A stretch of DNA of 64,000 nt from Gemmatirosa kalamazoonensis (lineage in GTDB: Bacteria; Gemmatimonadota; Gemmatimonadetes; Gemmatimonadales; Gemmatimonadaceae): NCBI RefSeq assembly GCF_000522985.1, contig NZ_CP007129.1, positions 62,001 through 126,000 of the forward strand. Reading direction: 5' to 3'. The first letter of the stretch is position 1, and each line of letters begins with the position of its first letter. Below are positions 1 through 64,000 of this stretch, piece by piece. The position numbers and the translations under genes were made by a program. The notes beneath the pieces are model-generated. The model saw only the letters and a program-made list of their open reading frames with translations, made no database searches and was not told where the DNA came from.

Positions 1-226
1 CGGCGTCCTGCTCGACGATCTTCTCGGCCGCGGTCGCCGACGTCGCCGCACTCGACTCGAGGAGGCGCAGGATCGCGTCGCGCTTCACGAGCGCGCGCCG
101 ATCCTCGAGCGCCATCTCGTGCGCGCGCGCCTCGCCGAGTCGCCGAGCGGCGTCGTGCAGCTGCGCGATCGCGCGGTCCAGGTCCGACGCGATCGGTGAC
201 ATCGTTGCGCCCAAGGCGGTGGCCAT
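1..226 (-). CDS. Hypothetical protein, partial (3' end outside window)
   Basis: An open frame starts at ATG 226 and reads leftwards off the window, giving 75 visible residues (begins MATALGATMSP). It is alanine- and arginine-rich and predicted to be helical, with no motif I recognise. Its ATG overlaps the TGA of the preceding gene as ATGA, so it is translationally coupled to it. By position it belongs to the leftward early operon that starts at the Cro-like gene. Function unknown. Confidence 0.6.
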   Translation of the reverse strand, partial: MATALGATMSPIASDLDRAIAQLHDAARRLGEARAHEMALEDRRALVKRDAILRLLESSAATSATAAEKIVEQDA

Positions 227-537
227 CACGCGGCCTCCGTCTCGGCGGCGCCGCGCGCTGCGTCCTCGCGCTCCTCGCGCTCCACGGCGTCGAGCGCCTT
301 GCGCCACATCACGAGCCGGATCTGCAGCGCGGCCTCCGTGATGTTCGGCGTGAGCGGCGCACCGCCCTTCGCGACGCGCCGGTCGCTCTCGGCCTCGCGC
401 AGCCCGCCGAGCCGCCCGAGCTCCTTCGCCATGTCGGCGATCTCGCGCTCGAGCTCCTCGCGCGTGAGCCCCGCCGGGACGTTCAGGTCCATCATCGGCG
501 CCGTCGGGACGCCACCGTATCGCAGACTCGGACGCAT
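226..537 (-). CDS. Hypothetical phage early protein (103 aa)
   Basis: The 103-residue protein starts at ATG 537 and ends with a TGA that overlaps the next start codon. The first third is short and proline-containing. The rest is charged and probably a helical hairpin (elements such as LTREELEREIADMAKEL, then VMWRKALDAVEREERE). I see no enzymatic motif. It lies in the leftward operon headed by the Cro-like gene, so it is likely an early phage gene, but its job cannot be read from sequence. Confidence 0.6.
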   Translation of the reverse strand: MRPSLRYGGVPTAPMMDLNVPAGLTREELEREIADMAKELGRLGGLREAESDRRVAKGGAPLTPNITEAALQIRLVMWRKALDAVEREEREDAARGAAETEAA

Positions 538-650
538 CGTTGCGGTTCAGTGCGGGGTGAGTATCTTCCCCGTCGGGACGCCCATCCCATGGCGGGGCCT
601 CTGGTCTCGTCCTTCGCGCCCTCCGGCCCTCACGCCGGGGGGCGTCGTCG

Positions 651-998
651 TTAGGCGGCCTCCGTCACCGCGTCGAACGTCAGGTCCACGGCGCGCAGGA
701 CCGCGGCGACCAGGTGCTGCTTCACGCGCTCGCGCTGCGCGCCGCCGCTTGCGATGTCTTCGAGCGCGTTAGGCAGCTTGCCGGCGGGGCGCACGCGGCC
801 GCGCGCGATGTCGTCGATGCGCTCGGAGGGGCGGCGCGGCAGGCCGGCCACGCTGAGCACGAGGGCGCCGCGCAGCTCGCGGTCGACGCGCTCACGGATC
901 GTCAGGCGCCGCCGGGCAGGCGCCGGGGGGTGGGGCGGGGGATCGTCGCTGGTGGCGCGCGCGGGCGCGCCGTCGGTCGTGGGAAGGAGCCCATCCAT
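651..998 (-). CDS. Hypothetical phage early protein (115 aa)
   Basis: I prefer the ATG at 998 because AGAGG lies six bases upstream of it; an in-frame ATG at 1028 would add ten residues. The first 40 residues are proline-rich and probably disordered. The remainder is a compact, likely helical domain (RLTIRERVDRELRG, SERIDDIARGR, RERVKQHLVAAVLRAV). The stop codon TAA lies inside the word GTTAGGC on the plus strand. The gene is downstream of the Cro-like gene and upstream of two coupled small genes. No family was recognised. Confidence 0.55.
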   Translation of the reverse strand: MDGLLPTTDGAPARATSDDPPPHPPAPARRRLTIRERVDRELRGALVLSVAGLPRRPSERIDDIARGRVRPAGKLPNALEDIASGGAQRERVKQHLVAAVLRAVDLTFDAVTEAA

Positions 999-1158
999 CG
1001 TCTGCCTCTGCGGCGTGTGCCGCGACATCGGATCCGGAGATTCCGGCTCGCCCCGGTGCGGAGCCGGCCCTACCCTCGCGCTCATGTCCCTCACGACCTG
1101 CGCGCGAGCACCACCACGTCCGGGCCGGCCGCGTCGTCGGCCCCGCGACGCGTGGGCC

Positions 1159-1362
1159 CTACGCCACCTGCGGTGGCAGGTGGTCGGCGATGAACGCCTC
1201 GATGAGGCGCGAGAGCCGCGCGCTTTCGCGCTGCCCCGACAGGACGAAGTAGAGGTGCCCGTACGAGATGCCCTGCTTCTGGGCCCAGCTCTCCATCGTC
1301 TCGCCGGCAAGCTTCAGCGCCGCTTCGAAGCGTCGCTTGCGCTCATCTGATGCGCTCGGCAT
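1159..1362 (-). CDS. Small HTH protein, Cro-like
   Basis: This 67-residue protein is almost entirely one helix-turn-helix-like domain (LAGETMESWAQKQGISYGH then LYFVLSGQRESARL). Size and position fit a phage Cro or early regulator: it is divergent from a CI/Xre-type repressor, and the intergenic DNA contains two perfect dyads. It is the first gene of the leftward operon. The lysis-lysogeny role is inferred from arrangement. The HTH assignment is from pattern only and the protein could instead be an excisionase-like DNA binder. Confidence 0.65.
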   Translation of the reverse strand: MPSASDERKRRFEAALKLAGETMESWAQKQGISYGHLYFVLSGQRESARLSRLIEAFIADHLPPQVA

Positions 1363-1469
1363 AGTCGGCTATCGCTCCTCACACGTAAGGTTCACTTACG
1401 GTAGGATCATATATCGGATGCGATATGCTGTCAAGCGGATCCGATGGTCGTCGTATCGCACTCGACAGG
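1363..1469. promoter_or_regulatory. Divergent control region with two operators
   Basis: This is the most AT-rich stretch nearby. It holds a perfect inverted repeat CGTAAG-GTTCA-CTTACG at 1384-1400 and a second one, ATATCG-GATG-CGATAT, at 1411-1426. A palindrome CGGATCCG follows at 1436-1443. It separates the leftward Cro-like gene from the rightward CI-like gene, so these are the natural operator candidates. Promoter hexamers cannot be placed with confidence. Confidence 0.6.
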
Positions 1470-1799
1470 ATGCCAGACACGCCACCGACGCTCGGGGCCC
1501 GGCTCAAGCAGGCGCGCCGGCAGAAGGCCGCCAGGGAGGGGCGTGACTACACGCAGGCAGCGCTCGCGCAGGACGCGAGCGTGGCACCCGTCAGCGTCTC
1601 CCGGTACGAGTCGAACGTGCAGGAGCCGTCGCTGGAGCTGATTCAGCGGATGGCGGCCGTCCTCGGCGTGTCGCCTGGCTGGCTCGCGTTCGGCGACGAG
1701 GATGACGTGCCCAACGACCGTCGGGCACCTACGAGCATGTTCAAGACGCGTGAGCAGCTCGAGGCGGAGGAACGCGAACAGAAGGACCGCGGCGCCTAA
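1470..1799 (+). CDS. Xre/CI-type HTH repressor
   Basis: The 109-residue protein carries one HTH_3 domain: LGARLKQARRQKA, then YTQAALAQDASVAPVSVSRYE, then LELIQRMAAVLGVSPGWLA. This is the standard five-helix Xre/lambda-repressor fold. There is no C-terminal peptidase (LexA-like) domain, so it would not be self-cleaving. The start at 1470 keeps the usual short N-terminus; an in-frame ATG at 1425 is the alternative but overlaps a dyad. It is divergent from the Cro-like gene and probably maintains lysogeny. Its TAA and the TAG of the convergent gene lie in the same GCCTAAC word (1794-1800). Confidence 0.85.
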   Translation: MPDTPPTLGARLKQARRQKAAREGRDYTQAALAQDASVAPVSVSRYESNVQEPSLELIQRMAAVLGVSPGWLAFGDEDDVPNDRRAPTSMFKTREQLEAEEREQKDRGA

Positions 1800-2161
1800 C
1801 GGTTGTCGAGCTCTCGGAAATGCGGCATCGGCGGGAGCATGCCGCGACGCTTCCGCCGGTTGTTGAGCAGCTCCTGCACGCGCGTCATGTAGTCCCGCGG
1901 ATCCACCGGCGATGGCGCCGGCGGCTGCGGTCGGTCCGGAACGAGTTTCAGCTGCGGCACCGGATGCTTCAGGTCCAGCCACGCCTCGAGCGCGCCCATC
2001 GCCCGCCCCAGTGGCCACTCTGGTGGCACCGGGCGCTGCGCGCGCAGTGCGCCGGTGTGGTCGATCGCGAGCAGCACGAGCCGCCCGCGCACCGTGTACG
2101 GCGCCACGAAGACGCCGCGCTGCAACAACTCTGTTGTCCGTCCGCCTTCGACTCGCAGCAT
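1796..2161 (-). CDS. Hypothetical protein (121 aa)
   Basis: The protein starts with a compact beta-rich stretch (LLQRGVFVAPYTVRGRLVLLAIDHTG) and continues with a proline-rich linker and a basic C-terminus (YMTRVQELLNNRRKRRG). I recognise no family. It is convergent with the CI-like repressor gene, the two stop codons overlapping. A dyad with an AT-rich centre lies 20-40 bases upstream of its start. Being next to the repressor, it may take part in lysogeny control, but that is only a positional guess. Confidence 0.55.
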   Translation of the reverse strand: MLRVEGGRTTELLQRGVFVAPYTVRGRLVLLAIDHTGALRAQRPVPPEWPLGRAMGALEAWLDLKHPVPQLKLVPDRPQPPAPSPVDPRDYMTRVQELLNNRRKRRGMLPPMPHFRELDNR

Positions 2162-2181
2162 CAGCTTCGGGTTACGTTCGG

Positions 2182-2201
2182 GGGTGCGCTATATGGCACC
2201 C
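2182..2201. promoter_or_regulatory. Dyad upstream of the 121-aa gene
   Basis: GGGTGC and GCACCC form a perfect six-base inverted repeat around the AT-rich centre GCTATATG. On the minus strand CATATAG could act as a -10-like element for the gene starting at 2161. The rest of 2162-2377 shows nothing else except two GCCTAAC words (2235 and 2339). Confidence 0.3.
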
Positions 2202-2377
2202 GACGCGGACACCCGCAACCGTGCGGCCGAGCAAGCCTAACGCTTCCACATCTCCACATCGCTCGGTGTTGCGTCGATGCAACACCGGCGGCCGTACCCG
2301 GGCGGATGCACGACCCGGCAATGCCGCCGGTTGCCCGCGCCTAACGGCGTCCCCCACCTGCTGAAGGTCGCCGCATC

Positions 2378-2884
2378 ATGTTCCTCCTATTCATCTTCGC
2401 CGTCGCCTGCGGCATCGCCGGCTACCTGCTGCTCGAGCCGATGGACAACGGCGGCGCAGGCGCCGCGCTCGGGTTTCTACTCGGCCCGATCGGGATCCTT
2501 ATCGCGTGGATCATGCGAATGAACGCGCAGCGCGAGCTCGAGGCACAGCGCGTTCGACACGACCGTCACCACCGCGAGAGCGATTCCCGAGCGACGGCCG
2601 TCGTCCCGAGCGCGATGACACGCGACACGAAGGTCTGCCCCGACTGCGCGGAGACCATCAAGGCCGACGCCCGCATCTGCCGGTTCTGCCGTCGGGAGTT
2701 CAGCGTGGAGGAGATCGCGGCCGCGAAAGCGCCGCGCGAAGTCGCGCGCGCGAAAGGACCGCCGCGCGAGCCGAAGCCCTGCGAGGTGTGCGGCACCCCC
2801 GTGGCTTGGGCGGACCAGCGCATCGGCGGTCCTGTCCAGTGTCCGGAGCACCGCGGTGCGCCGGCGCGCCGGTCCTTCCGCTGA
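2378..2884 (+). CDS. Membrane protein with C-terminal zinc ribbon
   Basis: The first 45 residues form two hydrophobic segments (LFIFAVACGIAGYLLL and ALGFLLGPIGILIAWIM) separated by a short acidic turn. A charged linker follows, then a zinc ribbon CPDCAETIKADARICRFC (about residues 86-103) of the type found at the ends of many small membrane proteins. A second CxxC (CEVC) lies near the C-terminus. The protein is probably anchored with the ribbon in the cytoplasm. Its TGA overlaps the next ATG (TGATG), so it opens a coupled four-gene cassette. Function unknown; the zinc-ribbon call is firm. Confidence 0.8.
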   Translation: MFLLFIFAVACGIAGYLLLEPMDNGGAGAALGFLLGPIGILIAWIMRMNAQRELEAQRVRHDRHHRESDSRATAVVPSAMTRDTKVCPDCAETIKADARICRFCRREFSVEEIAAAKAPREVARAKGPPREPKPCEVCGTPVAWADQRIGGPVQCPEHRGAPARRSFR

Positions 2885-3513
2885 TGCGGGATCTCAAGTG
2901 GTGTGCGGTGTCTCTTCTGATCGTCGGAGCGGCGGCCTGCAAGGGAGCTGACCGCGGCCCGGACCGTCAGAAGGTCACCGCGGCGCAGCCCGTAGACACC
3001 AATCCACCAGGGACGCGATGGACGATCGACAGCACCGTCGACGAGCTGACACGCGCGGTGTCGTATGAACTGAACGCGCGACCGGTCGAATCGTCGGAGC
3101 CCCACGGTTCCATCACCAGCACGGTCGACATCCGGTGGCGGTGCGGGCCGCGCGATCCGGTGGCTTCCGCCGGCGCCGCGTTCGACATGGCACTCCTCGA
3201 CTCGCCTAACGTGACCGTGCAGCCGGGCGGGCGGCCCGCGCGATATGAGACGTGGCGACGTTCGGGCCGGTTCATCGTCGCTGACCCGCCGTTGGCCGAT
3301 TCGTTGGTCGTTGACCTCCACGTCACCGACACGACGATCGTGCGATTTGAGGCGTTGGGCCGGCCGGCCTACGTCCACCTGCCGGCGCGCGGCTTTCCCG
3401 AAGCATGGCGCGACTGGGTCGCGCGCTGTGACAGGGGAGGTACCGTCCGGAAGATTGTGCTGCCCAGGATCGGTCGGGCCGTGAGCCGCGTCCAGCAGGC
3501 GGCTTCGCGATGA
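2884..3513 (+). CDS. Predicted lipoprotein of unknown function
   Basis: The N-terminus is a lipoprotein signal: a short charged start (MRDLK), a hydrophobic core (LLIVGA) and a lipobox AAAC with Cys about residue 19. The remaining 190 residues have repeated beta-strand patterns (DSLVVDLHVTDTTIVRF) but no motif I know. The protein would be tethered to the outer or inner membrane facing the periplasm. The start ATG overlaps the upstream TGA and its own TGA overlaps the next start as ATGA, so translation is coupled on both sides. A lipoprotein in a prophage conversion region suggests surface modification or superinfection exclusion, which is speculative. Confidence 0.75.
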   Translation: MRDLKWCAVSLLIVGAAACKGADRGPDRQKVTAAQPVDTNPPGTRWTIDSTVDELTRAVSYELNARPVESSEPHGSITSTVDIRWRCGPRDPVASAGAAFDMALLDSPNVTVQPGGRPARYETWRRSGRFIVADPPLADSLVVDLHVTDTTIVRFEALGRPAYVHLPARGFPEAWRDWVARCDRGGTVRKIVLPRIGRAVSRVQQAASR

Positions 3514-3914
3514 GCGCGATGCCCACACTCCAGGCGCCGGAGGAGTTCACGAAGCCGGCGACCAAGCGGTTCGTCGACGAAGCGCGCGTGGCGCTCGACG
3601 AGCACCACGCCGGCGTGCGGATCGACTTCACCCACGTCGTGTCCGTCGGCGCCGCTGGCGGCCTCGCCCTGCTCGCGCTGCACGAGTACGCCGCCCAGTT
3701 AGGCGGTGACGTCCTCCTCGTAAACGTGCCGGACGATCTCGCGGACGAGCTAGCCGCCGCGGGTGTAGACCGCGCGTGTTACGTGCGCCGCGCCGACGCA
3801 CGCGCTACTGCGTCGCGACGAGCGCGCGCGAACCAGCGGGCCGGCCGTACCGAGGAGGGCGACGGGGCAAGCGCACGAGGGGGCTACATCCGCTTGGTGC
3901 GAGAGACCGAGTGA
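3510..3914 (+). CDS. STAS-domain-like protein
   Basis: Residues about 20-95 follow the STAS (anti-sigma factor antagonist) pattern: a strand VRIDFTHVVSVGAAGGLALL, corresponding to the strand-loop-helix that normally carries the phosphorylated serine, then a helix and GGDVLLVNVPDDLADELAAAG. The usual Asp-Ser at the loop is replaced by VGAAG, so classical phosphorylation by a kinase may be absent. The C-terminal 40 residues are arginine-rich and probably disordered. The gene overlaps both neighbours (ATGA and GTGA). STAS proteins work by partner switching, but no anti-sigma kinase is visible here. Confidence 0.6.
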   Translation: MSAMPTLQAPEEFTKPATKRFVDEARVALDEHHAGVRIDFTHVVSVGAAGGLALLALHEYAAQLGGDVLLVNVPDDLADELAAAGVDRACYVRRADARATASRRARANQRAGRTEEGDGASARGGYIRLVRETE

Positions 3915-4243
3915 ACGCTGAGGGCAAACCCCTGTACTTCACCGATCGCGACGGCACGCGGTGGCGCGTGTACGACCAGGTGCGGCACGAGTCGACTGCG
4001 GATGTCTGGCCCCCGGGCCCGGCGACCTTCACGTACCACGATCCGCCGCATCCCGCGGCGTGGATCCGCGTCTTCGTGCGCGAGGATCGCGTGCGGCGTA
4101 TCGCGAGCATCGTGTGGCCTGCCGAGCGGGCCGTCGATGACGTGATGCTCGCGGAGCAACTCGCCGGCGCGTTCTGGGACACCTCGCACGCGCGCGGGCC
4201 CGTCGCGATCGAGGCGACCGGTGGCGGGATGACACCGACGTGA
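3911..4243 (+). CDS. Hypothetical protein (110 aa)
   Basis: The GTG start overlaps the upstream TGA as GTGA. The protein begins with a strand-rich motif (LYFTDRDGTRWRVYD) and a second strand pair (ATFTYHDP, AWIRVFVREDRVRRIASI), ending with a helix that includes LAEQLAGAFW. I do not recognise a named family. It is the last gene of the coupled cassette 2378-4243. Confidence 0.6.
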   Translation: MNAEGKPLYFTDRDGTRWRVYDQVRHESTADVWPPGPATFTYHDPPHPAAWIRVFVREDRVRRIASIVWPAERAVDDVMLAEQLAGAFWDTSHARGPVAIEATGGGMTPT

Positions 4244-4305
4244 TGTGCTCTGCGGAGAGCGACGGCGCCGGGCACGTCGGCGGATGACCTTCACCGCGAG
4301 GACCG

Positions 4306-4491
4306 ATGAAACGCGAATGCATCGGTGGGACGTTCCACGGACAAGTCTTCGATGTTCGAGACGGGATTACTGAGGTGCGCATCCCCCTACCAAAGAAGCC
4401 CGGCAAGGCCGAGCGGTACACCCCTGGCCATGACGATGCCGGGCGCGCGCTGCTCGTGTATGAGGAGGAAGTTGACCACCCATTGGCGTGA
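4306..4491 (+). CDS. Small hypothetical protein (61 aa)
   Basis: The ATG at 4306 follows a purine-rich GCGAGGACCG, a plausible ribosome site. The 61-residue product is a small beta-rich domain (MKRECIGGTFHGQVFDV, ITEVRIPLPKK, ALLVYEEEVDH). It has no known motif. It lies between the coupled cassette and the ABC-3C-like operon and is on the same strand as both. Confidence 0.55.
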   Translation: MKRECIGGTFHGQVFDVRDGITEVRIPLPKKPGKAERYTPGHDDAGRALLVYEEEVDHPLA

Positions 4492-4576
4492 CACCCCCGC
4501 GATGCATGGCGTTCGAGGTTCACGTGTGCAACAACGCGCGATCAGTTTGCCTCAGTGCCCCCGCGCGCTGAAGCGT

Positions 4577-4590
4577 GACGCTCTAGCGTC
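4577..4590. promoter_or_regulatory. Dyad upstream of the ABC-3C-like operon
   Basis: GACGCT-CT-AGCGTC is a perfect inverted repeat about 80 bases before the effector start, in a 180-base gap (4492-4671) with no other clear feature. It is a candidate operator. No promoter hexamers can be called safely. Confidence 0.3.
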
Positions 4591-4671
4591 GCACGCAGAT
4601 TCACGACGAACCTGCGAGCGCTGTGGGCGCATCGGGCCCCTGGGAGAGGTGACGCGGAGCATGCAGCGTCC

Positions 4672-5616
4672 GTGAGCGCCGCCATAAGCTCATACGCCCG
4701 TGTCTGGACCGGTGCGGAATGGGAGGAGCACATCAACATGCTGCTCGCCATCCGCTACGCGGCCGGAGACTACGTGCGAGTACCTGCAAAGCATGGGGGG
4801 GACTGCGGAATCGAGGGCTACTCGATTCCGGACGGACGGGCGTATCAGTGCTACGCGCCGGAAACACCGCTCCCGACGACCCAACTCTACGAACACCAGC
4901 GACGGAAGATGGCGACCGATGTGAAGAAGTTCATCGCCAATCGGGAGCGGTTGCTGGCCGTCCTCGGGACAACTCGTATTCGTCGCTGGCTCCTCGTTGT
5001 GCCCGAGCATCGCAGCATACGCCTCAACGAGTACGCCGTCCGCAAGACCGAGGAGGTCCGCGCCGCAGGCCTGCCCTACGTCACGGATGACTTTCATGTT
5101 GTCGTCGTAACAGACGACGACTTCGCCCTCGAGCGAAACAAGCTCTACGAACAGCCAAGTGGCCTCGTTCGTCTCCCCGAAGTCCTCATCGACGGCGAGG
5201 TACTGGACCTCTTCGCCGCGAAGAATGCAGCGGCCATGGAGCACCTCGAGCGAAAGGTGAAGTCCATCGTGCCTCGTGATCTGTCAGCGCGCGCTGAGGT
5301 CGTCCAACAGCTGCTCGAGGCATACGTGATCGGCACAGCGTTGTTACAGCGGCTACACGACCTTTCCCCAGCGTTACACGAACAACTACTCAGTGTCGCT
5401 GCACGCGCGGCGAAGGAAATCCGTCTGAAATCCCGGATTACGACCGTTCCAGCCTCGGAACTTGTCCAACAAACCATCGGCACGCTCAAGGTGCAGATCC
5501 TTCGTGCAGCGCCGAGCCTTGAGCTGCATGCCGACGATCTCACGATGCAGATTGTTGCCGACTGGCTTATGCGCTGCCCGCTGGACTTTTCCGTCACATC
5601 GATGCCCGTCTCATGA
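4672..5616 (+). CDS. ABC-3C system effector, restriction-nuclease-like
   Basis: This 314-residue protein is the first gene of a three-gene coupled operon. Residues about 16-64 resemble the Mrr/PD-(D/E)xK core: an early Glu in WEEH, then GGDCGIEGY (D44, E48) and, one strand later, YQCYAP (Q59). The catalytic QxK is QCY here, so the usual lysine is missing and activity is uncertain. A middle region follows (WLLVVPEHRS, FHVVVVTDDDF). The C-terminal half is helical (LLEAYVIGTALLQRLHDLSP, LHEQLLSVAARAAKEI) and matches the helical tail shared by ABC-three-component effectors. GTG 4672 is used; it overlaps a TGA (GTGA) from a doubtful upstream frame. The gene is visibly less GC-rich than the phage genes around it. 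Confidence 0.7.
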   Translation: MSAAISSYARVWTGAEWEEHINMLLAIRYAAGDYVRVPAKHGGDCGIEGYSIPDGRAYQCYAPETPLPTTQLYEHQRRKMATDVKKFIANRERLLAVLGTTRIRRWLLVVPEHRSIRLNEYAVRKTEEVRAAGLPYVTDDFHVVVVTDDDFALERNKLYEQPSGLVRLPEVLIDGEVLDLFAAKNAAAMEHLERKVKSIVPRDLSARAEVVQQLLEAYVIGTALLQRLHDLSPALHEQLLSVAARAAKEIRLKSRITTVPASELVQQTIGTLKVQILRAAPSLELHADDLTMQIVADWLMRCPLDFSVTSMPVS

Positions 5617-6140
5617 GCGTCCTGGACACCACGCCCACGCCGACGCCTAACTATCTCCTTGCTGCGTTAAGGAAGTCGGCATCGGTCGTCTCGTTCACGG
5701 CCCGCCCGATACCTTTGCACGCCGACTACCGGCCAATCTGGCGCGTCCCGCTTCTCGCGATAACGATCCGCCTGTGTTGTCACGCGAGCAGGACAAGTCT
5801 AACGCGACTCCACATACTCAACTGGGCGGTGCGAACGCCGTCAGCGCGACGCGAGCTCCTCGCCCTGCTCGACGGCAAGAAACGTCCGCAGGACGTCATC
5901 GTTCGCACAGAGCCGACGCTGAACTTTGTGGTTGATCTTGCTCTGGGCGAGAAGGTGGTGTCGTTCCCACGTGGCGACCGGGTCGCGTTGACGGAGCGAG
6001 GGATCGCGCTTGCCGATGAAGTAATTCAAACGGAAGACTGCTTCGAGGTCGAAAAGGCATTCTTCGCGGCCCTCGGAAAGCAACTCACCGAAGAGTGGGT
6101 GGGCGAGCTCGTGAAGGTAAGCTTTCAGGACCGTTCATGA
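5613..6140 (+). CDS. ABC-3C system middle component (winged helix)
   Basis: The 175-residue protein overlaps the effector by ATGA and the ATPase by ATGA. Its centre follows the usual middle-component pattern: RPIPLHADYRPIWRVPLLAI, then a helix-rich stretch with SLTRLHILNWAVRTP, then a strand pair typical of a wing (VVSFPRGDRVALTERG). It is expected to bridge the effector and the ATPase and possibly bind nucleic acid. Size, position and the P-x-W/F-R motif support the assignment. Which of the numbered middle-component families it belongs to cannot be said without a profile search. Confidence 0.7.
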   Translation: MSVLDTTPTPTPNYLLAALRKSASVVSFTARPIPLHADYRPIWRVPLLAITIRLCCHASRTSLTRLHILNWAVRTPSARRELLALLDGKKRPQDVIVRTEPTLNFVVDLALGEKVVSFPRGDRVALTERGIALADEVIQTEDCFEVEKAFFAALGKQLTEEWVGELVKVSFQDRS

Positions 6141-8185
6141 TCATCACGCGACTTCGCCTTCGCGCGTACACCGCCATCGGTGAGGTTGGTGTTACAATCC
6201 CCTTCTCGAAGGGCTTGGTGCTCCTGCGCGCGGAGGGCGCTGGCGGCAAGTCGAACTGCTTGCTCGCGATCTTGTACGCGCTGGGTCTCGACGGCATGCT
6301 CGGGCCGAGTAAGGCAGTACCGCTTAAGCACGCGATGACGGACTTCGTCGATGTTGACGGCGAAGAGGTGCCAGTGATCTCGTCGGAAGTCATGCTCGAG
6401 ATCCAGGACGCTGCTGGCCGATTCATTACCGTGCTACGGTCGGTGAAGGGCAATCGCTCCCGTGACCTAGTAACGGTCTGGGAGGGTGAACATCTTGAGG
6501 ATACCGAATCCGCTAGCGTGCCCTCGCGCGATTTCTTTGTGCGCGTGCCCGGTGCGGTGACCAACGCGGCTGGGTTCCATCAGTATCTGGCGTCCTTCTT
6601 CGGCTGGAAGCTGCCGGGTGTGCTGACGTACGGCGGCGAGACAGTCCCGCTCTACATGGAGAGCATCTTCCCGCTCCTCTTTGTCGAGCAGGTACGAGGC
6701 TGGAGTGCCATCGAGGGGATTTATCCTACCCACTTCCGCATTCGCGACCCAGGAACCCGCGCGGTCGAGTTCATCCTTGCCCTCGGCATCCGCGACCTTG
6801 CGGCACGCCGAGCGCTGCTCGAGCGAGACATGGAGAGCGTACGGGTGTCTTGGACACAGTCAGCACGGCAGGTGGATGCGGTTGCCCGAAACCTGGGTGC
6901 TGTTGTGCATGGCCTACCCAATGCGCCGGTCGCAGAGTGGCCAACATCCGCACCACCACGCTTGCTGGTCTCCGCCGGGGAGAATTGGGAGCCCATCGAT
7001 GCGTTGATCGCTACCCTTGAGTCCGAGCTCGCCGAGAAGTCTCGAGAGCCGGCTCGTACGACGGCAGAGGTGGCCCCACAGCTGGAGGCGGACCTTCGCG
7101 AGGCCGAACGACGGGTCCGAACGGTTGAGGCGTGGCTCTCGGGCGTGTTCAATGATATCGAGCTGCTTGAACTGGAGATAACGCGGACCGAGGAGCGCAT
7201 TCGGGCGCTCGCGGATGATCTAACACGCAACAAGGACGCGCTTCGCCTCAAGAAGCTCGGGTCTACGCGGGCACTCGCAATCACATCGGACCGATGCCCG
7301 ACGTGTCATCAGAGCGTCGAGCTGGCTCTGCTTCCCGAAGTTCGCGCCGCTGAAGCAAGCCCGATGACGCTCGAGGACAATGTGAGGTACCTCGAGGATC
7401 AGCGCGACATGTTCCAACTCGTCCTGGCGCAGACGCAGGACTCGCTCAGTGCGAAGCTCCGCCAGTCAACCGCTGGCGGCGAGGAGCTTGCCAGAGCACG
7501 GGCGACGGTCCGTGATCTCCGCGCGGCGCTAGTCGCACATCCGCTAACGACCTCGAAGGAGTCGGTCGCCGAGATCGTGCGCCTAGAGGCGAGGATCGAT
7601 GCGTTGAAGCGCGGTGTCCGGCTCGCGCAGGAGTACACGAACGAGTTCACGGTGCTTGCCGAACGCTGGGCAGACCTCCAAGCACGGCTGGCAGAATTGC
7701 CGGAGGACTCTATATCGGCGGAAGATGCAGCGAAGCTCGGTGCCCTGCAGAGTTCCTTCACGGAGCAACTCGTCGAGTACGGGCTCACGTCGGTTGAGCC
7801 GCACGCGATCGTTATCCCAAGAGACTCACTGCGTCCGGAGTACAAGGGTTTCGACCTGCAATTCGACCTCGCTGGGAGCGACGCAACGCGGGCGACTTGG
7901 GCCTACCGGAACGCATTTCTGGAGGTGGCTCGCACCCACGCGACGAATCACCCGGGATTTCTCATCATCGATGAACCGCAGCAGCAACACCCGAGTCTGG
8001 AATCATTCGGGGCTCTGCTGCGGCGGGTCTCCCGGAGTGAAAGGCACGATCAGCAGGTGATTATCTCGACGAACGAGAAGGTCAGCGACTTAAGAGCGTT
8101 GCTCGAGGGGCATTCATACACGTTGCTTGACTACGGAGATGAACGGATGATGCGGCTTGTCTCTCGGACGGAGCGACCGGTGTGA
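6137..8185 (+). CDS. ABC-3C system ATPase, SMC/Rad50-like with zinc hook
   Basis: The start at 6137 overlaps the middle component (ATGA) and gives 682 residues. Walker A is EGAGGKSN at about residues 33-40. A long coiled-coil arm (about 230-530) is interrupted by a Rad50-like hook CPTC at about 387-390. Near the C-terminus are a signature-like segment (AGSDATRATWAYRNAF, about 577-593) and Walker B with catalytic Glu, FLIIDEPQQQHP (about 608-619). This layout is that of the SMC-like ATPases of ABC-three-component conflict systems, where ATP-driven conformational change is thought to license the effector. A strong hairpin follows 25 bases after the stop. Confidence 0.8.
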   Translation: MIITRLRLRAYTAIGEVGVTIPFSKGLVLLRAEGAGGKSNCLLAILYALGLDGMLGPSKAVPLKHAMTDFVDVDGEEVPVISSEVMLEIQDAAGRFITVLRSVKGNRSRDLVTVWEGEHLEDTESASVPSRDFFVRVPGAVTNAAGFHQYLASFFGWKLPGVLTYGGETVPLYMESIFPLLFVEQVRGWSAIEGIYPTHFRIRDPGTRAVEFILALGIRDLAARRALLERDMESVRVSWTQSARQVDAVARNLGAVVHGLPNAPVAEWPTSAPPRLLVSAGENWEPIDALIATLESELAEKSREPARTTAEVAPQLEADLREAERRVRTVEAWLSGVFNDIELLELEITRTEERIRALADDLTRNKDALRLKKLGSTRALAITSDRCPTCHQSVELALLPEVRAAEASPMTLEDNVRYLEDQRDMFQLVLAQTQDSLSAKLRQSTAGGEELARARATVRDLRAALVAHPLTTSKESVAEIVRLEARIDALKRGVRLAQEYTNEFTVLAERWADLQARLAELPEDSISAEDAAKLGALQSSFTEQLVEYGLTSVEPHAIVIPRDSLRPEYKGFDLQFDLAGSDATRATWAYRNAFLEVARTHATNHPGFLIIDEPQQQHPSLESFGALLRRVSRSERHDQQVIISTNEKVSDLRALLEGHSYTLLDYGDERMMRLVSRTERPV

Positions 8186-8209
8186 CGATCGCGTGACGCA
8201 CCGAACGTA

Positions 8210-8244
8210 AATCGGGGCTCCCTCACCAGGAGCCCCGATTGTTT
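8210..8244 (+). terminator. 12-bp hairpin after the ATPase gene
   Basis: AATCGGGGCTCC and GGAGCCCCGATT form a perfect 12-bp stem with loop CTCACCA, followed by GTTT. It is a good intrinsic terminator for the ABC-3C-like operon, although the T-run is short. It also covers an AGGAG and the TTG of a tiny frame that follows, so it may double as a translation-blocking hairpin. Confidence 0.6.
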
Positions 8245-8295
8245 ACACCGAACCTTACAGATTGCGAGCTCGCGGAGCTGCTCGTCGCGGTGTGA
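8239..8295 (+). pseudogene. Tiny frame or relic copy of the BrnT N-terminal extension
   Basis: From TTG 8239 an 18-codon frame reads MFTPNLTDCELAELLVAV and stops. The core LTDxELAELL is the same as the start of the frame at 8634 (MSHLTDRELAELLAAI), and both are preceded by a hairpin that holds a GGAG Shine-Dalgarno-like element. It is either a decayed duplicate or a leader peptide. The similarity is directly visible; the role is unknown. Confidence 0.4.
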
Positions 8296-8409
8296 CGAAC
8301 GGGGCCCAGCTCTCGGAATACCGCAGCGGTCTCGCGGCGACGCGCGTAGGTGGGGGGCGGTCGATCTTCCTGACGACGCGCGCCGTTGTCGAGCAGCCGG
8401 AGGGACGGG

Positions 8410-8580
8410 ATGGGCGCGTGGCTCAGCGCGATCGCGGAATGGCTCGAGGACGTCGTCATCTACGCGCTCGTCGTGGTCGCGGCGATTCCCACCTACCTGC
8501 TGACGATGCGTCGGCGCCGGAGCCGGCCGGAGGACGAGGACGACGAGCCGCGGCCGCCGCGGCGTCCCCCACCGCGATGA
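8410..8580 (+). CDS. Small one-TM protein, paralogue of the one at 63.5 kb
   Basis: A strong Shine-Dalgarno (GGAGGG, six bases before ATG 8410) supports the start. The 56-residue product has an amphipathic start (MGAWLSAIAEWLED), one transmembrane helix (VVIYALVVVAAIPTYLLTM) and a charged tail rich in Arg, Glu, Asp and Pro. A close relative lies at 63512-63658, sharing IAEWxEDxxIY and IPTYLxTMRRR. Such small bitopic proteins can be toxins, holin-like or regulators of membrane enzymes; nothing here decides between these. Confidence 0.65.
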   Translation: MGAWLSAIAEWLEDVVIYALVVVAAIPTYLLTMRRRRSRPEDEDDEPRPPRRPPPR

Positions 8581-8608
8581 CGCACGTGTGACGCACGAAC
8601 GCGAGATT

Positions 8609-8633
8609 GGGCGCCCCCAACCCGGAGGCGCCC
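8609..8633 (+). promoter_or_regulatory. Hairpin over the ribosome site of the BrnT frame
   Basis: GGGCGCC (8609-8615) pairs with GGCGCCC (8627-8633), which directly abuts ATG 8634. The Shine-Dalgarno GGAGG (8624-8628) lies partly in the stem. Folding would hide the ribosome site, as in the similar hairpin at 8210-8240. Confidence 0.45.
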
Positions 8634-9065
8634 ATGTCGCATCTCACCGATCGCGAGCTCGCCGAGCTGCTCGCGGCGATCGCGGGCGACGAGCCGCTGA
8701 GCCGCGCCGAGCTGCGTGGCCTCGCGCTCGAGGTGATGCGGCTGCGTCGCACCCTTGCGGAGTGTATATACACGACGTATATTCACCCCATGACGACGCG
8801 CTTCGAGTGGGACGACGCCAAGGCCTCGGCCAACCTCGTGAAGCACGGGATCGATTTCGCCGACGCGGTGCTTGCGTTCGCCGATCCGCAGTTCGTGAGC
8901 GTGGAGACCACAAAGCCGGAGCACGGCGAGCGTCGGTGGCTCGGATTCGGTCGCGTGGACGGCCGGCTGCTCGCGGTGGCGTACACGATCCGCAGCGACG
9001 CGACCCGGATCATCTCGGCGCGCAAAGCCATTCGCCGCGAGCAGCGCAAGTACGGCGCGCAGTGA
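8634..9065 (+). CDS. brnT: BrnT-family toxin with N-terminal extension
   Basis: The last 91 residues, from an internal ATG at 8790, are a typical BrnT ribonuclease toxin: FEWDDAKASANLVKHGIDF, then the DP turn, ERRWLGFGRVDGRLLAVAYT and RIISARKAIRREQRKY. The upstream 52 codons are open in the same frame from ATG 8634 (MSHLTDRELAELLAAIAGDE) and would add a helical extension. The AT-rich palindrome at 8763-8772 suggests that the canonical BrnT starts at 8790 from its own promoter. BrnT cleaves RNA and is neutralised by BrnA, whose gene follows 37 bases later. Which start is used is unresolved. Confidence 0.8.
   Translation: MSHLTDRELAELLAAIAGDEPLSRAELRGLALEVMRLRRTLAECIYTTYIHPMTTRFEWDDAKASANLVKHGIDFADAVLAFADPQFVSVETTKPEHGERRWLGFGRVDGRLLAVAYTIRSDATRIISARKAIRREQRKYGAQ
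8763..8785. promoter_or_regulatory. Operator/promoter of the brnTA operon
   Basis: TGTATATACA (8763-8772) is a perfect palindrome, followed by a second AT patch GTATATTC just before ATG 8790. In such a GC-rich setting this is a likely -10 region and BrnA operator, since BrnT-BrnA complexes autoregulate their promoters in known systems. Confidence 0.5.
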
Positions 9066-9102
9066 CTACCGCACGACCGCAGTGACTACAGCCCTGGTAA
9101 CG

Positions 9103-9537
9103 ATGCCTCGTAACGATAAGACGCCCGGCCGCGGCCGGGGGAAGCCGCGCGCGGGCCGCGCGGCGCAGACGGGCGGCGCGAAGGCGCCGGCGCCCACGAA
9201 GACGACCAGCATGACGCTCGAGGAGGTGCGCGCGCGCGCCGCGCTGCCGCCTAACGCGCCCGGCGCGCGCGGGCGTACGGACTGGGCCCGCGTCGACGCG
9301 ATGACGGACGACGATGTCGAGCGGCAGATCGCCGAGGATCCGGATGCGCCGCCGCTACTCGACGACGCCTCGTGGGCGGCGGCGGTGGCAGAGCGAGATC
9401 GGAAGCAGGCGATCTCGCTCCGCGTCGACGCCGACGTCCTCGCGTGGTTCCGCGCGCAGGGCGCGGGCTACCAGTCGCGCATGAACGCCGTCCTGCGCAC
9501 GTACATGCACCACCAGCAGCGCGCAACCGGCGGCTGA
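9103..9537 (+). CDS. brnA: BrnA-family antitoxin
   Basis: The 144-residue protein has a basic disordered N-terminus (about 50 residues rich in Gly, Lys, Arg and Pro) and then the BrnA core: TDWARVDAMTDDDVERQI, a DPDAPP turn and a ribbon-helix-helix end (KQAISLRVDADVLAWFRAQG, then SRMNAVLRTYM). The core wraps BrnT while the C-terminal RHH binds operator DNA. It is longer than the common BrnA (about 90-110 residues) because of the N-terminal tail. ATG 9103 is chosen; GTG 9082 is possible. Its TGA abuts the stop of the convergent phage tail gene. Confidence 0.85.
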   Translation: MPRNDKTPGRGRGKPRAGRAAQTGGAKAPAPTKTTSMTLEEVRARAALPPNAPGARGRTDWARVDAMTDDDVERQIAEDPDAPPLLDDASWAAAVAERDRKQAISLRVDADVLAWFRAQGAGYQSRMNAVLRTYMHHQQRATGG

Positions 9538-9876
9538 CTAGGCGACCGCCTCGAGCGGCGGCTCGTCGTAGACGAGGCGCGCCCACCACTTCTGGACCCG
9601 CGGGGTGCCGTCGGCGGCGGTGACGCTCATCGTCACGCGGACGGGCGTGCCCTCGGCCGGCGCGGTGATCGATGGGACGAGCACCTGGGCGGCGCCGGTG
9701 CCGTCGGTCACGCCGCTGGCCGAGGCGAGCGGCGCCCCGCTGGCGTCGGCCACCGTGACCGTGACCGTGGCGCCCACGGCCGCCCCCTGGGTCCGGTTGT
9801 CGATCACGTCGTACTCCTCGAGCTGCGCGCTGCCGAGCGGCCACGTGTGGGGGATGATCGCGGGAGCCTGAGACAT
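9538..9876 (-). CDS. Ig-like phage tail-associated protein
   Basis: The 112-residue protein is beta-rich and looks like one bacterial Ig-like (Big) domain: ATVTVTVADASGAPLA, GVTDGTGAAQVLVP and GTPVRVTMSVTAADGT. Such domains decorate phage capsids and tails and help weak binding to cell surfaces. It is the last gene of the leftward virion block. The ATG is preceded by a long C/T-rich leader and not by a Shine-Dalgarno sequence. It could also be a fibre accessory protein. Confidence 0.65.
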   Translation of the reverse strand: MSQAPAIIPHTWPLGSAQLEEYDVIDNRTQGAAVGATVTVTVADASGAPLASASGVTDGTGAAQVLVPSITAPAEGTPVRVTMSVTAADGTPRVQKWWARLVYDEPPLEAVA

Positions 9877-9906
9877 GGGAGGGGGAGCGAGAGGAGGACC
9901 GAGGCG

Positions 9907-9954
9907 TCAGCGCCGCGATCAGCGCCGCGATCAGCGCCGCGGTCAGCGCTGCGA
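9907..9954. repeat. 12-bp tandem repeat carrying stop codons
   Basis: The unit AGCGCCGCGATC is repeated about four times with small changes. On the minus strand each unit brings a TGA in the same frame, at 9943, 9931, 9919 and 9907. The first is the stop of the large tail protein, so its end is a stack of four in-frame stops. Confidence 0.7.
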
Positions 9955-12900
9955 GCGGCGGATGACATCGAGGACGGGCGCGCTGCGCGCGGCGAAGCGA
10001 AGCGGGGTGCTGAACGGGATCACGAGAATGGCGGTACCGCGCCCGGTGATGGCGGGGCGCGCCGCGAGCGAGCCGCCGCCCGATACGCGGACCGCGCCGA
10101 CGCCGGCTACGCGCGCCACGCCGGCCACGCCGGCCAACGCACCACTACCCGAGACGGCGACTGCGCCGGCGCCGGCGAGGCGCACGTTGGAGACGAGCGT
10201 TCCGCCCCCCGTGGAGGTCGGCGCCCCCGCGACAGTGCCGCTGCCGGCGATCTTGGGGCTCGTCGTCACCACGCCGCCCCAGCTCGTCGCGCCAAGCACC
10301 TGGGGGTGCGCGTCGAACCAGTCCTTCGCGAAGTTGCCGAGCTTCGGGGCGGCCGACGAGTTGTAGTGCTGCACCGTCCCGTCGAAGTAGGTCGTATCGA
10401 CGCACGCGTGGCCCGGCGCCTGGCGATCGATCTGCAGGAACGGGATGCCGTTCTCCCGCATCGCCTCGAAGTCGAGCAGGCCGGCCACGCCGGGCAGCGT
10501 GAGGAACGTCGTGCGCAGCCAGTCGTTCCACAGCTTCACGTTCACGCCCGTCTGATTGAGCGTGCCCGTTCCTGAGGGGCTGTAGAGGAGGTTGTAGTCG
10601 ATCGAGGTCTGCCCGATCACCCGGAAGCCGAGCGCCACCGCCTTGGCAACGAACGCCGTAAACAGCGTCGTGACGGTGGGGATGTCGCCGGCTTGGTTGT
10701 AGAGGCTCGTGATCGGACTCAGGACGAATCCGGTCAGCAGGAGGTGCGGCCCGCCGCGGCGCGTATCGAGCTCCAGCGCCACGCGATGGTCCCACGTCGT
10801 ATCGAAGTCGAGGAACCCGGCGCCGTTGTGCGCCGCCGACACCTTGTTGGGGTCCGTCTCCAGCCCGAGCGCGGCGAACGTCCCCGCGCCGCTGTTGCGA
10901 TTCGCGCACGTCGAGAACCACCACCCGCTGCCGTTCGCGCCTGCCGTGTCGCCCACGTCGTCGACCGGCGCCGTGGTGCCGAACCCGCGGTCGTTGCTCG
11001 CGCCGATGTTGATGAACGTGCCCTTCTTGGAGAGGTCCGGCGCGGCGCCGAATTGCGCGGTCGCGAAGTCCTCGAAGGCGCTATCGAGCGCGCGGCTGCG
11101 CGTGGCCGAGCAGACGCCGACCCACAGGAGCGTCATGTCGGCGTAGGTCGTGCCCCAGCGCCCGAGCGCGAGCGCGAGCGACGCACTCGGCGCCACGGGG
11201 AGCCGGTGGCGCTTCACGCCCTGGCGGCCGCGCACGTGCAGCTGGTAGACGTGCGGCCCGCCCAGCGACGTGCTCACGTTCTGCTCGCGCCCCGCGATGA
11301 TCGCGCGCGGCGTCGCGCCGGCCGCACTCACGCTGTCGAGCGTCACGAGGTTCGTCGTGCCCGCCGACCCGGCGTTCGCCTGCAGCCCGTAGTTGCCGCC
11401 TGCCGTCGTGGTGAGGTTGCAGTACGGCAGCGAGGTCGTGAGCGTCGGGTCGGGCGAGAGCGAGACGAGGTGCGCGCCGCTCGACGGCGACTTCACCACG
11501 GCGAAGATGTGCAGCGCGCTCGTCGCCGCGAGGTTGATCGCCGCGTCCACCGCCGCGATCATGTGGTCCTGGCGCGCCGCGCTGAACACGATCCCGTTGG
11601 CGGTCCACAGCGGCTGAGTTCCCGCCGTCGCCTGCGCGAGCGTGTTGAGGAACCCGCCGCCCGCGCCGCGCACGTCGTCCCACGCGGAGACGCGATCGGT
11701 GCCGTCCTTCGTCACGTTCTCCCGGCTGTCGGCGACGGCGAGCCACACCGCGTCGCCACCGGTCGCCGCGATGAACGCGTCGTTGTCGTAGCGCGCGGCC
11801 GTGTGGACGATGATCGTGCGGCTCGCCGTGCCCGTGGCGCCGAGCGAGTCCGTCGCGGTCAGCGTGATCGTGTGCGTCCCGACCGAGAGGGTGGGCGCGA
11901 TACTCGTGCCGGTGCCTAACGCGCCGTCGATCGAGGAAGTCCACGCGAGGGAGGCGCCGGTCAGCGTGCCGTCCTCGGCGTCGGTGCCCGTGCCGGTGAT
12001 CGTCACCGCGCTCCCCGCCCGCACGATGGTCCCCGAAGCCGGCGACGTGATCGCCGCCGTCGGACTGCTGTTGCCGCCGTCCGGCGTGTAAGCACCGACC
12101 GAGTAGAACGCGCCGTCAGTGAAGTTCCGCCGCACCGCTCGGCGCTCGTCGGTCGAGCGCGCCGTCTTGTAGATGCGCACCTCGCGCAACCGGACAGCGG
12201 AGCCCAGGATCTGCGTGCGCGTCGTGCCGTTGATGCGCCGCACGCCGATCGAGATGTCCTGCGGCGCCGCCGAAATGCTGCCGCTCGTGGTGCCCGTCGT
12301 GACGGTGCCGTTCACGTCGAGGATGCGGCGCGCCGTCGTGACGGCGTTGAGCAGGTCGAACACCGCGGCGCCGTAGTTCACGCCGACCGCGAGCTGGCTG
12401 TTCGCACCCGTGACGGCGTTTGTCAGGTTCTGCGACCGCATGGCGTCGGTCGGCCGCACCTGGAGCTCGTAGGGAATCTCGTTCGCCGCGAACCCGCCGA
12501 GGTCCACGAGCGAGTAGGTCATCCCCGTGCTGATCGACGCCGTCGTCTCGAAGATCGCCTCGAGCGTGAGGACGTTCTTATCCGGCACCACGTCGGTCGA
12601 GCCGTCGTACTCGCCATAGCTCGCGCCGTCGCCCGCCCACTGGCCGTCGCCGCCCGAGTCGAGGCTCGCCGTGCCGGTGCCGGTGACCGTGAGGTTGCGA
12701 CCGCCCGGCGACGAGTCGAGGCCGGCCCAGGTGCTGCCGTCCCGCATGTGGCAAACGAACGCGTAGACGCTCGAATCCCACGCCGCGCTGCTGCTGTAGT
12801 CCGTCGCCTGCCCCGCATCGCCGATCGCGACGACGAACGTCTGGGCCGTCGTCTTCGACACCGTGACGCCCGCGACGTAGAGCACCACCTCGCCGGCGAC

Positions 12901-13125
12901 CGGGTCGAAGCGCGTGCGCTCGAACGTGAGCTGCGTGCTGAACACCCCGCCCGAGACGCTCGCGTACGGCACGATGTCGCGCCCATCGGCGCGGCAGAGC
13001 CCTCCGTTCGCCACGCTCGCGAGCTGCGCCGCCGAAAGGCGAACGCAGACCGTGAACGCGGTCACGTCGGCGGTGAGGCTCGCGTCGGCGGGGATGGTGA
13101 CGGTGAAGTGGCCGGCGAATGCCAT
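9943..13125 (-). CDS. Multidomain phage tail fibre/receptor-binding protein
   Basis: This 1060-residue protein shows, in order: a DUF2341-like beta domain (about 1-120), a LamG/concanavalin-like domain (about 135-340; GNLT-type strands and VRLREVRIYKTARS), a PKD/Ig-like domain (about 350-440; SSPTAAITSPASGT and HTITLTATDSLGATG), a second lectin-like region, and a possible SGNH-hydrolase-like region (about 695-960; INIGASNDRG, later DGTVQHYNSSAAPKLG). It ends in a glycine/valine-rich repeat (GSGTVAG, GAGAVAVSG). It is probably a cell-surface-binding fibre that may deacetylate surface glycans. The hydrolase call is tentative because a clear GDS serine is not seen. Confidence 0.7.
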   Translation of the reverse strand: MAFAGHFTVTIPADASLTADVTAFTVCVRLSAAQLASVANGGLCRADGRDIVPYASVSGGVFSTQLTFERTRFDPVAGEVVLYVAGVTVSKTTAQTFVVAIGDAGQATDYSSSAAWDSSVYAFVCHMRDGSTWAGLDSSPGGRNLTVTGTGTASLDSGGDGQWAGDGASYGEYDGSTDVVPDKNVLTLEAIFETTASISTGMTYSLVDLGGFAANEIPYELQVRPTDAMRSQNLTNAVTGANSQLAVGVNYGAAVFDLLNAVTTARRILDVNGTVTTGTTSGSISAAPQDISIGVRRINGTTRTQILGSAVRLREVRIYKTARSTDERRAVRRNFTDGAFYSVGAYTPDGGNSSPTAAITSPASGTIVRAGSAVTITGTGTDAEDGTLTGASLAWTSSIDGALGTGTSIAPTLSVGTHTITLTATDSLGATGTASRTIIVHTAARYDNDAFIAATGGDAVWLAVADSRENVTKDGTDRVSAWDDVRGAGGGFLNTLAQATAGTQPLWTANGIVFSAARQDHMIAAVDAAINLAATSALHIFAVVKSPSSGAHLVSLSPDPTLTTSLPYCNLTTTAGGNYGLQANAGSAGTTNLVTLDSVSAAGATPRAIIAGREQNVSTSLGGPHVYQLHVRGRQGVKRHRLPVAPSASLALALGRWGTTYADMTLLWVGVCSATRSRALDSAFEDFATAQFGAAPDLSKKGTFINIGASNDRGFGTTAPVDDVGDTAGANGSGWWFSTCANRNSGAGTFAALGLETDPNKVSAAHNGAGFLDFDTTWDHRVALELDTRRGGPHLLLTGFVLSPITSLYNQAGDIPTVTTLFTAFVAKAVALGFRVIGQTSIDYNLLYSPSGTGTLNQTGVNVKLWNDWLRTTFLTLPGVAGLLDFEAMRENGIPFLQIDRQAPGHACVDTTYFDGTVQHYNSSAAPKLGNFAKDWFDAHPQVLGATSWGGVVTTSPKIAGSGTVAGAPTSTGGGTLVSNVRLAGAGAVAVSGSGALAGVAGVARVAGVGAVRVSGGGSLAARPAITGRGTAILVIPFSTPLRFAARSAPVLDVIRRSQR

Positions 13126-13201
13126 TACGAGAGAGCTCGAAGAGGAGGGAGAGCGTTAGGCCGCGCGTTAGGCGCGTGCGTTCGGCAGACAGCGCGCGCG
13201 A

Positions 13202-13609
13202 TCAGGTGAGGTTGAGCGTCGAGATCGTGACGTTCTGGCCGACCGTGATGCTGGTGTTATCCAGCTCGATGTCGCCGCCGCCGGCGGTCAGCGTGATCGT
13301 GCCCTCGATCCGGTGCTGCGTTCCCACGGCGGCGCCGGTGTCGCCTGTCGCCTTGATGCGGAAGTGCCCCGCCGTGCCGGCCGCCACCGCGGCGGTCGTC
13401 GCCAGCGCGGCGTTGAGCGCCTTGACCGCGCCCGACGCGGCGGCCCACAGGTCGGCCGGCAGGGTGATCGAGACGAGGAGCGTGCCGGACGGCACCGCGC
13501 CCGGCCCCGGCGGCGCGCCCGTGCGGATCTCGAGCGTGCCGCCGTTGAACGTGGCGTCGATGCTGTCGAGCATCGTGTTCTTTGTGACCGTGTTGAAGAC
13601 GGTAGCCAT
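13202..13609 (-). CDS. Phage tail-associated hypothetical protein (135 aa)
   Basis: The 135-residue protein has strands typical of small tail-fibre accessory proteins: TLEIRTGAPPG, GTLLVSITLP, a helix around GAVKALNAALATTAA, GHFRIKATG and IEGTITLTAGGGDIEL. It lies between two large surface proteins. A 35-base pyrimidine tract precedes the ATG. No enzymatic motif is present. Role inferred from context. Confidence 0.65.
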   Translation of the reverse strand: MATVFNTVTKNTMLDSIDATFNGGTLEIRTGAPPGPGAVPSGTLLVSITLPADLWAAASGAVKALNAALATTAAVAAGTAGHFRIKATGDTGAAVGTQHRIEGTITLTAGGGDIELDNTSITVGQNVTISTLNLT

Positions 13610-13655
13610 CGGAAGGGAGGGCGAGAGGTCGAGGAGGGGAGGGGTGCGTTAGGCG

Positions 13656-15353
13656 CTAGCGCGGCGCCTGCGCGATCGTGTTGAAGAGGTGCCAGAAGGC
13701 CTCGTCGAAGGCCTTGCCGCCGCGGAGCCACCAGTCGCGCGGCGTCTTCGCCGCGAGCCCCTCGAGCAGCGTGCGCACGCTCGGCGTGCGCTGGGCGTTC
13801 GAGGGCTGGCCGGTGGTCGCGGCCAGCCACGTCGCCGGCGCGAGCAGGAACGCGTTGAGGCCCGGCTCCGGGTTCGGCCGCGCGGGCGTCGTCGCGCCCT
13901 CGTCGGTGCCGCGGAGCGAGTGGTACTGGAACGAGCGCGTCAGCGGGTCGTACTCGCGCGCCCACAGGTCGTCGACGGCGCGCTGCACCGCGGCGAGGAT
14001 CCGCGGGTCGGGACTCACCTCGTCGTAGTACCGCGTGAGCGCCTGGAGCAGCATGCCGACCATGTAGTTCGACTGGCCGCCCGAGTCCGCGCTCCAGGTG
14101 CTCGCGGAGTAGTACCGGCCGCCGAACTGCCCGTCCTTCCGCTGCGACGCGAGCAGGTTGCTCACCATCGCCGGCAGCGAGTCGGGCGTGAGGTACCGCC
14201 CGTAGTACACGAGGCTGGCGCCGGCGATCGTGTAGTAGCGCGCCGCGTCGGCGGGCTGCGCGAGCATCTCGAGGCGCGCGGCGTCGAGCGCCGCGGCGAG
14301 CGCGCGGGCGCGCATCCGGTCGTCGCCGTACGTGCCGCCCATCCAGCCGCTCATGCCCTTCCGCGTCATCCACGCCTGGATCTCGGCGGTCTTGCGCAGC
14401 TGGTAGCGCGTGCGGTCCGAGCCCGTCGCCCAGTAGTGAAGCGGCATGGACTCCGTCATCGTCCACCACGCGGGCGAGCCGCTGTTGACGGCGATGTACC
14501 GCGTGAGGTAGTCGTCCACCATCGCGGTCGCGTGGTACCAGAGCGTCGCGTCGCCCGTACGGAGCCACGCCTGGTACGCGATGTAGGCACGGTCGTAGCC
14601 GGCGGTGCGCCCGCAGTCCCACTTCGGACCGCAGCGCACCCACTCGGCCGCCTCGAGGCGGCGGTAGTCGCTCTCGAACTGGCGCACGATCGCGCTCGTG
14701 TCGCTGCCGGCGACGCTGAGCGGCCCGCCCCAGCTCGACGCGATGAGGTACCGCGGATCGGTCGGCAGCGCGGCGGCCGCCGGCACGGGCGAGGTGACCG
14801 CGACGCCGGGCCGCGGCAGCGCCGCGGTGTCGTACGGCGTGCCGATCACGAGCTGCGCGTCGACGGGCGCCCCGTCGGCGAGCGAATCGCTGAACTGCAC
14901 GAGGACCGCGCGGAGCGAGCCGTCGGGGTGCCGGCCGAAGAGCGCGGTGAAGCTCGCCGCGCGCTCGACGCCGGCGACGACCACGTGCATGCTGTCGAGC
15001 GTCGCCGCGGTGGCGAGGCCGCGCACCAGCGGGATCCCGTTCGTGATCGTGAGCCGACCCGCGCCGCCATCGAACCGCTGCAGCGCGAGCGGCACCACGC
15101 GTAGTGTGTCGGTCATCGTGTCGCACCGCACGACGCGCGTCGTGTCGATGCGGAGCGTGGTCGTCGTGTCGACCCGCCGCACGTGCACGACGCGCGGCAC
15201 GACGGAATCGAGGCTGCTCGAGGCGGGCTGCGCGCCCGCGTGCATCGCAACGGTTGCGACGCAGAGGAGGACCAGCATGCCGAGCGACCCGAGCAGCGTC
15301 AGGGCCTTGGCGACAGCGAGGAGCGCGCGGTGCGCTCGGTAGGACAACGACAT
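13656..15353 (-). CDS. Exported alpha/alpha-toroid protein in the tail region
   Basis: The 565-residue protein starts with a basic stretch and a hydrophobic segment (LLGSLGMLVLLCVATVAM) ending near AGAQP, which reads as a signal peptide or membrane anchor. About 120 beta-rich residues follow (TLRIDTTRVV, RLTITNGIPLV). From about residue 200 it is helical with aromatic pairs (YDRAYIAYQAWLRTGDATLWYHATAMVDDYL, cut here into helices; GGRYYSASTW; NYMVGMLLQALTRYY), as in six-hairpin glycosidases and polysaccharide lyases. A depolymerase is plausible, but a signal sequence is unusual for a tail protein. It might be a conversion enzyme exported by the lysogen. Catalytic residues cannot be named. Confidence 0.6.
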   Translation of the reverse strand: MSLSYRAHRALLAVAKALTLLGSLGMLVLLCVATVAMHAGAQPASSSLDSVVPRVVHVRRVDTTTTLRIDTTRVVRCDTMTDTLRVVPLALQRFDGGAGRLTITNGIPLVRGLATAATLDSMHVVVAGVERAASFTALFGRHPDGSLRAVLVQFSDSLADGAPVDAQLVIGTPYDTAALPRPGVAVTSPVPAAAALPTDPRYLIASSWGGPLSVAGSDTSAIVRQFESDYRRLEAAEWVRCGPKWDCGRTAGYDRAYIAYQAWLRTGDATLWYHATAMVDDYLTRYIAVNSGSPAWWTMTESMPLHYWATGSDRTRYQLRKTAEIQAWMTRKGMSGWMGGTYGDDRMRARALAAALDAARLEMLAQPADAARYYTIAGASLVYYGRYLTPDSLPAMVSNLLASQRKDGQFGGRYYSASTWSADSGGQSNYMVGMLLQALTRYYDEVSPDPRILAAVQRAVDDLWAREYDPLTRSFQYHSLRGTDEGATTPARPNPEPGLNAFLLAPATWLAATTGQPSNAQRTPSVRTLLEGLAAKTPRDWWLRGGKAFDEAFWHLFNTIAQAPR

Positions 15354-15410
15354 CGGAGGGAGGGGAAGGAAGGAGGGTATTCGTCGCGAATCGCGCCTAT
15401 AACACAGGCG

Positions 15411-15695
15411 TTATGTCGACTCGGCGCACCGGGGAGCGGTGAAGCCGATCTCGCGCGGCCGCGCTGGCGAACGCCGGCCGCCGTAGTCGAGGTCGTCCAC
15501 GAACGGGACCGCGTGACCGCCGTGCACCGTGTCGACGCGCGGGCGTAGCTCCTCGTGCTCGTCGAGCGCCGCGCGCGCTTCGGCGACGAGCTCACGTCGG
15601 ACGCGGACGCGGTCCTTCCACGCGCACTCGCGCTCGAGGCGGAACGCGCCGACGTCGACGATGACCATGACGCGGGGGGCGGGGGCGTTAGGCAT
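15411..15695 (-). CDS. Small phage protein (94 aa)
   Basis: ATG 15695 overlaps the end of the lysin gene by eight bases, and its TAA is at 15411. The product has one strand-helix start (RVMVIVDVGAFRLERECAW), a charged helix (RRELVAEARAALDEHEEL) and the end VPFVDDLDYGG. Similar small proteins accompany lysis genes, but I recognise no family. A spanin is unlikely because there is no signal or lipobox. Confidence 0.5.
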   Translation of the reverse strand: MPNAPAPRVMVIVDVGAFRLERECAWKDRVRVRRELVAEARAALDEHEELRPRVDTVHGGHAVPFVDDLDYGGRRSPARPREIGFTAPRCAEST

Positions 15696-16290
15696 GGCCG
15701 TCCGCCTGCGCGACCGCCACCATGTCACATGCGCGCGGCATCCGGACGCAGCGCACGCGGTACGCGGCGCGTGAGAAGCGCGACACCTTCACCTGGTCGG
15801 ACTGGTTCCCGCCGAGGCACTCGACGTACTCCGGCGTGGCCTTGAGCAGGAACGCGACGTGATTGCCGGTCGGGCTGCCGGTCGCCGGATCCGGCGCCGC
15901 GTTCTTCCTGCAGAGCACCACGATCGCGCCGCGCTGCTCCTCGGTGAGGGCGACGCGGCCATACCGGAGCCAGCTCACCGCGGCCGCGCTCTTCGTGCGC
16001 TGGTAGCCCGCTTCGCGCATCACCCAGTTCACGAAGCTCGAGCACCAGGGGACCTCGTCGTGCGTGATCGTCAGCTCGACGGTCTTCCCGTACTCGAGGA
16101 TCCGCGGGTTGTCCTGCCCGGGACCGGTGCCCGCGATCTCGTGCTGCCCGAGCTCCCGCGCGGCGATGTGCAGCCACGCGGGGTCGGTGCGGAACAGGGG
16201 GAACGGCGTCTGCGCCGGCTGCTGCGTCTGGAGCTGCGTCTGGAGCTGCGTCGCGATCGGCGTCGGCATCGGCATCGAGGTGGGAGACAT
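15688..16290 (-). CDS. CHAP/TIGR02594-type peptidoglycan hydrolase (endolysin)
   Basis: The 200-residue protein has a Gln/Thr-repeat N-terminus (from a DNA repeat near 16230) and then the TIGR02594 pattern: WLHIAARELGQHEI, PRILEYGKT, then the cysteine in PWCSSFVNWVM (C83), AVSWLRYG, and NHVAFLL with H144, followed by LGGNQSDQVKV. Cys and His would form the active site of an NlpC/CHAP-like amidase or endopeptidase that cuts peptidoglycan at lysis. It follows a membrane protein and a DUF1353 gene. Its start overlaps the upstream TGA (TGATG) and its TAA is inside GTTAGGC. Confidence 0.8.
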   Translation of the reverse strand: MSPTSMPMPTPIATQLQTQLQTQQPAQTPFPLFRTDPAWLHIAARELGQHEIAGTGPGQDNPRILEYGKTVELTITHDEVPWCSSFVNWVMREAGYQRTKSAAAVSWLRYGRVALTEEQRGAIVVLCRKNAAPDPATGSPTGNHVAFLLKATPEYVECLGGNQSDQVKVSRFSRAAYRVRCVRMPRACDMVAVAQADGHA

Positions 16291-16706
16291 CAGAGGGTCC
16301 TCCAGTGCGGGGCGCCGAAGTCGCGCACCGCGAGATGCGCCGCCTCGGCGATCACGGGGGCGACGCCGACGTCGATCATCAGGTCGAGGAAGAGGTCATC
16401 CGCCTCCGCGCGGCTGTACCGGATGCGCGGGTCGCTCGGCACGACGCCGCCGGCGCCGTACAGCACGTCGTGCGGCAGCGCGGGCACGTCACCGATGTCA
16501 TCGCGCGAGATGACCGACTGGCAGAGGTGCGGGATGGACGGCCCATCGAAGCGGACGCCGGCCGCGATCTTCCACACGCGCCCGTGCCGGCCGTCGTGCA
16601 CCCACACGTCGTTGCGGAGGTCCACGAGCTTGCCCGTGCCGATCTCCTCGAACAGCGGCGCCGGCGCGATGAACGCGCGGGGATCCGTGAGGCGCATCGA
16701 CGTCAC
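16290..16706 (-). CDS. DUF1353 family protein
   Basis: The GTG at 16706 overlaps the upstream TGA as GTGA; an ATG three codons in (16697) is the alternative. The 138-residue product has the DUF1353 layout: VWVHDGRHGRVWKIAAGVRFDGPSIP, then LPHDVLYGAGG and a helical end with RAEADDLFLDLMIDVG. DUF1353 genes sit in phage lysis or tail-end modules; the conserved FDGASIP-like and HDxLY motifs are both here. The biochemical role of the family is not established. Confidence 0.8.
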   Translation of the reverse strand: MTSMRLTDPRAFIAPAPLFEEIGTGKLVDLRNDVWVHDGRHGRVWKIAAGVRFDGPSIPHLCQSVISRDDIGDVPALPHDVLYGAGGVVPSDPRIRYSRAEADDLFLDLMIDVGVAPVIAEAAHLAVRDFGAPHWRTL

Positions 16707-17215
16707 TGCGGGGGGAGGGTAGCGGCGGGGATGAACAGCGCAGCGAGGAGCGCGTGCTCGAGCGGCGAGGGCGCGAACGGGGCCAGCGGCGGCACGCCGT
16801 CGGCGACCGCCAGCGCGATCGACGCGACGGCCGCGCTCGTGCGCTGCGGCCCGTGGAGGAGCGGCCAGCGGCGCCCCTGGCCCAGGACGGCGCACGGCAC
16901 GCCGCGGTCGGTCGCCTCGTCGCTGCCTAACCGGCGGCACTCGATGCGGCCGAGCGTCGTCAGCGCCTCGGTGATGGACACGCGGTCCTCGATCGAGAGT
17001 GAGTCGCGCACGACGCCGACGCGCTGCTCGTGCTCGATGGCGGCGAAGCGGCTCCCGGGCGACTGCACCTGCGCGCCGACGAACGCGAGCAGGCCGATCG
17101 CGGCGGGCATCCACTCACGCGCGTGCTTCAGCAGCGCGAGCGGCGCGAGCGGCGTCGGACGGTTCGTATCGGGGGACTGGCCGTCGCTGGCGCGGCGGCC
17201 GTGGAGGGCAGACAT
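16703..17215 (-). CDS. Membrane protein in the lysis cluster, holin candidate
   Basis: The 170-residue protein has a hydrophobic segment WMPAAIGLLAFVGAQV (about residues 35-50) and a second hydrophobic C-terminal stretch (HALLAALFIPAATL). The middle is soluble (EDRVSITEALTTLGRIECRR). Its place, two genes upstream of the lysin, is that of a holin or spanin-like protein, but the central soluble domain is large for a holin. The start lies after a C/T-rich leader. Function is a positional inference. Confidence 0.5.
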   Translation of the reverse strand: MSALHGRRASDGQSPDTNRPTPLAPLALLKHAREWMPAAIGLLAFVGAQVQSPGSRFAAIEHEQRVGVVRDSLSIEDRVSITEALTTLGRIECRRLGSDEATDRGVPCAVLGQGRRWPLLHGPQRTSAAVASIALAVADGVPPLAPFAPSPLEHALLAALFIPAATLPPQ

Positions 17216-17287
17216 GAGAGGCGGGGCATGAAGGCGGGAGAGACTGCGGAGGAGGCGGGCAGGGGAGCGCGTGGGGAGCGCGCGGGC

Positions 17288-20200
17288 CTAACTGTTCGTG
17301 ATCCACTGCAGCGTGAGCCGCAGCTTGTCGCCCGATGCCCAGGTGAAGGGCACGAGCTGGCCGACCTGGCCGTTCGAGGCGTAGACCTCGGCGCGCGGCG
17401 GCGAGACGACGGTCATCTCGGCGGTGACCGGCGTGTGCGTGTTCGCGCTCGAGTCGTACGCGCGGCCGTTGCCGGGGAGCGGCGTGTCGGCCGTGTGGTA
17501 GTTCACCGACGCCGGCAGGTCGAAGCGCCACGTGCCGGTGCCGTACGTGGTGGTGCTGCCGGCCGTGAGCTCGATCACCGCGATGACGTGCTGGCCGCGG
17601 CGCCAGAGCTTCCCGGTGAGCGTGCCGTTGCCGAGCGACGGCGCGGTGCCGCTCGCGCCCCACGTCGGCGTGAAGCTCTGCTCGGCCTCGCTGACGTTGA
17701 GGTTCGCGCTGCGGACGTTCCTGAGCGTCTTCGTGCGGCCGAACGTGAAGTTCGTGAGGTTGACCTGGCCCTCGGTCTCGATGTCGTCGAGCACGAGGCC
17801 GTCGTACCCGGCGACGAACGGCACGCCGTCGGCCGCGATCACCACCTCGCCCGGGTCGGAGAGCACCGAGAGGCGGCCGACCTTCACGTTGTGCGCGAAG
17901 TCGCCGCTCCAGCTGTAGAGCGCGTCGGCGAAGAGGTCGAACGCCGTGTTCGTCAGCGCCGTGCCGGCAACGACGCTGCCGCGCACCGCCACGTTGATGA
18001 TCGAGTGGCCGCGCCCCGTGGTGTCCGGGTTGTCGAGCTTATCGCGCTTCCGGAACATGAACACGCGCCGCGTGATCGGCGTGGTGGTCGTGTTCTCGGC
18101 GACGATCTCGATGTCGATGTCCTTGAGCGTGGCGGGGCCGGCGACGGACACGCCGGAGACGTCCGGGTACTGCGTCACGTCGCAGCACACGAGGCACTGG
18201 TTCGTTCCCTGGTCCTGCCCGCCCGCGTAGCGGCCTTTCGTGTGGTAGCGGAGCTTGATGTTCTGGCACGCGCTGAAGCGACCCGTGTAGCCCTTCGCGA
18301 TGATCACGACATCGTCGAACGGCCCGCCGTGTTCCGAGTACATCTCGACGTCGTGGTCGCGGACGCTCGTCGGGAAGTAGCTGCGACCGCAGTTGATCGT
18401 GCGGATGTTGCGCGCCACGTAGTCGTCGCCCGAGTGCTGGAACGACTGCGGGTAGTAGACGGTCGTGAACTCCGCGTTGGTCATGCGGATGTTGCGCGCC
18501 CGGTACTGGAAGTCCGGCCACTCACCGCGCACCTGGAGCCCGAAGCGCCCGCCGGTCTGCTCCACGTCGCCGATCCGGATGCGGCGCGAGTCGCCGCTCA
18601 CCGTGATGAGGCTGATCCCGTAGTCGCTCGCCGCGTTCCCGCCCGAGGTCGTGATCGTCGCGTTGTCCTGCGTGGCGCGGAGCCCGCGCACGGAGAACCC
18701 GGCGACGTTGAACAGGTAGACGAGGTTGATCTGGTTCGCCGCCGCGGTGGCGTCGCCAACCGAGAACGTCGCGCCGTTTGCCTCGAGGCGCTGGTCGACC
18801 GCGTTCGTGAAGTCGAGGAGGATCGATGTGCCGTAGGTCGTCCAGCTCCCCGTCGGGAACACGCGGTAGATCGCGCCGGGGCGCAGCTCCAACGTCGTCC
18901 CCTTGAGCGCGCCGCAGATCTGACTCGCGCGGATGATGAGCGCGGTGTCGTCCGTGAGGTTGTCGCCCTTCACGCCGTAGTGCTCGAGGTGCCACCGGCG
19001 CGGCGGCTTCTGGAAGATCGGCGCGCAGAAACCGCCGGCGCTCAGGTCGAACACCTGGCGGAAGTCCGGCAGCGTCGGCGCCTCCTGGAACGTCATGGTG
19101 ACGCCGGAGTCGAACTTGATCACCGCGCCGGGCGCGAACACACAGCCCTTGACCGTCGTCGCGTTCGAGATGCGGTAGGTGCCGGCGGACACCGAGATGC
19201 CGCCGTAGATGAGCGCCTCAGGCGACGCGACCGCGAGCGCGAAGTACGGCGAGTCGTCGTGCACGCCGTCGGCGAAGGCGCCGAACGAGCGCGGGTCATT
19301 CGGCGCGAGGCCGGTGTTGCCGCCCCCGCCGCCGGCGCCGCCGCTCTTGCCGCTCGCGTTCGCCGTCACGACGACGCTCGCGCCGCCGCCCGTCGACTCG
19401 GTGGCGAGAGTGGCCGTGAGGGTCGACACCTTCCGTGCGAGCGTGAGCGTCGTCTCGCGCGGATCGGAGCGGTTCATCCGCATGCGCACCACGCGCAGCG
19501 ACGCGTTGACGAGTCCCAAGCGCGGCAGGTTCGCCGTCACCATCTGCCCGAGCTGCACGTCGGTGTTCGCCGTGCCCTTCTCGCGGTAGATGTCGCGGAT
19601 CCCGGCCTCGTACGAGCTCGCGTTGGCGAGCGGGTTCGAGCGCTCGGGCAGCACGTCGACGACCGAGGCCCACAGGTCGTTGGAGCCCGAGAAGTCGCAG
19701 ACGACCGAGGGCGCCTCACTCGTGAAGTGGAACGCGAAGCCGCCGACGCGCACGGCCTGCGGCGGGTCGGACGCGACGGCGACGACGGCCACGAGGTCGC
19801 GGCAGTCGGCGGGGATCGTGACGCCGGCGAGCGTCGCGGTGACCCACGCGCCGACGCCTAACGCCTCCCCGCTGAACGTCCGCGTCTCGAGCGTGGTGAG
19901 TGCCGTCGTCACGCCGCGGCGCCAGGTCGCGTCGTATACGGTGATCGTGAGCGCGACAGTCGCCGGGTCGACGCCGGAGTCGATCTTGTAGTCGAGGATG
20001 ACGGAGCACTCCGTCTGCTCGTCGCGCCGCCAGCGGTGGACGAGCGGCGCCTGCAGCTGGGCGTCCTCGAGGAGCATACAGCCCTGCGCGTAGAGGCTGT
20101 CGCTCGTGTCCTTCGTGACTGACCCAGAGAGGAGCGCCCACCCGGTGGGCAGCGAGCCGCTCCACGTGGCGAAGTGGCCGCTCTGCCCCGTCTCGTTCCG

Positions 20201-22069
20201 GTAGCCCCACACGCCGCTCTGGGTGAGCGAGCCGGCCTTCACCCCGAAGCCGAGCGTCGTCTCCGCATTCGGGTCGTTGAGCGCGACGACGTGGCGCGAG
20301 GGGCTGGGCAGGCGGTCGAACACGATCCGGTCCCCGCTGAGCAGGCCGGTCGCGGAGTCGAAAGTGATGGTGTTCGTGCCGCTGTTGAACGCGTCGACGC
20401 GCGGGAACGCCGACTGGCGGCGGTACGTGCGCACCTGCACCACCGCATCGCTGACCCACAGCCCATTCGCCGTGGTGTTGACGGGGATCGCGGCGCCGGT
20501 GTAGAAGTCGGCGAGCTGGAACTCGGTGCGGCCGGCGTTGATCGCGGTGATGACGCCGACCGTCACCGTCTGGTGCCCCACCGTCGGGTTCTCGAACGTG
20601 ACGATGTCGCCCACCGCGGGCGTGCCGGGGAGAACCCGGTACGTGATGCCCCACGTGCTCGTGCTCGAGTTCCACAGGTGCCGCTCGAAGCGGTACGGCG
20701 TGGCGGCAGCGCCGCCGGCGTCGAGGACCGTGTAGTCGCCGACGTTGTCGCTCTCGTCCGGGTCGTTGGTGTAGGTGGAGGTACCGATCTGGCGCCACAC
20801 CTCGCAGCGGAGGTCGAGGATGTCGGTCGTCGCCTTGAGCGCGGCGGCCAGCGACGCCGCGTGGGCGGCGTACTTGTAGATGTAGGTCGTGTCGAACGTG
20901 ACGACCGAGGTGAGCCCCGACGGCGTCCCGAGCTGGAGCCCGAACGGGTTGACGCCGTCGCCGCCGGGCAGCGTCGTGCGGAGCGAGGCGTCGAACGTGG
21001 TGTCGCTCGCCGCGAGCTCCACGATCTCGAACAGCTCGCCGGTCGTCGCGCCCGCCGTGAGCGTGCCTAACGCGGTGCTGCTCGTCGCCGACGTCACGGT
21101 GAACGTCGACGTGAGCACGCCCGAGGCCTTCCCGCTCGTCGACGTCTGGATCTGGTAGCACCGGCCGGTGAGGAGGCGGCGCAGGTACTTCCCGACGTGC
21201 TGCCCGTCCGACATCGCCGCCCACGTCTGCCCCTGCGGGTCCACGAGCGTGAGGTCGGACCCCGAGCGCGCGGAGAGGCGGAATGCGTTCTGATCGAGCG
21301 ACGTGGCGTTCTCGCCGATCGCGACGACGCGTGTGACCTGCTCGGCCACGTCGTAGGCGCGCCGGAGGTTCGTGAGCGGGACCTGCGTGCCGGTGGCGTC
21401 CGAGGTGATCGTGCGCGCCGGCGCGGTACTCCCGATCTCGACCGGGGCGTTGAGGTCGTACTGGGTCGTGCCGTTGCGCACGAGCTGCGGCTCGCAGCTG
21501 TAGGCGCCGCTGAAGGTGTTGCGGATGACCTGCAGCGCGTTCTCGCCGTTCCACTCCCAGTCGAACAGCTGCGCGGGGTAGCCGACCGTGCCCGCGGCGA
21601 TGTAGCCGTACCCCTGCTGCGTGAGGAACGGCCCCAGGATCGTGGCGCAGAACGTCGCCCAGGTGGCCTGGTCGAGCCGCCCCGAGAGCTGCGGCGTCGC
21701 GAGCGACACGTCGTAGAGCGGCCCCGCATCGGCGAGGTCGAGGAGAAGCGACGACGCAACGATCTGCACCGTCCCGAACTCGCCGTCGTCCTCGCGCTCC
21801 TCGCTGTGGAGGCGCCACTCCTCGATGACCGTGACGCCGTCGGCGCCGCGCGAGTACTCCACGCGCAGGATGCGCCGCGGCTGGAGGTACGGGACGATCG
21901 GGTCGGTCGACGGAACCGTCAGCTCGAGCTGATCCTCGCCGTTCAGCGTGTACTCCGCGAAGATCCCGAGCTCGTCGGGCGCGAGCGAGAGACAGCCGGC
22001 GAGCTTCGCGCCCCCCTGGCACTGGAGGCCCGACCACACCTCCACCTTGGTGATCAGATCCTTCGCCAT
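17288..22069 (-). CDS. Phage tail tip/host-specificity protein with beta-helix
   Basis: This is the largest gene (1593 residues). The first ~450 residues look like a siphovirus tail-hub or tail-endopeptidase-like protein (IFAEYTLNGEDQLELTVPS, WEWNGENALQVIRNTFSG). A central beta-sandwich part follows. From about 925 there are two pectate-lyase-3-like starts (FGAFADGVHDDSPYF and HYGVKGDNLTDDTALI) that open a right-handed beta-helix to about 1450. The last ~100 residues resemble a jelly-roll tip. It is therefore a combined tail tip and receptor-binding or depolymerase protein. It begins five bases after the tape-measure stop, and its own stop (TAG) lies inside GCCTAAC. Confidence 0.8.
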   Translation of the reverse strand: MAKDLITKVEVWSGLQCQGGAKLAGCLSLAPDELGIFAEYTLNGEDQLELTVPSTDPIVPYLQPRRILRVEYSRGADGVTVIEEWRLHSEEREDDGEFGTVQIVASSLLLDLADAGPLYDVSLATPQLSGRLDQATWATFCATILGPFLTQQGYGYIAAGTVGYPAQLFDWEWNGENALQVIRNTFSGAYSCEPQLVRNGTTQYDLNAPVEIGSTAPARTITSDATGTQVPLTNLRRAYDVAEQVTRVVAIGENATSLDQNAFRLSARSGSDLTLVDPQGQTWAAMSDGQHVGKYLRRLLTGRCYQIQTSTSGKASGVLTSTFTVTSATSSTALGTLTAGATTGELFEIVELAASDTTFDASLRTTLPGGDGVNPFGLQLGTPSGLTSVVTFDTTYIYKYAAHAASLAAALKATTDILDLRCEVWRQIGTSTYTNDPDESDNVGDYTVLDAGGAAATPYRFERHLWNSSTSTWGITYRVLPGTPAVGDIVTFENPTVGHQTVTVGVITAINAGRTEFQLADFYTGAAIPVNTTANGLWVSDAVVQVRTYRRQSAFPRVDAFNSGTNTITFDSATGLLSGDRIVFDRLPSPSRHVVALNDPNAETTLGFGVKAGSLTQSGVWGYRNETGQSGHFATWSGSLPTGWALLSGSVTKDTSDSLYAQGCMLLEDAQLQAPLVHRWRRDEQTECSVILDYKIDSGVDPATVALTITVYDATWRRGVTTALTTLETRTFSGEALGVGAWVTATLAGVTIPADCRDLVAVVAVASDPPQAVRVGGFAFHFTSEAPSVVCDFSGSNDLWASVVDVLPERSNPLANASSYEAGIRDIYREKGTANTDVQLGQMVTANLPRLGLVNASLRVVRMRMNRSDPRETTLTLARKVSTLTATLATESTGGGASVVVTANASGKSGGAGGGGGNTGLAPNDPRSFGAFADGVHDDSPYFALAVASPEALIYGGISVSAGTYRISNATTVKGCVFAPGAVIKFDSGVTMTFQEAPTLPDFRQVFDLSAGGFCAPIFQKPPRRWHLEHYGVKGDNLTDDTALIIRASQICGALKGTTLELRPGAIYRVFPTGSWTTYGTSILLDFTNAVDQRLEANGATFSVGDATAAANQINLVYLFNVAGFSVRGLRATQDNATITTSGGNAASDYGISLITVSGDSRRIRIGDVEQTGGRFGLQVRGEWPDFQYRARNIRMTNAEFTTVYYPQSFQHSGDDYVARNIRTINCGRSYFPTSVRDHDVEMYSEHGGPFDDVVIIAKGYTGRFSACQNIKLRYHTKGRYAGGQDQGTNQCLVCCDVTQYPDVSGVSVAGPATLKDIDIEIVAENTTTTPITRRVFMFRKRDKLDNPDTTGRGHSIINVAVRGSVVAGTALTNTAFDLFADALYSWSGDFAHNVKVGRLSVLSDPGEVVIAADGVPFVAGYDGLVLDDIETEGQVNLTNFTFGRTKTLRNVRSANLNVSEAEQSFTPTWGASGTAPSLGNGTLTGKLWRRGQHVIAVIELTAGSTTTYGTGTWRFDLPASVNYHTADTPLPGNGRAYDSSANTHTPVTAEMTVVSPPRAEVYASNGQVGQLVPFTWASGDKLRLTLQWITNS

Positions 22070-22073
22070 CGGA

Positions 22074-25000
22074 TCAGTTCACCGTGGTGCGGCCGCCGGC
22101 GCGCTCCTGGAAGCGCAGGCGGCCGTTGAGGCGACGATCGAGCTTGTCGACGATCTGGTCGGCGTCGCGGCCCGTGCCGCGATCGGCCTTCACCACGACG
22201 GTGAGCGTGCCGGTCCAGCCGCCGGTGAAGCCCTCGAAAAACTTCAGCGCGCCGGTGTTGTCGGCGATGCGGGACAGGTACGCGTTCGCGGTGCGCGCGA
22301 GCCCGTTCGACTCGTTCGCCTGCGACACCGAGAACCCCGTGAAGGCCGAGGCGACCGAATCCTTCACGGTGTCGGTGTGCTTGACGCTCAGGCCTCCGGC
22401 CGCCTGGAAGCCGGCGAGCCCCGCGTTGCCGCCGAGCTTCTTCGCGGCGTCGCGCAGGTTCAGCAGGGTGCTCGCAGTGTCGCGGAGATCGTTGAGCGTG
22501 TCCTGGTCGGCCTGTCCGAGCCGCGCGGGGTCGAGCGCTTCCTTGAGCCACGCGTCGATGGCAGCCGTGAGGCTCGCCGGGTCGGCGGTGTTCGTCCCGT
22601 CGAGCGCGTGCGCGGCGTTGCCGTTGAGCATCGCCAGCGCGGCCTGCTGCTGGAGCCCGAGCGTGGGGTCGATGCCTAACGCGCCGTTGCGCTGCGCGAG
22701 CAGGTCGAGGCGCGACGACGCCAGCGAGGCCTCGGCCTGCGCCGCGCGCTTCGCCGCATCGGCCGCCTTCTGCGTGGCGGCGGCCTGCGCCTCCAGCGCG
22801 TTCGTGTAGATGATCTCGGCCTGCGTCATCGCGTCGGCGCCGCCTTTGATCGCCTCCTCGAGCGCCCGCTGGACGGTGAGCTGGTCGCGCATCGCGTCCG
22901 CTTCCGCGGTGCGGCCCTGCGCGACGAGCTGCCGGACCTTCAGGTCCTCCCGGCTCGTCCGGTTGTACGCCTCGAGGCTGGCGACGCGCTCGCGCTCCGC
23001 GTCGGCGGCCTGCTTGTCGCGCGTCGCGTTCGCCGCGGCATCGGCGCCGCGCTGGAACTCGCGCGCCCGCTCGTCCTCGTAGGCCTGCTCCCTGGCCGCC
23101 GCGGCCGCTTCGGCCGCCGCCTTCTCGCGCGCCGCGTCGCGCGCCGCCTGCGTCGCGAGCACGCTATCGCGCACGTCCTCGCCATACTGCTTGATCGCGT
23201 CGTTCAGCTCCTTCGTGTTCGCGATCTGCCGCTCGATGGCGTCGGCTTCGTCGCCGAGTCCGCCTAGCCGCAGCTGCTCGGCGCGCTGCTGCTCGAAGAA
23301 GTCGAACTTCGACTGGGCGAACTCCAACGCGTTGCGCTGGAGGCCCGCCGCCTCCGCGCTCGTGACCTGGGCCTGCTTCGCGGCGATGAGGCTCGCGTTG
23401 TCGCGGAACGCCGAGCCCTTGTAGGCGTCCGCGGCGTCCTGCCGGAGCTTGTCCGCGGTCGCGTGAATCGCCGCCTGCGCGTCGTCGAGCGCCGTGCCGG
23501 TGCCGCGCATCGCGCGGTCGAACGACGCGAAGCTGGCGACGTAGGCCTGCTGCGCGCGCACCATTGCCTCGGCGACTTCCTGCGCCTTCTTGTGCGCGCC
23601 CGCGAGCCCGGCGATCGCGCCGATGGCGCCGCCGATGATCGCGCCGGGGACCCCGCCGACGCTTCCGCCGGCGAGCGCGCCACCGACCGCGCCGCCAACG
23701 AACCCCTGCGCACTGTTCCCCGTCGCCGTCCCGATGCTGTAGCCGACGAAGCCACCGGCGAGCGCCGCGCCGCCGAACTTGCCGACGTCCGACTTGCTCG
23801 CCTTCGACAGCGCCCGCTGCAGCGCGTCGCCCACGAGCTGCTCGCCGAGCTGCGCGATGGACGACCAGAACGCCTCGCCGCCGAGCGTGCCGGACTCGAG
23901 GCCGCGGAGCACGCCCTGCGCGACCGCGTCGGCGAGGCCATTCGCGACGCGGCGATAGAACGGCCCGCCCGCGAGCTCGTCCAGCGTCTGGTCGAACGAC
24001 TGCAGGAGCGCCGTCGACATGATGCCGAGCGCCTGCTGCGCGTCCTCGTTGATCGACGCCTCGAACGCGCGGCGCTGCTTCCCAACCTCGGCGAGGTCGG
24101 CGGCGATCGACTTGTCGAGCGACGGATCCGAGAGCGCCACAGCCGCGCGCCGCCGGTCGGCGGCCTGCGCGCGCTCCTCCTGGTCGGCGATGCGCTTCAG
24201 CCCCGCGTCGTAGCGCTCGATCGTCTTCGCGATCTCGTCGAGCTCCTTCTTGTGCGCCTTGTACTCGCCGGTGAGGCTCTTCGCCGTCACCACGACCGGG
24301 CCCAGCCCGCGCTCCGCGAACTCCTGCCCGTTGCGTGGATCGAAGAGCGCGGCGAACAGCTTGTTCACCTCGTCGACCTTCGGCGCGATCTTCGAGCGAT
24401 CGAGCTCGTCGATCTGCTTCGTGAGCGCGTCGATGCGCGGGTTCGCCTGCACGGCCGAGCCGGCGCCGAAGCTGCCTGCCGGGGCGTTCTTCAGTGCGTC
24501 GAGGAGCTGCTGGCGCTCGTTGAACAGCCGCGCGCGCTCCTCGCGCAGTGCGGTGAGGCCGTCCTGGCCGCCCGCGGCGCGGGTGCCTAACGTCGCCTCG
24601 CGGTACTTCTTCTCCAGTGCCTCGAACGATCCCGAGTTCACGAGGTCGTCGATCGACTTCTGGATCTTCTCCGCCGCTTCCTTGGACGCCTTGCCGGCGC
24701 GATCGGCCGCGCCGCTGTACGCGTCCCACGCGCGCGCCATCACGGTGACGCCGACGAGGACGCCCGCCGTGCCGGCGGCGCCGAGCCCCATGAACGGGGC
24801 GAGATTGGCGAATAGGGTGCCGAACGACTGCGAGACGCCGAGCGACGAGGCCGCGAGGCCGTTGAAGGAGTAGACCAGCGACTGCGCCGTCGACGCGGCT
24901 CCCCGCTGCCCCTGCTCCACGTCGTTGATCACCCGCCGGTACGTGACGGCCGGCGGCGCGACACGGCGCGCCGATTCAGCGAGCCGGTCGGTCGCGTTGG

Positions 25001-25139
25001 CGGCCTGCCCGATCCCGGCGGCCGCGCTCTGCGCCCCGCTCTGGATGTCGGAGAACGCGCGAACGACGCGGTCCCGCCCCTCCTCAGCGGGGCGGGAATC
25101 GATCGCGAACGCGACGGTGGGCGACGCGCCAGCGCTCAC
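22074..25139 (-). CDS. Phage tail tape measure protein
   Basis: The 1021-residue protein starts at GTG 25139, overlapping the TGA of the frameshifted chaperone (GTGA). It begins with the usual tape-measure N-terminus (VAFAIDSRPAEEGRDRVVRAF), has a glycine-rich hydrophobic middle (GGAALAGGFVGYSIGTATG, GGVPGAIIGGAIGAIAGLAG) and very long alanine-rich coiled coils on either side. At the usual 0.15 nm per residue the tail would be about 150 nm. Position between chaperones and tail tip is standard for siphoviruses. Confidence 0.9.
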   Translation of the reverse strand: MSAGASPTVAFAIDSRPAEEGRDRVVRAFSDIQSGAQSAAAGIGQAANATDRLAESARRVAPPAVTYRRVINDVEQGQRGAASTAQSLVYSFNGLAASSLGVSQSFGTLFANLAPFMGLGAAGTAGVLVGVTVMARAWDAYSGAADRAGKASKEAAEKIQKSIDDLVNSGSFEALEKKYREATLGTRAAGGQDGLTALREERARLFNERQQLLDALKNAPAGSFGAGSAVQANPRIDALTKQIDELDRSKIAPKVDEVNKLFAALFDPRNGQEFAERGLGPVVVTAKSLTGEYKAHKKELDEIAKTIERYDAGLKRIADQEERAQAADRRRAAVALSDPSLDKSIAADLAEVGKQRRAFEASINEDAQQALGIMSTALLQSFDQTLDELAGGPFYRRVANGLADAVAQGVLRGLESGTLGGEAFWSSIAQLGEQLVGDALQRALSKASKSDVGKFGGAALAGGFVGYSIGTATGNSAQGFVGGAVGGALAGGSVGGVPGAIIGGAIGAIAGLAGAHKKAQEVAEAMVRAQQAYVASFASFDRAMRGTGTALDDAQAAIHATADKLRQDAADAYKGSAFRDNASLIAAKQAQVTSAEAAGLQRNALEFAQSKFDFFEQQRAEQLRLGGLGDEADAIERQIANTKELNDAIKQYGEDVRDSVLATQAARDAAREKAAAEAAAAAREQAYEDERAREFQRGADAAANATRDKQAADAERERVASLEAYNRTSREDLKVRQLVAQGRTAEADAMRDQLTVQRALEEAIKGGADAMTQAEIIYTNALEAQAAATQKAADAAKRAAQAEASLASSRLDLLAQRNGALGIDPTLGLQQQAALAMLNGNAAHALDGTNTADPASLTAAIDAWLKEALDPARLGQADQDTLNDLRDTASTLLNLRDAAKKLGGNAGLAGFQAAGGLSVKHTDTVKDSVASAFTGFSVSQANESNGLARTANAYLSRIADNTGALKFFEGFTGGWTGTLTVVVKADRGTGRDADQIVDKLDRRLNGRLRFQERAGGRTTVN

Positions 25140-25591
25140 GGCCGGGTACTCCGATCGGACGGCCCGTTAGGCGCCACATCCGGCGTCTCCCGCGCGATGC
25201 GCTCGTACGCGATCGACAGATACGTGCTGTCGAGTCGTTGCAGGAGGTCCAAGGCGTCCTCGCGGTCGTCGGGGTCGTCGGAAGGCCAGCAGGCGCGGAG
25301 GTAGGCGAGCGCCTCGCTGACGGGGATGGGCTGCGGGAGCGGCGGGCCGAAGCCGCCGGCGGTGCGCTGGCGCGCGCGATGGAGGGTCTGGAACGCGCGC
25401 CAGTACGGGACGGCGGCGTCGAGGAGGTGGGGGGGACCGGTGACGTGCTCGGCGCGGATCTCCGCGATGTCGTCGGGAATCGCGTGTCCGGCCTCGCGCG
25501 CGGCTTCGGCGACTAGATCGGCGACACGGCTGCGGCGCTCGACGCGCTCGCCTCCTCCGCCGACGTGCCAGCGGAGGTACTCGCAGAGTTT
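25136..25591 (-). CDS. Tail assembly chaperone, -1 frameshift extension (gpT-like)
   Basis: This frame has no start of its own in a suitable place. It is entered from the gpG-like gene by a -1 slip at GGGAAAC (25594-25588 read on the minus strand). The extension reads KLCEYLRWHVGGGGERV and continues with AEAAREAGHAIPDDIAEI and a helical end, about 150 residues. The fused protein would be about 295 residues. As in lambda G/GT, the fused form is expected to bind the tape measure protein and the tail tube protein. It ends with a GTGA overlap to the tape measure gene. Confidence 0.8.
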   Translation of the reverse strand, partial: KLCEYLRWHVGGGGERVERRSRVADLVAEAAREAGHAIPDDIAEIRAEHVTGPPHLLDAAVPYWRAFQTLHRARQRTAGGFGPPLPQPIPVSEALAYLRACWPSDDPDDREDALDLLQRLDSTYLSIAYERIARETPDVAPNGPSDRSTRP

Positions 25592-26022
25592 CCCGACAGG
25601 AGCTCCAGCGCGGCCGCGCGGAACGTCTCGGCGTTCACCGAGGCGGCCCACACGTCGTTCTTGAGCTCCACGAGCGCGGGGTGGCCGAGCACCGCGCGGA
25701 CGTTCTCGGGCGTGCACGGCAGCGTGTTGCCCTCGAGGTCCACGACGCCGCGCCAGTTGCTGACGACGGCGCTCAGCACCTCGAGCTGATCGGCGTCCTG
25801 CGTCTCGATCGGCAGCACGCCGCTCGCGGCCTTCAGGATCGCCGGGCGGTTGCGCGTGTTGATGGCCTGGACGACCTCACGGACGGCGCGGCTCGACTGC
25901 GCGCGGACGCACATCTCGACGCCGGCGTCGAACGACACCCACGCGCCATCGGTGGCGGCCTTGGGGTCGATCGCGTAGCGCTTCCACATCGCCGGCTTCG
26001 TGCTGCTCTGCTTCGTGCTCAT
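25513..26022 (-). CDS. Tail assembly chaperone (gpG-like)
   Basis: The 169-residue protein starts at ATG 26022 after a C/T-rich leader. It has a beta-rich first half (AWVSFDAGVEMCVRAQSS), a helical middle (REVVQAINTRNRPAILKA, VLSAVVSNWRGVVDLEG) and a low-complexity Ser/Ala/Thr tail after the slippery site. The tail is what one expects of the unshifted product of a G/GT gene. The gene is between tail tube and tape measure. No other chaperone is visible. Confidence 0.75.
   Translation of the reverse strand: MSTKQSSTKPAMWKRYAIDPKAATDGAWVSFDAGVEMCVRAQSSRAVREVVQAINTRNRPAILKAASGVLPIETQDADQLEVLSAVVSNWRGVVDLEGNTLPCTPENVRAVLGHPALVELKNDVWAASVNAETFRAAALELLSGNSASTSAGTSAEEASASSAAAVSPI
25588..25594 (-). 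promoter_or_regulatory. Programmed -1 frameshift site GGGAAAC
   Basis: In the gpG frame the codons are TCG GGA AAC, so the heptamer fits X XXY YYZ exactly. After slipping, the frame GGG AAA CTC stays open for 150 codons to the tape-measure start. Lambda uses the close relative GGGAAAG at the same place. Confidence 0.8.
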
Positions 26023-26180
26023 GGGTAGTGCTCCCGGTAGGGGTAGGGACCGCGACGCGTGGTGCCGCGGGAAGAGAAGGGGTGGCGCTGCCGTCGCCGG
26101 CACGCTCCCGAGGCCTGCCGGGGGACAGGGCACTCGGGCCGACGACGACAGCGCCTAACAGCGTTGGGCAGGTACAGCCG

Positions 26181-27671
26181 TTACAGGCCGATCCCCTCGA
26201 GGATGGACTGGCTGAACGCGTAGCCGAGCGAGGCGTGCTTGTACGCCTGGAAGCCCAGCTCCACGGTGATGTCCTGGTCGCCGGCCGGCGCGCCGGTCGT
26301 GTACTTCACGGCGGGCAGGTCGAGCACCGTCCCGTGGTCCGTGTTCGGCTCGCGCATCGGGAACGCGAGGTTCGTCGGCGTCTGGCCCATCACCTTGGCG
26401 AGCAGCGTGCTGTCGCCGAGGTAGGCCGTGATGGAGCCGGTGACGTTGCACTTGCCCGGGTTCACGCCGATGATGCCGTTCGCCGTCGCCAGCGCGGGCA
26501 GCTCGCGCAGCCCGTTGTCGAGGTTGATCTTCGCGGCGAGCACGTAGTTCGGCCCCGCGAGCGGGATCGCGCTCCCGCCCTCCACGATCATCCCGATGTT
26601 GGCCAGCGTGTTGTAGGGCGTGTTGCCGAGGCCGAGCGTCGACGTCGTGGCCTTCTGTTCGGCCACGTTCAGCGCGTAGGTCGCGAACGTGAGGCCGCTG
26701 TAGCTCACCTTCGCGATCGACTTCGCGCTGAGGTCGTAGCTCACCGCGCCCATCACGCCGTCCGAGAACAGCTCGTGGACGTTGTTGATGTCGAGGAACG
26801 AGCGCTCGAAGGCGAGCAGCACCGGCGTCACGCCGTTCGCGATGAAGTCGCCGAAGTAGATGCGGATCGAGTTCGCGGCCGCGTTGGTGTCGGCGGCCCA
26901 CCCGATCGGCAGGATGTCGAACGTGAGCGACGCGTTCCCGCGGCCGGCCTTCGCGACGCGCGCCCAGCCGCCCGGGTTCGTGGCGAACTTCTTGTTCGCC
27001 GCGTCGCCGCCGACCCACACCCACGCGCCGTCGGCGGGGATGAACGAGGCGAAGTTGACGCCGGTCGCGGTGTTCAGGTTCGACGCGCCGGACTGCGTCG
27101 TCGTCGGTAGCTCGGCGCCGATGACCTTGATGCGCGCGCCGGCCGGCGGTGCGGCCTCGGCGACGCCGGCGGCGTTCGTCCACGTGACGGTCGTAGCGCC
27201 ACCGTCCGCGTTCGCGAGGAACACGCCGTTGTTGGTCGCGTTGGCGAAGCCGCTGACCTGGACCAGCATCTTCGACTTCACGAAGGTGCCGCCGGAGGCG
27301 ACCGTCGCCGTCTGGATGTTGGCCGCCGGCGCCGACAGCGCCGTCACCTCCGGGAGGCCGGCGTAGCCGCCACCCTTGATGAACTCCGCCGTGCGCGTGA
27401 ACGACGCGAACATCGCCGACTCGAGGAGCGGGTCGTACGAGCGCGCCGAGAGCTCGCCGTTGATGCCGCCGGAGAGCGTGCGGCCCGTGAGCACCGGGTC
27501 GGACATGTTGCGGTCGCTCACGATCTCGCCCGAGGGCGTAACCTGCGGCGCGGCGCCGAGCGACTCGTCGGTGTAGCGCAGGAGGTTGAACAGGGCGGCG
27601 GCGGGCACCGTGCCCGAGACGCTCTGACGCGCAACCTTGAGCGCGATGCGATTTCTGGTGGCCTGTCCCAT
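26181..27671 (-). CDS. Phage tail tube protein
   Basis: The 496-residue protein matches long siphovirus tail tube proteins: the start MGQATRNRIALKVARQS, then YTDESLGAAPQ, ISDRN-like EIVSDRNMSDPVLTG and GGINGELSARSYDPLLES. An inserted Ig-like segment lies around 110-180. The C-terminal part has QDITVELGFQAYKHASLG. The tube protein polymerises around the tape measure. It lies directly upstream of the chaperones. About 130 bases between the two genes (26023-26180) carry only a GCCTAAC word and the C/T-rich leader. Confidence 0.8.
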   Translation of the reverse strand: MGQATRNRIALKVARQSVSGTVPAAALFNLLRYTDESLGAAPQVTPSGEIVSDRNMSDPVLTGRTLSGGINGELSARSYDPLLESAMFASFTRTAEFIKGGGYAGLPEVTALSAPAANIQTATVASGGTFVKSKMLVQVSGFANATNNGVFLANADGGATTVTWTNAAGVAEAAPPAGARIKVIGAELPTTTQSGASNLNTATGVNFASFIPADGAWVWVGGDAANKKFATNPGGWARVAKAGRGNASLTFDILPIGWAADTNAAANSIRIYFGDFIANGVTPVLLAFERSFLDINNVHELFSDGVMGAVSYDLSAKSIAKVSYSGLTFATYALNVAEQKATTSTLGLGNTPYNTLANIGMIVEGGSAIPLAGPNYVLAAKINLDNGLRELPALATANGIIGVNPGKCNVTGSITAYLGDSTLLAKVMGQTPTNLAFPMREPNTDHGTVLDLPAVKYTTGAPAGDQDITVELGFQAYKHASLGYAFSQSILEGIGL

Positions 27672-27721
27672 CGGGGGCGGGGGCGGGAGGAAGGAGGCGG
27701 GAATCCGAGGCCGTTAGGCGC

Positions 27722-28195
27722 TCAGATCGAGTTCGTGGTGTGCGTGCGCCAGCTCACGGTGCAGGGCGCCATGAGCCAGCCGGCAGCATCGGGGATGGCG
27801 CCGCCGCGGCTCGCGCCGGTGAGGCGGAGCACGCCGTCGGCGGCCTGCGCGTTCGGCAACGCGAGGTCGAGCCCGGGCGGGAAGGCGAGCACCACCGCGT
27901 CAGCGAGGGTGTCGCTGTCCGCGGTGCCGGTGTTCGCCGGCGTGAAGACGTCGACGAGCCAGAGCCCGACGGTCGTGAGCCGTGCGTGAGGGCCGATCGT
28001 GTCGGGGACGGTGCCGCCGACCCGCAGCGTGCCGCGGATCCACGGCCGACCGGTCGGGCGGGTGAAGCGAAGGCCCTCGGACTGCACGGCGCAGCCAGCG
28101 AGCGCGCCGAGCGTTGACGCCTGGAGCGCGGCGTCGAGGCGCGCGCCGAGCGCCGCGCGCAGTGCGGTGGTGAGCGGCGGCAGCGTCGCGCTCAT
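27722..28195 (-). CDS. Phage tail terminator-like protein
   Basis: The 157-residue protein begins with a helix (LTTALRAALGARLDAALQ) and continues with strands (RPWIRGTLRVGG, LTTVGLWLVDVFTPAN), ending with WLMAPCTVSWRTHT. This matches the layout of DUF4128-like tail terminators, which cap the tail and join it to the head. ATG overlaps the preceding TGA (ATGA). Family assignment rests on pattern and position. Confidence 0.6.
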   Translation of the reverse strand: MSATLPPLTTALRAALGARLDAALQASTLGALAGCAVQSEGLRFTRPTGRPWIRGTLRVGGTVPDTIGPHARLTTVGLWLVDVFTPANTGTADSDTLADAVVLAFPPGLDLALPNAQAADGVLRLTGASRGGAIPDAAGWLMAPCTVSWRTHTTNSI

Positions 28196-28713
28196 GCGCG
28201 GGCTCCTCCGCGAGCGTTAGGCGTTCCGCCCTCGAGGACGCGCGCCGTCGCGCGCACCGCGTCGTCGAAGATGCGGTCGGCCTGGAGCAGCGTGAGGCGC
28301 ACGAATCCTTCCGGCGCCTGGTCGCTGTGGCCGTTCTCGAGCGCCGCGATGTAGACCGCGCGGTTCCCACACCAGATGATGTCCCCGACGTGCGTCCCGG
28401 CGATCGCCGACGCGATCTCGTCGAGCGCTGCCGGGCCGATCGGCTCGGGCGTGCCGTCCTTCGGCCGCTCCGCCGTGCCGAGACCGGCTGGCGGGGCACC
28501 GAGGGAAACGACCCACATGTTGCGCGCGAAGCCGGTATCGACGGGCGTGCCCGGGAGCCCGAACTTGCCGCCGACGATCACGAGCTCCACGCACTCGCTC
28601 GCGAACTGCTGCAGCAGCGCATCGGACCAGTCGACGGTACGCCGCTTCAGATCCTCCACGGCGAGCACGAACTCGGCGGCCGGCAGGGCGGCCGTGTGAC
28701 GGGGCGCGATCAT
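28192..28713 (-). CDS. HK97 gp10-like neck/tail-completion protein
   Basis: The 173-residue protein contains the gp10-type motif: a helical start (FVLAVEDLKRRTVDWSDALL), then GLPGTPVDTGFARNMW, where DTG..R is typical, and YIAALENGHSDQAPEGFVRLT, with the conserved Y-x-x-x-x-E-x-G. These proteins sit at the head-tail interface. Both ends overlap neighbours by ATGA. Confidence 0.75.
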   Translation of the reverse strand: MIAPRHTAALPAAEFVLAVEDLKRRTVDWSDALLQQFASECVELVIVGGKFGLPGTPVDTGFARNMWVVSLGAPPAGLGTAERPKDGTPEPIGPAALDEIASAIAGTHVGDIIWCGNRAVYIAALENGHSDQAPEGFVRLTLLQADRIFDDAVRATARVLEGGTPNARGGARA

Positions 28714-29063
28714 CGCGCGACCTCCACGGCGTAGCAGCCCGGCTGGTCCTTCACCGCCGTGATCGTCCAGCGCACGGGATCGCCCGTGACCGGATGCGTG
28801 GTGACGAGCGTGTGTGTCGGCTCGGGGATCACTGGCAGATCCACCGTGCTGATCACCGCGCGGCCCACGACCGCGAAGCCGCCCGACGTGTCGCGCGCGC
28901 GACGCTGCCGCACGATGGCGGCCGTGCACGCGTACGCCGGCGGCCCGCTCGCGGTGACGCCGTCGGGGTTCGGCACCTCGAGCAGCGCGGCGCCGCGCGC
29001 GGGCGCGACAGCCCGCATCGCGGTGAGGAACGCGCCGGCGATGGCGGTGGTGGGGAGCGGCAC
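28710..29063 (-). CDS. Head closure/connector-like protein
   Basis: The 117-residue protein is beta-rich: PPAYACTAAIVRQRRA, FAVVGRAVISTVDLP and VRWTITAVKDQPGCYAVEV. Order and size are those of a head-closure (stopper) protein between the connector and the gp10-like protein. No residue-level signature supports this beyond context. Confidence 0.55.
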   Translation of the reverse strand: MPLPTTAIAGAFLTAMRAVAPARGAALLEVPNPDGVTASGPPAYACTAAIVRQRRARDTSGGFAVVGRAVISTVDLPVIPEPTHTLVTTHPVTGDPVRWTITAVKDQPGCYAVEVAR

Positions 29064-29076
29064 GGTGCGCCTCCGC

Positions 29077-29607
29077 CTACGCGCGAATCACGCGCTGGCA
29101 GGCCGCGGCCGGCCGGCGGAGGCCGCGCAGCTGGCGCACCACGGTGGGCGGCAGGGCGTGCGGATTGTTCACGAGCGCCACGCGCAACCCGTCCATGTCG
29201 ACGGTCGCGTTAGGCACCAGCGCCGCGTCGGCGGCCGGCGCCCAGCTCCCCTCGAGCAGGCAGCAGGCGAGCTCGCACGTCGCCTCCTGCACGCCGCGCG
29301 GCACGCTGAACGTCTGCTGCGCGTCCGCCGGGTAGAGCGGCGCGACGAGCAGCTCGCCGAGGCGGTAGACCCGCGGCCACGGGAGCGCCTGGGTGAGCGT
29401 GGCAGGCACGCCGATCCAGGACTCCTGCGTCAACCGGTCGGTCGCCGCGACGAGCGCGCGCGTGATCGCCACATCGTCGTCGGTGGGCACGCTCCCGCCC
29501 ACGCCCGTCGATCCCACGCGGCGCTCGACATAGCTGTCGAACGTCGCGCGGGCGACGAACGTGTTGGCGGCAGCGCCACCCACCGTCGGATCGAGGGCGA
29601 GCGTCAC
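29077..29607 (-). CDS. Head-tail connector (DnaT-like phage family)
   Basis: The 176-residue protein begins with the family pattern VGGAAANTFVARATFDSYVERR, followed by ALVAATDRLTQESWIG and RVYRLGELL. Phage proteins of this kind are annotated as DnaT-like and sit where gp6-type adaptors sit. It probably forms a ring under the portal. The ATG at 29607 is three bases from the upstream TAA. Confidence 0.65.
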   Translation of the reverse strand: MTLALDPTVGGAAANTFVARATFDSYVERRVGSTGVGGSVPTDDDVAITRALVAATDRLTQESWIGVPATLTQALPWPRVYRLGELLVAPLYPADAQQTFSVPRGVQEATCELACCLLEGSWAPAADAALVPNATVDMDGLRVALVNNPHALPPTVVRQLRGLRRPAAACQRVIRA

Positions 29608-29610
29608 GCG

Positions 29611-29952
29611 TTAGGCCTCGTCGGACGCCGGGGCGCTCTCGAGCGCCGCCAGCGCGGCCTGATGCTCCGGCGAGCCGGGCACCACGCGCACGAAGCCGTG
29701 CAGCGTGTCGGCCGCGGGCAGCTCGACGAGGTGCGCCGGGCAGGGGTCGAAGCCCTCCGGCACCGTGTACGTCGGCGCCTGCGCCTCGGCGGTCGCCGAG
29801 GCGCTGGTCTCGGCGCTGGCGTCGGAGCTCGTCTCGGTGCTCGTCGCCTCGGGCGCGGTGGACGCCGCACTCTCGGGCGGCGTCGCAGTCGACGCGCCTG
29901 GGGCCTGCGCCTCGGCGGTCGCCGAGGCGCTCTTCGTGGTCGGCTTGGCCAT
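29611..29952 (-). CDS. Low-complexity head accessory protein
   Basis: The 113-residue protein has an Ala/Ser/Thr-rich first half with the repeated element SASATAEAQAP (twice), then a compact end YTVPEGFDPCPAHLVELP and LHGFVRVVPGSPEHQ. It follows the capsid gene and may be a decoration or adaptor protein. The internal repeat is also visible in the DNA near 29790 and 29910. Its TAA is inside GTTAGGC. Confidence 0.55.
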   Translation of the reverse strand: MAKPTTKSASATAEAQAPGASTATPPESAASTAPEATSTETSSDASAETSASATAEAQAPTYTVPEGFDPCPAHLVELPAADTLHGFVRVVPGSPEHQAALAALESAPASDEA

Positions 29953-29955
29953 GGC

Positions 29956-31146
29956 TTACGCCCCGGCCAGGCGCGCGACCAGCGCCGAGCGGAAGACGCC
30001 GACGCCGTAGAGCGTCGCGATCTTCAGCTTGCTCTGGTAGTTCTGGCGCTCGATCTCGGCGCGGAACACGAGACCCGTCTGCGGATCCGTGTACGTGAAG
30101 ACGTTCGCCGGGTTGAAGCCGGCGATCGTGAGCTCCTTCAGCGGCCGCGACGCGAACACCACACCGCTCTGGTGGATCACCAGGCTGTTGCTGTACGTCG
30201 TGCCCGCGCCCAGCACCGTGATCGCCTCGCCGCCGGCGAGCGCCTTCTCGAGCCCGAGGCCGACCCCGGTCGCGGTGCGCGTCAGCGCCGCGTTGATCGT
30301 GACCGTGGTGTTGCCCGCCTGCGCGACCACGACGTCCGCCGCGAGCACGTAGTTGCGCGAGTGGCCCGCGATCGAGATGACGTCGCCCGCCTTCGCGTTC
30401 CAGTTCGCGCCGGCGCCCTTCGCGATGCTGAAGGACAGCGCGCCCGCGGCGGCCGCGCCGTTCACGGTGAGCGCGCCGGCGCCGATCGCGTTCGTCACCG
30501 TGTTCGGGATGAGCTGGTCGGTGCCCAGCGCCGTGCCGTACGCGCCGTTGAGATCCCCCGTCACGAGCGGGTTGGCCGCGTCGCCGCGGCGGTCCGCCTG
30601 CGCGAAGTTCGGGACCTTGAACGCGCGCCAGTACGCGGCCGGCGTCAGGACGCCGACACGGCCGGCGACCGCGGCGCGCTGCTCGTCGAGGTGCTGGAGC
30701 GCGTCGAGGAACGGCTGCTCGTCGGTCGCGAACGGGTTCGTGCCGGGCGTGCCGATCAGGCGACCCGCGCCCACGACGGCGGCCGCGTACACGTCGCCGT
30801 TCACCTGCTCGGCGAGGTCGATGCCCATCTGCGTGACCTGCGCCGGCGTGTTGCCGGACTCGATCTCGCCGACCTCCTTGTCCGTGAGCGCCATCGAGCG
30901 CTCGTAGAACTTGTCGACCTTGAGGCCGAAGCTGTCGGTGTCGGCGGCCTGCGGCGCGGTGGGCTGGTAGCCCGGCACGACGGCCTGGGGCGCCTGGGGC
31001 TTGGCGACGCGCACGCTGATCGTGTCGCCGAGGTTCGCCGGCGCGGGGTCGAGGTCGCGCGAGACGACGCGCGTGGCGATGGCGCGCGCGCGCAGCTGCG
31101 TGAGGAACTGCGCCGTGACCTGCGGGAGCAGGGTGGTGATCGGCAT
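29956..31146 (-). CDS. Major capsid protein (P22 gp5-like)
   Basis: The start at ATG 31146 (MPITTLLPQVTAQF) gives 396 residues. The protein follows the P22 coat pattern: a helical N-arm, GDTISVRVAKPQAP, DSFGLKVDKFYERSMALTDKEV, and an inserted I-domain-like beta segment (AGDVISIAGHSRNYVLA). Near the end come FASRPLKELTIAG and GLVFRAEIERQNYQ. HK97-fold coat proteins of this type assemble with a scaffold, whose gene lies upstream. A very C/T-rich leader precedes the ATG, and a cluster of small hairpins lies 150-270 bases upstream. Confidence 0.85.
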   Translation of the reverse strand: MPITTLLPQVTAQFLTQLRARAIATRVVSRDLDPAPANLGDTISVRVAKPQAPQAVVPGYQPTAPQAADTDSFGLKVDKFYERSMALTDKEVGEIESGNTPAQVTQMGIDLAEQVNGDVYAAAVVGAGRLIGTPGTNPFATDEQPFLDALQHLDEQRAAVAGRVGVLTPAAYWRAFKVPNFAQADRRGDAANPLVTGDLNGAYGTALGTDQLIPNTVTNAIGAGALTVNGAAAAGALSFSIAKGAGANWNAKAGDVISIAGHSRNYVLAADVVVAQAGNTTVTINAALTRTATGVGLGLEKALAGGEAITVLGAGTTYSNSLVIHQSGVVFASRPLKELTIAGFNPANVFTYTDPQTGLVFRAEIERQNYQSKLKIATLYGVGVFRSALVARLAGA

Positions 31147-31293
31147 GGGGGTCTCGGAGGGGTGGAACGGAGGGAGGGAGGGCCGAGACGCACACGCGCC
31201 CGGCACGCTGGGGAAGCGTCCGGGCGCGGAGGGAGAACACCGTTAGGCGGCTATGAGGCCGTCGCACGCGGACGCGGGTGGGAGCGCGGAGCG

Positions 31294-31416
31294 CGGGCAC
31301 GGCCCGTCGTCGCGCATCTCACCGGAGCTGGGGTCGGGCACCGCCCGACCATGTGCGAGGCACCGCCTCATGGGGTGGGGGCACGGCCCCCGTGCTGCCT
31401 TGCGGGCACCGCCCGC
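31294..31416. repeat. Cluster of small GC hairpins upstream of the capsid gene
   Basis: Five hairpins with loops ACC or ACG lie in 123 bases: CGGGC-ACG-GCCCG (31294-31306), TCGGGC-ACC-GCCCGA (31334-31348), GAGGC-ACC-GCCTC (31357-31369), GGGGGC-ACG-GCCCCC (31377-31391) and GCGGGC-ACC-GCCCGC (31402-31416). They lie between scaffold and capsid genes (31147-31455), which is otherwise empty. Confidence 0.75.
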
Positions 31417-31455
31417 GTCATGCCGTCTGCTGTCGCGCTGTCGTACGACCGCGTG

Positions 31456-32229
31456 CTACTCGACGAGCTTCACCTGACCCCTCGCGATCGCGTCGAGATT
31501 CGCGCCGAACGCCGCGTTGTCGCCCACCTTGACCGTCTTGGCGTTCGCGTCGACGGTGCCGCGCGCCGCGTCGGCGGTCGCGCCGGTGCCGCTGGCTGCG
31601 CTGCCGGCGAAGAGCCCCGGGTACTGCGCGCGCAGGTCCTGCGCGACCCACTGCTCGACGGAGTAGACCGACTCGGTCCCGTCGGGCTGCAGAACGACCG
31701 GCTTCGTGCCGTCCTTGAGCTTCACCTGCTGCTTCGCGGCGAGCCGTGCGAGCTGCTTCGAGGCGGCGTCCTTCGGCTGCGCCTTGTCGATGGCCTCGTC
31801 GATGACGCGATCGAGCCGCTCGACCTCGAGCTCGGAGCGAAAGCGCGAGAGCTGCTCGGTGGCGGGCTTGAGCTCCTTCTCGCGCACCTCGGCGATGGCC
31901 GCGGCGATCGCCTTGTCGCGATCGGCGCCGCTCTCGAGGAGCGCGCGTACCTGCTCGACGGGCCGGTCGCCGATCACGTCGCGCAGCGGGCGGATCGAGT
32001 CCTCGAGCTGCTTCTTCTCGCGCAGCACGTCCGCCTTCGACCGCGAGACCGCGGAGAAGGTGGTGGACTTGTCGCCGTCGAGGATCGTGAGGTGAAGCTT
32101 CCCATCGGCACCGGAGACGTATTCCCCGCGGAGCGATTCGCGGAGGGCCTCGGGCAGGGAGTCGAGCGAGTCGATGACTGCGGGCAGCGGCATGAGATCA
32201 CGATGGCGCGGTACGGCTGTGTGCGGCAC
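31456..32229 (-). CDS. Phage scaffold-like protein
   Basis: GTG 32229 overlaps the upstream TAG (TAGTG). The 257-residue protein has a short N-terminal domain (LPEALRESLRGEYVSG, KLHLTILDGD) and a long charged helix region (about 65-170: KADVLREKKQLEDSIRPL, DKAIAAAIAEVREKEL). A flexible Gly/Ala end follows. This is the make-up of procapsid scaffolds and the gene is directly before the capsid gene. An internal ATG at 32193 is an alternative start. Confidence 0.7.
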   Translation of the reverse strand: MPHTAVPRHRDLMPLPAVIDSLDSLPEALRESLRGEYVSGADGKLHLTILDGDKSTTFSAVSRSKADVLREKKQLEDSIRPLRDVIGDRPVEQVRALLESGADRDKAIAAAIAEVREKELKPATEQLSRFRSELEVERLDRVIDEAIDKAQPKDAASKQLARLAAKQQVKLKDGTKPVVLQPDGTESVYSVEQWVAQDLRAQYPGLFAGSAASGTGATADAARGTVDANAKTVKVGDNAAFGANLDAIARGQVKLVE

Positions 32230-33272
32230 TAGCCCAACGGGCTAGGTCTGGCGTTGCGGTCCTCGATGGCGCGCGCCGCGAGCTCCCCGCTCGGCCAGAT
32301 GCGCGTCACGGCAGCGCAGCGGCAGTTGTAGTCGCCTTCGCCAACACGACGCCACACGCGGCCCGTGGCGGGGTCGCGGAACGGCTCGCCCTTCCGCACG
32401 GTGCGCCGGTGCATGCGGTGGTGCTGCGGGCGCTCGCGGCCGTCGAGCCGGGTCACCCACGTCGTGGTGATTCGATCGGCGGTCACGCGCCCGTCCGCGA
32501 TCGCCTGGTCCCACACGCTGTCCTGCGCGAGACGCAGCGCATCGAGCGTCGCGGTGCGAGTCGCGGTCTCCGCGCGCCACGCGAGGAGGCGCCGCTGGTA
32601 TGCGGCGACGCTCGTCTCGATCTGCTCGCGCGTGAGCGCCTTGCCGCCCTCCGCCGCACGCCGCAGCGGACCGTCGTAGCGCCGATCGCGCAGCGTGCGC
32701 GTGAGCGCCGTGCGGTCGGCGGTCTCCAGCTGGCGGCGGAAGCTCGCGACGAGCTGCACGTCATGCTCGCCGAGGCCGATGAGACTGCGCACCTGGCGAG
32801 CGGTCTCGCGCGGGTTCACGCCCGCCTCGATGCCGGCCGCGATCGCCGCGCGGAACCCCTCGCGCAGACTCTCGGTCATCGTGCGCAGCACCTCGGCGCG
32901 GTACGAGGCGAGCGTCGCCGACACTGCGGGGTGCAGCACGTCGAACGTGAAGCGGATCGCCGCACCGCCCGGGCGCGGCGACGGCACGGGTGGGAGGTCG
33001 CGTGCCCAGGCAGCACCGCCGGTCGAGAGCACGGCGCGCAGCGCGTCGCCGACGCCGTTGAGCGCCGCCACCGCGTGCGGCCCGCCGAACACCGCCTCGA
33101 GCGCCGCCTCCACGTCGCCGGTGGTGATCGCGCGCTCGATCGCCGAGAGCGTGGCGGCGTCGCGGATCTGGCGCACCGCGCGCAGCCAGGCGCGCGCGAC
33201 GTCGGGCGTGAGCCGATCGGCGAGCGCTTCGAGGCGCGCGAGTGCGCGTTGGTCTGCGGTCGGCGCCGTCAC
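32229..33272 (-). CDS. MuF-like minor head protein
   Basis: The 347-residue protein carries the Phage_Mu_F domain at its C-terminal end: RITTTWVTRLDGRERPQHHRMH, then PFRDPATG and GEGDYNCRCAAVTR, with the typical D-x-R-x-x-H and NCRC motifs. The N-terminal part is helical (ARLEALADRLTPDVARAW), and RQVRSLIGLGEHDVQLV in the middle is usual for the family. MuF proteins sit with the portal inside the capsid and are often ejected. The GTG start overlaps the upstream TGA (GTGA). Confidence 0.85.
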   Translation of the reverse strand: MTAPTADQRALARLEALADRLTPDVARAWLRAVRQIRDAATLSAIERAITTGDVEAALEAVFGGPHAVAALNGVGDALRAVLSTGGAAWARDLPPVPSPRPGGAAIRFTFDVLHPAVSATLASYRAEVLRTMTESLREGFRAAIAAGIEAGVNPRETARQVRSLIGLGEHDVQLVASFRRQLETADRTALTRTLRDRRYDGPLRRAAEGGKALTREQIETSVAAYQRRLLAWRAETATRTATLDALRLAQDSVWDQAIADGRVTADRITTTWVTRLDGRERPQHHRMHRRTVRKGEPFRDPATGRVWRRVGEGDYNCRCAAVTRIWPSGELAARAIEDRNARPSPLG

Positions 33273-33508
33273 GGATCGTCGGCGACCCGCCGATGCACGA
33301 TGTGCAGCCCGACTATGCCGTCGTAGAGCTCCGGGATCGCACAGGGCTCCCAGCCCTTACCCTCACAGCGGTAGCAGTCGGCGCCGGCTTCGCCCTCGCA
33401 CGCGGAACAGGCCTGCGAGACCGCCGGTCCGCACCAGCAGGTGAGCCCCTCGGTGTCGTGCGGCCGCACGTCGTCGAGCGGATAGGTGTGGACGTTAGGC
33501 ACCTGCAC
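33269..33508 (-). CDS. Small cysteine-rich (zinc) protein
   Basis: The 79-residue protein has CWCGP, then CSAC and CYRC spaced as in DnaJ-type zinc fingers (CEGEAGADCYRCEGKGWEPC). It probably binds zinc. It overlaps the C39-like gene by 14 bases and MuF by GTGA. The position between protease and MuF is unusual and no function is known. Confidence 0.6.
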   Translation of the reverse strand: MQVPNVHTYPLDDVRPHDTEGLTCWCGPAVSQACSACEGEAGADCYRCEGKGWEPCAIPELYDGIVGLHIVHRRVADDP

Positions 33509-34064
33509 CCCCCGGGGGGTCGACCCGATAGACCGCGGTCATGCTCACGACGCGCGGGTAGCGGTGCAGCCCCTGGAGCACGCCCCACCACGGGTCCAGC
33601 ACGCGCCCGTCGCGCAGCAGCACAACAGCGTGCTGCCCGCTGCCGCGCGTGTTGATCACCTCGACGAGATGAAGGTCCGCCCACGGCGCACACGGCCACG
33701 ACTCGCGCCGCGCTCCGTTCAGGCGGCTCAGGTAGTCGAAGCGGAGGCGCCACGCGAAGCCGTGGGCGTCGAGCACCTCCTGCCACTGGTAGCGGTGCGC
33801 GCCCTCGACGGTGAAGTCGTTGTGCGCGACGAAGTACTGCTTGGTCTCGAAGTACGTCTTGCCAATGATCATCGCGACGGCGGCGACGACGCAGCCGGAG
33901 TTCTCCGGCTGATACACGAACTTCACCGGTAGGTCCGTCGCCGTGCACGCGCAGGGCATCCGGTGGCGCTCTCCCGTGCCGCGATGGAGGATGAGGCGTG
34001 CCTTCTGATCGGCGCAGTCGGCGCACGCGATCGCGGCCGGCGCATCGGCGTTCAACGCGATCAC
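33495..34064 (-). CDS. C39-like papain-fold cysteine peptidase in the head module
   Basis: The 189-residue protein has a short Cys-rich start (ACADC, PCAC) and then a C39-like peptidase: the oxyanion Gln in YQPENSGC (Q52), the nucleophile C58 followed by VVAAVAMI, the His in GQHAVVLL (H145) and the Asp in VLDPWW (D157). C39 peptidases cut double-glycine leaders of bacteriocins or act as free papain-like hydrolases. In a head gene cluster the role could be prohead processing or an ejected effector. GTG 34064 overlaps the portal TGA; its TAA is inside GTTAGGC. Confidence 0.65.
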   Translation of the reverse strand: MIALNADAPAAIACADCADQKARLILHRGTGERHRMPCACTATDLPVKFVYQPENSGCVVAAVAMIIGKTYFETKQYFVAHNDFTVEGAHRYQWQEVLDAHGFAWRLRFDYLSRLNGARRESWPCAPWADLHLVEVINTRGSGQHAVVLLRDGRVLDPWWGVLQGLHRYPRVVSMTAVYRVDPPGGAGA

Positions 34065-35707
34065 GCCTCACTCCCAGCGTTCGGGTCGCCGTTGCCGTTC
34101 ACCGCGGCCGCGTCGCGCACGGCCTGGTCCTGCGCGGCGAGCGTCAGCTCCTCCTCCTCGAGGTCGATCGACTCCGGCAGCACTCCGCCGCTCGCAAGCA
34201 GCTTCAGGAACGTGCCGCGCGTGAGCCCACCATCCTTCCGGATCGTGTTGAGCGCGGTGAGCGTCGGCGCATCGAGCTGCCGCACGTCGTACGTCGTCTG
34301 CACGCGCACGGGCAACGCCTCGACCGGCGCCGCCGCCGAGGACGCGAAGCGCGCCGAGAACCCGACGCCCTGATCAAGCATGTCCTGCAGCCCGAGCGCC
34401 GCCAGCGCGAGCGAGGCGTGCCCCGCCTGCGCGTCGTACGCGCGGCCGGTCGCCGTCTCGGGCGCCGTGTCGCGGCGCAGCAGGAAGTCGAGCGACAGCG
34501 TGGCCATCTCCACGCGCAGCCGCTCGAGCTCGACCTGGCTGGCGGCCATCGCGTCCGCCGGCGCCGCGACGTACTTCACGTCCCCATTTCGCGGCACGTC
34601 GATCGAGGTACCCGGGCCCACGGCGACCTGGGGGAACCGACCATCGTCGCCCGGCTCGCGGCCGACAAGCACGAGGATCGGCGCGAGGGAGAGCGCCATC
34701 GACCAACGGCGGTCGCTCGCCGTGCGGTAGTAGTCCGCGTTCGTGTCCGCGAGCGCGAGCAGCGGCGAGTCGGCGACGAAGGGCGCCGTATGCGGGCTGC
34801 CGTAGCCGACGGCGAACGGGATGACGCCGAACGAGCGGCCGGTGCCGTCGAGCACCCAGCCCGCCTCGCGTGCGACGAAGCGTACCGGCTCCGCCTCGCC
34901 GGGCCGCTCGACGCGGTCCCAGAGGACGTAGCGCACGCCGAGCGGTCGCTCGGCGTCGGTGCCCGCGGCGGGATCGTCCGTCCGCACGAGCAGGAGCTCG
35001 CGGAAGCGCCGCGTGGCCGTGACGCCGTACGCGCCGGCGTTCGTCTCGACACGCTCCTCGAGCACGAGCCGCGTGAGCGCGAGCCGCGTCCCGCCCTGCA
35101 CGGGATCCACGGCGAGGCCGATGCGCCAGTTCAGGATCTGGTCGCGGCGGTAGGGCAGGAGCCGCGCGACGACGCGCGTGCTCGCGTCGGGCACCGTGCC
35201 GTCGAGCCGCGGCGGCACGTCGACGAGCAGCCCGGCCAGTCCGTCGGTGAGCATGTCGCGGAACACGCCGCGCGCGACCGTCGCGAGGTCGTGGCCCATG
35301 CCGTCGGCATCCTTCGCGAGCGCCTCGAGCGCGTCCGGCAGCGGCGCGGGTTCGGTGCTGCCCTCAGGGTCATCCCGCTTCGGACGCTGCGGCGGGACGA
35401 GCGCCGGCGGCGTGGAGAACACCATGCCGAGCGAGGCGATGAGCGCGCGCCCGGTGGCCGCGTACACGGAGCTGTACTTCGTGCGGGCCTTGTAGGTGTC
35501 CGAACTCTCGCCCTCCCACTTCGGGAGGTGGGTCGGACCTGCGCGGCGCACCGCGTCGGTGCCGGCGACGAAGTCGCGGACGCGACCGAGCTGCTCGCGC
35601 GCGTTCTCGAGCTCCTGCCGCGCGTAGTCGGGGCGCTGCTCGGGCGGCGCACTGCCCAGGATGTCGGCGGGGAGGGCGCCGTTAGGCGCGGCGGTCGTGG
35701 TAGCCAT
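34061..35707 (-). CDS. Phage portal protein (DUF4055 type)
   Basis: The 548-residue protein fits DUF4055 portals: YARQELENAREQLGRVRDFVAGTDAV is the usual opening, then THLPKWEGES, YKARTKYSSVYAATGRAL and PALVPPQRP. In the middle are RVVARLLPYRRDQILNWR and FGVIPFAVGYGS. The C-terminus is helical with VEMATLSLDFLLRRDTA and ESIDLEEEELTLA. Portals form the dodecameric DNA gate and bind the terminase, whose genes are upstream. A C/T-rich leader precedes the ATG. Confidence 0.85.
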   Translation of the reverse strand: MATTTAAPNGALPADILGSAPPEQRPDYARQELENAREQLGRVRDFVAGTDAVRRAGPTHLPKWEGESSDTYKARTKYSSVYAATGRALIASLGMVFSTPPALVPPQRPKRDDPEGSTEPAPLPDALEALAKDADGMGHDLATVARGVFRDMLTDGLAGLLVDVPPRLDGTVPDASTRVVARLLPYRRDQILNWRIGLAVDPVQGGTRLALTRLVLEERVETNAGAYGVTATRRFRELLLVRTDDPAAGTDAERPLGVRYVLWDRVERPGEAEPVRFVAREAGWVLDGTGRSFGVIPFAVGYGSPHTAPFVADSPLLALADTNADYYRTASDRRWSMALSLAPILVLVGREPGDDGRFPQVAVGPGTSIDVPRNGDVKYVAAPADAMAASQVELERLRVEMATLSLDFLLRRDTAPETATGRAYDAQAGHASLALAALGLQDMLDQGVGFSARFASSAAAPVEALPVRVQTTYDVRQLDAPTLTALNTIRKDGGLTRGTFLKLLASGGVLPESIDLEEEELTLAAQDQAVRDAAAVNGNGDPNAGSEA

Positions 35708-35725
35708 GGTGAACGACGGAGGGGA

Positions 35726-35920
35726 TCAGAGGCGGCCGAACGCGAGCAGCATCGAACGCCGGCCGATGTAGAGGGCGAGGCCGGCGATCTCGTCGCCGCG
35801 TGGGCACGTGATGCCCCAGCGTGGCGACGTGAAGCGCGCGCGGGTGAGCGAGAGGCAGTGCGAGCGGGCGACGAGAATCCAGCCGGTCCACCCGTCGTGG
35901 CGGTGTGCGAGGAGGCGCAT
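35726..35920 (-). CDS. Small hypothetical protein (64 aa)
   Basis: The ATG at 35920 lies two bases after the upstream TGA. The product is basic and beta-rich (TGWILVARSHCLSLTRARF, then ALYIGRRSMLLAF). No motif is recognised. Close packing between two phage genes supports it as real. Confidence 0.45.
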   Translation of the reverse strand: MRLLAHRHDGWTGWILVARSHCLSLTRARFTSPRWGITCPRGDEIAGLALYIGRRSMLLAFGRL

Positions 35921-35922
35921 GG

Positions 35923-36225
35923 TCAGAGGGCGGTCTGGTCGGTGCGGGCGCCGTGCGCGACATTCGCGCGGCGCGCAGCCTGGCCGAACACGCTGTCCAT
36001 GAAAGCGAACGGGTTGCCGGCAGCGCGCTGCGCGATCTCCTCCATGTCGGCGGCCCGGTGCGCGGCGTCGGCGACGGCGCGCTCGCGGCGCACGACGGCG
36101 GCGACGAACTGCGCGACGAGGCCGGAGAGCTCGCGGGCCTGCGTCGCGTCGGGGACGTTCGCGTTGACCCAGCGGGCGAGCGCGGCGTTCGTCTCGGCGA
36201 CGGCCTCGTTGTGCGTGGTGGCCAT
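35923..36225 (-). CDS. Hypothetical phage protein (100 aa)
   Basis: The 100-residue, mainly helical protein (NEAVAETNAALARWVNANV, LVAQFVAAVVRRERAVADAA) lies between terminase large subunit and portal. No family was recognised. The interval just after the terminase stop is only 17 bases, so it is probably in the same transcript. Confidence 0.55.
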   Translation of the reverse strand: MATTHNEAVAETNAALARWVNANVPDATQARELSGLVAQFVAAVVRRERAVADAAHRAADMEEIAQRAAGNPFAFMDSVFGQAARRANVAHGARTDQTAL

Positions 36226-36242
36226 GGTTTCGTTGGTGGTGA

Positions 36243-37679
36243 TCAGCGGTAGGTGCCCGTGCCCCAGACGCCCACGGGCGCGGAGCGGCCGAGCCACGCG
36301 AGCATCTCGGAGACGAGCATGTCGCGGCCGTTCAGGTCGTAGCGCCCGTCCGCGCCGCGGCGCACCGCGAACGCGTCGCGCAGCGCGGCCTTCGACGGGT
36401 TGCCCGCGACACGCTCGACTGCGGCGGTCACGAGCTCGCGGCCGGCGTCGAGCATGAGCGGCTTCGACTCGGCCGTCGTCGCCCAGCCGATGCGGCCGGA
36501 CTGCTCGCGCTGCGACTGGTCGTGCGCGACGCGATGGTAGATCGCGGCGAGCGGGTACTGGTGGTCGTCCACCAGGTGGCGCAGCACCGTGATGCCGTGC
36601 GCGTTCTTCTCGACGACGAGGAAGGCCGGCGTGCCGCCGACGGCGAGCCGACGGCCCCACGTGTTGAGCAGCGCCGCGAACTCGCGGGGCGTGATGTTCG
36701 GATCCTCGAAGGTCGCGCGCAGCTTCCACGTCGTGCGCGTGCGCGCCGTGAACGTGCTGCGGTCGCCGCCGGTGCCCTCCGCCGTGTCGGCGCCGATGAT
36801 CACGCGCTCGTTCGTCGGCGCGTCGTAGAGCTGCAGCGCGCCATTCAGCTCGACCGAACGTGGCTCCGGCGCGGCGAGCATGAGCGCTTTGATCTGCTGC
36901 GCGTCGAAGAACATCCCGCCGACGGCGGCCCAGCAGCTCTCGGGATCCTCGGCGTACTCCTGGAGGAACAGCGTGCGCGTGAGCTCCGCGATCTTCGCGC
37001 GGCGCCACTTGAGCTGCTCAAGGTCCAAGCCGTGGGCCGTGAGGAGCAGCTGCTCCTCGTCGGTGAGCGCCCCGAGCTCGTCGTAGGCGAACAGCGGTAG
37101 GCGGTAGTTCGCGCGGTCGCAGAGCCACCACGGGTAGAACACGGCGCGGTAGCCGCGCGCGGCCGCCTCGCGCCAGAAGTTGTGCGCGGGGCTGTCGAAG
37201 CCCGAGGCGGTCGTCTCGAGGACGACGATCGAGCCCTGCGGCACGAGTGCCGGCGTGACGCTGCCTAACAACGCGACCGGGTCGCCCCAGAAGGCGAACT
37301 CGGAGCCGTGGAAGCGCTTGATCGTGAGCCCGCGGCCCGTGCGCTTCGATCCGGCGGTGCCGGTGTAGAGCCGCGCGTCGCGCCCGGGGAAGCTCACCTC
37401 GGTCGTACCCTTCTCGCCGAGGCGCGGCAGGAGCGCCGGCGGGAAGTGCTCGATCGCGCGCGTCGTGATGCCGAAGAGCTTCTCGGTGTCTTCCTTCGTG
37501 TGCGCGAGCGTGAGCGCGTCGAACCCGCGCTCGCTCCAGATCTGGTGCAGCGCGCGCCCCTGCTGGTCCGTCGACACGCCACCCTGCCGGGCCTTCAGGA
37601 CCATGATGCGGGCCTGGCCCTTTGTGGTGAGCTCCTCGCGCTCGACGTCGCCGATCGCGCGCTGCACGTCGTTCAGCAC
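36243..37679 (-). CDS. terL: Terminase large subunit (start unclear, coding extends to 37805)
   Basis: From the first usable start (GTG 37679) the protein has 478 residues. Walker A is KARQGGVST (about 29-37), the coupling/Walker B region is VVLETTASGFDSPAHNFW (about 149-166), and the nuclease begins with IIGADTAEGTGGDRS. The conserved N-terminal terminase motif, with AEWARRCYRIRDKHGRI and then PFVLNDVQ, is encoded upstream of 37679 in the same open frame, back to the TAA of terS at 37806. That 42-codon stretch contains no ATG, GTG, TTG or CTG until a late CTG, so the real start or a readthrough mechanism is unknown. The ATPase packages DNA through the portal. Confidence 0.85.
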   Translation of the reverse strand: MLNDVQRAIGDVEREELTTKGQARIMVLKARQGGVSTDQQGRALHQIWSERGFDALTLAHTKEDTEKLFGITTRAIEHFPPALLPRLGEKGTTEVSFPGRDARLYTGTAGSKRTGRGLTIKRFHGSEFAFWGDPVALLGSVTPALVPQGSIVVLETTASGFDSPAHNFWREAAARGYRAVFYPWWLCDRANYRLPLFAYDELGALTDEEQLLLTAHGLDLEQLKWRRAKIAELTRTLFLQEYAEDPESCWAAVGGMFFDAQQIKALMLAAPEPRSVELNGALQLYDAPTNERVIIGADTAEGTGGDRSTFTARTRTTWKLRATFEDPNITPREFAALLNTWGRRLAVGGTPAFLVVEKNAHGITVLRHLVDDHQYPLAAIYHRVAHDQSQREQSGRIGWATTAESKPLMLDAGRELVTAAVERVAGNPSKAALRDAFAVRRGADGRYDLNGRDMLVSEMLAWLGRSAPVGVWGTGTYR

Positions 37680-37805
37680 GAACGGCAGGATCCGTCCGTG
37701 CTTGTCGCGGATGCGGTAGCAGCGCCGCGCCCACTCCGCGTAGTCGACGCGGAGCCGGTCGACGAACGCGATCGCGCGCGCGCGCGCCGCGCCGGCGGGG
37801 CTGAC

Positions 37806-38552
37806 TTACTCGCCGTCGCCAGCATCGCCCGCACTCTCGCGCTCCGCCTCGTCGAGCAGGTCCTCGATCGTCTTGTCGCGCGTCTCCACGCGCTCGACGA
37901 GCATGCCGAGGTGCTTCGCGACGTTGAGCAGCGCGCCGTCCTGGTCGCGCATCCGCACGTCGACGCCGTGCTGCGTCTCCTTCACGCCGGCGTACAGGCG
38001 GAGCGCCGCCGGCGACAGCCGCCGCGTGTCCTTCACGAGCACGCGCGCGACGCCGTCGCCCCAGCAGCGCTGGCACTTCGGATTCGGGTCGCGCCGCGGG
38101 TCGTACCCGATGCCACCCTGCTCGTCGAAGGCCGGGAACGCGTCGGCCGCGCGCTTCTTCTTCCGCTCCCAGGCGGCGCGCTCGAGGTCATACTTCGCGC
38201 GATCGCGCTGCAGCTCCACGGCGGTGCGCTGGTACATCCCGCCGCGGCCGTGGCAGTAGCGGCACGAGCGGCGCTGCACCTCCACCAGCTCGTTCGGGTT
38301 CGCATTCGCGAGGTCCCACCAGCGCTGGAGGACGTCGTCCGCCTCGATCTGCGTGCGGAGCGAGCGGGCCGCCTTCGCTTCCCGGATCGCCGCGGCGATC
38401 TGCGGTTTCTGGAGGTTCTCGTAGCCGATGTTGGCCGCCACGCGCGCCGAGTAGCCGGCCCGAATCGCCGCCTGCGTCGCGTTCAGGTCGACGATGAACT
38501 CCTCGACGAAGCGCTGCTGCTTGGGCGTCAGCGCGGGCGCATCGGACGTCAC
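37806..38552 (-). CDS. terS: Terminase small subunit
   Basis: GTG 38552 overlaps the upstream TGA (GTGA) and gives 248 residues. The N-terminal domain is the Terminase_2 fold: LTPKQQRFVEEFIVDLNATQAAIRAGYS, read as helix-turn-helix, then VAANIGYENLQKPQI. It contains extra CxxC pairs (SCRYCHGRG and CQRCWGDG), which could bind zinc, and a helical C-terminus that should mediate oligomerisation. It recognises phage DNA and hands it to the large subunit. The single TAA at 37806 is in frame with the large subunit. Confidence 0.85.
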   Translation of the reverse strand: MTSDAPALTPKQQRFVEEFIVDLNATQAAIRAGYSARVAANIGYENLQKPQIAAAIREAKAARSLRTQIEADDVLQRWWDLANANPNELVEVQRRSCRYCHGRGGMYQRTAVELQRDRAKYDLERAAWERKKKRAADAFPAFDEQGGIGYDPRRDPNPKCQRCWGDGVARVLVKDTRRLSPAALRLYAGVKETQHGVDVRMRDQDGALLNVAKHLGMLVERVETRDKTIEDLLDEAERESAGDAGDGE

Positions 38553-38911
38553 GACGCCAGCTGCAGCGGAGCCGCGGAGCCGTGCAGCGCGCGGTCGGCC
38601 GCGCGGTCCGCCTCGAGCATCCGGGCGAGGCGGCCGAGCCGGGGCCCTTCCCATGCGCAGCGGCTCGCGACCGCCTGGGCGAGCTGCTCGACGCGCGCGC
38701 GGCAGATGCCGAGCAGCGCCGCGGCCTCACGCTTCGAGTAGCCGGCGACCAGGAGCTCGGCGACCGCGCGCTCCCGGGGCGTCAGGGAACGCGAGGGCCG
38801 GCGAGCGGCAGGGCGCGCGGCCAGCGGCCGGGGAGTGCAGCGACGGAACGTGACGCGGTTCTCGGGCACCTTGCCACGAAACCCGATTGTAGCCGGCCCG
38901 ACCATTGGCAC
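38549..38911 (-). CDS. LuxR/sigma-4-type HTH protein
   Basis: The 120-residue protein has a basic N-terminal 40 residues and then a LuxR/sigma region-4-like HTH: LTPRERAVAELLVAGYSKREAA, then ALLGICRARVEQLAQA. GTG 38911 or ATG 38905 can start it. A perfect 22-bp palindrome lies directly upstream (38923-38944), so autoregulation or control of the late operon is likely. Its TGA overlaps the terS start. By position it may be the late-gene regulator. Confidence 0.65.
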   Translation of the reverse strand: MPMVGPATIGFRGKVPENRVTFRRCTPRPLAARPAARRPSRSLTPRERAVAELLVAGYSKREAAALLGICRARVEQLAQAVASRCAWEGPRLGRLARMLEADRAADRALHGSAAPLQLAS

Positions 38912-38922
38912 ATGCGGCTAGC

Positions 38923-38944
38923 CACATGTGTCTAGACACATGTG
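38923..38944. promoter_or_regulatory. Perfect 22-bp palindrome (operator)
   Basis: The half-site CACATGTGTCT is followed by its exact complement. A further GGCACATG at 38907-38914 and CATGTGCC at 38939-38946 extend the symmetry. It lies in the only gap between two HTH genes and 12 bases before the terminase-side HTH gene. A perfect 22-bp palindrome is not expected by chance in 64 kb. Confidence 0.75.
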
Positions 38945-38975
38945 CCGAGAACCCGCCAGTCCGCAGAGGGCAGCG

Positions 38976-39266
38976 TTAGGCCGCGTGGTCCTGTGAGACG
39001 GGGAGCTCCCGGTCGCGCGGCGCCACCGACTCCGCCAGCCGCCGCATCGCGTACAGGACGACACGGTCCTTCGTCCCCGCGTTCGGGGCCCAGTCGTCGG
39101 GCAGCTGCGCCGCGATGTCCTCGACGTGCTGGCGCACCGTGCGCTTCGACACCCCCAGCGCGTGCGCGATCTGCTTGTAGCCCGGCGCCTCGGCGAGGAG
39201 GGCGAGGACACGGGCCTGGGCGGGCGTCAGCGGCCGCCGGAGCTCCACGACGGCGCGCATCGGCAT
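38976..39266 (-). CDS. LuxR-type HTH protein
   Basis: The 96-residue protein is little more than a GerE/LuxR helix-turn-helix: RPLTPAQARVLALLAEAPGYKQIAHALGVS, in two helices, then KRTVRQHVEDIAAQL. There is no sensor domain, so activity would be set by its concentration. It is the second HTH gene of this kind in a row and its TAA is inside GTTAGGC. The gap 39267-39421 upstream shows nothing. It probably acts on the palindrome at 38923. Confidence 0.75.
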   Translation of the reverse strand: MPMRAVVELRRPLTPAQARVLALLAEAPGYKQIAHALGVSKRTVRQHVEDIAAQLPDDWAPNAGTKDRVVLYAMRRLAESVAPRDRELPVSQDHAA

Positions 39267-39421
39267 CTCAGCCCTGCGCTCCTCGGGACTCGCTCATCGT
39301 GTCGTACACGTTGCGCATCGGCGTCGGCTACGGATCGGGGTGTGGCGCCGCGCGCTGGCGGTCTCGTTCGACCACCGAGCGCGCGGGCCCATCTCAACAG
39401 ACGACCTGGGCTACTACCCCG

Positions 39422-39718
39422 TCACCGCTGCTGCAGCGCGCGGAACGCGCTGTCTCGCGACTCCAGCAGCTTCCGCAGCGCCACCGTGCGCTCCGCGGTG
39501 CGCGGCAGCGTGTTCACGATCAACTGGGCGTTCTCGAAGTAGACGCGGCCCACCGCCCGGAGCTGCGGCGGCAGCGTCTCGTACACGAAGAACCCGACGA
39601 TCGGCTCGACCTGCGTGCCGCCCGCCTGGTCGCCCTGCTGCACGTTGCTCCCGGCCCAGGTGTTCGCCTGGGCGTTGTTGTCGGTTCCGCTGATGATGGT
39701 CGCCGGGCTGTCGGTCAT
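39422..39718 (-). CDS. Small phage protein, possible Acb2-like sponge
   Basis: The 98-residue protein has a disordered start (SGTDNNAQANTWAGSNVQQ) and a helical second half with VYFENAQLIVNTLP, then ERTVALRKLLESRDSAFRA. The pattern of a proline, R/E, a VALRKL core and a second helix ending in RA is reminiscent of small helical phage proteins such as Acb2/DUF7681, which bind cyclic oligonucleotides and block CBASS. This is a weak resemblance seen by eye. Its ATG overlaps the RusA-like stop (ATGA). Confidence 0.5.
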   Translation of the reverse strand: MTDSPATIISGTDNNAQANTWAGSNVQQGDQAGGTQVEPIVGFFVYETLPPQLRAVGRVYFENAQLIVNTLPRTAERTVALRKLLESRDSAFRALQQR

Positions 39719-40308
39719 GGTGCCTCTCCAATGGGAGTAAGGGTGAGACGGATCGACGCAGGTTCTTTCCGTGTCACGCGCTGCGTCGGGAACGCCCCCC
39801 ACCGCACGCAGGTTCGGCGGTCGCTCGCGAGGTAGCAGCGTGCGACCAGCCAGTCGATTAGCCACTTGTGACGGCTCACCGCGCCGTCGTCGTCCCCCGC
39901 GCCGCCGAGCACCATGGCCGACGTGAGAAGCGCCCGCCGCATCGGCGTCGCCGGCGGGTCGGGCACGCGCCACGGTGCGGGCGGCGCGTGGCCGATCATT
40001 GCGAGCGTGTCGAGCTGCTCGAGGTACGTGCGCCGCTCGCGGTCGATCGCGCTCCAGTGCCGCGAGCTGCCATGCGCACGGTTCGCGACGATCGGCGGCA
40101 CCGGCACGACCAGCTCGAGCGGCGCTGTTACGCCGCTGTTCTCTCGCGCCGCGTGGCCCGCAAACGACGCGGTAACACGAGACGGCGTCTCAGGTTTTCT
40201 GAGGTCCGATCGGGCCGCAGCGGGACGTTGGCGCGGCGCGCGGCCCTGTTTCGCGAGCTCGGCACGCGCGCGATCGCGCAGGTGCGCCGGCAGGTCGGAG
40301 AGGCGCAT
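39715..40308 (-). CDS. RusA-like endonuclease
   Basis: The 197-residue protein has a basic N-terminal tail and then a RusA-like core: APLELVVPVPPIVANRAH, read as the usual strand plus P-P-x-x-N, then WSAIDRERRTYLEQL. Acidic residues follow in GGAGDDDGAVSRHKWLIDWLV and DRRTCVRW, then the end ASIRLTLTPI. RusA-type enzymes resolve Holliday junctions and use clustered Asp residues; the D-D-D cluster here is suitable. It lies next to the replication helicase, as is common in phages. Confidence 0.5.
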   Translation of the reverse strand: MRLSDLPAHLRDRARAELAKQGRAPRQRPAAARSDLRKPETPSRVTASFAGHAARENSGVTAPLELVVPVPPIVANRAHGSSRHWSAIDRERRTYLEQLDTLAMIGHAPPAPWRVPDPPATPMRRALLTSAMVLGGAGDDDGAVSRHKWLIDWLVARCYLASDRRTCVRWGAFPTQRVTRKEPASIRLTLTPIGEAP

Positions 40309-40492
40309 CAGGTGCGCGCTCCCGCCACGTCCCCTCCCTCTCTGATAGTCTCTCTTCTTTCTGGGAGACTAGGGACGGTTGGGAGGGTGGAATAGATAAA
40401 GTGCGTGCGCGTGCGCGCATGACACAAAATGCCCGGGAGAGCCTCCCAACTGTAGCAACTCCCCCAGACCGTCCCGCCACGCGCAGAGCACC
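40309..40492. other. Non-coding gap with dyads between helicase and RusA-like gene
   Basis: The gap is less GC-rich than its surroundings. It holds AGTCTC/GAGACT around a pyrimidine tract near 40343-40371, and GTTGGGAGG (40379) pairs with CCTCCCAAC (40442). The stretch AATAGATAAAG in between is unusually AT-rich. It may hold a promoter for the genes to the left or a replication signal; nothing is conclusive. Confidence 0.35.
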
Positions 40493-41902
40493 TCACGGCG
40501 CCGGCTCCCACCGCGCGGCCGGCGCATCCTGCGATGCTAACCGTACGCCACGACGCCACACAAGGCGCTGGGCGCCGGTGCCGCGGAGCTCCTTGGTGAT
40601 GCCGCGCTCCTCGAGGCGGCGGCCGAACAGGGTCTGCGACATCACGTACTCGCCGCCGTTCTCCGCCCACTTCTTGTACGACGCGTAGAGACTCGACGCC
40701 GCGTCGGCGGCGCCGTCCTCGCGCACGCAGCACTCGGCGATCCACGCGCCTAACACGTCGCTCTCCGCGCGATAGCTCGCGGTCGCGAGCAGCACGCGCT
40801 CCGGCGGCTGCAGCCGCCCGCGCCGCCAGGCCAGGCACCCGTCGAGCGCCCACCCCAGGATGCCGGGGAGTTCGCCCTGCAGCTTCGCATCGAGCTCGTG
40901 ATCCTGCTCCTCGGGCGGGATCGTCACCTCGAACGGCACGAGCCGCACGCGCCGCCAGATGCCGTCGTCGGTCCCGCGCACCACCGGCTTGTGGTTCGCC
41001 GCGAGCCACAGCTTGAAGGTCGGCTTGAACTCGAACGCCTCGCTGTACAGGTAGCGCGCGCTCACGACGTCGTCGCCGGTCACGCTCTTGATCAGCCCCT
41101 CGGCGAGACGCTGCCCCTCGTTCGCTTCGCTCGCCGTCACCACGCGCGCGCCGAGCAGCCGCGCGACGTCGTTGCGTGGGCCCGAGTCGCGGCCGCGGTC
41201 GAGGAACGTCGCGAAGTCGGCCGCCACCGCGGCGTCGCCGACGAGCCACCGCAGCACCTGGAGGAACTTCGACTTCCCGTTCGACCCGGTGCCGTGCATG
41301 AGGAACATGCACTGCTCGCGCGTGTGGCCGGTGAGCGAGTAGCCGATCGCGCGCTGCAGAAACCCGATCATGTCCTGGTCGCCGCCCATGATGCGCTCGA
41401 GGAACGCGAGCCACGTGGGGCATCGCGCGTCGGCCTCGAGGCGAATGTCGACGAGCTTCGTGATCCGGTCCTCGCGGGCGTGGGGCCGCAGGCGTCCGGT
41501 GCGCAGGTCGAGCGTGCCGTTCGCGAGGGTGAGCAGGTCCGGGTCAGCGTCGAAGTCGGTCGGTCGTGCGGGGATGCCCTCCTCGCACTGGGCGCGCTCG
41601 ATCATCGCGCCGATGCGGCCGTTCGATTCGCTCGCGATCGCGTGCTTCGCGAGCAGCTCCGCCTCGTCGCGGGTCGCCGCGTCGCGCGCCTCCTCGAGGA
41701 TCGCGCGCACGGTCTCCTTCGCCAGCTGGTGGATGCGCTGCGTGTCGTCGACGGCCCACCGTCGGCCGTCCCAGACGAGCCACCGCTTCCACGCCGGCAC
41801 GTAGTGGAGGTCGGCCCCGTGCCGCGCGACGAGCCGCTCGGCGTTGCCGAGGTCCGTCGGGTTGAAGGTCGCGACATCCGAGAGGACAGCTACGGCGTTC
41901 AT
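40493..41902 (-). CDS. D5/P4-family phage helicase (SF3)
   Basis: The 469-residue protein has a D5_N-like region (about 15-150; LTLANGTLDLRTGRLRPH) and an SF3 helicase with Walker A GTGSNGKS (about 204-211). Walker B/motif C follow around VVTASEANEGQRLAEG and FKLWLAANHKPVV, then the arginine-finger region DDGIWRRVRLVPFEV. The C-terminal winged-helix part ends with ASSLYASYKKWAENGG. There is no TOPRIM or AEP primase domain at the N-terminus, so it is the helicase part only. It is coupled to the upstream gene by ATGA. Confidence 0.85.
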   Translation of the reverse strand: MNAVAVLSDVATFNPTDLGNAERLVARHGADLHYVPAWKRWLVWDGRRWAVDDTQRIHQLAKETVRAILEEARDAATRDEAELLAKHAIASESNGRIGAMIERAQCEEGIPARPTDFDADPDLLTLANGTLDLRTGRLRPHAREDRITKLVDIRLEADARCPTWLAFLERIMGGDQDMIGFLQRAIGYSLTGHTREQCMFLMHGTGSNGKSKFLQVLRWLVGDAAVAADFATFLDRGRDSGPRNDVARLLGARVVTASEANEGQRLAEGLIKSVTGDDVVSARYLYSEAFEFKPTFKLWLAANHKPVVRGTDDGIWRRVRLVPFEVTIPPEEQDHELDAKLQGELPGILGWALDGCLAWRRGRLQPPERVLLATASYRAESDVLGAWIAECCVREDGAADAASSLYASYKKWAENGGEYVMSQTLFGRRLEERGITKELRGTGAQRLVWRRGVRLASQDAPAARWEPAP

Positions 41903-42384
41903 GCGACGCTCCGCGTGGGGCGCGGCTCGCTCTCGGCGGGTCGCGCGAGCACGTAGTCCACGATGCGCAGGCGCCGGCGCGGCGGGCGCTTCGCGCGCGC
42001 GCGCAGCTCCGTGATCGTACGGCGGCCGTCGAACACGACGGCGATCGGCACGCGCGCGAGCTGCTCGACGAGGTCGCGCACCTCGTGCAGTGCGACGCGC
42101 TCCGAGAGCGGCTCACGGATCGCGGCCGGCACGGGCGGGCGGCGCGCGAACTCCACGAGCGCGAGAAAATCGAGCGGCCGCAGCTTGAACAGTCCCTCCC
42201 AGCCGTGCAGCGTCACGCGCTCGGGGAAGAAGGCGAGCAGCGCCGCCACATGCTGGGGCGCGCCGCGCGGGAAGACGCGCAGCAGGTCCTCATCCGCGAG
42301 CTGCGCAGCGGCCCACGGGTCGCGCAGCAGCGCGGCGAGCGTGCCGAACGCTTGCCCCGCGCGGAGCGTGCGTGGTCGGCTCAT
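41899..42384 (-). CDS. Hypothetical phage early protein (161 aa)
   Basis: The 161-residue protein is alanine-, leucine- and arginine-rich and predicted helical (AFGTLAALLRDPWAAAQLADEDLL, in two helices; LDFLALVEFARRPP; LHEVRDLVEQLARV). It ends with a basic segment. No motif is recognised. It overlaps both neighbours by ATGA and so is made with the helicase. Confidence 0.55.
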   Translation of the reverse strand: MSRPRTLRAGQAFGTLAALLRDPWAAAQLADEDLLRVFPRGAPQHVAALLAFFPERVTLHGWEGLFKLRPLDFLALVEFARRPPVPAAIREPLSERVALHEVRDLVEQLARVPIAVVFDGRRTITELRARAKRPPRRRLRIVDYVLARPAESEPRPTRSVA

Positions 42385-42587
42385 GGCGCGAGCTCCGCCC
42401 GGTCGGCGAGCTGCACGAGCAGCCGCGCCGCGGTGTCGAGGTGGGCGTCGCGGATCTCGGTCGGCTCGCCGGTGCGGCTCTTCCGCGCGAGCGCGGTGAG
42501 CATGCGCGCGTAGAGGCGCGCCTGGTCCTCGAGCGAGATGCTCTGCGCCTCGTGCGCCACGGGGCGAATCGGGATCGGGCGGCTCAT
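42381..42587 (-). CDS. Small hypothetical protein (68 aa)
   Basis: ATG 42587 has a strong Shine-Dalgarno (GGAGG, seven bases upstream). The product is helical (SLEDQARLYARMLTALARK, then LDTAARLLVQLADRAEL). It is coupled to both neighbours by ATGA. No function can be given. Confidence 0.55.
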   Translation of the reverse strand: MSRPIPIRPVAHEAQSISLEDQARLYARMLTALARKSRTGEPTEIRDAHLDTAARLLVQLADRAELAP

Positions 42588-42649
42588 GGTCGACCTCCGT
42601 GTGAGACACCCACCCCGCATCGCAAGGCAAGTCGCGTCGCGCAGCTCAT
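42584..42649 (-). CDS. Tiny coupled frame (21 aa)
   Basis: From ATG 42649, overlapping the upstream TGA, 21 codons run to a TGA that overlaps the next ATG. It reads MSCATRLALRC then GVGVSHGGRP. It may simply carry ribosomes from one gene to the next, since the Shine-Dalgarno of the following gene lies inside it. Confidence 0.35.
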   Translation of the reverse strand: MSCATRLALRCGVGVSHGGRP

Positions 42650-42876
42650 GGTGTCGGCGACTCCGGCGCCTCGGCCTTCTGATCCGTAGTCAGATGCGCG
42701 GTCGGCTCATCGCGTCGGCGCGGCGACGCGTGGCCGAGCGGCCGGGCGGGCCGCGACGGGGCCGACGCGTCGGCGCGGTCAGCGGGGACGCGCTGCTGGA
42801 AGCCCTCGGAGCGCCCGAAGCGGCACGAGCACAGATCGGGACGCTTGTGGCACGTCGGGCAGAGCGCGTTAGGCAT
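42646..42876 (-). CDS. Small zinc-ribbon-like protein (76 aa)
   Basis: The start has a four-cysteine knuckle (CPTCHKRPDLCSC) and the rest is basic, proline-rich and probably disordered. It overlaps the end of the upstream gene by eight bases. A nucleic-acid-binding role is possible but unproven. Confidence 0.5.
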   Translation of the reverse strand: MPNALCPTCHKRPDLCSCRFGRSEGFQQRVPADRADASAPSRPARPLGHASPRRRDEPTAHLTTDQKAEAPESPTP

Positions 42877-43195
42877 CGAGCGCCCTCGCGTCGACATACC
42901 AGCCCCCCGCGTCCTCGCGCGCCGTGAGCAGGTCGCGGAAGCCGTCCACCGCCAGGCGCACCGTCGCGTGCGAGCTCGCGAACGTGTGGCCGTCCACCTC
43001 CAGGGAGAGCTCACCCATCTGGAGGTGCGCGTGGCCGCGGACGCGTCGGCGCACGATGCGGCCGCTCGGCAGGATTACCCGGACCGAGTCGCCGGTCTTC
43101 GGCGCCGTCCGCAGGCGCTCGAGCTCCGCCGCGATCGCCGTCAGCGGCGGCAAGCCACCGTCGCGCCGCGGGCGCGGCTGACGCCGGGGGCTCAT
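42869..43195 (-). CDS. Hypothetical phage protein (108 aa)
   Basis: The 108-residue protein has a basic start, a helix (LTAIAAELERLRTAP), then a small beta domain (DSVRVILPSGRIVRRRVRGH, LSLEVDGHTFA) and ends with FRDLLTAREDAGGWYV. No family was recognised. It is coupled upstream by ATGA and its TAA is in GTTAGGC. Confidence 0.55.
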   Translation of the reverse strand: MSPRRQPRPRRDGGLPPLTAIAAELERLRTAPKTGDSVRVILPSGRIVRRRVRGHAHLQMGELSLEVDGHTFASSHATVRLAVDGFRDLLTAREDAGGWYVDARALDA

Positions 43196-43407
43196 GCCGC
43201 ACCTCGATCGGTGGGCTGCCGCGGGATTGACCCGCCGCAGTCGAGACAGCGACCGACGAACGCGCCGTCCCGGTAGCCCCACGACTCGCGCGTCGGCGCG
43301 ACGCAGCGGCACTCCGCCGGCCCCCACCCCACGTGTTCCGCCCACCACCGGCGGAGCGCCACGAGCGCGCGCGCCCAGCGCGTCGCCGGCGCCGGCACGG
43401 CCGGCAT
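43192..43407 (-). CDS. First gene of the leftward operon, Cys-containing (71 aa)
   Basis: The 71-residue protein has a helical start (WARALVALRRWWAEHVGW) and two cysteine pairs (CRC and CLDC) that could bind zinc. It is the first gene of the leftward replication-structural block, just downstream of a cluster of GTTCGC half-sites. Function unknown. Confidence 0.5.
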   Translation of the reverse strand: MPAVPAPATRWARALVALRRWWAEHVGWGPAECRCVAPTRESWGYRDGAFVGRCLDCGGSIPRQPTDRGAA

Positions 43408-43433
43408 CGACGTCGGGACGCGCGACAGACTAT

Positions 43434-43610
43434 GTTCGCGCCGTGACGCTCCAGCGCCCCGATCGGCGAACGCCGCGAACGCGTGTTCGCTGGTTACGCG
43501 TTGGTTACGGCGGAGGGAACACGATTCGGCCGGTGTACGGCCTTCCGTGTTCGACCCCGCGAGCGCCGCTCTCTGGGGCGCGTTCGCAACGTTCGCGAAC
43601 CTCTGTTCGC
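43434..43610. promoter_or_regulatory. Cluster of GTTCGC/GCGAAC half-sites
   Basis: Half-sites are at 43434, 43466, 43475, 43485, 43582, 43591 (as palindrome GTTCGCGAAC) and 43605. Two of them form GCGAAC-GCGT-GTTCGC at 43475-43490. The cluster sits before the first gene of the leftward operon and beside the prophage edge, so it may be an operator, origin or recombination region. No gene is evident in 43408-43612. Confidence 0.5.
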
Positions 43611-43612
43611 GG

Positions 43613-43742
43613 TCGAGTTTACCAGAAGTGCGGCTTCCGCATGCATCACGTGCGACAGGACTACTTCTGGTACGAGCGGCGGCCGCGGTTCGAGCACGGG
43701 ATCCGCGTGCAGGACCTGCTCGTGTTCCGATACGTTCTTTGA
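43613..43742 (+). pseudogene. 3' fragment of a GNAT acetyltransferase
   Basis: The last 42 codons before TGA 43740 read as the C-terminal end of a GNAT enzyme: RVYQKCGFRMHHVRQDYF, then an acidic/basic loop and HGIRVQDLLVFRYVL. The YxxxGF motif and the closing G-I-x-x-x-D-x-L strand are typical. No acetyl-CoA-binding part is found upstream in any frame; instead the GTTCGC cluster begins. The gene was probably cut by the prophage or a related rearrangement. Confidence 0.6.
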
Positions 43743-43833
43743 CAGGATGAACAGGACGGACAGGATGTAAACCAACACCGAGCGCGTTGCCGTTCGTGTT
43801 GGTTTACATCCTGTCCGTCCTGCTCATCCTGTC
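43741..43833. repeat. CAGGATG-family long hairpin, copy 1
   Basis: A 38-base arm starting GACAGGATGAAC (43741-43778) is repeated inverted at 43796-43833 with one mismatch, around a 17-base loop. The arm is built from the words CAGGATG and CAGGACGG. It lies between the GNAT fragment and the LysR gene. Confidence 0.9.
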
Positions 43834-43868
43834 GAAGAACGAACAGCAACGAGATCCTGTCGATTGCC

Positions 43869-44825
43869 ATGGAGCTCCGCCATCTCCGCTACTTCGTCGC
43901 CGTGGCCGAGGAGCTCCACTTCGGCCGCGCGGCGGAGCGGCTGCACATCGCGCAGCCACCGTTGAGCCGGCAGATCCGCGACCTCGAGCGCGAGCTCGGC
44001 GAGCCGCTGCTCGAGCGCGGCGCGCGCGGGGTGACGCTGACCGCCGCGGGGCGCGCGTTCCTTCCGGAGGCGCGGCTCGTGCTCGCGCAGGCGGAGCGCG
44101 CGCGGCGCACCGCCCAGCGCGCCGCGGCGGGTGAGACGGGCCGGCTGCGCGTCGGCTTCGTGGAGGCGGCGACGTACGGCGGCGTGCTGCACGACGTGCT
44201 CGGCTTCTTCCGGCTGCACCTGCCGAACATCGGGCTGTCGCTGTTCGAGCTCGACCCCGCGCAGCAGGCCGACGCGTTCCGCGACGGGCGCATCGATCTC
44301 GGCATCCTGCACGCGCCGCCGCCCGACGCGGCGCGGTGGCTGCACGTGGAAGCGGTGTACGGCGTCCGCATGATCGTCGCGCTGCCGGAGGCGCACGCGC
44401 TTGCGCCGCGCGCCCGCGTCGCGTTAGGCGATCTCGCCGACGAGCCGTTCGTGCTGTTCCCGCGGCCGTCCGCGCCGGCGCTGCACGACGAGATCGTGAC
44501 GCGCTGTCGCCGCGCCGGGTTCGAGCCGCGGGTGGTGCAGGAGGCCACCGGGTGGCACACGGTGGCGGGACTCGTCGCCGCGGGCATCGGCGTCGCGTTC
44601 GTGCCCGCGTCGCTCGCCGAGCTGCGGCGGCCGGGCGTGGCCTACCGCCCGGTCACCGGGCTCACCGCGGAGCTCACGCTCCACGTCGCGTGGAAGCGCG
44701 GCGAGCGGTCGCCGGTGCGCGACCGATTCGTCACGGCATTGAAGGCCGTCGCGCGTACCACGCGACGCCCTCGGCCGCGCTCTCGCGCACGGCCGCCAGC
44801 AGACCGCGGAGACGGCGCAGCATGA
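43869..44825 (+). CDS. LysR-family transcriptional regulator
   Basis: The 318-residue protein starts with the standard LysR winged HTH (MELRHLRYFVAVAEELHFG, then AAERLHIAQPPLSRQI). A linker helix and a periplasmic-binding-like effector domain follow (RLRVGFVEAATYG, GRIDLGILHAPP, GLVAAGIGVAFVPASL). The effector domain resembles CatR/BenM-type regulators of aromatic-compound pathways, but no target gene is next to it. An in-frame TTA leucine occurs only in a GTTAGGC word (44423). The last 40 codons are arginine-rich and overlap a convergent small gene. Confidence 0.9.
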   Translation: MELRHLRYFVAVAEELHFGRAAERLHIAQPPLSRQIRDLERELGEPLLERGARGVTLTAAGRAFLPEARLVLAQAERARRTAQRAAAGETGRLRVGFVEAATYGGVLHDVLGFFRLHLPNIGLSLFELDPAQQADAFRDGRIDLGILHAPPPDAARWLHVEAVYGVRMIVALPEAHALAPRARVALGDLADEPFVLFPRPSAPALHDEIVTRCRRAGFEPRVVQEATGWHTVAGLVAAGIGVAFVPASLAELRRPGVAYRPVTGLTAELTLHVAWKRGERSPVRDRFVTALKAVARTTRRPRPRSRARPPADRGDGAA

Positions 44826-45033
44826 CGCGCCGCCGCGCCGCCGCACGGCGGGCGACGCGCTCGGCCGCCGCGCGGCGGGCCGCCGCGACGTGCTCGGGGA
44901 GCGGATACTCGGTGTGCAGTCCGAAGTTCGCCATCGTGTCCTCCATATCGTCAGTCGGCCGCGCCAGCGCCGCGTCCTCCGCGGGCGTCGCGAGCCGGAT
45001 GGTTCCGACCGGGTGGTAGATGGATGGGGTCAT
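44731..45033 (-). CDS. Hypothetical protein (100 aa)
   Basis: ATG 45033 is preceded by AGGAGG at good distance. The 100-residue product has an acidic N-terminal half (GTIRLATPAEDAALARP) and a strongly basic helical end (ARRAAAERVARRAAARRRVMLRRL). It is convergent with LysR and overlaps its 3' end by 95 bases. The good ribosome site is the main support. No function known. Confidence 0.5.
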   Translation of the reverse strand: MTPSIYHPVGTIRLATPAEDAALARPTDDMEDTMANFGLHTEYPLPEHVAAARRAAAERVARRAAARRRVMLRRLRGLLAAVRESAAEGVAWYARRPSMP

Positions 45034-45074
45034 CGTGCCTCCTGCGATGGGGTGACTCGCATCCACATCGAGAG

Positions 45075-46112
45075 TTAGGCACCCCGGGACACGAGGTCCA
45101 AGACATCTTTGGTGGGGTGCGATACCCATCGGGTATCGCGGCGCGCGGCGCGCGGCGCGCGGCGCGCGGCGCGCGGCTCAGCGACGGCGGCGCTTGCGGG
45201 GCGCGGTGGCCGGCGCCGGGGCTCGGCGGCGGCGGCAGTGCCGGCGGCGGCCGGCTGGTCGGCGGGGACGGCGCCCGCCTGGGTGGCGACGTACGCGCCG
45301 GCGAGGTTCGCGTGGCGCAGCAGCGTGCGGTCGTCGGCGCCGCCGCGCAGCAGACCGGCGAGCAGCACGGCGAGGAACGCGTCGCCGGTGCCGACCGTGT
45401 CGCGCACCTCCACCTCGAAGCCCGGATGCTCCGTCCACCGCCCGTCGTGCCACAGCCCCGCGCCCTCGGACCCGCGCGTCACGCACACCACGCGGCACCC
45501 GAACGTCTCCGCGATCGCCGCCGCGGTCCGCGCCGCCGACTCGTCGGGCAGACGGAACCACTCCGCCACGCGGCGCAGCTCCGCCTCGGTGAGCTTCGCA
45601 ACCGAGGCGCGCGCGAGCGATGCGCGCACCACCTCGGCGTCGTCGTGCGGGGGGCGGAGGTTCGCGTCGAACACGCGCACCGCGTCGGCGGACCCCAGCC
45701 GCTCGATCGTGCGGCGACTCGTCTCACGGCGCTGCGCGAGGGAGCCGAACACGATCGCGCGCGCGTCGGCGGCTCGCCGGAGCAGTTCCGGCGTCGGCGC
45801 GATCGCGTCCCACGCCGCGGGGTCGACGATCTCGTACGACGGCGCGCCCGCCGCGTCCACGGTCACGCGCACGAGCCCCGTCGGCAGCGTGTCGTCGCGC
45901 TGCACGAGATCGGTGTGCACGCCGTACCACGCGGCGCGGCGCACCGCCTCGTCGCCGAGGTGATCGCGTCCCACGCGGCTCACGAGCGACACCGGCAGGC
46001 CCGCCGCCGCGAGGTGGCACGCGACGTTGAACGGGGCGCCGCCGAGGAACAGCCCCGCGGGAAGCGCGTCCCACACCACCTCGCCGACGCAGAGGATCTC
46101 GGTGGCTGGCAT
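45075..46112 (-). CDS. PfkB-family carbohydrate kinase
   Basis: The 345-residue protein has the ribokinase fold: GEVVWDALPAG at the start, GGAPFNVACHLA as the substrate motif, GSLAQRRETSR, and the PfkB signature DTVGTGDAFLAVLLAGLL with catalytic Asp. It probably phosphorylates fructose or a similar sugar (fructokinase-like). The last ~60 residues are an Ala/Pro/Arg tail that reads through a 7-bp tandem repeat (45140-45176), so the true C-terminus is uncertain and a frameshift near the end is possible. It is divergent from the lipoprotein gene. The start at 46112 matches the family. Confidence 0.85.
   Translation of the reverse strand: MPATEILCVGEVVWDALPAGLFLGGAPFNVACHLAAAGLPVSLVSRVGRDHLGDEAVRRAAWYGVHTDLVQRDDTLPTGLVRVTVDAAGAPSYEIVDPAAWDAIAPTPELLRRAADARAIVFGSLAQRRETSRRTIERLGSADAVRVFDANLRPPHDDAEVVRASLARASVAKLTEAELRRVAEWFRLPDESAARTAAAIAETFGCRVVCVTRGSEGAGLWHDGRWTEHPGFEVEVRDTVGTGDAFLAVLLAGLLRGGADDRTLLRHANLAGAYVATQAGAVPADQPAAAGTAAAAEPRRRPPRPASAAVAEPRAARRAPRAARRDTRWVSHPTKDVLDLVSRGA
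45119..45176. repeat. Hairpin plus GGCGCGC tandem repeat
   Basis: GCGATACCC-ATC-GGGTATCGC (45119-45139) is a perfect 9-bp hairpin. It is followed by about five copies of GGCGCGC. Both fall in the odd C-terminal tail of the PfkB frame. Confidence 0.7.
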
Positions 46113-46156
46113 CGGGGTGTAATGTACCGTCGCCCCGTCTCCCACGAGTCGATCCC

Positions 46157-47458
46157 ATGAGACACGTCGTCCTCACTCTCGCCGTGCCCGCGCTGCTGTC
46201 GGCGTGCGCGAGCGCGTCGAAGCGCGTCGAGCAGGGACAGAAGCTGGAGCGCGAGGGACGCGCGGCCGACGCGGCCGCGCGCTACGTGCAGGCCCTGAAG
46301 AAGGACCGCACGCTCGAGAGCGCACGCGCGGGGCTGCGCGACGCCGGCGCGCGCGCGATCGACGAGTGGGTGCGACAGGCCGCGGCCGACGACTCCGCCG
46401 GACGCTCCGATAGCGCCGCCGACGCGTTCCTCGCGGCCGACGATCTGCGCGGCGACGCGACCGCGCTCGGTGTCGACCTCGCGCTGCCGCCCGACTACGC
46501 CGCGCGCCGCCGCTTCACGTTCGACCGCGCGATCGCCGCCGCGCTCGACGACGCGCGCACGCTCGCGCAGAGCGAGAAGTACGACGACGCGGCACGCCGC
46601 GTGGAGCGCGCCGCGCGCCTCGCGCCTAACGGCAGCCAGCTCGCGCGGCTGTCCGCCGGCCGCACCGACGCGCTGCTCGCGTGGGCGCACGCGGACACCG
46701 TGCGCGGCCGCTTCCGATCGGCGTACGACCGCGCCGCCCGTGCGCTCGACTTCGCGGGGCTCGCCGCGCCCGACTCGCAGCGCGCGCAGGCGGTGCAGGC
46801 GGCGGCGCTCGCGCGCGGCACGCGACGCGTGGCCGTGGTGCCGCCGTGGGCGCGCGAGTCGGCGCGCCGCGCGCTTCCCGACGACGCGCTCCCCGCGCTC
46901 GCCGAATCGCTCGTCGACGAACCGTGGACCGAGCCGCCGCGGTTCGTGGATCTCGCGCCGCTGCCGCTCGTGCAGCGCGAGCTGCGCCGCCTGGACCTGA
47001 GCCGCCGCGCGCTCTCCTCGAGCGACGCCGCGCGACTGGGCCGCGCGCTCGGCGCCGACCTCGTCGTGATCGCGCAGGTCGACTCGGCGCGCCGCGAGGA
47101 GACGAACCTGAAGGCGACGCGCCGCGTGGCGAAGACGAGCGGCGGCGCCGACACCGCGTACACGCTGGAGGAGGGGAAGCGTCGCCTGTGGGTCCGCATC
47201 GCGTACGACGTCGTCGAGCCGACGACGCGCGCGGTGCTGAGCAGCGAGACGGTGACCGCGAGCGCGTCGAAGGACTTCAAGCGCGGGCGCTACGCGGGCG
47301 ACCCGCGCACGCTCGACCTGCGCCGCCAGGACCGCGACCTGTTCGACCGCGGCGCCGCCGACCGCGTCGACCGCGACCTCGTGAAGGATCTCGTCGACGA
47401 TCTCTCGCCGCAGCTCGCGCGCAGCGTGTTCGATGCGCTGCTGCGGCGGATACCGTGA
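46157..47458 (+). CDS. Lipoprotein with TPR-like helices
   Basis: The 433-residue protein has a lipoprotein signal (LTLAVPALLSAC, Cys about residue 17). Helical TPR-like pairs follow (QGQKLEREGRAADAAARYVQAL, in two helices; AQSEKYDDAARRVERAARL; GRFRSAYDRAARALDF). The second half is a CsgG/FlgT-like alpha-beta part with VAVVPPWAR, LGADLVVIAQVDSARRE and RLWVRIAYDVVEP. It is likely an outer-membrane-associated assembly or surface factor. ATG follows a C/T-rich leader. No partner gene is adjacent. Confidence 0.75.
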   Translation: MRHVVLTLAVPALLSACASASKRVEQGQKLEREGRAADAAARYVQALKKDRTLESARAGLRDAGARAIDEWVRQAAADDSAGRSDSAADAFLAADDLRGDATALGVDLALPPDYAARRRFTFDRAIAAALDDARTLAQSEKYDDAARRVERAARLAPNGSQLARLSAGRTDALLAWAHADTVRGRFRSAYDRAARALDFAGLAAPDSQRAQAVQAAALARGTRRVAVVPPWARESARRALPDDALPALAESLVDEPWTEPPRFVDLAPLPLVQRELRRLDLSRRALSSSDAARLGRALGADLVVIAQVDSARREETNLKATRRVAKTSGGADTAYTLEEGKRRLWVRIAYDVVEPTTRAVLSSETVTASASKDFKRGRYAGDPRTLDLRRQDRDLFDRGAADRVDRDLVKDLVDDLSPQLARSVFDALLRRIP

Positions 47459-47472
47459 GCGTGACGACTTCG

Positions 47473-47639
47473 TCTCGCGCGGAGGCGCGGAGAACGCGGA
47501 GAAAGTCCATCGAAACCGCAGAGGACGCAGAGGGCCGCAGAGGACCGCACTTGATGTTCTCTGCGGCCCTCTGCGTCCTCTGCGGTTCGATCATCACAGC
47601 GAAGGAAGCTCTGCGCCGTCACCGCGCCTCCGCGTGAGA
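47473..47639. repeat. Two-level nested hairpin
   Basis: The outer arms (TCTCGCGCGGAG at 47473, CTCCGCGTGAGA ending 47639) are built from GCGGAG words. Inside lies a perfect 29-bp stem (47514-47542 with 47559-47587), built from CGCAGAG words. The whole gap between the lipoprotein and acetyltransferase genes is occupied by it. Confidence 0.9.
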
Positions 47640-47659
47640 CACACACGGCACGTGCCATC

Positions 47660-48199
47660 ATGATCGCCACTCCGCGACTGGAGACCGCACGCCTGATCCT
47701 GCGCCCGACCGCGCTCGAGGATCTGGATCGATGGGCCGAGATGCTCGCCGACGAGGCGGCGGCGCGGTTCATCGGTGGGGTGCAGGCGAAGCCCGTGGTG
47801 TGGCGCCAGGTGATGACGATGGCCGGTGCGTGGACGCTCACGGGCGTCGCGATGTTCTCGGTGATCGAGAGATCGAGCGGCCGGTGGATCGGGCGCGTGG
47901 GGCCGTGGGAGCCGTTAGGCTGGCCGGGGCCGGAGGTGGGGTGGGCGCTGCATCCCGATGCGTGGGGGAACGGCTACGCCGTCGAAGCCGCCGCCGCGAC
48001 GATGGACTACGCGTTCGACGTGCTCGGCTGGCCCGACGTCATCCACTCGATCGACGCCGAGAACGCCGCGTCGAAGCGCGTCGCCGAGCGCCTCGGGTCC
48101 GCGTACCGCGCCGCGGGGCGGCTGCCGGCGCCGTACGAGCACGTGCCGGTCGAGATCTGGGGGCAGACGCGCGAGGAGTGGCGGGCCCGACGCCGTTAG
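47660..48199 (+). CDS. GNAT-family N-acetyltransferase (RimJ/RimL type)
   Basis: The 179-residue protein starts with LETARLILRPTALEDLDRWA and has the acetyl-CoA region around WIGRVGPWEP, GPEVGWALHPDAWGNGYAVEA and VIHSIDAENAASKRVAERLG. This is the RimJ/RimL subgroup, which acetylates N-terminal amines or small molecules. Its TAG shares the GTTAGGC word at 48195-48201 with the TAA of the convergent gene. Confidence 0.9.
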   Translation: MIATPRLETARLILRPTALEDLDRWAEMLADEAAARFIGGVQAKPVVWRQVMTMAGAWTLTGVAMFSVIERSSGRWIGRVGPWEPLGWPGPEVGWALHPDAWGNGYAVEAAAATMDYAFDVLGWPDVIHSIDAENAASKRVAERLGSAYRAAGRLPAPYEHVPVEIWGQTREEWRARRR

Positions 48200-49155
48200 G
48201 CGCGGGCCAGCACGTGCCGCGCGATCACGATGTCCTGCACCGCGACGCCGGTGAGGTCGCACACCGTGATCGATTCCTCCGCGCGCTGCACGCGGTCCGC
48301 GAGCACCTCCCCGAGCTCGCGCACGGTGTCCGCGCGCACGACGCCCGCCGCGAGCGCGTGCGACAGCTCGCCGTGGTCGGCGCACTGGGCGCGGCTGTCC
48401 ACCACGACGAGATCCGCGCGGCCGAACAGCGCGGGATCGAGCTCCTGCTTCCCCGGCGCGTCGGCGCCGACCGCGGTGACGTGCGTCCCCGGGCGCACGG
48501 CGTCGGCCGGGAACAGCGGCGCGCGGGCGGCGGTCGTCGTCACGAGCAGGTCCGCGGTCGCCGCGACGGTCGCGGCGTCCGGCGCCACGCTCGCGTTGAA
48601 GCCGAGCAGCGCCGCCTCGGCGACGAGCGACTCGGCGCGCTCGCGCGTGCGGTTCCACACGAGCACCGCGCGGGCCGGTGTGACGTGCGCGAGCAGCCGA
48701 AGCTGGAGCAGCGCCTGCACGCCGGCGCCCAACAGGCCGATCACCGACGCGTCGCGCCGCGCGAGCGCCCGCGCCGCCACCGCGCCCGCCGCGGCGGTGC
48801 GCAGGTCCGTGAGCCGCGCGTGGTCGAGCAGGATCGCGCGCAGCAGTCCCGTGCGCGCGTCGAGCACCAGCATCGCGCCGTCGCCGGTCGGCAGGCCGCG
48901 CGCGACGTTGCCCGGAAACCCCGTCGCGACCTTGATCACGAACACGTCGTCGCCGCGCACGTGCCCGTACTTCACGTGCAGATCCCCCGGCGGATCGTCG
49001 AACCCGAGGTGGCCGACGGGCGGCACCGCGACACGGCCGGCGGAGTAGTCGACGAAGCCGCGCGCGATCTCGTCGAGCAGCGCGGACGCGTCGACGGCGC
49101 GCTCGGACTCCTCGGCGGACAGGATGCGCACCTCGGGGAAACCATTCACGTGCAC
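48196..49155 (-). CDS. Ornithine cyclodeaminase/mu-crystallin family protein
   Basis: The 319-residue protein has the family N-terminal lobe (LLDEIARGFVDYSAGRV, PPGDLHVKYGHV) and an NAD(P)-binding domain with SVIGLLGAGVQALLQL. LVVTTTAARAPLF, VTAVGADAPGKQELD and HGELSHALAAG follow. Members include ornithine cyclodeaminase, alanine dehydrogenase and pyrroline-2-carboxylate reductase; the sequence alone does not decide. A pyrroline-2-carboxylate reductase role would fit the hydroxyproline-dehydratase-like enzyme 13 kb away. Confidence 0.85.
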   Translation of the reverse strand: MHVNGFPEVRILSAEESERAVDASALLDEIARGFVDYSAGRVAVPPVGHLGFDDPPGDLHVKYGHVRGDDVFVIKVATGFPGNVARGLPTGDGAMLVLDARTGLLRAILLDHARLTDLRTAAAGAVAARALARRDASVIGLLGAGVQALLQLRLLAHVTPARAVLVWNRTRERAESLVAEAALLGFNASVAPDAATVAATADLLVTTTAARAPLFPADAVRPGTHVTAVGADAPGKQELDPALFGRADLVVVDSRAQCADHGELSHALAAGVVRADTVRELGEVLADRVQRAEESITVCDLTGVAVQDIVIARHVLARA

Positions 49156-49178
49156 AGGACCTGTTGCTGTGTGTTCTC

Positions 49179-49271
49179 GACAGGATGAACAGGACGGACA
49201 GGATGAGAACCAACAACACGTGTAGTGCCTTTGTTGTTGGTCTTTATCCTGACCGTCCTGTTCATCCTGTC
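49179..49271. repeat. CAGGATG-family long hairpin, copy 2
   Basis: A 40-base arm (49179-49218) is repeated inverted at 49232-49271 with four mismatches and a 13-base loop. It lies between two minus-strand genes. The outer 27 bases are the same as in copy 1. Confidence 0.9.
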
Positions 49272-49311
49272 AAAACGAAGAGCCACGGCTCCCGTCCATC
49301 CTGTCGCTCGC

Positions 49312-50276
49312 TCACGCGACGAGCGTGCGCGCGAGGAGCTCGGCACCGAGGTTGCCGCCGCAGAGGATGATGATGCTCGGGCCGCGCGCCGGTGTCTTGC
49401 GCCACGCGGCGACCGCGACGCCGGCCGCGCCCTCGACGACCATGTGATCGCCGAGCGCGACCTCGCGCATCGCGTCGGCGATCTCCGCTTCGCTCACCGT
49501 CACGTGGTCGTCGATGAGCGCCGCGCAGAGCGGGACGGTGATCGCGCCCGGCTCGAGGTTCCCGGCCGTGCCGTCGGAGAGCGTCGGCTCCTCCTCGACC
49601 TCCACGACGTGGCCGGCGCGGATCGACGCGAGCATCGCGGTCGCGTGCTCGGGCCAGCAGCCGACCACGCGCACGTCGGGGCGCGCCGCCTTCACCGCCG
49701 CCGCCACGCCGGCCGCGAGCCCACCGCCGCCGACCGCGACGTAGATCGAGTCCAGCTCGGGCAGCTGCTCGAGCAGCTCGATGCCTAACGTCCCCTGGCC
49801 GGCGACGACGTCGGGATCGTTGTACGGGGACACGTAGACGCGGTTCTCGCGCTCGCCTAACGCGCGCGCGCCGCCAGCTCGGCCGCCATCGGGTCGCCGT
49901 CGTGCGTCACGACCTCGAGCCCCGCCGCGGCGAGCTTCCCGACCTTGTACGCCGACGCCCCCGCCGACACGACGATCGTCCCGCGCCCACCGACGAGCCG
50001 CAGTGCCTCGGCGACGGCGAGGCCATGGTTCCCGGTCGAGGAGGTGACGACGCCGCGCGCGCGAGCCTCCGCGGGCAGCGACAGGATCTTGTTCAGCGCC
50101 CCGCGGATCTTGAACGACCCGGTGCGCTGCAGGTTCTCGCACTTGTACCACGCGCGGTCGTTCGGATCGAGCGCGCGCGCGGGGACCACCGGCGTGCGGA
50201 GCGCGTACGGCGCGAGCCGCTCGGCGGCGGCGCGGATCTCGTCGCGGAGAGTGACGAGCGTGGGAGCGGCGGTCAT
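49312..50276 (-). pseudogene. Threonine/serine dehydratase, frameshifted
   Basis: Two frames together give a full PLP-dependent dehydratase. The first (50276 to 49857) holds YKCENLQRTGSFKIRGAL with the PLP lysine and TSSTGNHGLAVAEAL. It stops at a TAG right after a CGCGCGCG run. The second continues at once (ALGERENRVYVSPYNDPDVV) with VAVGGGGLAAGVAAAV and ends at 49312 with IIILCGGNLGAEL. One base gained or lost in the CG run explains it. It may be a real pseudogene, a frameshift product or an assembly error. The enzyme would make 2-oxobutanoate from threonine. Confidence 0.8.
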
Positions 50277-50289
50277 GGGCCAATGTTAA

Positions 50290-50560
50290 TCTCACGCGGA
50301 GCCGCGGAGAACGCGGAGCGGTGAACCGGCCGTGCATGTGAACCGCAGAGGGCGCAGAGGGCCGCAGAGCCTTTCACCTGAACCACAGAGGACACGGAGG
50401 ACACGGAGGAAAACCAACTCTCTTCAGAAGCGTTCTCCTCTGTGCCCTCCGTGTCCTCTGTGGTTCAATACAAGGAGGGCAGTCCTCTGCGGCCCTCTGC
50501 GTCCTCTGCGGTTCGATTCGAAGAGGAAGTTCTCCGCGTGCTCCGCGCCTCCGCGTGAGA
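50290..50560. repeat. Three-level nested hairpin
   Basis: The outer arms begin TCTCACGCGGAG (50290) and end CTCCGCGTGAGA (50560). The middle 29-bp stem is 50341-50369 with 50485-50513 (one mismatch). The inner 32-bp stem is 50379-50410 with 50436-50467 (two mismatches), made of CACAGAG and CACGGAG words. It fills the divergent gap between the dehydratase and the permease, so it is not a simple terminator. Confidence 0.9.
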
Positions 50561-50630
50561 CACGAAGAGCCGGAGAAACGCTTTCCCACCGACCGCTGTC
50601 TCACGGCCGACCTTCATCCCGAGGGATTCC

Positions 50631-53063
50631 GTGTCGTTCAGCATGATGGAGCTCCGCTCGGCCGCGCGCGGCCTGATGCGCGCCCCCACCGTCGCGGTGT
50701 CGGCGATCCTCTGCCTCGCCCTCGGCATCGGCGCCACCACCGCGATCTCGAGCGCGATCGACCGCGCGCTCGTGCAGGCGCTCCCATTCCGCGCGCCCGA
50801 CCGGCTCGTCGCCGTGTTCCGCACGACGCCGCAGTCCGGGCCGCAGGGCACGTGGCCGCAGTCCGTCGCGAACTACCTCGATCTCGCCGCGGGCACGCGC
50901 CGGCTGAGCGCCCTCGCCGCCATCTCGCAGGGGACCGCGCTCGTCACGCTGAAGGGCGGCGCCGTGCAGGCGAGCCAGCTCTACGTGACCGGCAACCTGT
51001 TCCCGCTGCTTGGCATCGCGGCCGAGCGCGGACGGCTCATCGGGCCCGAGGACGACCGCACCGACGCGCCGCTCACCGCGGTGCTGAGCGACGAGTTCTG
51101 GCGCGCCACGCTCGGCGCCGACCCGACGATCGTCGGACGCACCGTCATCATCGACGGCGACCCGACGACCATCGTCGGCATCGCGCCGCGCGATCTCCGG
51201 CTCCCGGTGGGGCCGCAGATGCTGAAGGCCGACGTGTGGATGGCGACGCGCTTCACGGCGCCGCAGCCCGGCACGCGGCGCAACAACTTCCTGCAGCTCG
51301 TCGGACGGCTCGCCCCGGGCGCCACGCCGGAGGCCGCGGAGACCGAGCTGCGCACGCTGTTCCAGGGGATCGTCGCCGCGAACCCGGAGCTGCGCGGCGA
51401 GAACGTGCGCCTCGCCGGGATGCAGCCGGAGAGCGTGCAGTCGATCCGCACGCCGCTGCTGCTGCTGTTCGGCGCCGTGTGCATGGTGCTGCTCATCGCG
51501 GCGACGAACGTGGCGGGGCTGCTGCTCGCGCGCGGCGTCCAGCGGCGGCGCGAGCAGGCGGTGCGCTCCGCGCTCGGCGCGAGCCGGTGGGACGCGATGC
51601 GCCCCGCGCTGGCCGAGTCGGCGGTCGTCACCGTCGTCGGCGCGACGTTAGGCCTCGGCCTCGCCGCCGCCGGCGTGCGCACGATCGGCAAGCTCGCGGC
51701 GGCACGCATGCCGCAGCTCGAGGGGCTCGGACTCGACCCGCGCGTGCTGCTGTTCGCGGTTGCCGTGTCGGCGGTCGTCGCGGTGGTGTGCGGCGCGGTG
51801 CCGGCGTGGCGCGGCGCCTCGGTGGATCCGCAGGACGCGCTGCGCGGTGGACGCGGCGGCGGCATCGGCCGGTCGCAGCACCGCATGCTGCGCACGCTCG
51901 TCGTGTTCGAGATCGCGCTGTCGCTCGTGCTGCTCATCGGCGCGGGGCTCGTGCTGAAGGGCTTCGCGCAGCTGCTGCGCAACGATCCCGGCTTCGAGAC
52001 GGCGCACGTGATGACGATGCGCGTCGCCGTGCCCGCGGCCGCGTACACGAACCAGCGCGCCGTGCCGCGCTTCCTCGAGCCGGCGCTCGACGCCATGCGG
52101 GCGATCCCGCGCGTGGAGAGCGTCGCGGCGATCTCGGCGCCGCCGTACGTGAACTGGGGGAACAACTCCAACATCCGCTACGAGGGACAGCCGAAGGACG
52201 ACCCGACGCGGCAGCCGATCGTCGAGCAGCGCACGATCACGCCCGGCTTCTTCGACGTCACGAAGCAGCGGCTCATCGCCGGCCGGCTGCTGAACGCGTC
52301 GGACGACGAGCGCCCCGAGGCGCCGGCCGTCGTCGTCGTGAACCAGGCGCTCGTGAAGCGCGACTTCCACGGCGAGAACCCGGTGGGCCGCCGCTTCTAC
52401 ACGAGCGACACGTCGTTCGCGACGATCGTCGGCGTGGTGAGCGACATCCGCAACATGGGTCCTGCCACGGATCCGCAGCCGGAGATGTACTGGACGTACC
52501 GCCAATCGGGGCTCGGCAGCTCGTCGTTCCCGCTCGTGATCCGCGTGCGCGGCGAGGACCCGACGGCGGTCACCGGCGAGGTGCGCGCGGCGCTGCGGCG
52601 GATCGACTCGCAGGCCGCGGTGTCGCAGGAGCGCGCGATGCCGGACGTGATGGCGAAGGCGTTAGGCCGCCCGCGCTTCTACTTCAGCCTCCTCGGCACG
52701 TTCGCCGGCGTCGCGCTGCTGCTCGCGCTCGCCGGGCTGTACGGGGTGCTGAGCTACGTCGTCGCGCAGCGCACCCGGGAGCTCGGGATCCGCACGGCGC
52801 TCGGCAGCTCGTCGGTGGGGCTCGTGGCGCTCGTCACGCGCGACGGGCTCGCGCTCGTCGTCGCCGGAGTCGTGCTCGGCCTCGCGGGCGGCGCGGGCGT
52901 GACGCGGCTCATGGAGTTCATGCTCTACGGCGTGAGCCCGCTCGACGTCGTCGCGTGGTCCGGCGCCGCGCTCCTCATGATCGCCGCCGGTGCGCTGGCC
53001 ACGCTCGTCCCGGCGCGGCGCGCCACGCGCGTCGACCCGACGATCGCGATGCGGGCGGAGTGA
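50631..53063 (+). CDS. ADOP/MacB-type orphan ABC permease
   Basis: The 810-residue protein has the FtsX/MacB layout twice: TM helix (VAVSAILCLALGIGATTAI), a MacB_PCD periplasmic domain, and three TM helices (LLLLFGAVCMVLLIAATNVAG onward). A second TM, periplasmic domain and three-TM set follow, the last with FAGVALLLALAGLYGVLSYVV. It ends with VPARRATRVDPTIAMRAE. No ATPase gene is adjacent, as is usual for the acidobacterial duplicated orphan permeases that are also common in Gemmatimonadota. GTG 50631 has GAGGG five bases upstream. In-frame TTA codons occur only in GTTAGGC (51647, 52661) as far as seen. Confidence 0.85.
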   Translation: MSFSMMELRSAARGLMRAPTVAVSAILCLALGIGATTAISSAIDRALVQALPFRAPDRLVAVFRTTPQSGPQGTWPQSVANYLDLAAGTRRLSALAAISQGTALVTLKGGAVQASQLYVTGNLFPLLGIAAERGRLIGPEDDRTDAPLTAVLSDEFWRATLGADPTIVGRTVIIDGDPTTIVGIAPRDLRLPVGPQMLKADVWMATRFTAPQPGTRRNNFLQLVGRLAPGATPEAAETELRTLFQGIVAANPELRGENVRLAGMQPESVQSIRTPLLLLFGAVCMVLLIAATNVAGLLLARGVQRRREQAVRSALGASRWDAMRPALAESAVVTVVGATLGLGLAAAGVRTIGKLAAARMPQLEGLGLDPRVLLFAVAVSAVVAVVCGAVPAWRGASVDPQDALRGGRGGGIGRSQHRMLRTLVVFEIALSLVLLIGAGLVLKGFAQLLRNDPGFETAHVMTMRVAVPAAAYTNQRAVPRFLEPALDAMRAIPRVESVAAISAPPYVNWGNNSNIRYEGQPKDDPTRQPIVEQRTITPGFFDVTKQRLIAGRLLNASDDERPEAPAVVVVNQALVKRDFHGENPVGRRFYTSDTSFATIVGVVSDIRNMGPATDPQPEMYWTYRQSGLGSSSFPLVIRVRGEDPTAVTGEVRAALRRIDSQAAVSQERAMPDVMAKALGRPRFYFSLLGTFAGVALLLALAGLYGVLSYVVAQRTRELGIRTALGSSSVGLVALVTRDGLALVVAGVVLGLAGGAGVTRLMEFMLYGVSPLDVVAWSGAALLMIAAGALATLVPARRATRVDPTIAMRAE

Positions 53064-53082
53064 ACGGGGCTGACTAACGGCC

Positions 53083-53159
53083 GGTCGTCCGCAGATTGCG
53101 CAGATTTCGCAGACCGCTCTTCACCAGCGCTGCGGAATCTGCGTAATCTGCGGACCACC
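53083..53159. repeat. GCAGATT-word hairpin
   Basis: A 30-base arm (53083-53112) pairs with 53130-53159 with three mismatches. The arms repeat the word CGCAGATT. It fills the gap between permease and methyltransferase. Confidence 0.85.
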
Positions 53160-53185
53160 TGTGCCGTCGACTCAGCGCCCGAGAC

Positions 53186-53785
53186 ATGCCCCGCGCCTAC
53201 GACAAGAGCTACTTCGACAAGTTCTACCGCGCCTCCGACACCCGCGTGCGCTCGGCCGCGGAAGTGGAGCGCATGATCCGGTTCGTGCTGTTCACCGCGG
53301 ACTACGTGCTCGGCCGCCCCGTGCGCTCGGTGCTCGACGTCGGCGCGGGCGAGGGGAACTGGCTGCCGGTGCTGCGAAAGCTGCGGCCGCGCATCCACTA
53401 CCAGGGCGTGGACCCGAGCGCGTACGCGGTGCGCCGCTTCGGCGCGCGGCGCAACATCCTGCTCGGCGGCGTGGGCTCGCTCGACCAGCTGCCGCTGCGC
53501 GACGGCTACGACCTCGTGGTCGCGAACGGTGTGCTGAACTACCTGTCGCCCGATGCGCTGCGCGATGGACTCCCGCAGATCGTTCGCCGCGCCGACGGCA
53601 TGCTGTACCTCGAGATCTTCACCGACACCGACGACATCACCGGCGACACGCGCTTCGGGCAGCTCGAGTCGGCGGCGCACTATCGTACGCTGCTGAAGCG
53701 CGCGGGGCTCGTCGGGTTGGGCATGCACTGCTACCTGCGCCGCGCGCTCGAGGGACGGCTCGCGGCGCTCGAGCGATCGATGTGA
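53186..53785 (+). CDS. Class I SAM-dependent methyltransferase
   Basis: The 199-residue protein has motif I VLDVGAGEGNWLPVL, motif II with YQGVDPSAYAV, a motif IV-like region YDLVVANGVLNYL and LYLEIFTDTDD after it. It is a stand-alone methyltransferase of Rossmann type. The N-terminus (YDKSYFDKFYRASDTRV) is seen in uncharacterised small-molecule methyltransferases. Substrate unknown. It ends against a hairpin and a convergent membrane protein. Confidence 0.85.
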   Translation: MPRAYDKSYFDKFYRASDTRVRSAAEVERMIRFVLFTADYVLGRPVRSVLDVGAGEGNWLPVLRKLRPRIHYQGVDPSAYAVRRFGARRNILLGGVGSLDQLPLRDGYDLVVANGVLNYLSPDALRDGLPQIVRRADGMLYLEIFTDTDDITGDTRFGQLESAAHYRTLLKRAGLVGLGMHCYLRRALEGRLAALERSM

Positions 53786-53853
53786 GCAGTGGCTGCGTGG
53801 CGCCTAACGCAGCGACGAAGCCACGCAGCCACGCAGCCACGCAGCCACTACTC
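53784..53853. repeat. GCAGCCAC-word hairpin
   Basis: GAGCAGTGGCTGCGTGGC at 53784 pairs with a right arm of four GCAGCCAC-like words ending GTAGTGG-complement at 53853. It lies at the ends of two convergent genes and may serve as a two-way terminator. Confidence 0.7.
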
Positions 53854-54355
53854 ACACCCACGCCGCGAGCAGCAGCCACGCCGCGATCGCGAGCCCGAAG
53901 CCGACCTTGAGCGCGGCCCCGGCGGCGCGGCCGAGCAGCGCGCCCCACGCGACGCGCGTCGCCGTGCCCGCGCCGCTGCCGCGGTTCGACATCTCCGCGA
54001 TGAACGCGCCGGCGAACGCGCCGAGGAACGCGCCGATCACCGAGCCGACGATCGGGATCGGGATGCCGGCGAACGCGCCGAGGAAGCCGCCGACGATCGC
54101 GCCCCAGCCGGCGCGCCGCGACCCGCCGTACTTGCGCGCGAACCGCGCCGCGAGCGTGAAGTCGAGGATCTCGGAGACGATCCCGAGCGCCACGGTGCCG
54201 ACGAGCGTCGGCCAGCCGATCGGCCCGGCGATCGCCCCGACGGTGAGCGCGTTGTAGCCGACCGCGGCGGCGATCATCACCCACAGCCCGGGGAGGCCGA
54301 GGGGGATCATCACGATGGAGACGAGCAGGACGAGCGCGAGGAGCAGGAGGCCCAT
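53852..54355 (-). CDS. DUF456 family membrane protein
   Basis: The 167-residue protein has the DUF456 layout: two TM helices (LLLLALVLLVSIVMIPLGLPG, with a G-L-P-G-x-W turn), a glycine-rich central region (GWGAIVGGFLGAFAGIPIPI, GAFLGAFAGAFIAE) and a final TM segment. The family is found in many bacteria and has no known biochemical role. The soluble loop EILDFTLAARFARKYGGSRRA is typical. Confidence 0.85.
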   Translation of the reverse strand: MGLLLLALVLLVSIVMIPLGLPGLWVMIAAAVGYNALTVGAIAGPIGWPTLVGTVALGIVSEILDFTLAARFARKYGGSRRAGWGAIVGGFLGAFAGIPIPIVGSVIGAFLGAFAGAFIAEMSNRGSGAGTATRVAWGALLGRAAGAALKVGFGLAIAAWLLLAAWV

Positions 54356-54439
54356 GGTGGTCTCGGACGGTACCGGCGTCGCCGGCGGCGCGCCGGCCCT
54401 TCTCCCTACGCGAGACGGGTGCCCCGGGTTCAGACGGGG

Positions 54440-55489
54440 TCAGACGACGTCGGTCCGCTCCACGCCGGGGATCTCGAGGATCACGTCCGCCCCGTAGGCG
54501 CGCGACGGCGTGTGGAACCCCGGCGGCGCGTCGCCGCCTAACGCCTTCGCCGCGAGGTGCACCGCGGTGCGCGCGGTGAGCGTGTACGCCTCGGGCCCGC
54601 GCAGCCGCGCCTCGACGCGCCGTCCGTCGGTGGCGACGGCCTCGCCCCACAGCAGGCTCGTGCCGCGCGCGCGGGCGGCCGCGTCGGGGCCCGGCGCGCC
54701 CCGGCGCACGCGCCGCGCGAGCGCCCCGCGCACGACGCCGCTCCTGAGCAGTGGCGCCATCCATCGTCCCCACCGCATCGCGCGGCGGACCGCGGGCGCC
54801 ATCGTCATGTAGACCTCGACGTCGGGCATCCCGGTGCTGTGCCACGCGGTCGACACGTCGCCCCACGGGATCGTCGTCGCGTCCCGGACGCGGCCGTCGC
54901 CGAAGTCGATGCGCCGCGTGCGCCACGCGGGCGGCACCGGCACGATGCGTCCGCCGCGCCGCACCGCGCCCGGCGTGCCGAGGTTCGCGACGGTGGTCAG
55001 CAGCGTGCCACGCGACATGCCGCCGAGCGCGCGGAAGGCGAGCGCGAGGCGCGTCGCGTCGGGGAGCCTGCGCGCGAGGTGCGCGGCGAGGCAGTCCGAC
55101 GGCACCACGTCGAACCCGACGCCGGGGAGCAGCATCACGCCCGCGGCGCGCGCCTCCGCGTCGCGCGCGGCGAGCCGCTCGAAGACGAGGATCTCGCCGG
55201 TGATGTCGAGGTAGTGCGCGCCGCGGCGGAGGCACGCGTCGGACATCGCCTTCCATGTCTGCGCGAACGGCCCCGCGCAGTGCAGCACGACCGTCGCTCC
55301 GTCGAGCGCGCGGTCGAGGGCCGCGGCGTCGTCGAGCGCCGCGGCGCGCCACGCGAGGCCTAACGGCTCCGCCTGCGCCCGCACCGCGTCGCCATTCCGC
55401 GCGGCGAGCACGGGCCGCAGCCCGCGCGCGACCGCCTCGTCGACGATCAGGCGGCCGGTGTAGCCGGGAGAGCCGTAGATCAGGAGCAC
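54440..55489 (-). CDS. Saccharopine dehydrogenase-like oxidoreductase
   Basis: The 349-residue protein begins LLIYGSPGYTGRLIVDEAV, the NAD(P)-binding start of saccharopine dehydrogenase-like proteins such as trans-acting enoyl reductases. It continues with VVLHCAGPFAQTW, HYLDITGEILVFERL and GVGFDVVPSDCLAAHL. Members work with polyketide or lipid biosynthesis or are of unknown substrate. No partner genes are adjacent, so the exact reaction is open. Confidence 0.85.
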   Translation of the reverse strand: MLLIYGSPGYTGRLIVDEAVARGLRPVLAARNGDAVRAQAEPLGLAWRAAALDDAAALDRALDGATVVLHCAGPFAQTWKAMSDACLRRGAHYLDITGEILVFERLAARDAEARAAGVMLLPGVGFDVVPSDCLAAHLARRLPDATRLALAFRALGGMSRGTLLTTVANLGTPGAVRRGGRIVPVPPAWRTRRIDFGDGRVRDATTIPWGDVSTAWHSTGMPDVEVYMTMAPAVRRAMRWGRWMAPLLRSGVVRGALARRVRRGAPGPDAAARARGTSLLWGEAVATDGRRVEARLRGPEAYTLTARTAVHLAAKALGGDAPPGFHTPSRAYGADVILEIPGVERTDVV

Positions 55490-55506
55490 CGTGATCCGCG
55501 GTCAGC

Positions 55507-56247
55507 TCAGCCGAGCAACGAGCTCGTGAGCCAGAACGGCCGCCCGCCGAGCATGTCGACGCGCGTGACGTCGTCGTCGTACGTCTCCGTCGTGATGCCG
55601 GCGACGGTGCCCGACGTGCCGACGCGCTGCTTCAGCTGCCAGCCGCGCGGGAGCGGCTCCTGGTCCGCGTTCACGTTGTACGCGCCCCAGTAGTGGCGGA
55701 ACGCGAGGTCGCGGTACAGCTGCGTGGCGCCGAGTCCGGGCGAGTCGCCGACGTACAGGCCCGGTGCGTAGCCGGCGTCGCGCACCGCGTGGTGCCATGC
55801 GTTGCAGTACTGGATGACGTCGAATGCGGTCGCGTCGTCGCTCACCCCCTCGAGGTCGCACCACACGCTGACCCCCGTGGGCACGCCGATCTGCCATGTG
55901 AACCGCGCCGCGTTCGCGCCGTACTCGGCGCCGAGGGCGCGGCTCGGGAGCCAGCCCGGGTTGAGGACGTGCTGCACGATCATGAGCGCCAGCCCGGCGT
56001 CGAGGATCGTGCGCGCCTCGCGGTGCGACAGGTCGCGCGCCGGGTTCATCGCCGTGCGCCCGACGTAGCGAACGCAGAAGTGGTAGCCGCGGTCGCGGAA
56101 CGCCTGCGCCGCCGCGGCGGTGAGCGGCGTGTCCACGTCGAACCCCCGGACGCCGGCGGGCGCCGCCTCCACGGTGCCGGGGAGGGAGGTGACCGCGGTG
56201 AACGTGGTGTCGGCCGCGCCAGTGGTAGAGGCCGGGTCGGGGCTCAT
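55507..56247 (-). CDS. DUF1906 glycoside-hydrolase-like protein
   Basis: ATG 56247 has GGGAG six bases upstream and gives 246 residues. The protein has the Rv2525c-like TIM-barrel signature: GVRGFDVDTPLTAAAAQAFRD, cut into strand and helix, then YHFCVRYVG, LMIVQHVLNPGW, VSVWCDLEGVSD and YAPGLYVGDSPG. Acidic residues in FDVD and DLEG are in place for a GH25-like active site. It may act on cell-wall glycans. No signal peptide is visible, which is odd for such a role. Confidence 0.8.
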   Translation of the reverse strand: MSPDPASTTGAADTTFTAVTSLPGTVEAAPAGVRGFDVDTPLTAAAAQAFRDRGYHFCVRYVGRTAMNPARDLSHREARTILDAGLALMIVQHVLNPGWLPSRALGAEYGANAARFTWQIGVPTGVSVWCDLEGVSDDATAFDVIQYCNAWHHAVRDAGYAPGLYVGDSPGLGATQLYRDLAFRHYWGAYNVNADQEPLPRGWQLKQRVGTSGTVAGITTETYDDDVTRVDMLGGRPFWLTSSLLG

Positions 56248-56311
56248 GCGCGCTCCCGTGTGAGTGGTGGCTCCACGTTTCCATCCCGCTCCGAACCGGT
56301 CAACTCGGGAC

Positions 56312-56350
56312 CGGATCGGCGCCGGATCGGCGCCGGATCGGCGCTGGATC
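56312..56350. repeat. 11-bp tandem repeat
   Basis: CGGATCGGCGC is repeated three and a half times upstream of the DUF1906 gene. The rest of 56248-56628 shows no gene I can support. Confidence 0.75.
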
Positions 56351-56628
56351 GCCACCGGCGTGATCGGATCCGGCGCGCTGCCGCGTATGGCACCGTCGAG
56401 GGGAAGAACGTCCCGAGGCCGGGGATCCGCCGTGAGACTCGTGGGCCGGTCGATGCGTTATCTGGCGGCCGGAGCCGTAGTTACGAACTCGGAGCATGCC
56501 CGTCTTAGGGGTACGTGCGTGACACGGTCTTCACGGTCCCGCGCGTCGAACGTCTTCCATCCGCCGCGTGCGCCACTTCCGGCGTGCCGGCCCCGCCGTC
56601 GCCGTCGCTTCGCTCCTCCTCTGACGCC

Positions 56629-57177
56629 ATGACCACTACGCTCCGGTCGGCGCTGCCGACCTACGTCGCCCCGACCCTCGGCGCGCGCATCACGCTCCCG
56701 GCGTCGTCCACCGACGAGGCGGTGCGTGGCTCCGGCCGCCAGGTCCGCATCCTCCGGGCGCCGTCGCTCGGCGAGCTGCGCGAGCTCGTGACGCGCGAGA
56801 TCCGGGCGTTCGCGATGACGTTCGTCGGCGAGACCCGCGCGCAGCGCAAGCGCGGCGAGTTCGCTGGGAAGACCGCGTACATGGCGATCGCCGCGGGCGT
56901 GCTGGCGAAGCTCGACGCGGGCGATTTCGTCGGCGCGGTCACGGCCCACGTGGAGGGCTTCGGCCTCGGCGTCGTGCTCCCGCCCCAGCTCGGCGGCGCG
57001 ATCGGCGAGTGCTTCGAGCTCCCGGCGCCGGTCGACAAGCGCAAGCTCGTGCTCGACGAGGAGGCCGCGGTGGAGGAGGAGGTCGCGGAGCGGACGGAGG
57101 AGCTGACGCTGGTGACGGCCGAGTCGCCGCTGCCGCCGGCCCCGGCCCCGGACCGTCCGGTGCGCCACGCCGCCTGA
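56629..57177 (+). CDS. Hypothetical protein (182 aa)
   Basis: ATG 56629 follows a C/T-rich leader (CTCCTCCTCTG). The 182-residue protein has a beta start (VAPTLGARITLPASST), a helical middle (LGELRELVTREIRAFAMTFV) and a glycine-rich part (GFGLGVVLPPQLGGAIGECF). It ends with an acidic helix and a proline tail. No family was recognised. A strong terminator follows. Confidence 0.6.
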   Translation: MTTTLRSALPTYVAPTLGARITLPASSTDEAVRGSGRQVRILRAPSLGELRELVTREIRAFAMTFVGETRAQRKRGEFAGKTAYMAIAAGVLAKLDAGDFVGAVTAHVEGFGLGVVLPPQLGGAIGECFELPAPVDKRKLVLDEEAAVEEEVAERTEELTLVTAESPLPPAPAPDRPVRHAA

Positions 57178-57205
57178 CCCGGCGACGCCGGACAGGATTC
57201 GACAC

Positions 57206-57247
57206 GAGCCCGCGCCGCCGAGGACACTCGGTGGCGCGGGCTCTTCG
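57206..57247 (+). terminator. Intrinsic terminator
   Basis: A 17-bp stem (57206-57222 with 57227-57243, one G-T pair) with loop GACA is followed by TTCGTTT. It lies 28 bases after the stop of the 182-aa gene. Confidence 0.75.
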
Positions 57248-57250
57248 TTT

Positions 57251-57333
57251 GGACAGGATGACGGGACGGACAGGATGAAAACGAACCACTAGTGCGTGGT
57301 TGTATTCATCCTGTCCGTCCCGTCATCCTGTCC
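57251..57333. repeat. CAGGATG-family long hairpin, copy 3
   Basis: The arm GGACAGGATGACGGG onward (57251-57289) pairs with 57296-57333 almost perfectly around a six-base loop. It directly follows the terminator and runs up to the next gene. Confidence 0.9.
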
Positions 57334-57341
57334 CGACGCCC

Positions 57342-57971
57342 GTGCAGCGCACGCTCCGCACTCTGGCCGCGGTCTTCGCGGTCGTCCTCGTGTCAGGCAT
57401 CCTGTCCCTCGCGCCGCTCCCGGGGCGGCGCGGCTGCGTGGTGAGCGCGATCGCCACGACGCTCGGCGACGACGGGCCGAAGAGCCGCGGCACCGCGCCG
57501 CGGCCCACCGACGTCGACCCGCGGGTGACGTTCGACGCGCTGCTCGCGCCGGGCGACGACGCGACGCGATTCGACGCCCGCCGCGCGGTCGAGGTGGAGG
57601 CGTGGGTGACCGGCGTCCACGTCGGTGGGTGGGAGGGAGTGAACTGCTTCGCGCTCGACGCCGCGCACCGCGACACGCACATCGATCTCGCGCGCACGCC
57701 CGACGCGCCGGACACGGCGCGGGTGATCGCCGAGGTCACGCCACGGTGGCGCGACGCGATGCGCGCGCGCGGCGTCGACTGGTCCACCGAGTCGCTGCGT
57801 GCCGCGCTCGTCGGCCGCCGGGTGCGGGTGCGCGGGTGGCTCTACTTCGACGCGCATCATGCGACGGGGGCCATGCACGGCGATCCGGCGGACGTGCGGG
57901 GCGAGCGGAACTGGCGGGCGACGGCGTGGGAGATTCATCCGGCGACGGGGATCGAGGTGGTGCGGCCGTGA
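57342..57971 (+). CDS. Exported protein of unknown function (209 aa)
   Basis: The GTG at 57342 is chosen because the upstream in-frame ATG (57300) lies in the hairpin repeat. The start QRTLRTLAAVFAVVLVSGIL is a signal peptide or anchor. The mature part has strands (AVEVEAWVTGVHVGGW, RRVRVRGWLYFDAHH) and a possible OB-like fold with conserved WRATAWEIHPATGIEV at the end. I do not know the family. It would act outside the cytoplasm. Confidence 0.6.
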   Translation: MQRTLRTLAAVFAVVLVSGILSLAPLPGRRGCVVSAIATTLGDDGPKSRGTAPRPTDVDPRVTFDALLAPGDDATRFDARRAVEVEAWVTGVHVGGWEGVNCFALDAAHRDTHIDLARTPDAPDTARVIAEVTPRWRDAMRARGVDWSTESLRAALVGRRVRVRGWLYFDAHHATGAMHGDPADVRGERNWRATAWEIHPATGIEVVRP

Positions 57972-58360
57972 GGCGGGACGACTGACGGCGGGACGACTGA
58001 CGGCGGGACGACTGACCGCGGGACGACGAACGGCGGGACGACGAACGGCGGGACGACGAACGGCGGGATGTCTGACGGCGGGACGGTCGACGGTCGGGGC
58101 GGGATGCGTTCAGCGGGATCCACGCTGCGTCGGATTGGTACGGCAGCGGTTTCAGCGCATAGCACCTTGGGCGAAGGGGGGGAGCCCCCCTGGCACCTAG
58201 GTACGCGCCGTTCAATCCCGCCCTCGACCATCTCGCAGTGGATCGTCCCGCAGTGGATCGTCCCGCAGTGGATCATCCCGCTGTGGATCGTCCCGCCGTC
58301 GATCGTCCCGCCGTCGATCGTCCCGCCGTCGATCGTCCCGCCGTCAGGTGTGAGGCGTCC
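57972..58360. repeat. Giant hairpin with 15-nt unit arms
   Basis: The left arm (57972-58095) holds about eight units of the type ACGGCGGGACGACTG. The right arm (58225-58360) holds about ten units such as TCGTCCCGCCGTCGA, its complement. The spacer (58096-58224) has a GGGGGG/CCCCCC hairpin. It lies between two convergent genes. Frames through it are periodic pentapeptides and not counted as genes. Confidence 0.85.
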
Positions 58361-58378
58361 CGCCGTCGATCGTCCCCC

Positions 58379-59905
58379 TCACCGCCGCCTCACCCCCCGC
58401 CCCGGATACGCCCCCGTCGCCCGCCCGCCGTCCCACACCGCCACCCCGTTCACCCACGTCGTCACGATCCCCTCCGACACCGCCCGCGGCGCCGCCGGCG
58501 TCGCGCGGTCGATCACCCGCGCCGTGTCCAGCAGCACGAGGTCCGCATACCGTCCCGGCGCGACCACGCCGCGCTCGCGGATCCCCACGTGCTCCGCGGC
58601 CGACGACGTCATCTTGCGGATCGCCTCCGCCCACGACACGACCCGCCGCTCGCGCACGTAGCGCCCCAGCACGCGCGTGAATGCGCCGTACCCCCGCGGA
58701 TGGCGCCCCGCGAGCTCGCCGTCGGTGCAGACGTTCGCGTGCGGCCACGCGAGCAGCCGCGCCACGTCGTCCTCGCTCATGCTCGTGCCGATCACGCTCT
58801 CCGCGCCGCCCGAATCCGGATGCGCGCGCTCCCACGCCTCCGCCTCGTGGATGAGCGCCGCGAGCGTCGCGCCCGGCGCCGTGCCGCGAAGCGCCGAGAT
58901 GTCGGCCAGCGTCTTTCCGACGTAGCTCGGCTCCGGCGCGAAGCGGCCTAACAACAGCCCCTCCGGCGCCGCCACCTCGCGCAGCGCGAACTCCTGCGCC
59001 GCCGCGTCGTCCACGTTGCGGTCGGGGAACAGCACGGTGAGCGTCGACTGCCAGTACGTGTACGGGTACACGTCCGCCGTCACGCGCACGCCGGCGGCGC
59101 GGGCGCGGTCGAGCGTGTCGAGCAGCGCGGGGGCCCGTCCCCACAGGCTCCGCATCGCGAGCTTCGCGTGCGACAGCTGCACCGGCATCCCCAGCCGGCC
59201 GATCGCGAGCAGCTCGGCCACCGCCGGCCAGAACGCGCGATCCTCGCTTCGCACGTGGCTGATGTACCGACCGCCCGACGATGCTGCGGTGCGGGCGAGC
59301 GCGAGGACCTCCTCCGGTCGCGAGTAGATCCCCGGGTCGTACTCGAGCCCCGTGGAGAGGCCTAACGCGCCGGCGGCGAGGTCGAGCCGCAACGCCGCCT
59401 CCATGCGCGCGAGCTCGGCCGGCGTCGCCGCGCGCTTGTAGTCGGCGCGCATCGCCTCCTCGCGCAGCGAGCCGTGCCCCGCGTACGTCGCGAAGTTGAT
59501 CGCCGCCGGCGTCGAGTCGAGCCGCGCGAGGAAGCCCGCCACCGACGGCTCCGGCGACCCGCCGTCCTGACCCACGACGGCGGTCGTGATCCCCTGGCTC
59601 ACCGCGGCGATCGCGTCGCGATGCGTGAACACGCCGCGGTCGTAGTGCGAGTGCGTGTCGATGAATCCCGGCGCGAGCACGAGTCCCGTCGCGTCCACGA
59701 CGCGGTCGGTCGCGCGCGGCGTGAGGTCGCCGACGGCGTCGATCCGGTCGCGCACGATGCGCACGTCGGCGATCCGCGGCGGCGCGCCGGTGCCGTCGAG
59801 CAGCGTCGCTCGGCGAATCAGCGTGCCGCGCGCGGCGGGAGCTCGGCTCGGCCGCGTGCAGGCGAGTGCGGCGACCAGGAGCAGGAGGAAGGAGCGGAGT
59901 CGCAT
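58379..59905 (-). CDS. N-acyl-D-amino-acid deacylase (lipoprotein)
   Basis: The 508-residue protein starts with a lipoprotein signal (FLLLLVAALAC). The amidohydrolase core follows: FIDTHSHYDRGVFT (metal site HSH), QDGGSPEPS, GLSTGLEYDPGIY, RYISHVRSED, VQLSHAKLAM and VCTDGELAGRHPRGYG with catalytic Asp. These are D-aminoacylase motifs; the enzymes remove acyl groups from D-amino acids or dipeptides. Surface location suggests use of peptidoglycan or peptide fragments. The gene is divergent from the beta-propeller gene. Confidence 0.9.
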   Translation of the reverse strand: MRLRSFLLLLVAALACTRPSRAPAARGTLIRRATLLDGTGAPPRIADVRIVRDRIDAVGDLTPRATDRVVDATGLVLAPGFIDTHSHYDRGVFTHRDAIAAVSQGITTAVVGQDGGSPEPSVAGFLARLDSTPAAINFATYAGHGSLREEAMRADYKRAATPAELARMEAALRLDLAAGALGLSTGLEYDPGIYSRPEEVLALARTAASSGGRYISHVRSEDRAFWPAVAELLAIGRLGMPVQLSHAKLAMRSLWGRAPALLDTLDRARAAGVRVTADVYPYTYWQSTLTVLFPDRNVDDAAAQEFALREVAAPEGLLLGRFAPEPSYVGKTLADISALRGTAPGATLAALIHEAEAWERAHPDSGGAESVIGTSMSEDDVARLLAWPHANVCTDGELAGRHPRGYGAFTRVLGRYVRERRVVSWAEAIRKMTSSAAEHVGIRERGVVAPGRYADLVLLDTARVIDRATPAAPRAVSEGIVTTWVNGVAVWDGGRATGAYPGRGVRRR

Positions 59906-60018
59906 CGGGGGACCTTCCCGCGGCGTGCGCGCGCTGTCAATGCCGGCCGCGGCCGCGCGACGCGTTGCGACCACGCGGGGGCTGCGATATGGTGGCGCAC
60001 CTCCGTCGGAGATCTGAC

Positions 60019-61014
60019 ATGCGCCGTCTCGTCCGCGCGCTGCCCGCCGCCGCGATCCTGCTCGCCGCTGCCCGCCCCGCGGCCGCGCCCACGCCGTCGC
60101 CGGCGCTGCTCGTGCTGTCGAAGGGCGACCACGTGCTGAGCATCGTCGATCCCGCGACGCGCGCCGTCGTCGCGCAGATGCCGTCGGGCCCCGACCCGCA
60201 CGAGGTCGAGGCGTCCGCCGACGGCCGCATGGCGTACGTGACGAACTACGGCGGTGGTGGTGCGGGCGCGCTGAACACGATCACGCCGATCGACCTCGTG
60301 GCGCAGCGCACGCTGCCGACCATCGACCTCGGCGCGATGCGCGGGCCGCACGGGCTCGCGTTCGTCGGCGGGCAGCTCTGGTTCACCGCGGAGGGCGCCG
60401 ACGCGGTCGGCAGCTACGATCCCGCGACGCGGCGCGTCGAGCGCGTGCTGGAGACGGGGCAGGAGGGGACGCACATGGTGTACGTCTCCGCCGACCGCTC
60501 GCGCCTCGTGACGACGAACGTGCGCGCCGGCACGCTCACCATCGCCGACCGGCGCGCGCCCGGCGAGTGGACGCAGACCGTCGTGCAGGCCGGCGGCGGC
60601 GTGGAGGGCTTCGACGTCACGCCCGACGGCCGCGAGGTGTGGGCGGCGAGCGCGCGCGACGGCACGATCGCGATCGTCGATCTCGCCGCGAAGCGCGTCG
60701 TGCAGACGCTCGACGCGCACGTGGACGGCGCGAACCGGCTGAAGATCACGCCGGACGGACGGCTCGCGCTCGTCTCCACGCTGCGCGGCCCCGACGTCAC
60801 CGTGTTCGACGTCGCGGCGCGGCGCGAAGTGAAGCGCATCCCCGTCGGCCGCGGCGCTGCGGGCATCGTCATCCAGCCCGACGGCGCGCGCGCGTACGTC
60901 GCGTGCACGCCCGACGACTACGTCGCGGTGATCGACCTGAAGGCGCTCGCGGTGGCGGGGCGCGTCGTCGCCGGCCGACAGCCCGACGGGCTCGCGTGGG
61001 CGGTCAGGCGTTAG
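60019..61014 (+). CDS. YncE-like beta-propeller protein
   Basis: ATG 60019 has GGAG seven bases upstream. The 331-residue protein has a signal peptide (LVRALPAAAILLAAARPAAA) and repeated propeller blades: PHEVEASADGRMAYVTNYGG, GPHGLAFVGGQLWFTAEG, VEGFDVTPDGREVWAAS, NRLKITPDGRLALVST and GIVIQPDGARAYVA. Seven blades are likely. Such periplasmic propellers bind partners or cofactors, often without known function. Its TAG is in GTTAGGC. Confidence 0.85.
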   Translation: MRRLVRALPAAAILLAAARPAAAPTPSPALLVLSKGDHVLSIVDPATRAVVAQMPSGPDPHEVEASADGRMAYVTNYGGGGAGALNTITPIDLVAQRTLPTIDLGAMRGPHGLAFVGGQLWFTAEGADAVGSYDPATRRVERVLETGQEGTHMVYVSADRSRLVTTNVRAGTLTIADRRAPGEWTQTVVQAGGGVEGFDVTPDGREVWAASARDGTIAIVDLAAKRVVQTLDAHVDGANRLKITPDGRLALVSTLRGPDVTVFDVAARREVKRIPVGRGAAGIVIQPDGARAYVACTPDDYVAVIDLKALAVAGRVVAGRQPDGLAWAVRR

Positions 61015-61021
61015 GCGCCCG

Positions 61022-62017
61022 TCAGATGCCGTTCGTGCTCGCGAGCCCGTGCTGCAGCATGCACGTCGGGATGAACCAGTGCAGGTAGCCCTGGATCTCC
61101 TTCACGATCTGGCTCCGGCGCGCCGCCGTCGTCTTCGGGTTGGCGGGCTCCGTCTGCCACGCGGGGACGAAGTTGAAGTGCTTCGACCACCGCGGGTACG
61201 GCAGCGGGACGTGGCGCGGGCTCGCCCCCATCCCCGGCGAGGCGCCGGCCGGCTGCGGGCCCTGGTTGTACCGGAACACCCGCGCGCTGCCGATGCCGGC
61301 GAGCGTGACGCCCTTTTGCGCGAGCACGAACGAGCCGTCGAAGTCGTACACGGCCCGCACGCGCTTCACGAGGTCCGGGCAGCTCGTCACGAACTTGTTC
61401 AGCTCACCGATGCCGTCGCTGTTGCACGCCAGCACGAGCGGCAGCGGCGTCGTGAGGCTCGGGAACAGCTCGCGGCTGATCTCCGTCAGGCACTGCTCGA
61501 CGAACGCCTGGCTGGACGCGAACTCGCCCGCACCGCCGACGGCGATCGGCAGGATGACCGCGACGTTCTTCCCCGACCGCAGCACCTGCCGGCAGACCTG
61601 CATCCGGCCGATGAAGTAGTCGCCCACGCCCGTCTCCAGCAGCTTGTGCTCGCCCTGGAAGTCCTTCTCCTTCACGCTGTGCCGGAAGTAGATGAGAAAC
61701 GCCTCCGGCACCTTGCCCTTCAGCGCCGCGACGCCGACGTAGCGCACCTTCGCGCCGGGACGCGCCTCGAACGCGAACGTGTCCATCGTCGCGTCGGGGC
61801 CCGCGCCGGGAAAGTCGAGCGGTCCGGTGCCGTCGACCGACGACGTGCTGGCGAGCAGCGGCAGGTTCACGTTGCCACGGTGCCGCCACGTCGGCGTCGG
61901 GAGCCGGAGCACCGCGGCGCCCGGATGGTGGCGCCAGAACGTCGCCGGGTCCATCGACCGCGTCGTCGAGTCCAACGGCGACGTGTCCGGCACGCTGACG
62001 GCTGGCTCCTTGCCCAT
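61022..62017 (-). CDS. Hypothetical protein (331 aa)
   Basis: The 331-residue protein has alternating strands and helices (VRYVGVAALKGKVPEAFLIYF, VAVILPIAVGGAGEFASSQ, PLVLACNSDGIGELNKFV, RVRAVYDFDGSFVLAQKG). The pattern suggests an alpha/beta-hydrolase-like fold but no nucleophile motif (G-x-S-x-G) is present. It starts at ATG 62017; an ATG 13 codons upstream is possible. Convergent with the propeller gene. Function unknown. Confidence 0.6.
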   Translation of the reverse strand: MGKEPAVSVPDTSPLDSTTRSMDPATFWRHHPGAAVLRLPTPTWRHRGNVNLPLLASTSSVDGTGPLDFPGAGPDATMDTFAFEARPGAKVRYVGVAALKGKVPEAFLIYFRHSVKEKDFQGEHKLLETGVGDYFIGRMQVCRQVLRSGKNVAVILPIAVGGAGEFASSQAFVEQCLTEISRELFPSLTTPLPLVLACNSDGIGELNKFVTSCPDLVKRVRAVYDFDGSFVLAQKGVTLAGIGSARVFRYNQGPQPAGASPGMGASPRHVPLPYPRWSKHFNFVPAWQTEPANPKTTAARRSQIVKEIQGYLHWFIPTCMLQHGLASTNGI

Positions 62018-62107
62018 GGTCGCGGCTCCGCGTGATGAGAGAATCGTTGCAGACACTCTCCATACGCCGAGCGTGCCGGCATCGCATCACGCGACGGCCG
62101 GTCGCCG

Positions 62108-63259
62108 TCAGTGGATGCCGTGCCTCCGGTCGCCGTCGGTACCCGTTAGGCCCCGCGCATCCGCGACGAGGACCGGCTCGCCGAGCACCGCCGGGTCGGG
62201 CCTCACACCGAGCCCCGGCTCGCGCGACGCCGCCATCCGACCGCGATCGCGACGCGGCGCGCCGTCGGCGATCGACGTGGTCACGTAGCTGTTGAAGTCG
62301 GTCGTCGAGAACAGCAGCGGTGCCGGCGTGGAATGCGCCAGGTGCGCGATCGCCGCCGTGACGATGTCGCCGCCCCACGTATCCTCGATCGTCATCGCGA
62401 TGCCGAGCGCGACGCAGAGGTCGCGGATCTCTCGCGCACGCGTCAGGCCGCCGACCTTCGAGATCTTGAGGTTCACCACGTCCATCGCCTGATCGTGCGC
62501 GCCGCGCACCACCATCCCGATGTCGTCCATCACCTCGTCGAGGACGAATGGGCGGTCGGTGTGGCGACGCACGGCGAGGCATTCCTCGTAGGTGCGGCAC
62601 GGCTGCTCGAGGTAGACGTCCACGTCGCGGACCGCGGCCGCGACGCGCAGCGCCGCGTGCTGTGTCCACCCGGTGTTCGCATCGGCGACGAGCACGTCGC
62701 CCGGCTCGAGCTCCGCCGCCGCGGCCCGGATCCGCGCGATGTCGGTGTCCGCGTCGCCGCCGACCTTGAGCTGGAACTTCGTGTACCCGTCCGCGCGGTA
62801 CTCCGCGACGCGCCGCGCCATCACCTCCGGCGCCTCCTGCGAGATCGCACGGTACAGCGCGACGCTCTCGCCCACGTGCCCGCCGAGCAGGGTGGCGACC
62901 GGCAGCCCGCTCGCCTGGCCGAGGACGTCCCAGCACGCCATGTCGATCGCGCTCTTCACGTAGGGGTGTCCCTTCATCGCCGCGTCCATGCGGCGGGTGA
63001 GGGGACCCAGCTCGAGCGGGTTCGCGCCGAGGAGCTGCGGTGCGAGCTCCGCCAGACCGGCCCGCACGCCCCGCGGATACGACGGGAGGTATGCGGAACC
63101 GAGCGGACAGACCTCGCCATGGCCGGTGATCCCCGCGTCGGTCTCGATCGCGACGACGGTCGAGTCGAACACGGTCACGACGTTGCCGCCTGACCACTTG
63201 TAGCTCCCCTCGTGCAGCGGGAGATCGATCTGGTACGCGCGGATCGCGGTGATCTGCAT
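62108..63259 (-). CDS. Enolase-superfamily dehydratase, cis-3-hydroxyproline dehydratase-like
   Basis: The 383-residue protein is of the mandelate racemase/muconate lactonizing subgroup. It has a capping domain ([19 protein letters not shown]), the Lys motif KFQLKVGGD, metal ligands in [13 protein letters not shown] and LDEVMDD, a second Lys in NLKISKVGG and the closing IEDTWGG. The Y-K-W-S-G-G start and D-T-W-G-G end are as in cis-3-hydroxy-L-proline dehydratases, which yield pyrroline-2-carboxylate. The C-terminal 15 residues are basic and not conserved. Confidence 0.8.
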
Positions 63260-63511
63260 GATGTCGGTATGCGGTGGTATCGCTGCGAGCCGTTCTCACC
63301 TCGCATCGCCAGCATACGGACCGACGACGGCGAGCGACAGCGCGATGCCGGCGAACGCGACCAGGGCGCAGCCGCACGCGAGGCGGGCTGAGCGGCATTC
63401 GTCACAAGCGGTCCGGCCGACGGAATGCGTGCGCCGGCCACGGTGTCCATGGTGCCGTGACCATTGGCTTCCAGTTCATTGCCTCACGGCGACATTGCAG
63501 CAGACGCCACG

Positions 63512-63658
63512 ATGGGGGAGCTGTTGACTCGAATCGCAGAATGGATCGAGGACGGCCTGATCTATGTGGTGGTCGTCGTCGCGTCGATCCCGACGTACCT
63601 GTGGACCATGCGGCGCCGATACCCGGCGCGGCACGAGGACGACGAGATGTCGTCGTGA
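63512..63658 (+). CDS. Small one-TM protein, paralogue of the one at 8.4 kb
   Basis: The 48-residue protein MGELLTRIAEWIED, followed by a TM helix (LIYVVVVVASIPTYLWTM) and a charged tail (RRRYPARHEDDE), is clearly related to 8410-8580. No strong ribosome site is seen. It lies in a gap (63260-63777) that otherwise shows nothing. It may be a small membrane toxin or regulator. Confidence 0.55.
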   Translation: MGELLTRIAEWIEDGLIYVVVVVASIPTYLWTMRRRYPARHEDDEMSS

Positions 63659-63777
63659 GGCGCGCGGGCGCCACGGCGGCTGCCTAACGGAAGCTCGTGG
63701 CGCGATCGCCGCTCGCCGGCTCTGGTCGCGCCGCGGCGCGGGGTGTATGCTCGCTGCTCCCGCGCACCGAGCGAGCG

Positions 63778-64000
63778 ATGTCGACGGATCCGCGTGCGTC
63801 CCGGTTCACGAGCACGAGCGACCTCACCGTCGGCGTCGGACGCGACGGCCCGGCACGCCTCGTCGCCGAGCTCTGGCGCCGGCTTCCGCCCGGCGCGGAC
63901 ACGCTCTCCGATTCCGGCGGCGGTGGATCGGAGCAGTGCGTCGCCGAGCTGCGCCGTTCGCTCGCGGCCGCGGCGACCGAAGCGAAGCGGATGACGCTCG
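63778..64000 (+). CDS. Hypothetical protein, partial (3' end outside window)
   Basis: From ATG 63778 the frame is open to the window edge (74 codons, begins MSTDPRASRFTSTSD). It contains helices (RLVAELWRRLPPG, CVAELRRSLAAAATEAKRM). Too little is visible for a family. Confidence 0.5.
   Translation, partial: MSTDPRASRFTSTSDLTVGVGRDGPARLVAELWRRLPPGADTLSDSGGGGSEQCVAELRRSLAAAATEAKRMTL

Follow-up and report, generated by a model that had tools for sequence, protein, structure and literature searches.

How did three hairpins come to lie nested in one another's loops within a single 271-base gap? The gap belongs to a window of 64,000 nucleotides (positions 62001-126000 of a 1.1 Mb replicon) in the 7.48 Mb genome of Gemmatirosa kalamazoonensis. 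Read on the plus strand, positions 50290-50560 hold an outer pair of arms (50290-50318 and 50532-50560; 29 nt, 93% complementary) made of CGCGGAG words with the end motif TCTCA, a middle pair (50340-50369 and 50485-50514; 30 nt, 97% complementary) made of CGCAGAG words with the end motif ATTGAACC, and an inner pair (50379-50414 and 50432-50467; 36 nt, 92% complementary) made of CACAGAG/CACGGAG words. Spacers at 50319-50339 and 50515-50531 separate the outer and middle layers. Between the middle and inner layers, the left spacer (50370-50378) is of a short type C (CCTTTCACCTGAAC) and the right spacer (50468-50484) is of type A (reverse complement GACTGCCCTCCTTGTATTGAAC); both motifs overlap an inner arm end. 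The 17-nt apical loop (50415-50431) adjoins an ACCAA motif common to unrelated word families. As a single strand, the region folds into one three-storey hairpin with a DNA folding energy of -113 kcal/mol versus -52 for shuffled sequences (z -14.8), and the RNA fold gives z -16.5. An inverted repeat with its score was absent from all five first-order Markov sequences as long as the window. Arm complementarity, fold z-scores and Markov controls thus bear out the three nested hairpins of the preliminary description, and the gene calls (49857-50276 minus, 50631-53063 plus) agree with its placement of them between divergent genes. The divergent gap is an exception for this word family, being shared by only 6 of the 62 copies placed in gaps. 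An Rfam search of the 64-kb window returned no match above the gathering score. The dehydratase-like minus-strand gene beside the locus (49312-50276) is called as two frames, 49857-50276 and 49312-49863, which appears to reflect a frameshift or sequencing error.

The same structure occurs in simpler form at 47473-47639. Here the outer arms (47473-47501 and a degenerate 47610-47639, plus strand) enclose middle arms (47514-47545 and 47556-47587) that are 97% complementary, and the fold has z -12.5. The outer-plus-middle version lacking the inner layer is therefore real, though its right outer arm is worn (74% over the extended match).

A BLAST search of the same genome with the 271 bases alone found about 40 loci. 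We took a sample of 1.52 Mb (20% of the genome), consisting of 1.1 Mb of the window's replicon and a 0.42 Mb chromosome block, and added four 20-kb pieces selected for holding copies; the counts therefore come from 1.1 Mb of a single replicon and another 0.5 Mb, of which 80 kb were picked for copies. The 1.1 Mb of the replicon contained 151 long inverted repeats versus 3 in one Markov control, which excludes a chance origin. Hairpin loci numbered 137 in the 1.1 Mb block and 63 in the 0.42 Mb block, or about 200 in the 1.52 Mb sample. Their arms consist of approximately three or four tandem words in every word family, and the families include GAG words, ACAGGATG, GACTGAAG, CGGGACT, GCTGCGT, GAGGGCAG and others. 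The basic GAG element forms a hairpin some 75-100 nt long; each arm has about three words of 8-10 nt, and ACCAA/TTGGT is often present in the loop. The outer kind has a conserved end motif, GTCTCA, in 29 left and 24 right ends, and the middle and inner kinds share the conserved ATTGAACC end. Single middle elements are 95-98% identical on the chromosome (C2) and both large replicons (C3 and C4), where their flanks differ.

We examined 68 GAG loci in a census of the layers. Sixteen were outer singles, 15 were middle singles, 12 were middle elements enclosing inner ones, and about 12 held all three kinds, most with a damaged arm. The order was fixed, with CGCGGAG outside CGCAGAG outside CACAGAG: the outer layer enclosed the middle in 19 arm pairs and the middle enclosed the inner in 48. 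Other pairs were two of outer around inner, one middle-middle and one outer-outer on right arms, and one apparent inner around middle, which we read as a mutated outer arm. No inner element free of truncation or of other-layer remnants was seen among the 68 loci.

The spacers between the middle and inner layers are of type A (GACTGCC...), B (AACGGCAACTGC...) or C (CCTTTCATT...). They were unlike on the two sides in 18 of the 19 copies having both, and type A occurred on the left or on the right. When A was on the left, the right side was non-A in 13 of 14 copies; when the left was non-A, the right was A in all five (hypergeometric probability about 5e-4, calculated by hand from the spacer table). 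This pairing, with A on either side, shows the middle and inner layers to be a single directional element that was inserted either way round. The unit is about 175 nt long, and both of its orientations recur at many unlinked sites. The apical loops, too, can face either way, and their orientation is mostly but not always linked to that of the spacers. Copies C3:193410 and C2:4487456 match as far as the end of the right inner arm, beyond which they part into B versus C spacers, a mosaic pattern.

Sequences unrelated to the GAG words are nested as well. A palindrome family with CTGGGGATCC ends and core stands alone, for example at C3:692112 and C2:2106045, and also occurs inside GAG hairpins, in the loop of outer elements, in the loop of middle elements, in the middle-inner spacer and between the inner and outer layers. 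By inspection, 10 of 14 independent cores sit inside GAG hairpins; these hairpins make up about 0.6% of the sampled DNA. A count by script, in which copies in worn hairpins were overlooked, placed 3/6, 3/7 and 1/1 cores there (binomial p 0.001, 0.002 and 0.04 versus the 14% intergenic share). A composite of middle element, the independent palindrome core2 and inner element surfaced during an empty-site comparison at a GMC oxidoreductase locus; its copies at C2:2153954, C4:578500 and C4:944081 are 90-92% identical and have unrelated flanks. Only the copy at C2:2153954 is wrapped in an outer element, and the left middle arm of the copy at C4:944081 is mostly missing. The presence of this composite at three unlinked sites, one of them inside an outer element, indicates that nests, once formed, spread as units.

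The preliminary description had proposed a search of related genomes for one-, two- and three-layer versions and for empty sites, naming identical triples everywhere without intermediates, or layers absent from relatives, as outcomes contrary to successive insertion. Neither outcome occurred. All three forms exist, and an empty site was found. At C2:2130202, a middle hairpin and a half arm lie between two genes that we take to be rhaI and rhaB, as recognized from their translations. The gap between these genes has no hairpin in one genome of the same family (G096) and one from another family of the order (G102), and the flanking genes align with both at 70-85% DNA identity. Gain of an element was seen this once, and it concerns a middle single with a half arm, not a three-layer copy. 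The second comparison, at the GMC oxidoreductase locus, was uninformative, since the order of genes is not conserved there. The DNA of the two window sites gave no orthologous intergenic site in 59 relatives, and when 84,980 genomes were searched with proteins for a congener at the 50290-50560 locus, only distant matches appeared.

We also inspected copies in five further genera of the same bacterial family. In G098, the order runs from a CACAGAG layer inward to CGCAGAG and then to a GGGGG...CCCCC core. The layers are arranged in other ways in G211, G115 and G033, and some of these arrangements include an inner repeat turned inside out. These other orders argue that nesting is recurrent and its order lineage-specific. 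In G115 (L168, 10270-10683), alternating CACGGAG/CGCAGAG layers in a tandem array are followed by a GGGGAACGAC core hairpin. In Thiohalocapsa (L189, near 1280-1540), a CACAGAG arm faces about ten CTCTGTG words with a TTTATCTC microsatellite between them, an asymmetry that suggests growth of the words by slippage.

We therefore consider it probable that the hairpin stack is made up of small palindromes that were dispersed independently and became nested, with some of the nests amplified as units. Small palindromic elements would have inserted inside earlier ones, and some nests, above all middle-inner and middle-core2-inner, would then have been copied whole; at 50290, the three layers would represent a middle-inner unit inside an outer element. 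Successive insertion, as first suggested, is supported by the range of layer forms, by core2 being found both alone and inside, by the composite occurring with and without an outer layer and by the other orders in relatives. It needs two amendments. Each nest is not an independent event, since the middle and inner layers travel as one unit with fixed unlike spacers, and the insertions are not confined to the loop apex.

It is also conceivable, but unlikely, that the three-layer hairpin is original and that the one- and two-layer forms are its deletion products, arising for example by slippage or SbcCD-type processing. The strict order of the layers, the existence of half-lost arms and the fact that the inner element is always truncated or accompanied by other-layer remnants are as such a loss would predict. 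However, clean outer and middle singles are abundant and have their own end motifs and loops, one composite occurs with and without the surrounding outer layer between unrelated flanks, unrelated palindromes occupy the same loops, and relatives show other nesting orders.

Most GAG hairpins lie at the 3' ends of genes, and convergent gaps are enriched. In tandem gaps 32 of 39 copies are nearer the upstream stop codon; 17 copies are in convergent and 6 in divergent gaps, and the median distance from a stop codon is 14 nt. Several other hairpin families of this genome exactly fill convergent gaps. Such placement would fit bidirectional terminators or stabilisers of mRNA 3' ends that were duplicated because they are useful. 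As the primary explanation this is very unlikely. Hairpin and 3'-end position, two features of intrinsic terminators, are present, but the conserved right ends (GGTTCAAT or CGTGAGAC) have no T tract, one copy sits inside the rhaI-rhaB gene pair and the locus at 50290-50560 is in a divergent gap. Moreover, compensatory changes were seen in only 1 of 48 pairs of the middle-inner alignment, which gives no covariation support for a selected RNA structure. A role of this kind and mobility are not mutually exclusive; in the nested-palindrome reading, the hairpins may be tolerated after stop codons or used there as 3'-end structures.

Growth of the layers in place by fold-back (template-switch) replication at the hairpin, with no separate insertions, is likewise very unlikely: arms of tandem words that agree between left and right within an element, apical loops in both orientations and the known ability of template switching to homogenise arms and invert spacers (PMC8604942) speak for it, but each layer has end motifs and spacers of its own that recur at numerous unlinked sites, and near-identical units lie at unrelated loci, which indicates dispersal rather than local growth. 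The fold-back source of the layers offered in the preliminary description was not borne out, and template switching is plausible only for the likeness of arms and the flipping of loops.

We then return to dispersal of nested palindromes and to its mechanism. No target-site duplication was found, the mean best flank repeat being 2.35 versus 2.41 in permutations. A search of the whole genome for the Y1 (RAYT) transposase (PF01797) gave no match, while 5 of 14 control genomes were positive; a RAYT origin was rejected on this ground. The genome likewise has no match to reverse transcriptase RVT_1 (PF00078), so a reverse-transcriptase-based element (retron or group II intron) was also rejected. No unpaired arms pointing to a long autonomous version were found in the 1.52 Mb sample (20% of the genome). 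The copying may represent selfish mobility without a dedicated transposase, probably through single-strand hairpin or template-switch replication, and the same process might keep the arms alike and flip the loops. The left and right linkers of middle arms agree in 36 of 46 cases versus 24.8 expected, a value reached by none of 5000 permutations. Template switching between inverted repeats would give rise both to such agreement and to loops that face either way (PMC8604942). The same linker test was weak in the GACTGAAG family (246 of 5000 permutations reached the observed agreement), inner arms showed no left-right agreement of this kind and covariation is almost nil. Because of this, we regard arm homogenisation as a lead and not a result.

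Among known systems, the GAG family shows the defining trait of nested palindromes of the cyanobacterial SDR and Volvox type, which is insertion of repeats into their own or each other's copies. The SDR, reported by Elhai et al. in 2008, are said to be very small dispersed repeats, some inserted into their own copies. They are 21-27 nt long and not known outside cyanobacteria, whereas the GAG hairpins are 75-310 nt long and belong to another phylum; the comparison is one of descriptions. The view that no standard element has this architecture is too strong in any case. In the organelle DNA of Volvox carteri, palindromes inserted in palindromes have been reported, and the short hairpin repeat families are regarded as selfish (PMC2670323). 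Those repeats, with which the GAG family is compared by description, are AT-rich, organellar and about 50 nt on average, and the passages describing them mention no ordered three-layer units or tandem-word arms such as those of the GAG family (PMC2670323). The LIMP elements of Lobosphaera incisa mitochondria have arms of tandem words and a short loop in both orientations, as the GAG hairpins do, and lie only between genes; their repeat units are proposed to have been recruited by a related core (PMC4524435). Unlike the GAG hairpins, they have 5-nt words and one layer and are mitochondrial (PMC4524435). REP/REPIN sequences are similarly palindromic, extragenic, dispersed and of high copy number (PMC3116915, PMC3733652). 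In contrast to these, the GAG hairpins have no GTAG or CGTC tag at the foot, where GTCTCA and ATTGAAC are conserved instead, their arms are two to three times longer and their host genome lacks the Y1 transposase (PF01797) of REP/REPIN with RAYT. Because the tested defining features of REP/REPIN and MITE are absent, we group the family with the nested small palindromic repeats. Our literature search found no paper describing GAG words or such elements in Gemmatimonadetes, and we found no earlier description of ordered multi-layer palindrome units in bacteria.

The genome preserves a kind of fossil record of palindromes lodged within one another: it holds singles, doubles and triples, keeps them in a fixed order and shows copying of units. 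Its host lacks the enzyme usually credited with spreading such repeats, which makes transposase-free spread of hairpins directly testable. Of 200 genomes sampled from the phylum, 24 had GAG words, and only a few had them in abundance. Outside the phylum, an acidobacterium had 116 matches and a Chloroflexi genome 18. Plasmid and phage records gave only one hairpin, weak but clean and of three words, on a Bacteroides plasmid. With this recurrence, the answer on spread would not be confined to one species. An ACCAA/TTGGT apex is shared by three unrelated word families (45 of 70 short-loop hairpins versus 4% of intergenic windows) and was found in none of the remaining ones. We suggest, quite tentatively and as a doubtful extension, a class of transposase-free palindromic elements, patchy across phyla, that are copied from hairpin templates, prefer the loops of other hairpins and build layered structures that spread as units. 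If so, the three sequence-unrelated ACCAA-apex families would be substrates of one machinery.

Other hairpins were observed in the window. Three of them (43733-43841, 49179-49271 and 57251-57333) have GACAGGATG words, with more copies on the replicon, and the first two carry an ACCAAC apical motif. The hairpin at 53083-53159 is built of CGCAGATT words. At 57972-58347 there is an inverted array of a 15-nt unit (GGCGGGACGACTGAC...) with 85-nt arms about 200 nt apart, and similar arrays occur elsewhere on the replicon. The GCTGCGT and CGGGACT hairpins, tested for the ACCAA apex, do not have it. Together with the GAGGGCAG hairpins, they lie a few nucleotides from stop codons (C2:2000001-2420000 and C3) and often fill convergent gaps, and they look like bidirectional terminators built of tandem words.
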